Origin: Verrucomicrobiales bacterium
GTDB lineage: Bacteria; Verrucomicrobiota; Verrucomicrobiia; Verrucomicrobiales; Verrucomicrobiaceae
Direction of reading: 5' to 3'
DNA length: 26,517 nucleotides
Assembly (NCBI GenBank): GCA_003453085.1
Contig: DMMK01000597.1
Span: 1-26,517 of the forward strand
The notes under the pieces are model-generated. The model ran no database searches. It was not told where the DNA came from and saw nothing but the letters and a program-made list of their open reading frames with translations. Positions 1 to 26,517 of the stretch are shown here, in pieces; position 1 is the stretch's first letter, and the number at the start of each line of letters is the position of its first letter. A program made the translations under genes and the position numbers.

Positions 1-2210
1 CTCCAAAACCCAAGATAGACAGCCTTTCCGTGGCGCACCAGATCCAGGTGCTGAATGCCCACCATCGTCGCATCCAGCGAGCGCTGGACTGGTTGCAGCG
101 GTTCAAATTTGACACCGTGCCGCAGCTTCGCCTGGAAGTGAACGGAGCGCTGGACCGGCCTCAGGAACTGGCCGCCCGGCTGTTTTTTGAAACAACCGGC
201 ATGCGTTACGATTCCTACTTGTGCCAGGAACTGGTGGCCGAGGCCGAGTACAATGCGGGCCTCATTGATCTCACCCGTCTCTACCTCAAAGATCCCACCG
301 GGCAGGTGAATGCCAGTGCCACCTGGCGGATGGGCACGCCAGAGATGCGGTTTCAACTGACCTCCAGCGCGGACCTGCCGGGGATGGCGCAGGCTTTTTT
401 AAACAGCGACAACCTGCGCGAAATCGTCTTTTACGGCACGCCCCACCTGGCTCTAAATGGGGTGTGGCATGTGGACGGGCCACTGGCTCAGGGAAAAAGG
501 CCGGTGCAGGCCACGGGGCGGCTGGACTGTGGCCGGTTCAGCACACGCGGGGCGGTTTTTGACGGGCTGGAGGCCAACATCGGGGTGGCCCCGGAGGGTG
601 TCTATGTGCGGGATCTGGTGTTGAAACATGAAACCGGCACCCTCACGGCCCAGGCTCTGTCGCATGAGGTGGAAGGCTTCCGCTATCGGGCGGTGCTGCA
701 GATGGACCCGAATGCCTTCATGCCCTTTGCGAAGATGAAGCAGACCCGGGAGCTCATCAGCCGCTTTCAGTGCAACCCGAAGTCGAGCATTTACTTTGAG
801 GTCGAAGGGGCTGGGCCAAAGGCGGATCTACAGCAGTGCGTGAACAAGGGGCGTGGAGATCTGCGCAACCTTCGCTACCGGGGCGTGGATGTTGAGCAAC
901 TGGAGGCGGATGTGGAATTCCAGGGACCGATCATGCATTTCCGCAATGCCAAGATTCGGCGGCCAGAAGGTGTGGGCGAAGTGGCTCACGTGCATGTGAA
1001 TGACACGGTGGGGGAGAAGTGGGTGCGGCTGGAAGGCATCCGCGCAGGACTGGACCCGGTGGCTGTGACGAGTTGCTTTGCTCCCAAGGTGGCAGACCAG
1101 ATTGCCAAGTACCGCCTGCCGAACACGACGGCGGTGGAGATGGACGGAGTCATCTACTACCGGGAAGGATCGAAGAGCGACTTTCAGGTGAAGTTCAAGC
1201 ACCCCACCGGCACGGGCCGCTTCTCCCTGTGGGGAGATGATTTCCTCATCGCTTCTCCTGAAGGGGAGCTGATTTTCAAGGGCCTGGATATGAAGTTCGA
1301 CATTCGCGGGCGGCTGTTTGGCGAGGCCCTGTCTGCCAAAGGTAGCGTGGATGTGTCCCCCGGCACGAACGACTTCGATGTGGTGGTCAAGGCGGGTGAG
1401 TTCCCGTATGAGATCTTTGGAAAAAAGGTGCCCTTTGAAAAGCTGACAGCCGATGTCTCAAGCAAGGGCGGCACGACGGCCTTTGACATCGATTCCTCCC
1501 TGATGGGCGGAACGTTTTCACTGAAAGGGAAAATGGATGAAACCAAGCTGCCGCAGCCCTACTCCGGGGAACTGCGGGTGGATGGGGTGAGCTTCCAGCG
1601 GTTTGCCCAGGTGTATTCCAAGACGAATGACACGGAGGGGGACATCACGGGGCATTTCCGTTTCGCTGGTCGGCAAAATGACTGGATGGCGCTGAAGGGC
1701 GGCGGGGCGGCCATCATCGTCAATGGCAACCTGTATGCCATTCCCATCTTGGGACCGCTGACCCCCATCCTGGGCAGTGTACTGCCGGGGCAGATCAAAG
1801 GCTACAATCTGGCGAAGGAGGCCAACTGCACCTTTGAGGTGGCGGATGGGTATGTGGTGACGGAAAACTTCGAAGCGCTGACCAGTGTGTTTAAAATCGC
1901 CATGGGCGGAAAGATTGATTTCATTCGCGATGCGGTGGATCTGACGGCGCAGGTGCGTATCCGCGGCCTTCCTGGGCTGGTGTTTTTGCCCTTCAGCGAA
2001 CTGCTGGAGTACCGGGGTACGGGTTCGATTAGCGACACGAATTGGAAATCCAACCTGCTGAGCAGCAACAAGAAGGCAACGGACCGTGCGCCACCGAGCG
2101 CGGCCAATATGCAGGCGGCGGAAAAGATTGCCGGGGAGTCGCTGCCTACACCTAAAAAGGAGGAGCCCAAGCGGCCTGCCTCCATGTTTAGCCGTCCGGG
2201 AGGAAGGTGA
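1..2210 (+). CDS. AsmA-like envelope protein, C-terminal part (5' truncated by window edge)
   Basis: The reading frame is open from the first complete codon at position 3, with no stop before the edge. The GTG at 30 is therefore probably internal and the true start lies outside the window. About 735 residues are visible. They are rich in alternating beta-strand patterns, and the last ~200 residues resemble the C-terminal domain of AsmA/YhdP-type proteins: a GDITGHFRFAG segment, a GNLYAIPILGPLTPILGSVLPG segment broken by Gly/Pro, then FKIAMGGKIDF and LLEYRGTGSIS. The extreme C-terminus is a Lys/Pro-rich tail. AsmA-like proteins are envelope-spanning or periplasmic factors tied to lipid transport and outer-membrane integrity. 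That role is inferred from the family, since no catalytic motif is expected. The N-terminal membrane anchor usual in the family is not in view. Confidence 0.75.
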   Translation, partial: PKPKIDSLSVAHQIQVLNAHHRRIQRALDWLQRFKFDTVPQLRLEVNGALDRPQELAARLFFETTGMRYDSYLCQELVAEAEYNAGLIDLTRLYLKDPTGQVNASATWRMGTPEMRFQLTSSADLPGMAQAFLNSDNLREIVFYGTPHLALNGVWHVDGPLAQGKRPVQATGRLDCGRFSTRGAVFDGLEANIGVAPEGVYVRDLVLKHETGTLTAQALSHEVEGFRYRAVLQMDPNAFMPFAKMKQTRELISRFQCNPKSSIYFEVEGAGPKADLQQCVNKGRGDLRNLRYRGVDVEQLEADVEFQGPIMHFRNAKIRRPEGVGEVAHVHVNDTVGEKWVRLEGIRAGLDPVAVTSCFAPKVADQIAKYRLPNTTAVEMDGVIYYREGSKSDFQVKFKHPTGTGRFSLWGDDFLIASPEGELIFKGLDMKFDIRGRLFGEALSAKGSVDVSPGTNDFDVVVKAGEFPYEIFGKKVPFEKLTADVSSKGGTTAFDIDSSLMGGTFSLKGKMDETKLPQPYSGELRVDGVSFQRFAQVYSKTNDTEGDITGHFRFAGRQNDWMALKGGGAAIIVNGNLYAIPILGPLTPILGSVLPGQIKGYNLAKEANCTFEVADGYVVTENFEALTSVFKIAMGGKIDFIRDAVDLTAQVRIRGLPGLVFLPFSELLEYRGTGSISDTNWKSNLLSSNKKATDRAPPSAANMQAAEKIAGESLPTPKKEEPKRPASMFSRPGGR

Positions 2211-2702
2211 GGTTTCACGTTGCGCAGGGCATTGATGCAATCTATCTGCATTTCATGGCGGGCCTTTGCAGCAGTGCGGGCGCGTTTTCTTTATCAAGAC
2301 CGGGATCATGCATGAGTGATTCTGGCAGCCATTCACAGATGCAGGGAAGACCGTTAGATTCGGTCACAGTTGCGCTGCGGTATCGGGTCACAATTTCACA
2401 ACGTGGCCGTCAGTGATGACGGTCAGGCGAAGTCAATCGCGGGGCAACCGGTGGTGAAGACGAGTGAGAAAGGCGTGTGGTTCTGAGAGAAGAAAAGTCC
2501 GTATTCGGTCTTTTCCTTCATCAGGCCACCACAAACCCGGAGTCCGAATATCTCGCTGAGAATGCTCACTTCCGCCTTTCCCGCCCGGAGAGGTGAGAAA
2601 ACTTCATCGCACAATGAAGAGTGAGAGATGTGATCGGCTGGCCTCACGGCCAGGTGCCCGTCTCTCGCATAAACCCCGTCAGAGACAAAACAGCACCTAT
2701 CT
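2211..2702. other. 492-base gene-free stretch before the surface-protein operon
   Basis: No convincing gene is present. A short GTG-start frame (2207-2416, +) and the 3' half of an antisense frame (2423-2878, -) show no recognisable domain. The stretch contains a perfect inverted repeat CCGTCA-GTGA-TGACGG at 2407-2422 and a larger nested hairpin at 2623-2666. It most likely holds the promoter and 5' leader of the gene at 2703. I could not identify a clear -35/-10 pair or a known riboswitch core. Confidence 0.5.
2623..2666 (+). promoter_or_regulatory. Nested hairpin in the putative 5' leader of the Calx-beta gene
   Basis: An outer pair GAGAGA (2623-2628) / TCTCTC (2661-2666) encloses an inner perfect stem CTGGCC (2638-2643) / GGCCAG (2648-2653) with a TCAC loop. 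The structure ends 36 bases before the ATG at 2703. No T-tract follows, so it is not a standard intrinsic terminator. A structured leader element is an inference from base pairing alone. Confidence 0.3.
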
Positions 2703-5700
2703 ATGCACATCAGCCTTATGAAACGGGCTGCGTTCCTGTGCGCGTCGGCCATGGCCTTCGCGTCCACCGCAGCTTTTGCCCAGGAGTGGACCAGCCTCAA
2801 GGTTGGCGAACTCGCCAATTTTTCCTTTAGCCATGCCCATCTGCCAGATGGACGCTTCTTGTTTGGCACGGAGGGCAAAGCCTTTGTTCAGGACACCTTC
2901 GGGGCGGCTGCGGCCACTCAGGTGGCTAATCCAACAAGCATCCTTTTGGATCCATCCTTCGTGATCAGCCGTTCGGGCACACAGGCGCTGGTGGGCGGTG
3001 GCGGCTTTTCCGGCCCATCCGGCGTGTATCTTTTTGATCCTTCCTCCCCAACCACACCGCTGGTGACTCCAGCCCTGGCAACCCTGCAAAATTACAATGC
3101 CGTGTTTTGGAAGCATCCCACCTCTGGCCGTGAAGGCTGGCTCATCGGCGGAGCCAATGCGGGCTTTTCCAGTAACCTCACGTTTGTCTCCACGGACGGC
3201 CAGACCGTCCGGGCGTTGACGGCAGCTCTGAGCGCCTTTTCTGGCGGCTTGGCGACCGATGCGGAAGGCAATGTGTTCGTCAGCCTCGCGGACTTTGATG
3301 AATCGGTTAACAACAAGGTCATCAAATTCACCGCCGCCCAGGTGGATGCCGCTGTGGCCGCCGTGCTGGTGGATGAAGCTTCGTCCCTGACGGTGGCCGT
3401 TTCGACACCGGTTTTCACTGCCGATGCCTCGAGCAGTCTGGCAGCGGATTCTGCTGGTCGTCTGTGGATCACAGGCTACCAGATCAATCACCTCCAGGCC
3501 TATGACCCTGCCACCGGAGCGAATCGGCGGTTCACACCGGACCATCCGGCCCTGGCGAATGCCGGTGGCCCCGCTGCATATGCAGTCAAAGTCTTCTCCA
3601 AAGATGCGACGGAGTATGTGAGCTTCCTGGCCAATGATAGCTTTTACACCACCACATCGGACCTGGTGCTGGGCTATCGTCCGACATCGGAGCTGATTGT
3701 TCGTGCGGCCCAGATCACCACGGCCTCGCAGTCCGTCTCTGAAGGGGACGCGAGCACGACGACCGTGACGGTGACACTGACGCCTGCCGCTTCTGCGGAA
3801 GTCACGGTGCCAGTCACCCTGGCTGGAACGGCGACGCTGACCAGCGACTACACCACCACGGCTCCGGCTTCGCTGGTGTTTGCCGCCGGTGAGACCAGCA
3901 AGACCTTCGACATCACCGTGGTCAATGATTCCCTCAAAGGCGAAGGCAATGAAACGGTGGCCGTGACTCTGGGGGAACCTACCCCGACGGCGTTGGCGGG
4001 CCTCGGTGCGCTGAACTCGGAAAAGTTCACGCTCACGATTCAGGACAATGATCCGCTGCCGATCATTGGGTTTGCCTCCGCTACCCGCACTGTCAATGAG
4101 GCCGATGGCACGGTGAATGTGACGGTGAACGTCTCCCCCACCGTGACCCAGACGGTGACGGTGCCTCTGGTGATTACCGGCACGGCCACGAGCGGTACGG
4201 ACTTTACGACCGTTAGCGAACTGGTGATCGAGCCGGGTGATCTCACGAAGACCCTGGCCATCCAGGTGCTGAATGATACGACCACCTTGGAAGCGGATGA
4301 AACCGTCATCGTCAATTTTGGCGCCCTGACGGCCAATGAAATCGGACTGGGCCTGCCTGCGACCCGCCAGTTTACCCTGACAATCCAGGATGATGAGAAC
4401 AAGGCCCGCATTGCGGCTAACCAGGAGTTTGGCACACTGCGTGTGGGTGCTGCGCTGAATGTGTCCGTTCTGACTTTTGGCGGCACGGCGGTGAAATGGT
4501 CCGCCAAAGGCCTGCCTCCAGGGCTGAAGATCAATGCCAATGGCACGATCACCGGCACGCCGACAGCTTCCGGTGAGTATGACCAGGTGATTCTCACCGC
4601 GACCAATGCCTATGGTGTGAGCACCTCCGTGGTGCTGCTGATGAATGTGGAAGCATTCCCCGCGGGCGCAGTGGGCACCTTCAGTGGCCTGGTGGACCGT
4701 GCTGGCAGCGTAACCGGCGGCCTCGGGGCCTCCGTCACGGTGACCACCACGGCCAAGGCCACTTACACTGGCAAAGTGGTGATCGGCAAAAAGACCTATG
4801 CCATCAAAGGCAACCTGGATGCAGCGACGGCAAACCCCACTGGCTCTAGCGATCTGAAGGTGGGCAGCACCATCCAGCCGCTGAGCTTTACTCTCAATGC
4901 CACGACCGGGGCTTTCACTGGCACTTTGCCGGAAGGGGCGACCCTGGCGGGCTGGCGCGCTCAGGGAGCGACGACCCGCACGGGCATTTATAACTTTCGC
5001 GCAGCCCAGTCCGGATCTCCGGCTGCCACCGTGCCCCAGGGGGCCAGCTATGGCAGCCTGAAGCTGTCGCCAAAGGCCGTGGCAACGGTCACTGGCGTGC
5101 TGGCAGATGGCAGCAAATTCACCGGCAGCAGCCCTCTTTCCATCCAGGGTGATGTGGTCCTGTATCAGGCCCTTTACACCACGGTGGGCAGTCTGACAGG
5201 TCGAGTGAATCTGGCCGATGATTTGGCCCATTCCATCACGGGCACGCTGACCTGGAGCAAGCCTGAGCAGGCGAAAGGACCGATCTATCAGGACGGGTGG
5301 GAATCTCCCATCACCCTGGTGGCTCTGGGCGGAAAATATCGCCCGGCGGGCGGCGCTACGCTGCCTCTGGATGCACAGGAGTCCGCCTCCGATAATGCGG
5401 AACTGGTGCTGCAGGATGGCGGCATCGAAGCCGTGGGCGGAAATGCCAATCCGAAGACCTTTGGTGTGCGAATTGTCAGCATCACCAGCGCGACGATGGT
5501 CGCTCCGCAGAAGCTGAAGATTGTCAATGCGACGGGTGCCTTCAGCGGCAGCATCACACTGGGCGAAGGGGCTGCCCGCAAGGTTATCCCGGTGCAGGGA
5601 ATGCTGGTGCCGGATGCCAGCACGGCCAATGCCTTTGACAGCGAAGGTTTCGGCTATTTCCTGCTGCCCTCGGCCGCGCTAGGCGTCACCCGCTCGGGCG

Positions 5701-5732
5701 CTGTCATCTTGTCTGCCGTGACTGATTCATGA
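2703..5732 (+). CDS. Large exported protein with two Calx-beta domains and a putative Ig domain
   Basis: This 1009-residue protein begins with a signal peptide: positive MKR, a hydrophobic run, and a likely cleavage at AFA|QE around residue 26. The ATG at 2718 (MKRAAF...) is an equally good start, because neither ATG has a Shine-Dalgarno. Residues ~30-330 look like a beta-propeller (repeated xPDGRxLFGT, ATDAEGNVFVS, AADSAGRLWITG). Two Calx-beta domains follow at ~332-449 and ~450-565, each with a VSEGD/VNEADG-type opening and an LTIQDND/LTIQDDE closing. A He_PIG-type putative Ig domain (GLPPGLKINANGTITGTP) lies at ~567-650. The remaining ~350 residues are beta-rich repeats of the GTFSGLVDR/GYFLLP type. 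Calx-beta domains bind calcium and are common in adhesins. The ATGA overlap with the next gene indicates co-translation. A cell-surface or matrix role is inferred. Confidence 0.8.
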   Translation: MHISLMKRAAFLCASAMAFASTAAFAQEWTSLKVGELANFSFSHAHLPDGRFLFGTEGKAFVQDTFGAAAATQVANPTSILLDPSFVISRSGTQALVGGGGFSGPSGVYLFDPSSPTTPLVTPALATLQNYNAVFWKHPTSGREGWLIGGANAGFSSNLTFVSTDGQTVRALTAALSAFSGGLATDAEGNVFVSLADFDESVNNKVIKFTAAQVDAAVAAVLVDEASSLTVAVSTPVFTADASSSLAADSAGRLWITGYQINHLQAYDPATGANRRFTPDHPALANAGGPAAYAVKVFSKDATEYVSFLANDSFYTTTSDLVLGYRPTSELIVRAAQITTASQSVSEGDASTTTVTVTLTPAASAEVTVPVTLAGTATLTSDYTTTAPASLVFAAGETSKTFDITVVNDSLKGEGNETVAVTLGEPTPTALAGLGALNSEKFTLTIQDNDPLPIIGFASATRTVNEADGTVNVTVNVSPTVTQTVTVPLVITGTATSGTDFTTVSELVIEPGDLTKTLAIQVLNDTTTLEADETVIVNFGALTANEIGLGLPATRQFTLTIQDDENKARIAANQEFGTLRVGAALNVSVLTFGGTAVKWSAKGLPPGLKINANGTITGTPTASGEYDQVILTATNAYGVSTSVVLLMNVEAFPAGAVGTFSGLVDRAGSVTGGLGASVTVTTTAKATYTGKVVIGKKTYAIKGNLDAATANPTGSSDLKVGSTIQPLSFTLNATTGAFTGTLPEGATLAGWRAQGATTRTGIYNFRAAQSGSPAATVPQGASYGSLKLSPKAVATVTGVLADGSKFTGSSPLSIQGDVVLYQALYTTVGSLTGRVNLADDLAHSITGTLTWSKPEQAKGPIYQDGWESPITLVALGGKYRPAGGATLPLDAQESASDNAELVLQDGGIEAVGGNANPKTFGVRIVSITSATMVAPQKLKIVNATGAFSGSITLGEGAARKVIPVQGMLVPDASTANAFDSEGFGYFLLPSAALGVTRSGAVILSAVTDS

Positions 5733-7849
5733 CCTCCGGCTCACCACACTCTTCCCTGAAAGCCTTGGCCCTGGCTGTGCTGGTGGTCCTGGCGGTGGGA
5801 GGGGCGTGGTTGGGCTTTGATAACGGGGGCTCCGCGATGGATCGCGGGGCCCCTTCTTCATCAGGAAGCTCGGGCGGCAAATCCTCTGCGACTGATGGTG
5901 ATCTTGGGTTGAAAAATTTGTTAGACCGTTTTCTGCACGGCAAGGATGACCGTGCGCTGGATGACCTGCTGCCCCGTGGCATCACTGAAATCAGCGGCAG
6001 CGGCGGGCATGGACTGAACCGCCAGGTGCGCTCGCACGGACTGTGGTTTCCAGTATTTGACCTATCCCAAATTTCGGGAGAAGGCGCGGCGGAATCTGGC
6101 CAGGTGAAGCTGAACCGCGTGCCTTTGATGATCGTGGCCCCGCATCCTGCCCCTGTGCGGGCGAAGGAGTGGCTGTCGCATCGTTTTGCGGTGGTGGGCG
6201 GTTTACCGCCGTATGTGTGGAGTGTTCAGACCGAAGAGGACGCTCCCGGATTTTCCTTGGATGCCCTGACGGGCGAGTTTTCGGGCATGGCGGAAAAACC
6301 GCTGAATGTGCCCATGAATGTGTATGTGACCGATGCCGAGGGCACGCAGGTTTCCGCTGCGACAATGCTGGTGATCGCCTCCGAAGAACCCCTCTCCATC
6401 GTGACGGTGGAACTGCCCCCTGGAGAGCTGGGTCAGGCTTACACTACAACGCTGAACGCCACCGGTGGTGCTCAACCCTATGTCTGGACGCTGACGGCGG
6501 CACCGGCTGGGTGGACCTGCCATCGGGATACGGGAGTGATCACCGGGCGATTCGATGAACCGGGGGAGCATGAGCTGCGGGTGACGGTGAGCGACTCTCT
6601 CACGCAGGTGGAGCGTGCTTTCAGAGTGGTGGCGGAAGGCGGCCTGGACATTGTAAATGAGACCCTGCTGCCACCTGCGGCACCGGCCGCACAATACAGC
6701 GGCCAGTTCGAGGCAACGGGAGGCACGGCCCCCTATCGCTGGACCCTGACAGGCGGCCAGATCCCCCCAGGCTGGTCGCTGACGGAAGCGGGCGCCCTGG
6801 CGGGCTTTGCCCCAGATGCAGAGGCAAGGTTTGAATTCCAGATCCAGGTGGAAGACTCCCTGGGGCTGACGTTTCAAAAGACTTTTCAGATTCCGGTTAG
6901 CAAGGGGCTGCTGGTTATCCCTTCTCGCGACAAGGCGGGCCTGGCCTGGCAGTATGAGGCCATGAGTGCCGCCCTGGGCACACCCGTGGCCGGAGTGAGC
7001 CTGAAGAGAAACGGGGTGGAGATCTACCGGGGGCAGGGGACCAATGTGGTGGACCGCCAGCTCATCACCGGCATGGGCTATTCCTATGAACTCACGGCAC
7101 TGACACCGGACGGCCGCTGGCTGCCGTATGCGGCCGCAGTCACGCAGATCCTGCCGATGACACGTCAGCGTGGGCAGGCGGGTGTGTCGGGAGACCCCTT
7201 TGCTGACAAGGTGCAGCATTTTTCTCCGCTTTCAGCGGGTGGCTTTGGCTCTGGCAGCGTGCCGGGTAATGTCACGGGCCCACCCGAAGGATCCAGCACC
7301 TTCACTCCGGCCTATCTGCCTAACCAATTGTTGTCCCTCCATGCCAGCTCCGCCGGAGGCGGCAGCCTCGTGCTGGAGTTCACAGATAACATTGTCGAGT
7401 CGTCCGCCGGTCCAGACTTCACGGTCTTCGAAAATGTGTTCTTCAAGAACAAGGATCCGAACCAGCGTTTCATGGAGCCGGCAACCGTCGAGGTGGCTTT
7501 GTTTGAAGGGCAGTGGCAGCGCTTCCCCTTTCGGGTCAATGTAGCGGCGGATGGCATGGCGGATCTTTCTCAGCCTGCCTACTACGCCCAGGGATTTGCC
7601 GGCGTGAATGCCTCCACTGGGGAGGATCCCACCAATCCGTCCCGCAGCGGGGGGGACAGCTTTGACGTGAGCGCTCTGGGTCGGCCAGACCTGCAGTGGT
7701 TTCGTTTCATCCGGCTCACCTCGACCGGGGATCGCGCCATTCGCGATGCGGCCGGAAGGCTGGTTCGCCACACGGAAGAAAACAATTCCATCAACGGCAG
7801 CGGCAGTTCCGGTTTTGACCTGGATGCGGTAAGCGCCGTGAACTACTGA
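5729..7849 (+). CDS. Membrane-anchored or secreted protein with three putative Ig domains and a C-terminal surface domain
   Basis: The start codon overlaps the stop of the preceding gene (ATGA), so translation is probably coupled. The 706-residue protein has one hydrophobic segment at residues 10-30, either a signal anchor or an uncleaved signal. A Gly/Ser-rich linker follows. Three He_PIG-like putative Ig domains sit at ~131-216, ~220-301 and ~307-391, each with the GG-xPYxW(S/T)L core (GGLPPYVWSV, GGAQPYVWTL, GGTAPYRWTL). A fibronectin-III-like stretch covers ~393-475. The C-terminal ~220 residues resemble a domain of bacterial surface proteins: GDPFADKV opening, GGGSLVLEFTDN, GPDFTVFENVF, SGGDSFDVSALG and a GSSGFDLDAVSAVN ending. 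The Asp-rich loops suggest calcium binding. A surface role in partnership with the upstream Calx-beta protein is inferred from context. Confidence 0.75.
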   Translation: MTSGSPHSSLKALALAVLVVLAVGGAWLGFDNGGSAMDRGAPSSSGSSGGKSSATDGDLGLKNLLDRFLHGKDDRALDDLLPRGITEISGSGGHGLNRQVRSHGLWFPVFDLSQISGEGAAESGQVKLNRVPLMIVAPHPAPVRAKEWLSHRFAVVGGLPPYVWSVQTEEDAPGFSLDALTGEFSGMAEKPLNVPMNVYVTDAEGTQVSAATMLVIASEEPLSIVTVELPPGELGQAYTTTLNATGGAQPYVWTLTAAPAGWTCHRDTGVITGRFDEPGEHELRVTVSDSLTQVERAFRVVAEGGLDIVNETLLPPAAPAAQYSGQFEATGGTAPYRWTLTGGQIPPGWSLTEAGALAGFAPDAEARFEFQIQVEDSLGLTFQKTFQIPVSKGLLVIPSRDKAGLAWQYEAMSAALGTPVAGVSLKRNGVEIYRGQGTNVVDRQLITGMGYSYELTALTPDGRWLPYAAAVTQILPMTRQRGQAGVSGDPFADKVQHFSPLSAGGFGSGSVPGNVTGPPEGSSTFTPAYLPNQLLSLHASSAGGGSLVLEFTDNIVESSAGPDFTVFENVFFKNKDPNQRFMEPATVEVALFEGQWQRFPFRVNVAADGMADLSQPAYYAQGFAGVNASTGEDPTNPSRSGGDSFDVSALGRPDLQWFRFIRLTSTGDRAIRDAAGRLVRHTEENNSINGSGSSGFDLDAVSAVNY

Positions 7850-7886
7850 CCGTAGGACCCTGCGGGGGTAACCTGGAAATGCAGGC

Positions 7887-7921
7887 AAAAAAAAGCCGCG
7901 CAGGGCTGACCCCACGCGGCT
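7887..7921 (-). terminator. Intrinsic terminator of metK
   Basis: A 7-bp perfect stem (AGCCGCG at 7894-7900 with CGCGGCT at 7915-7921) contains an inner GGG/CCC pairing. On the minus strand it is followed by eight T (plus-strand A-tract 7887-7894). It lies 32 bases beyond the metK stop. The plus-strand gene ending at 7849 meets the same hairpin but without a T-tract. Confidence 0.9.
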
Positions 7922-7952
7922 GATGTGATAGGCATTCGCCTAACTGGAAGTG

Positions 7953-9173
7953 TTACTTCGCAGCCTTCTTGAGGGCTTCGGCCTTGCTGGCGATTTCCCA
8001 GGTGAGGTCAGGATCGCCGATCTTGCCGAAGTGACCGTAGTTGGTGGACTTGGAATAGATCGGGCGGAGGAGGTCGAGCTGCTTGACGATGTCGGCAGGC
8101 TTGAAGGAGAAGGTCTTCAGGACGGCATCCAGGATGGCGTCATCGCTGATGGTGCCGGTGCCGAAGCTGTCGATGTGCACGCTGACTGGCAGCGGATAAC
8201 CGATGGCGTAGGCAAACTGGATTTCGCACTTGGAAGCGAGGCCGGCGGCGACAACGTTCTTCGCAACCCAGCGGCCCATGTAGGCGGCGCTGCGGTCCAC
8301 TTTGGACGGGTCTTTGCCAGAGAAAGCACCACCACCGTGACGGCCCATGCCGCCGTAGGTGTCCACGATGATCTTACGGCCGGTGAGGCCGCTGTCGCCC
8401 TGAGGACCGCCGACGACGAACTTGCCGGTTGGGTTGATGAGGTACTCGGTGTCCTTGGTCAGCATGCCCTTTGGAAGGACCTTCTTGATGACCTGCTCGA
8501 TGCAGAACTTCTCGATCTCAGCGTGTTCCACGCTGGCGGCGTGCTGGGTGGAGATGACGACGTTGACAATGCGGGTCGGGCGGCCGTCCACGTATTCCAC
8601 GGAGACCTGGCTCTTCGCGTCCGGGCGCAGCCACTTGGCGGCCTTGCCAGCCTTGCGGATCTTGGTTAGCTCACGGCCCAGGCGGTGGGCATACATGATT
8701 GGAGCTGGCATCAGCTCTTCGGTTTCGTCGCAGGCATAACCGAACATGATGCCCTGGTCGCCAGCGCCCTGTTCAGCGTGCTTCTTGCCTTCAGCGGCCT
8801 TTTCGTCCACGCCCTGCGCGATGTCGGGGCTCTGGATGGTGAGGTAGTTGTTGATGAAGATCTGGTCGGCGTGGAAGACGTCGTCGTTGTTGGTATAACC
8901 AATGCCGCGGACAGCGTCACGGATGACCTTGCCGACGTTGATCACTTCGTCGATCGGCTTGGTGGTGCCTTTCTTTTTGTCCTGGAGCTTGGGGATGGTG
9001 ATTTCACCACCGACGACCACGATGTTGCTCTTGGCGAAGGTTTCGCAGGCGACGCGGCTCTTCGGATCCACGGTAAGGCAGGCGTCGAGGATGGCATCGG
9101 AGATGGTGTCGCAGACTTTGTCTGGATGGCCTTCGCCGACGGACTCAGAAGAGAAGATGTAAGAGCGGGACAT
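7953..9173 (-). CDS. metK: S-adenosylmethionine synthetase (methionine adenosyltransferase)
   Basis: MetK makes S-adenosylmethionine from methionine and ATP in the cytoplasm, releasing phosphate and pyrophosphate. The 406-residue product has the family signatures: [10 protein letters not shown] at residues 13-22 (start of the ATP/methionine site), [12 protein letters not shown] from 136, and the [16 protein letters not shown] loop near 280. Length is close to the usual ~385-400. An insertion-like [16 protein letters not shown] around 62-77 accounts for part of the extra length. The ATG at 9173 gives the canonical N-terminus just ahead of the first motif, and no Shine-Dalgarno is visible. It is transcribed alone, with a strong terminator downstream and a candidate promoter upstream. 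No known SAM riboswitch core is recognisable in the ~130-base leader. Confidence 0.98.
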
Positions 9174-9225
9174 GGTGCTGTGTTGGTTATATGGACGAAT
9201 GATGATGCGTTGATGCGTCCTGTGC

Positions 9226-9253
9226 AGAGTATCGCCGTGTGCGGTGGCGTCAA
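9226..9253 (-). promoter_or_regulatory. Candidate sigma-70-type promoter of metK
   Basis: On the minus strand TTGACG (9248-9253) is separated by 16 bases from TACTCT (9226-9231), about 52 bases before the metK ATG. The -35 matches five of six consensus bases, but the -10 is weak. The spacing and -10 form are the same as in the candidate promoter of the reductase gene at 12957-12984. Confidence 0.35.
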
Positions 9254-9303
9254 TGTGGAATTAAGGCTGGTCTGCACGCTGGTAGTTCTCCAGAATGATT
9301 TGC

Positions 9304-10251
9304 ATGAAAAGGATCCTTTTGCCAATTTTGTGGGGCTTCAGTGTGTGTGGATTGGCAGAGACGGTCGCTATCAAGCCGGAATCCATGGCCTATGTCTTGC
9401 AGGCGGACCGTTTGGCGAGCAGCCGAGGGGCCGTGGTGGAAAGGCTGGCTTCCTGCGGACGGGACATCATCGTCCTGGATGCAGCCTATAACACATCTGT
9501 TGAAGGAGCCTGGACGGTGGCAGAAATCGCCCAGATCCGTCTAGGCAAAGCAGGCCGCCGTGTGCTGGCGTACGTCTCGATTGGCGAGGCGGAAGACTAC
9601 CGTCCGTATTGGCAGAAAAACTGGGATGCGGACAAAGACGGTAAGCCTGATGCCTCTGCGCCTGCATTTCTCAATACGGAAAATCCAGACTGGAAGGGCA
9701 ATTATCGGGTCCGATTTTGGCAGCCTGAGTGGCAGAAGATCATGCTTCCGACCGTGGATCAGGTCGTCCGGCAAGGCTTTGACGGCATTTACCTAGACAT
9801 CGTGGATGCGTTTGAGTTTTACGAATACGACGCCGAGCGCAAGGACTGGCTGGACAACCGGGTGAACTCGGAAACAGGCCGCCCTTATCGGCATGATATG
9901 ATCGCGTGGGTGGAGACGATCGCTAAACGAGCTCGGGCGAAGAATCCCCGCTTTTGGGTCATTTCTCAGAATGCCGCCGCCTTGCTGGAGGACAAAAGCT
10001 ATCGGCAAATGATCAGCGGTATCGGGGTAGAGGACTTGTTGGTAAAAGGAAAAAGATTGAGCCGTGAAACGGAGATGCGGCATGTCATCGGCTTCCTCGA
10101 AAAACTGAAGGCGGATGGCAAACCCATCCTGCTGATTGATTATCCAAAGTCGGACTCCATTCACGCGGCTGCCTTTGATCAAGCGGCCAAGCTGGGTTGC
10201 ACCCTTCTGTTGACGGACCGTGAATTGACCACATTGGGTGAATCGCACTGA
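9304..10251 (+). CDS. Secreted TM1410/GH114-like glycosidase (endo-alpha-1,4-polygalactosaminidase fold)
   Basis: The 315-residue protein opens with a signal peptide (MKRILLPILWGFSVCGLA). The ATG at 9304 is preferred over the one at 9295 because it gives this normal signal. The core matches the TM1410/GH114 TIM-barrel family: an early IIVLDAAYN strand, VLAYVSIGEAEDYRPYW at 87-103 carrying the conserved Glu, and GFDGIYLDIVDAFE at 158-171 carrying the conserved Asp. Residues 108-116 (DADKDGKPD) form a DxDxDG calcium-binding-like loop. GH114 members cleave galactosaminyl polymers such as Pel-type exopolysaccharide, but many TM1410 relatives have no proven substrate, so specificity is unknown here. 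It is divergent from metK and upstream of a sulfatase on the same strand, which suggests extracellular glycan processing. Confidence 0.75.
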   Translation: MKRILLPILWGFSVCGLAETVAIKPESMAYVLQADRLASSRGAVVERLASCGRDIIVLDAAYNTSVEGAWTVAEIAQIRLGKAGRRVLAYVSIGEAEDYRPYWQKNWDADKDGKPDASAPAFLNTENPDWKGNYRVRFWQPEWQKIMLPTVDQVVRQGFDGIYLDIVDAFEFYEYDAERKDWLDNRVNSETGRPYRHDMIAWVETIAKRARAKNPRFWVISQNAAALLEDKSYRQMISGIGVEDLLVKGKRLSRETEMRHVIGFLEKLKADGKPILLIDYPKSDSIHAAAFDQAAKLGCTLLLTDRELTTLGESH

Positions 10252-10332
10252 CCGTGGGTGAAAGGTGTTCTTTGAATATCCTCAGGAGTGAATGGTTGGA
10301 ATTTTAGTTCAGGGAAATCACGTTTGGATGGC

Positions 10333-11676
10333 ATGATCAGAAGCATTCTCTCATTCCTTTTTTTGTTGGCTTTGACGGCGCAGGCGGCACCGCCGCACGT
10401 GGTGTTTGTTCTGGTGGATGATTTCGGCTGGGGAGATCCCGCGAGCTATGGGGGCAAGATTGCCACGCCGAATTTGGATCGCCTCGCCCGGGAGGGGATG
10501 CAGTTTCGCCAGTTTTATGTCGCTTCACCCATCTGTTCGGCCTCGCGTTGTGGCATCGTCACCGGGCAGTATCCAGCGCGCTGGCAGATCACGAGCTACC
10601 TGCAGACCCGTGAGGGAAATCGCCTCTGCGAGCAGGTGGATTACCTGGATCCTGCGGCACCCTCCCTGCCTCGGCTTTTTAGCAAAGCTGGTTATGCCAC
10701 GGCCCACATTGGCAAATGGCACCTGGGGGGCGGGCGCGATGTGACGGATGCGCCCAAATTTGCCGCCTATGGTTATGATATGGGACTGGGCACCTATGAG
10801 AGCCCGGAACCTGCTGCCGCTCTCGGTTTGAAAACCATGCCCTGGACGATGGAGCGCGAACCGCAGCAGGTGGCACGTCATGATCGCACCCGCTGGATGG
10901 TGGATGAGACGCTGGCATTCCTGAAAGCCAAGTCAGGCAAACCCTGCTTGGTCAATCTCTGGCTGGATGATACGCACACGCCCTTTCGTCCGGTGGATGG
11001 CGCCGATGAGCGCACACAGTTGGAAAAATTCCGCGCTGTCCTCACCGAGACTGACCGCCAGATTGGCCGTTTGCTCGAGGGGCTGCGCGACTTGGGAATT
11101 GAGAAGGACACCCTGATTCTTTTGGCCGGAGACAATGGGCCGGAACCTTCTTTTGATCATGCCCGCACAGGCGGTCTTCGCGGGATGAAATGGAGCCTCT
11201 ATGAGGGGGGCATCCGCACTCCCTTGATTGCGCGGTGGCCCGGCGTGATCCCGCCCGGCCAAGTGGATGAAACGTCGGTGGTGGGTGCCGTGGATTTGTT
11301 CCCCACGCTGGCTTCGCTGACCGGCATCCCGCTGCCTGCGGACTATGCCTCCGATGGTGAAGACCTGACCACTGTCTTCAAAGGCGTGCCCCGCGAACGC
11401 AGCCATCCTTTGTTCTGGGAGTACGGACGCAAACCGGCGCTAAAGGGGCAGGGAATACGCACCTTTCCTTACCCGAAAGAAGCCGATGCCAAATCGCCCA
11501 ATGTCGCGGTGCGGGAGGGCCGGTGGAAACTCCTGGTCAATGCCGATGGCAGCGGGACTGAGCTCTATGATCTTAACTCCGACCCCAATGAAACAATGAA
11601 CCGTACGGAGAGCGAGCCCGAAGTGGCTGTACGCCTGAAGCAGCTGGCTCTGAAATGGCGGGCGGAGGTGGAGTGA
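10333..11676 (+). CDS. Secreted sulfatase (arylsulfatase family, Cys-type)
   Basis: The ATG at 10333 gives a clean signal peptide (MIRSILSFLFLLALTAQA|AP). An upstream in-frame ATG at 10288 would add 15 unlikely residues. The 447-residue protein has the FVLVDDFGWGD metal-binding opening, TPNLDRLAREG, and the sulfatase signature ICSASRCGIVTGQYPAR. Cys68, in the C-x-A-x-R core, is the residue converted to formylglycine. Later DNGPE and GGLRGMKWSLYEGGIRTPLIARWPG complete the fold, and a YDLNSDPNET C-terminal block is also typical. Such enzymes remove sulfate esters from polysaccharides or glycosaminoglycans outside the cytoplasm. Activation needs a formylglycine-generating enzyme or anSME, and neither is in this window. 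The substrate cannot be told from sequence. Confidence 0.93.
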   Translation: MIRSILSFLFLLALTAQAAPPHVVFVLVDDFGWGDPASYGGKIATPNLDRLAREGMQFRQFYVASPICSASRCGIVTGQYPARWQITSYLQTREGNRLCEQVDYLDPAAPSLPRLFSKAGYATAHIGKWHLGGGRDVTDAPKFAAYGYDMGLGTYESPEPAAALGLKTMPWTMEREPQQVARHDRTRWMVDETLAFLKAKSGKPCLVNLWLDDTHTPFRPVDGADERTQLEKFRAVLTETDRQIGRLLEGLRDLGIEKDTLILLAGDNGPEPSFDHARTGGLRGMKWSLYEGGIRTPLIARWPGVIPPGQVDETSVVGAVDLFPTLASLTGIPLPADYASDGEDLTTVFKGVPRERSHPLFWEYGRKPALKGQGIRTFPYPKEADAKSPNVAVREGRWKLLVNADGSGTELYDLNSDPNETMNRTESEPEVAVRLKQLALKWRAEVE

Positions 11677-11698
11677 TTCATTTCGCGTCATCGCCTAA

Positions 11699-11733
11699 CA
11701 AAAAGGGCCTCAACGAAAACCGTTGAGGCCCTT
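11699..11733 (-). terminator. Intrinsic terminator of the CysJ-like reductase gene
   Basis: A 13-bp perfect stem (AAGGGCCTCAACG at 11703-11715, CGTTGAGGCCCTT at 11721-11733) has a 5-base loop and is followed on the minus strand by a T-run (plus-strand A-run before 11705). It lies between converging genes ending at 11676 (+) and 11762 (-). It may also stop plus-strand transcripts, but that side has only a short T-run. Confidence 0.9.
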
Positions 11734-11761
11734 AAAGTTCAACCCCGGATGGGGAAACAAA

Positions 11762-12922
11762 TCAATACACGTCGCGGCGGTAGCGCTTGGCTTCCTTGAA
11801 AGCGGTCATGTAGGCGACGGCTTCTTCAGGGGTCTTGCCACCTTCTTTTTCGATGATCGTGTGCAGGGCCTTGTCCACATCCACCGCCATGCGGGCGGCG
11901 TCGCCGCAGACATAGACGATGGCACCTTGCTCCAGCCAGGCAAAGATCTCGGCGCTGTTTTCCAGCATTTTGTGCTGCACGTAGATTTTTTCAGCCTGAT
12001 CGCGGCTCCAGGCCGTGGTCAGCTTGGTCAGCGTGCCATCGGCCAGGTAGGCGTCGAACTCGTCCTTGTAGAAGAAGCAGGTGGCGCTGCTAACTTCGCC
12101 AAAGAACAGCCAGGCTTTGCCTTTCGCTTCGGTGGCTTTGCGCTCTTCGACAAAGGCACGGAAAGGAGCGATGCCGGTGCCTGGGCCCACCATGATGATC
12201 GGTGTTTCTTCCTGCGGCTCAGGAAGGCGGAAGCCTTTGCCGTGGTTCACAAACACCGGGATGGAGGTCTCGGGCGTGATGCGTTCGGCCAGGAAGGTGG
12301 AGGCCACACCGCCGCGCTCGCGGCCGTGGCTGCTGTATTTCACCGTGGCGATGGTGAGGTGTACTTCTTCCGGGTGCGCCTTCTGGCTGCTGCTGATGGA
12401 GTAAAGGCGGATGTTCAGCTTCTTCAGCACTCCCATGAACTCGGCTGGCTCAAACTTGGCGTCCGGGTTTTCGATGAGGAGATCAATGACGAAACGGCCC
12501 CACAGGTAGTCTTTGAGCGCCTGCTTCGTCTCGGGAGTCGCCATGTCCGCCAGCAGGGTCTGGCCGTTGGTCTTCTCGATGATGGCTTTGATGAGCTTGT
12601 TATCCACCTCGGTGATGAGGCTGCCTTCAATGAGGGCCTGACGGATCGGCACTTGGGTGGCGGTTTTCGGATGGGTGACAATCTCTTCGCCGGAAAAGCC
12701 CAGCACCTTCAGCATGTCGTCCACCAAGGCGGGATCATTCTGCGGCTGCACGGCCAGGGAGTCCCCCGGGGTGTATTCCAGGCCGCTGCCTGCCAGATCG
12801 ATCTCGTAATGGCGGGTGTTTTTCGGTGCGCCTGGGCCAGACAGGTCATAGGCCTTTTTCACCTTGGCGATGAAGGGGTTCTTGACGTTATAGACGGGTT
12901 TGCCGGGCGCGGGGGTGCTCAT
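11762..12922 (-). CDS. CysJ-like FAD/NADPH reductase lacking a flavodoxin domain
   Basis: The 386-residue protein corresponds to the reductase half of sulfite reductase flavoprotein (CysJ) and related diflavin reductases. An FAD-binding domain with its helical connecting insert covers ~11-230, with RLYSIS at 172-177 and GGVAST at 204-209. The NADPH domain follows with GPGTGIAPFRAF at 246-257, FFGE near 273, YVCGDA at 337-342 and a C-terminal aromatic after YRRDV. CysJ itself carries an N-terminal FMN flavodoxin domain of ~200 residues, which is absent here: the ATG at 12922 is followed by only ~10 residues before the FAD domain. Electrons must therefore go to a separate flavodoxin or ferredoxin, or directly to a partner enzyme. 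It is flanked by its own terminator and promoter. Annotation as sulfite reductase is family-based, and no hemoprotein gene is nearby. Confidence 0.85.
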   Translation of the reverse strand: MSTPAPGKPVYNVKNPFIAKVKKAYDLSGPGAPKNTRHYEIDLAGSGLEYTPGDSLAVQPQNDPALVDDMLKVLGFSGEEIVTHPKTATQVPIRQALIEGSLITEVDNKLIKAIIEKTNGQTLLADMATPETKQALKDYLWGRFVIDLLIENPDAKFEPAEFMGVLKKLNIRLYSISSSQKAHPEEVHLTIATVKYSSHGRERGGVASTFLAERITPETSIPVFVNHGKGFRLPEPQEETPIIMVGPGTGIAPFRAFVEERKATEAKGKAWLFFGEVSSATCFFYKDEFDAYLADGTLTKLTTAWSRDQAEKIYVQHKMLENSAEIFAWLEQGAIVYVCGDAARMAVDVDKALHTIIEKEGGKTPEEAVAYMTAFKEAKRYRRDVY

Positions 12923-12956
12923 TGATGGTCAGGTTTTGGGATGAAAAAGGGCGCGG

Positions 12957-12984
12957 AGACTAGACCGCTGAGAATGGTTGTCAA
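12957..12984 (-). promoter_or_regulatory. Candidate sigma-70-type promoter of the CysJ-like reductase gene
   Basis: On the minus strand a perfect TTGACA (12979-12984) is followed after 16 bases by TAGTCT (12957-12962), 34 bases before the ATG at 12922. The -10 is only partly consensus. Confidence 0.45.
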
Positions 12985-13015
12985 TTCGCCCTTAGCAGGG
13001 TGTGTGCCGGAGGCG

Positions 13016-13030
13016 GGGACATGTTGTCCC
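13016..13030. promoter_or_regulatory. Palindromic candidate operator upstream of the reductase promoter
   Basis: GGGACATGTTGTCCC is a perfect 6-bp inverted repeat around a TGT centre. It sits about 31 bases upstream of the TTGACA box, a position typical of an activator site. The binding protein is unknown. Confidence 0.35.
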
Positions 13031-13093
13031 TATTTTGTCGAGAATTGGTGGCTGCTTGCGATCTGCCACGGTTCGTCGATTCGTCGGAAAAAA

Positions 13094-14347
13094 TCAGCCG
13101 AGGGCACCCAGGACGGCCTCGGCGGCGCGGCGCCCGCTGATGAGTGCCCCATTGATGGAGGCATCCTCGCACCAGTCGCCGCAGCGATACAGACCGGGAG
13201 CCAGGACGGCTGACAGGGGTCCCTCTCCCAGGCGGAGCTGGCGTTCCTCGGGCAGCGCGTGGCGCACCTGATAACTGCGCAGGTGGTTCCACCGGTAGGC
13301 CGATTCGCCAAACCAGGCGGCCATTTGGTCCCTCACCACGCTTTCCAGCTCGTCGCTGGAGGGGGCGCCAATGATGCTGGCGGAGATGAGGTGCTGGCCG
13401 GCGGGAGCGTAAAGGGGCGCGATTTTAGACAGCACGCAGGCGCTGTTCACCGGGCCGCGGCCATCGCCATCCAGGTAAATGGTGGGCGTTTCCGGCACGG
13501 GCTGGTCCGTCGTGAAATATAGACAGGTGGTGCTGCGGCCTGGTAGCAGTTTTTCTCCCGTGGCTTCAGGAATCAGCCGGGCGGCGACTTCTTCGCTGAC
13601 GGCAACGATGATGTGATCTGCGTGGATAATCTCGCCACTTGCGAGGGTGATTTCTCCCACGCGGACGGAGGCGACAGGGCAATTCAGTCGCAGACTGCCC
13701 GGGGGCAGGGAAATGGCGAGCTGATCTGGGATGGCCTGCATGCCATGCGCCGGGATGGCTGCCCCCCCAGTGCTGAACATGGAGTAGAGAAACAGGAACA
13801 TGCGCGCGGAGGTCCGCAGGTCTTTTTCCAAGAAGACGCCCCCGAAAAAGGCACGGAAAAAGCGGTCAATGAACTCCTCGCTGAAACCGAAATCCCGCAG
13901 GTAGTCTTCTGTCTCGATCTCGGGGATGCGGCGCTCGATCTTGCGGGTGGTCAGCACCTCCTTGCGCAGAACGATGGTGTACCATTTGTCCATCCAGGAG
14001 ACGAAAGGATCCCGTGCATGCTTCAGTGCATCCTGGGGATGGGTGAAGGGATCCGACAGGCGATGAAAGCGGCCTTTGTAAAAGAGATCGGCCCCACGGT
14101 AAAAGGGGCGCAGTTTCAGCCCGTCATAGTCGAGGACGCGGCGTGCTTCCGGGTAGGAAGGCAGCAAAACCTGAAAGCCTCGGTCCAGGGTAAACCCATC
14201 CACCACGTCTGAGCGCACACGGCCACCCACGGCATCGGCGGCTTCATAAATCGTGAAACGCTGCCCGGCCTGAGTCAGCGCACGCGCACAGGCCAGGCCG
14301 GAAAGTCCGGCTCCGATGATGGCGATGCTAGGCGTTGACGGGGTCAT
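13094..14347 (-). CDS. FAD-dependent amine oxidase / protoporphyrinogen-oxidase-like protein
   Basis: The ATG at 14347 places the dinucleotide-binding motif at the N-terminus (IAIIGAGLSGLACARAL, GxGxxG at residues 12-17, acidic Glu35 ending the second strand). The in-frame ATG at 14389 would add 14 residues before it. GGRVRSDVVDGFTLDRGFQVLL at 41-62 is the second FAD-contact block. The C-terminus LYRCGDWCEDASINGALISGRRAAEAVL is the usual FAD/dimerisation signature of flavin amine oxidases and phytoene-desaturase-like enzymes. Length is 417 residues, normal for the family. The substrate is not identifiable: the family includes protoporphyrinogen oxidases, amine oxidases and carotenoid desaturases. 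It is transcribed divergently from the sugar reductase at 14422, sharing a 74-base intergenic region. Confidence 0.85.
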   Translation of the reverse strand: MTPSTPSIAIIGAGLSGLACARALTQAGQRFTIYEAADAVGGRVRSDVVDGFTLDRGFQVLLPSYPEARRVLDYDGLKLRPFYRGADLFYKGRFHRLSDPFTHPQDALKHARDPFVSWMDKWYTIVLRKEVLTTRKIERRIPEIETEDYLRDFGFSEEFIDRFFRAFFGGVFLEKDLRTSARMFLFLYSMFSTGGAAIPAHGMQAIPDQLAISLPPGSLRLNCPVASVRVGEITLASGEIIHADHIIVAVSEEVAARLIPEATGEKLLPGRSTTCLYFTTDQPVPETPTIYLDGDGRGPVNSACVLSKIAPLYAPAGQHLISASIIGAPSSDELESVVRDQMAAWFGESAYRWNHLRSYQVRHALPEERQLRLGEGPLSAVLAPGLYRCGDWCEDASINGALISGRRAAEAVLGALG

Positions 14348-14421
14348 TGTGAATAAGCCCCAACATGAAGGACGGAATTCTGATTGCAAGCTGCACAGGT
14401 GGCGTCTGTGATGTTCCTCCC

Positions 14422-15315
14422 ATGAAGGACCGTCCTCGACTGCTCATCCTCGGTGCCACCGGCCGCCTGGGGGCGACTCTGGCCGCGCACTACGCTCCGC
14501 GTTATGAGATTCTTGCCCCAGGCCGGGAAACACTGGATCTCAGCCGACCGGAAACCGTGGCGCAGGAACTGGAACACATGGACTTTGATCTCGTCATCAA
14601 TGCAGCGGCCCTCACCAGCCCGGACCAGTGTGAAGACGATCCTGGACTGGCGATGCGGGTGAATGCGGAATCCGCTGCCATCGTGGCCAAAGTGTGTGCC
14701 AATCGCTGGCTGCGCTTCATCCACCTCAGCACCGATTATGTCTTCGAGGGGAAAGGCTGTGTTTTCCTCACGGAGGAATCCGTGGCTGAGCCCGTGAATG
14801 CCTATGGGCGCTCCAAACGGGCCGGAGAAGTGGCCGTGCTGGCGGCAAATGCCGATGCTCTGGTGGCACGGGTTTCCTGGCTGTTTGGCCCGCGTGGCGG
14901 CGGTGTGCCAGAAACAGCCCTGCAGCGGGCACGGGAAGGCCAGCCGCTTGGATTCATCGAGGACAAATGGAGCGTGCCCACCAGCACGGTGGACATCGCC
15001 CGCTGGCTGGAGCGTCTGTTCACAGACCTGTCGTCCGTCACCGGTCTGTTGCACCTGTGCAATACCGGGGTGGCCACTTGGCGTGACTATGCCCAGGTCT
15101 CGCTGGATCTGGCTCACCGCCATGGGCTGTTGGATCGGCCTCACTTCACTCATGGGCTGCGTTTGCGCGACTTTCCCCAGTTCAAGGCCGCCCGCCCTCC
15201 TTTCACGGTGCTGAACAATGCCCGGCTGAGTTTTATCCTGGGAGAAACACCGCGAAGCTGGCAGTCTGCCCTGGAAGATCATATCGTATCCATGATCGTC
15301 CCTCCGCGCCCATGA
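14422..15315 (+). CDS. rfbD: dTDP-4-dehydrorhamnose reductase-like sugar reductase
   Basis: This is a 297-residue extended short-chain reductase. It has a Rossmann motif LILGATGRLGATL (residues 8-20), the active-site block HLSTDYVFEG (101-110) with Thr104, and the catalytic Y128-x-x-x-K132 in AYGRSKRAGE. RfbD/RmlD enzymes reduce dTDP-6-deoxy-L-lyxo-4-hexulose to dTDP-L-rhamnose for cell-surface polysaccharide. The other rml genes are not in the window, so a related nucleotide-sugar reductase activity is possible. The ATG at 14422 is chosen because it puts the Rossmann strand immediately after the start; an ATG at 14365 would add an unrelated Cys-containing extension. Its stop overlaps the start of the next gene (ATGA), so the two are likely co-translated. 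Confidence 0.8.
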   Translation: MKDRPRLLILGATGRLGATLAAHYAPRYEILAPGRETLDLSRPETVAQELEHMDFDLVINAAALTSPDQCEDDPGLAMRVNAESAAIVAKVCANRWLRFIHLSTDYVFEGKGCVFLTEESVAEPVNAYGRSKRAGEVAVLAANADALVARVSWLFGPRGGGVPETALQRAREGQPLGFIEDKWSVPTSTVDIARWLERLFTDLSSVTGLLHLCNTGVATWRDYAQVSLDLAHRHGLLDRPHFTHGLRLRDFPQFKAARPPFTVLNNARLSFILGETPRSWQSALEDHIVSMIVPPRP

Positions 15316-16340
15316 ACTCCCCGCGACGTCACTTTCTTCACTTGCTGTCAGGCCTCGCCGTCGCGCCCCTGGCCGGGGCGGCGGAGACCTCGCTGAACGT
15401 GGCAGGCGCTGCCAAATATGTGGCCGCGAGGAAAGGCTACGCACTGCTCATCAAACAGCACGGCAAGGTCATCCACGAAAGTTATGCCAACGGTGCAAAG
15501 AAGGGCGAAGCCCGCCGCATCTACAGCGGCACGAAAGGCTTTTGGGGACTGGCGGCCATGGCGGCGGTGGAGGATGGCCATCTGGCGCTGAATGAAAAAG
15601 TCTCCGCCACGCTTCCTTCCTGGCGGAAAGGTGGAAAAGAAAACATCACCATCGAGCAGTTGCTGGACTTCAACTGCGGGCTGGAACGCTGCCTGAAGCT
15701 GCATCAGGACGGTTTGTCCAACCGCAATCAAATGGCCCTGGATCGCCCGCTCGTGGGCACACCCGGGAAAAGTTTCATTTATGGTCCCAGTGCCTTGCAG
15801 GTGTTTCATGAAGTGCTGAAACAGAAGCTCAAGGGAAGGTTCCTCGCAGAATCACCCACCCGCTACCTGGAGCGCCGTGTCCTGCGTCCACTGGGTCTCG
15901 GGTCTCAGCGATACCTCGCCGATGCCAAGGGCAACCCGCTGCTGGCGGCGGGCTTTTTGATGACCCCTACCCAGTGGGCACGCATGGGCGACCTGCTTTT
16001 GGCCCAGGGCAAGCCGGTTCTCAAAGCCTCCTCCATGGGCCCCTTGCTGGAGGGCTCTTCCTCCAATGCCGCCTACAGCTTTGGTTTCTGGAACAATCGC
16101 GCCGCAGGCAAGATGGGCGCACGGGAAATTGACATCGAAGACATGTTGGAAGTGGACTGGAACCGTCAAAACTGGTCGCGGGTCTGCATCGCCAAAGGGG
16201 TGCCCAAAGATCTCATCGCCTGCATCGGCAGCGGCTACCAGCGGATGTATGCCATCCCCTCCATGGGCCTCGTCATCGTCCGCCAGGGACTGAACGCCCG
16301 CTACTCAGACGGTGATTTTTTGCGGACGCTTCTGGGGTGA
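15312..16340 (+). CDS. Tat-exported serine hydrolase, beta-lactamase/penicillin-binding-protein fold
   Basis: The N-terminus is a twin-arginine signal: SPRRHFLHLL followed by a hydrophobic Ala-rich run and AGAAE, with cleavage likely near residue 24. The 342-residue protein has the SxxK motif of the beta-lactamase family (YSGTKGFWG, Ser72 and Lys75) and the strand-helix layout LALNEKVSATLPSW - ITIEQLLDFNCGL typical of this family. The second motif, usually YxN, appears as Y-G-P-S (FIYGPSALQ), so its general base is uncertain. The C-terminus MGLVIVRQG replaces the usual H/K-x-G strand region. Esterase, peptidase or lactamase activity cannot be distinguished. The start overlaps the stop of the rfbD-like gene by 4 bases, suggesting coupled expression. 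Confidence 0.85.
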   Translation: MNSPRRHFLHLLSGLAVAPLAGAAETSLNVAGAAKYVAARKGYALLIKQHGKVIHESYANGAKKGEARRIYSGTKGFWGLAAMAAVEDGHLALNEKVSATLPSWRKGGKENITIEQLLDFNCGLERCLKLHQDGLSNRNQMALDRPLVGTPGKSFIYGPSALQVFHEVLKQKLKGRFLAESPTRYLERRVLRPLGLGSQRYLADAKGNPLLAAGFLMTPTQWARMGDLLLAQGKPVLKASSMGPLLEGSSSNAAYSFGFWNNRAAGKMGAREIDIEDMLEVDWNRQNWSRVCIAKGVPKDLIACIGSGYQRMYAIPSMGLVIVRQGLNARYSDGDFLRTLLG

Positions 16341-16423
16341 GTAGACTGATGGGTAGTGCGCAATTAAATTGAGGGTGTACAATGCAATCCTGGAAGCTAC
16401 CAAGACTGTGGTAATAGTTCTTC

Positions 16424-17146
16424 ATGGCAACTACTCAGGGGCATGGAAATCCAGATTGGACACGCGAGGAAACAATCCTGGCGTTGGCATTATATTTTGA
16501 GATTGGCGGCAAGAAATCTTCAAAACACGATCGGATAAAAGAATTATCCGAATTGTTGAGAAGAATGCCATACCACGCAATTGCATCAAGGCAGCAATCC
16601 TTTAGAAATGCGGATGGAGTGTCGTTCAAGCTTCAGAATCTGCGTAGTGTTGCAACAGGCGAGGGTCTTTCGAATGTTTCAAAAATAGACCGAGAAATTT
16701 GGGGGGAATTTGGGTCTAGACCAGAAGAGCTTCGTATTGAGGCTATTCGGCTTAAAGACGCTGTGATCTCCTTGGAGAAATTGATTTCCGAGCCGGAGGA
16801 TCAGGACCAGTTCAAAGAAGGTCGCCTCATAACTGAACTGCATAAGAGGCGCGAACGGAATAAAGCGTTACGAGCGAAGCTCCTCAAAAGCAGAAGGAAA
16901 AAAGGACCTCTGCGATGCGAAATTTGCGATGTGGGTTCGAATCTCCCAAACACCTGTTACGAGGATGCCATTTTCGAGGCTCATCATACAAATCCCATGT
17001 CAGAGGGAGAGCGGATTACTAATCTCAACGAGGTTGTTTTATTGTGCGCTAATTGCCACCGCTTATTGCATCGTGCTATAGCCACCAACAAAAAGTGGCT
17101 CGCAGTTTCGGATGCTCGCACCCTCTTGAGCGAGCCATCTTCATGA
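16424..17146 (+). CDS. HNH endonuclease, McrA-like restriction protein
   Basis: The 240-residue protein has two parts. Residues ~10-115 match the N-terminal domain seen in many HNH proteins annotated as 5-methylcytosine-specific restriction enzyme A (WTREETILALALYF, ELSELLRRMPYHA, FRNADGVSFKLQNLRS, IWGEFGSRPEELR). A charged helical linker (~118-160) leads to the HNH nuclease: CEIC at 165-168, EAHH at 185-188, an Asn-containing TNLNEVVLL, and CANCHRLLH at 208-216. The two CxxC pairs bind a structural zinc, and His188/His212 are the likely metal-catalytic residues. Such enzymes cut modified or foreign DNA. Codon use is much more AT-rich (many AAA, ATA, TTA, GAA) than in both neighbours, and no methyltransferase partner is adjacent, which fits a recently acquired solitary modification-dependent nuclease. 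A TACAAT at 16378-16383 could be its -10 box. Confidence 0.85.
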   Translation: MATTQGHGNPDWTREETILALALYFEIGGKKSSKHDRIKELSELLRRMPYHAIASRQQSFRNADGVSFKLQNLRSVATGEGLSNVSKIDREIWGEFGSRPEELRIEAIRLKDAVISLEKLISEPEDQDQFKEGRLITELHKRRERNKALRAKLLKSRRKKGPLRCEICDVGSNLPNTCYEDAIFEAHHTNPMSEGERITNLNEVVLLCANCHRLLHRAIATNKKWLAVSDARTLLSEPSS

Positions 17147-17206
17147 TTTAGATGATCAAGTGCAAAGCCATGTTGGTGACGGGAAAATCCGTTTTCACTC
17201 AAATAT

Positions 17207-17219
17207 TGATGAATCATCA
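17207..17219. promoter_or_regulatory. Palindromic candidate operator of the ArsR-methyltransferase gene
   Basis: TGATGA-A-TCATCA is a perfect inverted repeat in an AT-rich segment, 20 bases before the ATG at 17240. It overlaps a possible -35 (TTGATG 17206-17211) paired after 16 bases with TACATT (17228-17233). If that promoter is real, the transcript would be nearly leaderless and the palindrome would be placed for autorepression by the ArsR-type protein it precedes. Confidence 0.4.
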
Positions 17220-17239
17220 TATGTTGATACATTGGTTTC

Positions 17240-18181
17240 ATGCCTTCGATCCTCAAATCGCTCAGCCTCATCGCCGACCCGACTCGCGTGCGCATTCTGC
17301 TGTTGCTGAAGCAGGAGGAGCTGAGCGTGGCGGAACTGCAGGAGGTGCTGGCACTGCCGCAGTCCAATATTTCTGCCCAGTTGGCAAAGCTGAAGTCGGC
17401 TGGGCTGGTTACGGACCGGCGTAGTGGCAAAAATCGGCTCTATCAGTTGGATGAACCTAACACCAAGGAAAAGGCCGCTCACGAGCACTTTATCGCCCTC
17501 ATGGAGGCGGCCGGCGCGGAACTCAAAGAAGCCAAAAAAGACGATGCCGCCCTGAAGGTGGTGTTGCGGAAACGCATGCGCTCCGCCCAGGCTTACTTTG
17601 ATACCCTGGCGGGCAAGTTTGGCCGCCACTACATCCCCGGCCGTTCCTGGAAGGGGCTGGGGGAGACGCTTTTAAAACTTCTGCCTCCACTGGTCATTGC
17701 CGACCTCGGGGCAGGGGAGGGCACGCTGTCCCAGTTGCTGGCGCAGCGGGCGCAGAAAGTCATCGCGGTGGACAACAGCGAAAAGATGGTGGCCTATGGG
17801 GCTGACCTCGCCAGCAAACACGGCTTTGCCAATCTGGAATACCGACTGGGTGACATCGAAGAGCCGCCCATCGAGCCTGGCAGCGTGGATTTGGTTTTTC
17901 TCAGCCAGGCTCTCCACCACGCGCTGAATCCGGAGCGCGCCATCCGGGCCGCCTTTGCCATTTTGAAGCCGGGTGGGCGCATTGTGATCTTGGATCTGCT
18001 CAAGCATCAGTTTGAAAAAGCACGCGAGCTCTATGCCGATGTCTGGCTGGGCTTTTCCGAGGCTGAACTGCACGAAATGCTGGCCAAGGCAGGCTTTCGC
18101 GAAGCGGAGACAAGTGTGGTCCACCGCGAAAGCCAGAGCCCGCATTTCCAGACCGTGCTGGCGCTGGCTAACAAAGGATGA
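17240..18181 (+). CDS. ArsR-family regulator fused to a SAM-dependent methyltransferase
   Basis: The 313-residue protein has an N-terminal winged-helix ArsR domain (residues 1-75: LIADPTRVRILLLLKQEELSVAELQEVLALPQ, then SNISAQLAKLKSAGLVTDRRSGKNRLYQL). It lacks the ELCVCD metal-binding motif of classical metal sensors. A helical linker (~76-130) leads to a class I methyltransferase: motif I IADLGAGEGTLS at 153-164, acidic IAVDNS at 175-180, DLVFLSQALHH at 217-227 and LKPGGRIVILDLL at 242-254. ArsR-methyltransferase fusions occur in many bacteria, often near genes of methionine/SAM metabolism. The methyltransferase domain may sense SAM or SAH, or act on a small molecule; which is unknown. It is followed at 58 bases by a thioredoxin-like gene. 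The ATG has no Shine-Dalgarno. Confidence 0.9.
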   Translation: MPSILKSLSLIADPTRVRILLLLKQEELSVAELQEVLALPQSNISAQLAKLKSAGLVTDRRSGKNRLYQLDEPNTKEKAAHEHFIALMEAAGAELKEAKKDDAALKVVLRKRMRSAQAYFDTLAGKFGRHYIPGRSWKGLGETLLKLLPPLVIADLGAGEGTLSQLLAQRAQKVIAVDNSEKMVAYGADLASKHGFANLEYRLGDIEEPPIEPGSVDLVFLSQALHHALNPERAIRAAFAILKPGGRIVILDLLKHQFEKARELYADVWLGFSEAELHEMLAKAGFREAETSVVHRESQSPHFQTVLALANKG

Positions 18182-18238
18182 CGAATGGATGGGAATAAAT
18201 GGCAGGGCTTGTTCTCTCAAGAGTTCCGACTCCCTATC

Positions 18239-18757
18239 ATGAAAACCATCCTCTCCTCCCTACTCCTACTCGTCGCTGTCGTTTCGAGTGCCGCTGCTCC
18301 TGAAGATTTTACCGTCAAATCGGCAACTGGAACTGGTTCCTTTTCGCTCAAGGAAGCTAAGGGCAAGTTTGTCGCTGTCCACTTTCTGCTGAAGACGGAA
18401 TGCCCGGTCTGCCTGCGCCACACACGCGATCATATGGTCAAGGGCGCCTCGTTGCCGAATGTGGTGCAGATCTTCCTCAAGCCGGATACAGACAAGGAAA
18501 TTGAGTCCTGGGCAGGGAAGCTGGACAAGGTGGAACTGGAGAAGACCCCAATTTATCGCGATCCAAATGCCAAGCTGGCCAAGGCTTTCGACATCCCAGA
18601 CGGTTACGCCTTCCACGGCCAAGTGGTCCACTATCCAGCCACGGTTTTGATCGGGCCCGATGGCCGGGAAGTTTTCCGTTACGTGGGCAAAAACAATGCC
18701 GACCGCCTCTCGTTTGAAAAACTGGCCGAGAAGGTGGCTGAGCTGTCCAAACCTTAG
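18239..18757 (+). CDS. Secreted thioredoxin-fold (redoxin-like) protein
   Basis: The ATG at 18239 gives a signal peptide (MKTILSSLLLLVAVVSSAAA|PEDF). An in-frame ATG at 18185 would place 18 non-hydrophobic residues before it. The 172-residue protein keeps thioredoxin-fold landmarks: strand FVAVHFLLKTECPVC with a C55-P-V-C58 pair, a cis-proline strand HYPATVLIGPDG around Pro133, and a final VFRYVGK strand. CPVC differs from thioredoxin CGPC, and the segment resembles AhpC/TSA-type redoxins acting outside the cytoplasm. The partner is unknown. It probably shares transcription with the upstream ArsR-methyltransferase gene, although a separate promoter in the 57-base gap cannot be excluded. Confidence 0.75.
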   Translation: MKTILSSLLLLVAVVSSAAAPEDFTVKSATGTGSFSLKEAKGKFVAVHFLLKTECPVCLRHTRDHMVKGASLPNVVQIFLKPDTDKEIESWAGKLDKVELEKTPIYRDPNAKLAKAFDIPDGYAFHGQVVHYPATVLIGPDGREVFRYVGKNNADRLSFEKLAEKVAELSKP

Positions 18758-18784
18758 TCCCCTCGCAAAAAGCTCTGTGTGTAG

Positions 18785-18805
18785 CCAGCCCCTATTAGGG
18801 GCTGG
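18785..18805. terminator. Hairpin between converging genes, possible terminator
   Basis: A perfect inverted repeat (CCAGCCCCTA at 18785-18794, TAGGGGCTGG at 18796-18805) lies between the stops at 18757 (+) and 18832 (-). It forms an 8-bp GC-rich stem with a TATTA loop and is flanked by GTA/TAC that can extend it past a one-base bulge. There is no T-tract on either side, so termination would not be of the standard intrinsic type. Confidence 0.5.
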
Positions 18806-18831
18806 TACCACATCTGTGACAAACTCAGACG

Positions 18832-20979
18832 TTAGGCCGCCAACGTTCCGCGCTGTGCCAGCGTGTGGGTGAAGGGGCTGGAGGCAGCCAGATTGTACTG
18901 GCGGATGGCGGTGGCCCAGAAAGGAGCCAGCTCGTGATCACGTGCAGACCACAGGCGGTAGTGCAGATCGGTGACAGTCTCCGTATCGTGGATCATCGCT
19001 TTGATCTCCTGAGGGTTCAGGCATTGCGGGCCTTCGTGGATGAGGCGGGAGGCCAGTTGATCCAGATAAGCACGGGAGACGTGGATGTTTTTGCGACGGC
19101 GCAGCAGGCTCACATGGAGGCCGTTCACATACGGATCCAGGCAGACCTGCAGCAGGCCATGGTGCTTCTCGAGCTCAGGCGGCAGGTGGATGCGGCCTTT
19201 GATCTCCAGAAGGTTTTCATTCATCGTGGCCAGCACTGTGGGCGGGTCCGTTTCTTCGGGCGTCGTGAACAGCCCAAAGCGGAAGCCTGAACTGCCGCCG
19301 GAGACGAGCAAGGCCACAGGGATGGCCAGAAAAAGGGCACCCAAGATGGGGCTGATCCAGATGAAAAAGCTGTGGGAGACAAACCACCCAATCACACCCC
19401 ACACCACGGAGATGACGGTCACTGGCCAGAAGGTGAAAAACACCTCCGCCCAGTCCACACCACCATCGATTTTGCGTCGTTGGGTCACCCAGCGCACGCC
19501 TTTGCCCAGGACCGTGTACACCACGAACTGGGAGTGAAAGATCATCAGCACCGGTGCCATCAGCGTGAAGACCACCGTATCGGCCATGCTGCTGACAAAG
19601 GTCATCAGCCGCCGCTTCAGGGGCTTGAACAGGCGGCCTGTGATCACCTCATCCAGCAAGATGGTGACCTTGGGCAGGAAGATGAGCATGATGGTCACAC
19701 CTAACAAAATTTGCTCAGCCAGGATCGACTGCGGATTGTCATGCGGCAGGCGTGTCGCAGCCAGGAACGTGGAGAAGATCAAGAAGAAGAACCACAGCAG
19801 GCTGCTGGCGTAGCTCAGGATGCCGTGAAGGAAATTTAGTCGGCTCATCGGATGCCAGCCTTTGGCAAACAGCAGCCAGAAATGCTGCATGTTCCCCTGG
19901 CACCAGCGGCGGTCACGCTTCAGCATGTCCACCAGCGTCGGCGGGCCTTCTTCATAGCTGCCGCGGTTGGTGTTCAGCAGGCGCACGGCGTAGCCCGCCT
20001 TGCGCATGAGGGCGGCCTCCACAAAGTCATGGCTCAGGATGTGGCCACCGAAGGGTTCCTTGCCGGGGAGGGCAGGGAGCGCACAATTTTTAATGAAGGG
20101 CTCCAGACGAATGATGGCATTGTGCCCCCAGAAGTTGGCCTCACCGCACTGCCAGTAGTCCAGGCCTGCCATGAATGGCGGGCCATACAGGGCCTGGGAA
20201 AACTGCATCACGCGGCCCAGCAGAGTTTCCGCCCCGATCTGTTTCGGGAAAGTCTGCAGGATGCCGATGCCAGGATTCTTCTCCATGATGCGCACCATGC
20301 TCGTCAGCAGGCCGCCGGACATCAGGCTGTCCGCATCCAGCACCAGCATGTAGCGGTAGCGCTTGCCCCAGCGGCGGCAGAAGTCGCTCACGTTGCCGCT
20401 CTTGCGGTTGATCGGCTTGCGGCGCTTGCGGTAGAAGATGCGGCCAAAGGCGTTTAGCTGGCGGCACAGCTCCAGCCAAGCGGTTTCCTCTTCGATCCAC
20501 TGGCTCGTCTGGTTCGAGTCGCTGAGGATGAAAAAGTCATAGTTTTTCGACTGGCCCGTCTGCTCCAGGGAAAGGTAAATGGCCCGCAGCCCCTCAAACA
20601 CACGCGTCACATCTTCATTGAAGACGGGCATGATGATGGCGGTGCTGGCGGTGATGTCTTCCTCCATGTCCTCAGGCTTCAGCGTGCGCCAAAGGTCCAG
20701 GGGATCCGGCTTGGGCCGGTTCATCAACCACACCCCAAACAGGGCCGTCCAGAAGCCGACATTGAGCTGGTAATACAGCGGCACAAACACCGCCAACAGC
20801 CCCCATTCGGACCAGCGCATGCCGTGCTCCGAAAGGTAAACATACATCAGCCACACACCCACGATGGTGCCTAGGCCGACGAATGAAAAGAAGGTGGCGC
20901 GCCGTGTACGGGCGATGCGTGGCGGCGGCATGCCGGCCGTGAGATTGAGATTGGCCGTGCTGGCCCCGATCATGCTCAT
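18832..20979 (-). CDS. opgH: OpgH/MdoH-type glucan glucosyltransferase
   Basis: The 715-residue inner-membrane GT2 enzyme matches OpgH, which polymerises glucose from UDP-glucose into osmoregulated periplasmic glucan. Two membrane segments (~29-49 and ~58-87) precede the catalytic domain: TAIIMPVFNED at 113-123, FILSDS at 150-155, MLVLDADS at 211-218 (DAD metal/UDP site), SHDFVEA at 316-322 (catalytic base region) and KRDRRWCQGN at 354-363 (R-x-x-R-W acceptor motif). Several membrane helices follow from ~383 to ~570. Escherichia coli OpgH is ~847 residues with a long cytoplasmic N-terminus; here that part is short, and a separate 192-residue membrane protein is encoded immediately upstream with an ATGA overlap. 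The usual partner opgG is not adjacent. The ATG at 20979 lies in that overlap, and an ATG two codons later is equally possible. Confidence 0.93.
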   Translation of the reverse strand: MSMIGASTANLNLTAGMPPPRIARTRRATFFSFVGLGTIVGVWLMYVYLSEHGMRWSEWGLLAVFVPLYYQLNVGFWTALFGVWLMNRPKPDPLDLWRTLKPEDMEEDITASTAIIMPVFNEDVTRVFEGLRAIYLSLEQTGQSKNYDFFILSDSNQTSQWIEEETAWLELCRQLNAFGRIFYRKRRKPINRKSGNVSDFCRRWGKRYRYMLVLDADSLMSGGLLTSMVRIMEKNPGIGILQTFPKQIGAETLLGRVMQFSQALYGPPFMAGLDYWQCGEANFWGHNAIIRLEPFIKNCALPALPGKEPFGGHILSHDFVEAALMRKAGYAVRLLNTNRGSYEEGPPTLVDMLKRDRRWCQGNMQHFWLLFAKGWHPMSRLNFLHGILSYASSLLWFFFLIFSTFLAATRLPHDNPQSILAEQILLGVTIMLIFLPKVTILLDEVITGRLFKPLKRRLMTFVSSMADTVVFTLMAPVLMIFHSQFVVYTVLGKGVRWVTQRRKIDGGVDWAEVFFTFWPVTVISVVWGVIGWFVSHSFFIWISPILGALFLAIPVALLVSGGSSGFRFGLFTTPEETDPPTVLATMNENLLEIKGRIHLPPELEKHHGLLQVCLDPYVNGLHVSLLRRRKNIHVSRAYLDQLASRLIHEGPQCLNPQEIKAMIHDTETVTDLHYRLWSARDHELAPFWATAIRQYNLAASSPFTHTLAQRGTLAA

Positions 20980-21554
20980 CCGAGAAGAAAGTAAAGATAA
21001 CCCAGCACACCGCCCACGATGCTGACCAGAATGGAATAACGCAGAAGGGGGTGGCGGCCCAGGCGGTCGAAAGTGTCTTCGGCCACTTCGGAAACAATGC
21101 CCAGGTCCATGTCACGCGGGGTCATTTTGCTGACCTGCATGCCAGGGCCGGAAGTGCGCACGGCCGCGCGCATCGCCTCGGTCATATCCTTGGGCAGATT
21201 TTCCTTGTCGAGGAAGAAGTTAGGCCAGCGCGCAGGCCCGCCGCTGAGGTGAAAGCCCAGCCTGCCCGCCGCTTCCAACTGGGAGGCGTTCAGGTTCATG
21301 TCGCTGTAGATCGCCGCCAGCCACTCGTGCATCATCACCCGCGCCTGTTCGATGCTGTGCGCCGTGGGCGTGCGTTTGGGATCTTTCTTGTGAGCATCTG
21401 CCGCACGCCGTAGAGTCTCAAGAATGAGCTGAGTTCGGCGGATACGGTTGTGCAGTTGGTAGGAACGGAAATAGTCGGCGAGACGGGCATAAGCCTCGTT
21501 CCACTCGACTTCCGACCCCGTTGCGGGTGCGAATTGAATATTGACAGCTTCCAT
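20976..21554 (-). CDS. Small tail-anchored membrane protein coupled to opgH, unknown function
   Basis: I do not recognise this 192-residue protein. It is mostly helical and charged (HNRIRRTQLILETLRRAADAHKK at 35-57) and has one hydrophobic segment at 171-191 (LRYSILVSIVGGVLGYLYFLLG) ending at the C-terminus. It would therefore be a cytoplasmic domain with a C-terminal membrane anchor. Its stop overlaps the opgH start by 4 bases, a strong sign of co-translation. In E. coli OpgH the extended N-terminal cytoplasmic domain precedes the first membrane helix, so this protein could be a detached counterpart. That is inference from layout, not from seen similarity. It could equally be a dedicated OpgH regulator. 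Confidence 0.75.
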   Translation of the reverse strand: MEAVNIQFAPATGSEVEWNEAYARLADYFRSYQLHNRIRRTQLILETLRRAADAHKKDPKRTPTAHSIEQARVMMHEWLAAIYSDMNLNASQLEAAGRLGFHLSGGPARWPNFFLDKENLPKDMTEAMRAAVRTSGPGMQVSKMTPRDMDLGIVSEVAEDTFDRLGRHPLLRYSILVSIVGGVLGYLYFLLG

Positions 21555-21625
21555 GGGCGCTCACTGGCGAGCCGCCCGCAAGATGCGCAGATTTGTCCAT
21601 GAGGGAAGTGGTTTTCAAAGTCTCT

Positions 21626-22573
21626 TCATCCGTGTGGAGAGAACTTCACCTCACGGCAGGCCGGTTTGCCCAGCGGGTTTCGGCAGCCCCAGTGCCAGCG
21701 GTCTGGCCGCGTGACAAAAGGCTCCAGCCGTGTCCCTTCCAAAATGCGGAACTGCCCACGCAGCTCCCCGCCTTCCTGCACGTTCACGGATCGCGCGGCG
21801 ATACGTCCGTCCAGCGTGCCACCTGCCTGGATGGTGATCGTCCCCTCGCAGGAAAAGTCTCCTTTGGCATGGCCCCACACCCGCATCGCACGGCTGATCA
21901 CCGGATAAAGAAAATCAACTTCTGCACCGGAGGCGATGTCCAGCAGGTCGCAGGCCACATGCTCCGCGCACAGCCCTCGTGTGGTGATGATCTGGATCGC
22001 GGGCGGGCTTTCATACTCGTCCGGGTCCAGCCGCTCCAGCTTTGCCAGGCACACAGGGCAGGTGGGATGGGCATAGGTCCCTGCCGTGGCGATAGTGAAA
22101 AAGAGATCACTGCGTTCAGGCGGCAGCGCTTGCAAAACGGTGCAGAGCACGGCGGCATCCACCGCCTCGATACGATGCTCCTGCGCCGCCAGAGTGGCCG
22201 AATGACTGAAGCCCGCCGGCGCTACCAGGATGCCACGGGTGTTCTTGGCCGTGGTCACCTCCTGGGCAAAGCGTGTCACGCTCTCCGGCGTCGCTCCCCA
22301 TTCATTCCAGGCGGAGATCTTCACCAGCGCCCGCTGGGGGTAGATGGTGGTGGGCTGTTCGATCATGCCAAAGACCAGCGATCCGTCTGGCAGCACTCGG
22401 GAGCCCGCCAGCTCACACCCCGCATGGGCGGCGATGCCCCGCACCACCTCCGCCAGCCGCAGCCAGTCCAGGCTTGCGATCAGCTCCACGCTCCACTCTC
22501 CCGGTCTCAGCACATCCGCCTTCTCCGTCATGGAGAGGCCGGCTTGACTCAGCATGGCATAAGGGTTGGACAT
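21626..22573 (-). CDS. Mrr/PD-(D/E)XK-like domain fused to cysteine clusters and a bactofilin-like beta-helix
   Basis: The 315-residue protein starts at the ATG at 22573; a GTG at 22588 would add 5 residues. Residues ~35-145 follow the Mrr-type restriction-endonuclease-like pattern: LDWLRLAEVVRGIAAHAG, then LPDGSLVFGMI, ALVKISAW, a helix, and TRGILVAPAGFSHSATLAAQ-EHRIEAVDAAVL, close to the Mrr GxFVTTSxFSxxAxxxA-I-LIDG ending. The Asp is present (PDG), but the usual E/Q-x-K becomes L-V-K, so catalysis is doubtful. Cys172/Cys175 (CPVC) and Cys202/His205/Cys208 could form a zinc site. Residues ~238-278 (GDFSCEGTITIQAGGTLDGRIAARS-VNVQEGGELRG) have the short Gly-turn strands of bactofilins (polymer-forming cytoskeletal proteins). 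The role is unknown. A DNA-binding or membrane-associated scaffold is one possibility. Confidence 0.65.
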   Translation of the reverse strand: MSNPYAMLSQAGLSMTEKADVLRPGEWSVELIASLDWLRLAEVVRGIAAHAGCELAGSRVLPDGSLVFGMIEQPTTIYPQRALVKISAWNEWGATPESVTRFAQEVTTAKNTRGILVAPAGFSHSATLAAQEHRIEAVDAAVLCTVLQALPPERSDLFFTIATAGTYAHPTCPVCLAKLERLDPDEYESPPAIQIITTRGLCAEHVACDLLDIASGAEVDFLYPVISRAMRVWGHAKGDFSCEGTITIQAGGTLDGRIAARSVNVQEGGELRGQFRILEGTRLEPFVTRPDRWHWGCRNPLGKPACREVKFSPHG

Positions 22574-22643
22574 GGAGGGCGGTACCACATGCTACGCGGA
22601 GTTCCCTTCGGCAGAAAACGCTTATTTAAAGGAACCTCCCCCT

Positions 22644-23480
22644 TCACATGAAATCCAGCCCCAGGTCCAGAGCCCGTGCCGAGTGCGTGAGCGCCCCGAC
22701 AGAGATGGCATTCACCCCCGTGGCCGCGATGTCGCGGATCGTCTCCAGCGTGATTCCCCCGCTGGCTTCCAGCCACAGCCGTCCGGCATTCAAGCTCACG
22801 GCTTCACGCAGCCGCTCCGCCCCCATGTTATCCAGCAGCAGCATGTCCACACCGCGCAGGGTCAGAAATCCGGCCACTTGCTCCAGGTTGTCCGCTTCCA
22901 GTTGAATCCGTGTGCCAGGGCGTTCCGTCCGCACCCGGTCGATCGCGGATTGCAGCTCGGCCAGCGTGCCGTGTGCCGCCAGATGATTGTCCTTCACCAT
23001 CACATGATCATAGAGGCCCATGCGATGGTTGGTTCCACCTCCCGCTTTTACGGCCGCCTTTTCCAGCAACCGCCAGCCCGGCGTGGTCTTGCGGGTGTCC
23101 CAGATCTGCACCGCGTGCGGCTTCACTGCCTCCACATAGCGACGCGCCTGCGTGGCCACCCCCGAAAGGCGCTGCAGGAAATTCAGAGCCGTGCGCTCCG
23201 CCGTGAGGATGCCGCGTGTTGGGCCGCTGATCTCCAGCAGCACATCGCCAGGTACAAAGTCCGCACCATCTTGCATCAAGGGCGTGACAAGGATGCGCGG
23301 GTCAATCTCATGAAACACCCTCAAAGCCACCTCCATGCCCGCCACCACCCCTGGCTCACGCGCCGCGATCCGTGCCCGGGCCGTGGATTCGGCAGGTACG
23401 AAGTAAGTGGCCGTGAGATCTCCGCTGCCCACATCTTCGGCAATGGCGGCGCGGATGAGCTGTTCTGTGCTGGCTTCCAT
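22644..23480 (-). CDS. nadC: Quinolinate phosphoribosyltransferase (decarboxylating)
   Basis: NadC converts quinolinate and PRPP to nicotinate mononucleotide and CO2 in de novo NAD synthesis. The 278-residue product has all family blocks: EDVGSGDLTA at 15-24, ERTALNFLQRLSGVAT at 95-110, DTRKTTPGWRLLEKAAVKAGGG at 128-149, HRMGLYDHVMVKDNH at 152-166, EADNLEQ, and the terminal SGGITLETIRDIAATGVNAISVG barrel segment. Length is typical (~280-300). It begins at the ATG at 23480, 21 bases after the stop of the upstream chimeric gene, with no Shine-Dalgarno (preceding bases CCTCC on its strand). nadA and nadB are not in the window. Confidence 0.97.
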   Translation of the reverse strand: MEASTEQLIRAAIAEDVGSGDLTATYFVPAESTARARIAAREPGVVAGMEVALRVFHEIDPRILVTPLMQDGADFVPGDVLLEISGPTRGILTAERTALNFLQRLSGVATQARRYVEAVKPHAVQIWDTRKTTPGWRLLEKAAVKAGGGTNHRMGLYDHVMVKDNHLAAHGTLAELQSAIDRVRTERPGTRIQLEADNLEQVAGFLTLRGVDMLLLDNMGAERLREAVSLNAGRLWLEASGGITLETIRDIAATGVNAISVGALTHSARALDLGLDFM

Positions 23481-23501
23481 GGAGGTATCTATATAAGAGG
23501 T

Positions 23502-24521
23502 TTACTTCTTCGGCAGTGCGCGGGTGGCCCCCACCGAGATCCCGCCATCCACCAGCAGCAGCTGGCCGGTGACGTAGCGGCTTTCTTCCGCCGCGAGGAA
23601 GAGCAGCGGCCCTTCCAGATCATCCATGGCACCCGGGCGGCCCAGGGGGATGCGCCCCGTCAGGTACTCCACCCAGCCAGCATCTTCATACATCACCCTG
23701 TTCTGCGAAGTCTTGAACCAGCCTGGAGCCAGCACATTCACCGTGATCCCGTCTTTGCCCCAGTCATGCGCCAGACTCATGGTCATCTGCTTCACCCCGC
23801 CACGGCTTGCACCGTAAGGCGCCAGGCCCGCATAGCCGGCCACACAGGTGACGGAGCCAATGTTAATGATGCGCCCATATCCCGCTGGGATCATGAACTC
23901 CTTCGCCACCTGCTGTGCCACGAAAAAGGTGCCGCGCAGATTCGTGTCCACCACCAGGTTCCAGTCATCCCAGGTAATCTCGGTCGCAGGCTTGCGCACA
24001 TTGCACCCGGCGTTGTTCACCAGGATGTCGATCTTCTCCACCTGGGACTTGGCCGTTGCCACAGCTGCCGTGATACTGTCCATCGAGCGCACATCCAACT
24101 CCAGAGGCAGGCATTTGCGGCCCAGATCCGTGATCTGCTTTTCCATCTCTTCGGCGGAGTCGTGAAAACGCTTCCAGGTGGCAGTGGCCATGGGATCTCC
24201 CTGGGCTGCTTCACTCAGTTCACGGTTGCAGTCCAGCTTGGACCGATGCAGGCGGCAGATGACCAGGTGTGGTGTGCCGCCGTAGAGCTTCCGGAGTTCT
24301 TCGGAAATCAGCAGACTCAGTTCGGCGGTGTTGGTGTCTTTGGCGGTCACCCCATAACGGCGTGCCAGGATGTTGGTGGGTTTGAGATCGCCGCCGTGAG
24401 GCACGGTGAGGAGGATGGGTAGGCTGCCAGGGCGGACATCCACATACTTGGAAACGTCTTCCGCGCGTAGAGTCAGGACGGAGGCGGCAAGGGTGAGAAG
24501 GATCGTGCTTTTCCCAAACAT
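23502..24521 (-). pseudogene. Chimeric gene: N-terminal half of N-formylglutamate amidohydrolase joined to an N-terminally truncated SDR
   Basis: The 339-residue frame begins at the ATG at 24521 with a signal peptide (MFGKSTILLTLAASVLTLRA). Residues ~30-120 resemble N-formylglutamate amidohydrolase: ILLTVPHGG, KDTNTAELSLLISEEL, and CRLHRSKLDCNREL. That enzyme family is normally ~250 residues, and the second half is missing. From about residue 124 the sequence is a short-chain dehydrogenase entered in mid-domain: LELDVRSMDSI, IDILVNNAGCNV (165-175), INIGSVTCVAG, YGASRGGVKQ (236-245), ITVNVLAPGWF and a VDGGISVGATRAL tail. The SDR start with its TGxxxGxG cofactor loop, about 45 residues, is absent. 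The catalytic Y-x-x-x-K reads Y-x-x-x-R. The simplest reading is an in-frame deletion fusing two neighbouring genes, leaving both activities probably lost; an assembly join is the alternative. Frames extending upstream to 25001 are antisense shadow. Confidence 0.7.
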
Positions 24522-24602
24522 GGGCGCAGCGTACACAGAGGTGGAAGATTCTGTCCAGTCTGGAAGACAGTTGTGGGCCGGAACCTGCGTTGATTCCCAC
24601 CC

Positions 24603-25904
24603 ATGATGCGTCTTTCCCTGTTCCTGCCTTTTGTCCTCATTTCCTCCGGCTATGCTGAAAACTGGCCCGAATGGCGTGGCGTAGGAGGCCAGGGACAGAG
24701 CACGGTGAAGGGCCTGCCGGAGACCTGGAGCGAGACCAGCGGTGTGGCCTGGAAGACTGAGCTGCCCGGGCGTGGCCACTCCACCCCCGTGGCCTGGGGG
24801 GAGCATCTTTGGGTGACGACGGCTCTCGAAAAAGCGGCCAAGCCGGAAGATGCCGAACGCCGTCTGAAGGCAAACACCGGGGACCAGCCAGTCACGGTGC
24901 TGGATTCCGTCAGCCTTCGCGCTGTGTGTGTGGACAAGGCCAGCGGCAAGATCCTGCATGACATCGAACTGCTGAATGTGAAGGAGCCGCAGTGGGTGCA
25001 CCAGTTGAACAGTTACGCCTCGCCCAGCCCCATCATCGAGGAGGGGCGACTATATGCGCACTTTGGCAGCTTTGGCACGGCCTGCCTGGACACAGCGACC
25101 CAGAGCGTGCTGTGGCGAAACCAGGATGTGCAGATCATGCATGAAAACGGCCCTGGCTCCACGCCTGTGCTTTGGGAGGACCGGCTGATCATCCACTTCG
25201 ATGGCAGCGACCAGCAGTTCATCGCCGCCTTTGACAAGGCCACTGGCAAGCTCGTGTGGAAGACTGCGCGGACGGGCGAGATGCGTGAAAACCCGCAGCA
25301 GCGCAAGGCCTATGGCACACCGCTGATGGTTACAATGAACGGGCAGCCCACGGTGGTCAGTCCGGCGGCGGACTGGCTGTATGGCTATGCGCCGGATACT
25401 GGCAAGGAACTGTGGAAGCTGCCGTATGGGGAGCTGGGCTTTTCCATGTCCGTGAGGCCTGTGGCCGATGACAGCCAGGTTTACATCAGCACCTGCTTTG
25501 GAAAATCCCAGGTGATGGCCGTGAAGTACGCGGGCCTGAAGACCCCGGAGGTAGCTTGGCGTAACAACAAGAATGCGCCCAAAATGTGCTCACCCGTGCT
25601 GGCGGGGGATCTGCTGTTTTACGTAGATGACGGCGGCATCGTGAGCTGTGTGGAGGTGAAGACGGGCGAGGCTTTGTATCGCGAACGGTTAGGTGGAAAG
25701 TTCAGCGCTTCGCCCATCCTGGCCGATGGCAAGGTGTACTTCGCCAGCCGCGAAGGCGTGGTCACGGTGATCCCGGCTGCGCGCGAGTTCAAAATCCTGG
25801 CGCAAAACACCCTGGATGGAGGTCTGATGGCCAGCCCGATTGCCCTGGACGGGGCGTTGTATCTGCGCACGGACAAGGCGCTGTATCGCATCGGCGGAAA
25901 ATGA
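24603..25904 (+). CDS. Secreted PQQ-like beta-propeller protein
   Basis: The 433-residue protein starts with a signal peptide (MMRLSLFLPFVLISSGYA|EN; a second ATG follows directly at 24606) and the WPEWRGVGGQG opening typical of exported PQQ-like propellers in Planctomycetota and Verrucomicrobiota. Repeats of the W-x-TELPGRG-STPVAWG, ASPSPIIEEGRLYAHFGSFG-ACLD, GKLVWKT, GKELWKL, SPVLAGDLLFYVDDGGIVSCVEVKTGEALY and SASPILADGKVYF type mark about seven blades. Such proteins are usually scaffolds or binding proteins. No quinoprotein dehydrogenase catalytic residues can be assigned, and no enzyme activity should be assumed. It is divergent from the chimeric gene, with an 81-base gap holding no clear promoter. 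Confidence 0.9.
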   Translation: MMRLSLFLPFVLISSGYAENWPEWRGVGGQGQSTVKGLPETWSETSGVAWKTELPGRGHSTPVAWGEHLWVTTALEKAAKPEDAERRLKANTGDQPVTVLDSVSLRAVCVDKASGKILHDIELLNVKEPQWVHQLNSYASPSPIIEEGRLYAHFGSFGTACLDTATQSVLWRNQDVQIMHENGPGSTPVLWEDRLIIHFDGSDQQFIAAFDKATGKLVWKTARTGEMRENPQQRKAYGTPLMVTMNGQPTVVSPAADWLYGYAPDTGKELWKLPYGELGFSMSVRPVADDSQVYISTCFGKSQVMAVKYAGLKTPEVAWRNNKNAPKMCSPVLAGDLLFYVDDGGIVSCVEVKTGEALYRERLGGKFSASPILADGKVYFASREGVVTVIPAAREFKILAQNTLDGGLMASPIALDGALYLRTDKALYRIGGK

Positions 25905-25934
25905 AGGGGCAAGAAGGGCTCCAACAATCGACAC

Positions 25935-25965
25935 AAAAAAGCCCGCCCTCTTGCGAAGGGCGGGC
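25935..25965 (-). terminator. Intrinsic terminator of the DUF1080 gene
   Basis: A 9-bp GC-rich perfect stem (GCCCGCCCT at 25941-25949, AGGGCGGGC at 25957-25965) is followed on the minus strand by six T (plus-strand A-tract 25935-25940). It lies 18 bases past the stop at 25984. Confidence 0.92.
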
Positions 25966-25983
25966 CAAGGAAGGGAAGTCAGA

Positions 25984-26517
25984 TTACTTCACCACGGGGC
26001 GGAGCACCATGTTGCGGAAGTCCACATTGGTGTGGTCGCCCTGGAGGAAAAGGGGGCCGGGTTTGGATTCGTCGCTGGTCAGCGCACCACCGGTGCAGCC
26101 GAGCACAGGCTGGTTATCGATGATCGTCTTGCCGTTGAGGATCACGGTCAGGTGGCGGTCCACCAGGGTGATGTCCATCGTCTGCCATTCGCCGATGGCC
26201 TTTTCAGCGGCTACGGATGGGGTGATGCGGCTGTACAGTGCGCCCATGTGGTGGGAGTCGAGAGGCCGGCCAAAGCTTTCCATCACCTGCACTTCATAGA
26301 TGCCGCGCAGATAGATGCCGCTGTTGCTGTTTTCCTGGGTGCGGACTTCCAGCTTCAGGTTGAAGTCTTCGAACTCAGCGTCGGTGCGCAGATTGCCGAA
26401 GTGTTTGCCGGGCTCTTTCACCACGCGGTTGATCAGGGCTCCGTCCTCGACGCCCCAGCCATTGAGGTCATCGGCCTTGATGAGGCGCCAGCCGCTGAGG
26501 TCCTTGCCATTGAAAAG
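25984..26517 (-). CDS. DUF1080 / 3-keto-disaccharide hydrolase family protein, C-terminal part (5' truncated by window edge)
   Basis: The frame is open to the last base of the window, giving 177 visible residues. The ATG at 26424 is therefore probably internal. The visible start LFNGKDLSGWR is the hallmark opening of the DUF1080 (3-keto-disaccharide hydrolase, concanavalin-like) fold. Further landmarks are FGNLRTDAEFEDFNLKLEVRT, NSGIYLRGIYEVQVMES, GEWQTMDITLVDRHLTVILNGKTI and the closing PGPLFLQGDHTNVDFRNMVLRP. Family members are secreted carbohydrate-active or binding proteins, abundant in Verrucomicrobiota and Planctomycetota. The signal peptide would lie outside the window. It converges with the propeller gene at 25904, with a strong terminator between. 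Confidence 0.93.
   Translation of the reverse strand, partial: LFNGKDLSGWRLIKADDLNGWGVEDGALINRVVKEPGKHFGNLRTDAEFEDFNLKLEVRTQENSNSGIYLRGIYEVQVMESFGRPLDSHHMGALYSRITPSVAAEKAIGEWQTMDITLVDRHLTVILNGKTIIDNQPVLGCTGGALTSDESKPGPLFLQGDHTNVDFRNMVLRPVVK

Follow-up and report, generated by a model that had tools for sequence, protein, structure and literature searches.

A predicted bactofilin helix within the putative zinc ribbon of an Mrr-derived protein conserved in Verrucomicrobiaceae

INTRODUCTION

Why would one bacterial protein carry both the fold of a restriction endonuclease and the beta-helix of a bactofilin? The question is raised by a 315-aa ORF on the minus strand (ATG at 22573, stop at 21626) of a 26,517-nucleotide stretch of DNA from a Verrucomicrobiales bacterium, the whole of which is called the window here. 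A first-pass annotation made from the sequence alone placed an Mrr-like domain joined to a bactofilin-like helix in this ORF, and both parts proved to be real by Pfam, 36/36 homologues and models. It knew of no described system of this kind, in agreement with our searches of open-licence PMC papers (titles and abstract openings), which found no description of an Mrr-bactofilin architecture; both domains had already been tagged automatically in databases. Open-licence PMC also yielded no title on bactofilin function in Verrucomicrobia and no paper combining a bactofilin with a zinc ribbon, and the part of the main text of PMC10945521 that was covered mentions neither Verrucomicrobia nor restriction. 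We regard the architecture as a genuine and conserved one, built from known kinds of parts and without a description in these searches, whose function we infer below.

GENE AND DOMAIN LAYOUT

The ORF, Pfam and homologues indicate that the whole gene (21626..22573, minus strand, as are all its parts) encodes a dead Mrr domain, a split zinc ribbon and an inserted bactofilin helix. The N-terminal tail (residues 1-26; 22496..22573) contains no TM-like segment, and model confidence is low for residues 1-20. It is followed by the Mrr/PD-(D/E)XK-like domain (residues 27-165; 22079..22495), which was delimited by Pfam, structure and alignment columns. Mrr_cat (PF04471) matched residues 33-145 at 24.6 bits (cut-off 21), Bactofilin (PF04519) matched residues 213-275 at 29.5 bits (cut-off 27.9), and each was matched by 36/36 aligned homologues (E ≤ 1). 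Structure prediction, which the first-pass annotation had proposed as a check, gave a model of the 315-aa protein (mean pLDDT 84.5) with both a restriction endonuclease (REase)-like fold and a beta-helix, and both modeled folds matched solved structures by structure comparison. Because the Pfam matches lie above their cut-offs, all 36 homologues match and both folds are modeled and matched, the combination of domains is more than chance. The idea of two wrongly joined genes was rejected, since 119/120 listed homologues showed at least 90% coverage by a single protein.

The fused proteins comprise two subfamilies, type 1, which is the window's own, and type 2. NA-iREase1 (PF22722) scored 14.1 bits with the window protein (P0001), below the cut-off of 27, and 30.1 bits with the type 2 member P0149, while an NCBIfam search of five proteins gave nothing relevant. 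RPB5 (1dzf), which counts among the nearest known counterparts, is an RNA polymerase subunit without a beta-helix, unlike the fused protein.

LOSS OF THE ACTIVE SITE AND OF THE MEMBRANE SEGMENT

The active site was compared with that of the putative parent proteins discussed below, a search with L042 having given 1637 proteins at E ≤ 0.001, 120 of which were listed. The alignment comprised 131 type 1 proteins, 18 type 2 proteins (17 with letters at the site) and the 120 listed parents; it omitted P0168 and four fused proteins with truncations or frame shifts (P0031, P0138, P0150, and P0151). The catalytic Asp and the catalytic Lys are each present in 120/120 listed parents and in none of the type 1 (0/131) or type 2 (0/17) proteins. 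The catalytic Gln is present in 119/120 listed parents and in 15/17 type 2 proteins, and type 1 proteins have Lys (126) or Arg (5) instead. In the alignment with the 120 intact relatives, the positions of the catalytic Asp, the Gln and the catalytic Lys are occupied in the window protein by V67, K85, and S87, respectively. The first-pass annotation was right in suspecting a catalytically dead protein with an incomplete site, but its assignment (L-V-K instead of E/Q-x-K) did not hold: the site is more broken than that, and the Lys it saw is not the catalytic Lys because V67, K85, and S87 occupy the catalytic positions. A loose DGGxD pattern in six fused proteins and a loose QxK in two all lie at non-catalytic positions. 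An active nuclease was rejected on this alignment. Since the catalytic Asp and Lys are absent, the fused protein is, to judge from its sequence, Mrr-derived and not an Mrr nuclease. Beside the lost Asp, F68, M70, and E72 are invariant in type 1.

Hydropathy, scored only in proteins that carry the anchor motif, showed a TM-like N-terminus in 103 of 105 parents but in 0/14 type 1 proteins, those without this motif having been dropped (16/121 parents, 1/15 type 1, and 2/16 type 2). Among the remaining type 2 tails, 11/14 were shorter than 19 residues and scored 0 by default as too short.

THE PUTATIVE SPLIT ZINC RIBBON

Aligned with the parents, the fused proteins have a CPxC directly after the Mrr domain and the second half of the ribbon ~120 residues further on, with the bactofilin between the two; the second half reads WGCPGYPRCK in the type 2 protein P0135 vs. 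WGCRNYPRCK in the parent P0155. The bactofilin helix is, on this alignment, an insertion between the two cysteine pairs of the ribbon. The first knuckle comprises residues 170-180 (22034..22066), where alignments and patterns find C172 and C175 invariant, and the second comprises residues 291-315 (21629..21703), where W293, W295, C297, C306, and H314 are invariant in 36 aligned homologues and a type 2 counterpart exists. The earlier annotation had noted a CPVC and a CxxHxxC cluster: the CPVC is invariant, but the CxxHxxC (202-208) occurs in 1/36 homologues and was rejected as a metal site. The partner of the CPVC is C297…C306, which that annotation lacked; its joining of Mrr to a bactofilin module is borne out by sequence and structure, but the parts do not stand in simple series, the helix lying inside the ribbon.

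Both cysteine pairs were found by pattern in 148/153 fused proteins, the last two cysteines being separated by 8 residues in 123 proteins, 7 in 4, 5 in 13, and 4 in 8. In P0040, one of the five proteins missed, an Ala precedes the Cys; the other four look truncated or frame-shifted. The two halves of P0135 matched Zn_ribbon_Top1 (PF01396) separately, at positions 3-16 with 13.8 bits and at positions 23-36 with 16.2 bits, or 18.7 when the whole protein is searched. Once the insert was spliced out, P0135 matched positions 3-36 with 30.2 bits (cut-off 32), which is about the sum of the halves and stands without a shuffled control, and two intact parents gave 41.1 and 40.4 bits in the same comparison. 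Among four other type 2 splices, three matched at 15.2-15.8 bits and one gave no match. None of three type 1 splices, P0001 and P0017 among them, matched Zn_ribbon_Top1, while one matched DNA_ligase_ZBD at 18.5 bits; the type 1 ribbon call therefore rests on the invariant cysteines and the link to type 2. In the type 2 model, three short strands (170-173, 288-291, and 301-303) surround the cysteine pairs, and the model of the window protein has two (180-182 and 294-296) and a short helix.

An empty site was found in L068 (1378-2085, plus strand) of genome G374, which belongs to the window's taxonomic order; there an Mrr domain without catalytic motifs is followed by CPTC…CQNYPGC with no helix in between. 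L068 may represent the form that preceded the insertion or a later loss of the helix.

THE BACTOFILIN HELIX

Structure comparison found the beta-helix fold of solved bactofilins at residues ~190-280 (21734..22006). Thus the fold named by the first-pass annotation was present, but not over the span that it gave (230-290). The match covers 85/101 residues of the Thermus thermophilus bactofilin 6rib, which plain Foldseek ranks at E 0.086. L271 of the window protein aligns with the Phe of index 105 in the Thermus bactofilin chain, and this position is Leu in 34/36 and Met in 2/36 homologues, the matching place in type 2 being Leu in 17/17. The structure 6ria is titled as an F105R mutant, and this mutation reportedly blocks polymerization of the Thermus bactofilin. 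The kept hydrophobic residue is one clue that the inserted helix, as predicted, may be competent for polymerization.

Three genomes (G001, G017, and G054) encode bactofilins of both the classical and the zinc-ribbon kind alongside the fused gene, whereas in G456, an 89% complete draft, the fused gene was the sole bactofilin found. The known bactofilins (PF04519; e.g., Thermus 6rib and BacA 2n3d) differ from the fused protein, in which the helix lies inside a zinc ribbon and a dead nuclease fold is attached. The zinc-ribbon bactofilins of the same class (e.g., L022 and L030) have N-terminal CxxC pairs, a longer helix and no Mrr match, and do not form one tree group. Adjoining genes for a classical and an N-terminal-CxxC bactofilin recur in the class, at 4328-5497 and 5549-6193 in L022 and also in L030, L037, L048, L035, and L040.

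ORIGIN OF THE FUSED PROTEIN

A class-wide search gave, in some genomes, weak matches that covered the Mrr domain and the first cysteine pair only. L042 and L041 have an N-terminal hydrophobic stretch, an Mrr domain and a contiguous ribbon (Zn_ribbon_Top1 at 36.0 and 30.5 bits, cut-off 32). To judge from sequence comparison, such "restriction system" proteins with Mrr_cat and Zn_ribbon_Top1 are likely to be the parent of the fused protein, which shares with them (e.g., P0155 and L042) the domain order and the motifs that surround the Mrr domain and the two cysteine pairs. The parents differ in their contiguous ribbon, in their catalytic Asp and Lys and in their TM-like N-terminus.

In a tree of the Mrr part without L068, 33 fused rows were separated from 36 parents (99/96); with L068 included, 25 parents lay on one side (100/100) and a single fused clade was neither shown nor rejected (p-AU 0.526). 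An unrooted tree of the helix alone, for which the bactofilin stretches were cut by hand and which drew long-branch and few-column warnings, separated 31 inserts and 13 zinc-ribbon bactofilins from 12 classical bactofilins (98/97). A single origin of the insert was not rejected on it (p-AU 0.426).

DISTRIBUTION

A full-span match was found in 57 of 288 evenly drawn genomes of the order, 55 of them in the window's family (f1) and one each in f3 and f4. Among 66 listed f1 genomes, 55 had the gene, one more had it in two pieces and 10 had no full-length copy; this f1 count was made by hand, and 57 match-less genomes outside the listing may include further f1 members. The fused gene is dispensable, being missing in these 10 genomes. 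In the window's genus, the relatives search found it in 28/35 genomes, and a class-wide sample had it in 6/285, all f1. Named hosts are Prosthecobacter (with the homologues P0006 in P. fusiformis and P0011 in P. debontii), Brevifollis and MAGs of Verrucomicrobiaceae or Verrucomicrobiales, and the two named type 2 loci both belong to Verrucomicrobiales MAGs. A remnant of the fused gene corresponding to residues 235-315 only is present in genome G011 (L026, ~4015-4254), one of the 10 f1 genomes without a full-length copy.

PROPOSED FUNCTION

We incline, with some reserve, to the view that the protein is catalytically dead and serves the bactofilin cytoskeleton as an adaptor subunit. The four invariant cysteines would still bind zinc, so that the ribbon would act as a clasp that keeps the helix next to the dead Mrr fold. 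This helix would join or cap bactofilin polymers, replacing the lost membrane anchor, and the dead Mrr fold would recruit a client, either a protein or DNA, to the scaffold. According to the excerpts of PMC12448750 consulted, many bactofilins have an N-terminal membrane-targeting peptide or TM helix, N-terminal TM helices being predicted in about 3.2% of them. Several observations count against the adaptor: no conserved operon indicates a partner, the ribbon may obstruct the helix ends, the Foldseek rank of 6rib is low in significance (E 0.086), the three type 1 splices and one of the five type 2 splices lack a Zn_ribbon_Top1 match, G456 has no other bactofilin in its 89% complete draft, and the gene is missing from 10/66 listed f1 genomes. 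If the adaptor is right, a nuclease fold was recruited into the bacterial cytoskeleton through three changes readable in the sequence: catalysis was lost, the membrane helix was lost, and a metal-binding finger acquired a polymer module in its interior. The protein would also show clearly that an entire domain can be accommodated within a zinc ribbon in nature, and its gene offers a concrete handle in Prosthecobacter for asking what bactofilins do there.

The client of this adaptor could also be DNA: the ribbon and the dead Mrr fold would bind the chromosome and so tether the nucleoid to the bactofilin scaffold, as the first-pass annotation had imagined. This is conceivable but somewhat unlikely. 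Pfam names the parents' domains a restriction endonuclease and a topoisomerase DNA-binding zinc finger. As far as the excerpts of PMC5703909 go, the closest parallel to a link between bactofilins and the chromosome machinery comes from Myxococcus xanthus, in which BacNOP act through PadC to position ParABS; PadC-YFP also condenses the nucleoid of E. coli. That system resembles the fused gene in coupling a bactofilin scaffold to a DNA-related adaptor, but PadC is a separate ParB-like protein, whereas adaptor and helix are one polypeptide here. Net charge, a crude measure compared in 129 type 1, 16 type 2, and 120 listed parent proteins, speaks against DNA: the type 1 mean is -7.7 for the whole protein (type 2 +3.8; parents +10.0, their basic N-terminal region included) and +2.1 for the ribbon halves (type 2 +4.1; parents +5.4), and the Mrr domain is no more basic (-2.9, vs. 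-1.1 in type 2 and -2.8 in parents). Moreover, the invariant F68, M70, and E72 would equally suit a protein partner. A bolder version seems to us unlikely, in which the retired endonuclease, with the helix threaded through its zinc ribbon, would be a cytoskeletal subunit that by itself links the bactofilin scaffold to the chromosome or to foreign DNA, exchanging a membrane anchor for a polymer anchor and coupling DNA binding to filament assembly through the zinc clasp.

We consider it slightly less likely still that the beta-helix is a non-polymerizing rigid spacer or dimer module, the protein being a soluble regulator made from a dead nuclease and having nothing to do with the cytoskeleton. 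The ribbon tying both helix ends, the partial match to 6rib (85 of its 101 residues) and G456 with no other bactofilin would fit such a spacer, but the position of the Thermus Phe stays Leu or Met in all 36 homologues, and Leu in all 17 type 2 proteins.

GENOMIC NEIGHBORHOOD AND THE OPGH QUESTION

The fused gene lies 70 bp downstream of nadC (quinolinate phosphoribosyltransferase by Pfam; 22644..23480, minus strand), which has the same place in 4/5 close relatives. Downstream, also on the minus strand, are a gene for a 192-aa protein without a Pfam match (20976..21554) and, overlapping it by 4 bp, an opgH-like glycosyltransferase gene (18832..20979), which matches Pfam glycosyltransferase families and owes its name to the first-pass annotation. 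That annotation had the fused gene encoded just before opgH and tied it to envelope growth, neither of which is supported: the 192-aa gene intervenes and the adjacency is not conserved. An envelope-growth factor acting with opgH is thus most improbable, and an opgH/envelope operon was rejected. The same-strand order is indeed shared by the window and 5/5 close relatives, but the fused gene adjoins the opgH-side gene in only 5 of 16 genomes (the five nearest relatives) and lies on another contig in the other 11, which in draft assemblies is weaker than a measured distance. Furthermore, the 192-aa opgH-side gene was found in 18/18 genomes searched, down to 47% identity, two of which (G008 and G121) keep it without a full-length fused gene.

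Rough dN/dS values against five relatives, four of the pairs being close to saturation at synonymous sites, were 0.03-0.19 for the fused gene, 0-0.03 for opgH (first part), 0-0.06 for the 192-aa gene and 0.05-0.08 for nadC (four pairs). The fused gene exceeded opgH and the 192-aa gene in 5/5 pairs and nadC in 3/4, and these values indicate purifying selection on it, looser than on opgH. Among the loci compared, no conserved operon points to a partner or client. A membrane-protein family without a Pfam match lies near the fused gene in 14 of 29 loci (27 genomes), downstream on the same strand in the seven of these 14 with rows listed; other loci differ, and the family gives no hint of a function. 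Neighbor family F1 looks like antisense frames of the fused gene and was ignored.

A working type IV restriction or defense nuclease is hardly credible. The Mrr fold speaks for it, as do PADLOC matches of parent P0155, at 45.7 bits to PDC-S02 and at 29.9 bits to type IV models, and a weak one of fused P0135 (15.6 bits); but PADLOC gave nothing at E ≤ 0.01 for P0001 and P0113, and all 131 + 17 aligned fused proteins lack the catalytic Asp and Lys. By eye, Mrr and zinc-finger combinations of other families in the class, without DGGxD/QxK, were seen at L043 (904-2487), L045 (1642-3333), and L044 (1886-2896). The window itself contains another two-part single ORF, recognized by eye in translation (17240-18181, plus strand), in which we take a SAM-dependent methyltransferase to be fused with an ArsR-type regulator.
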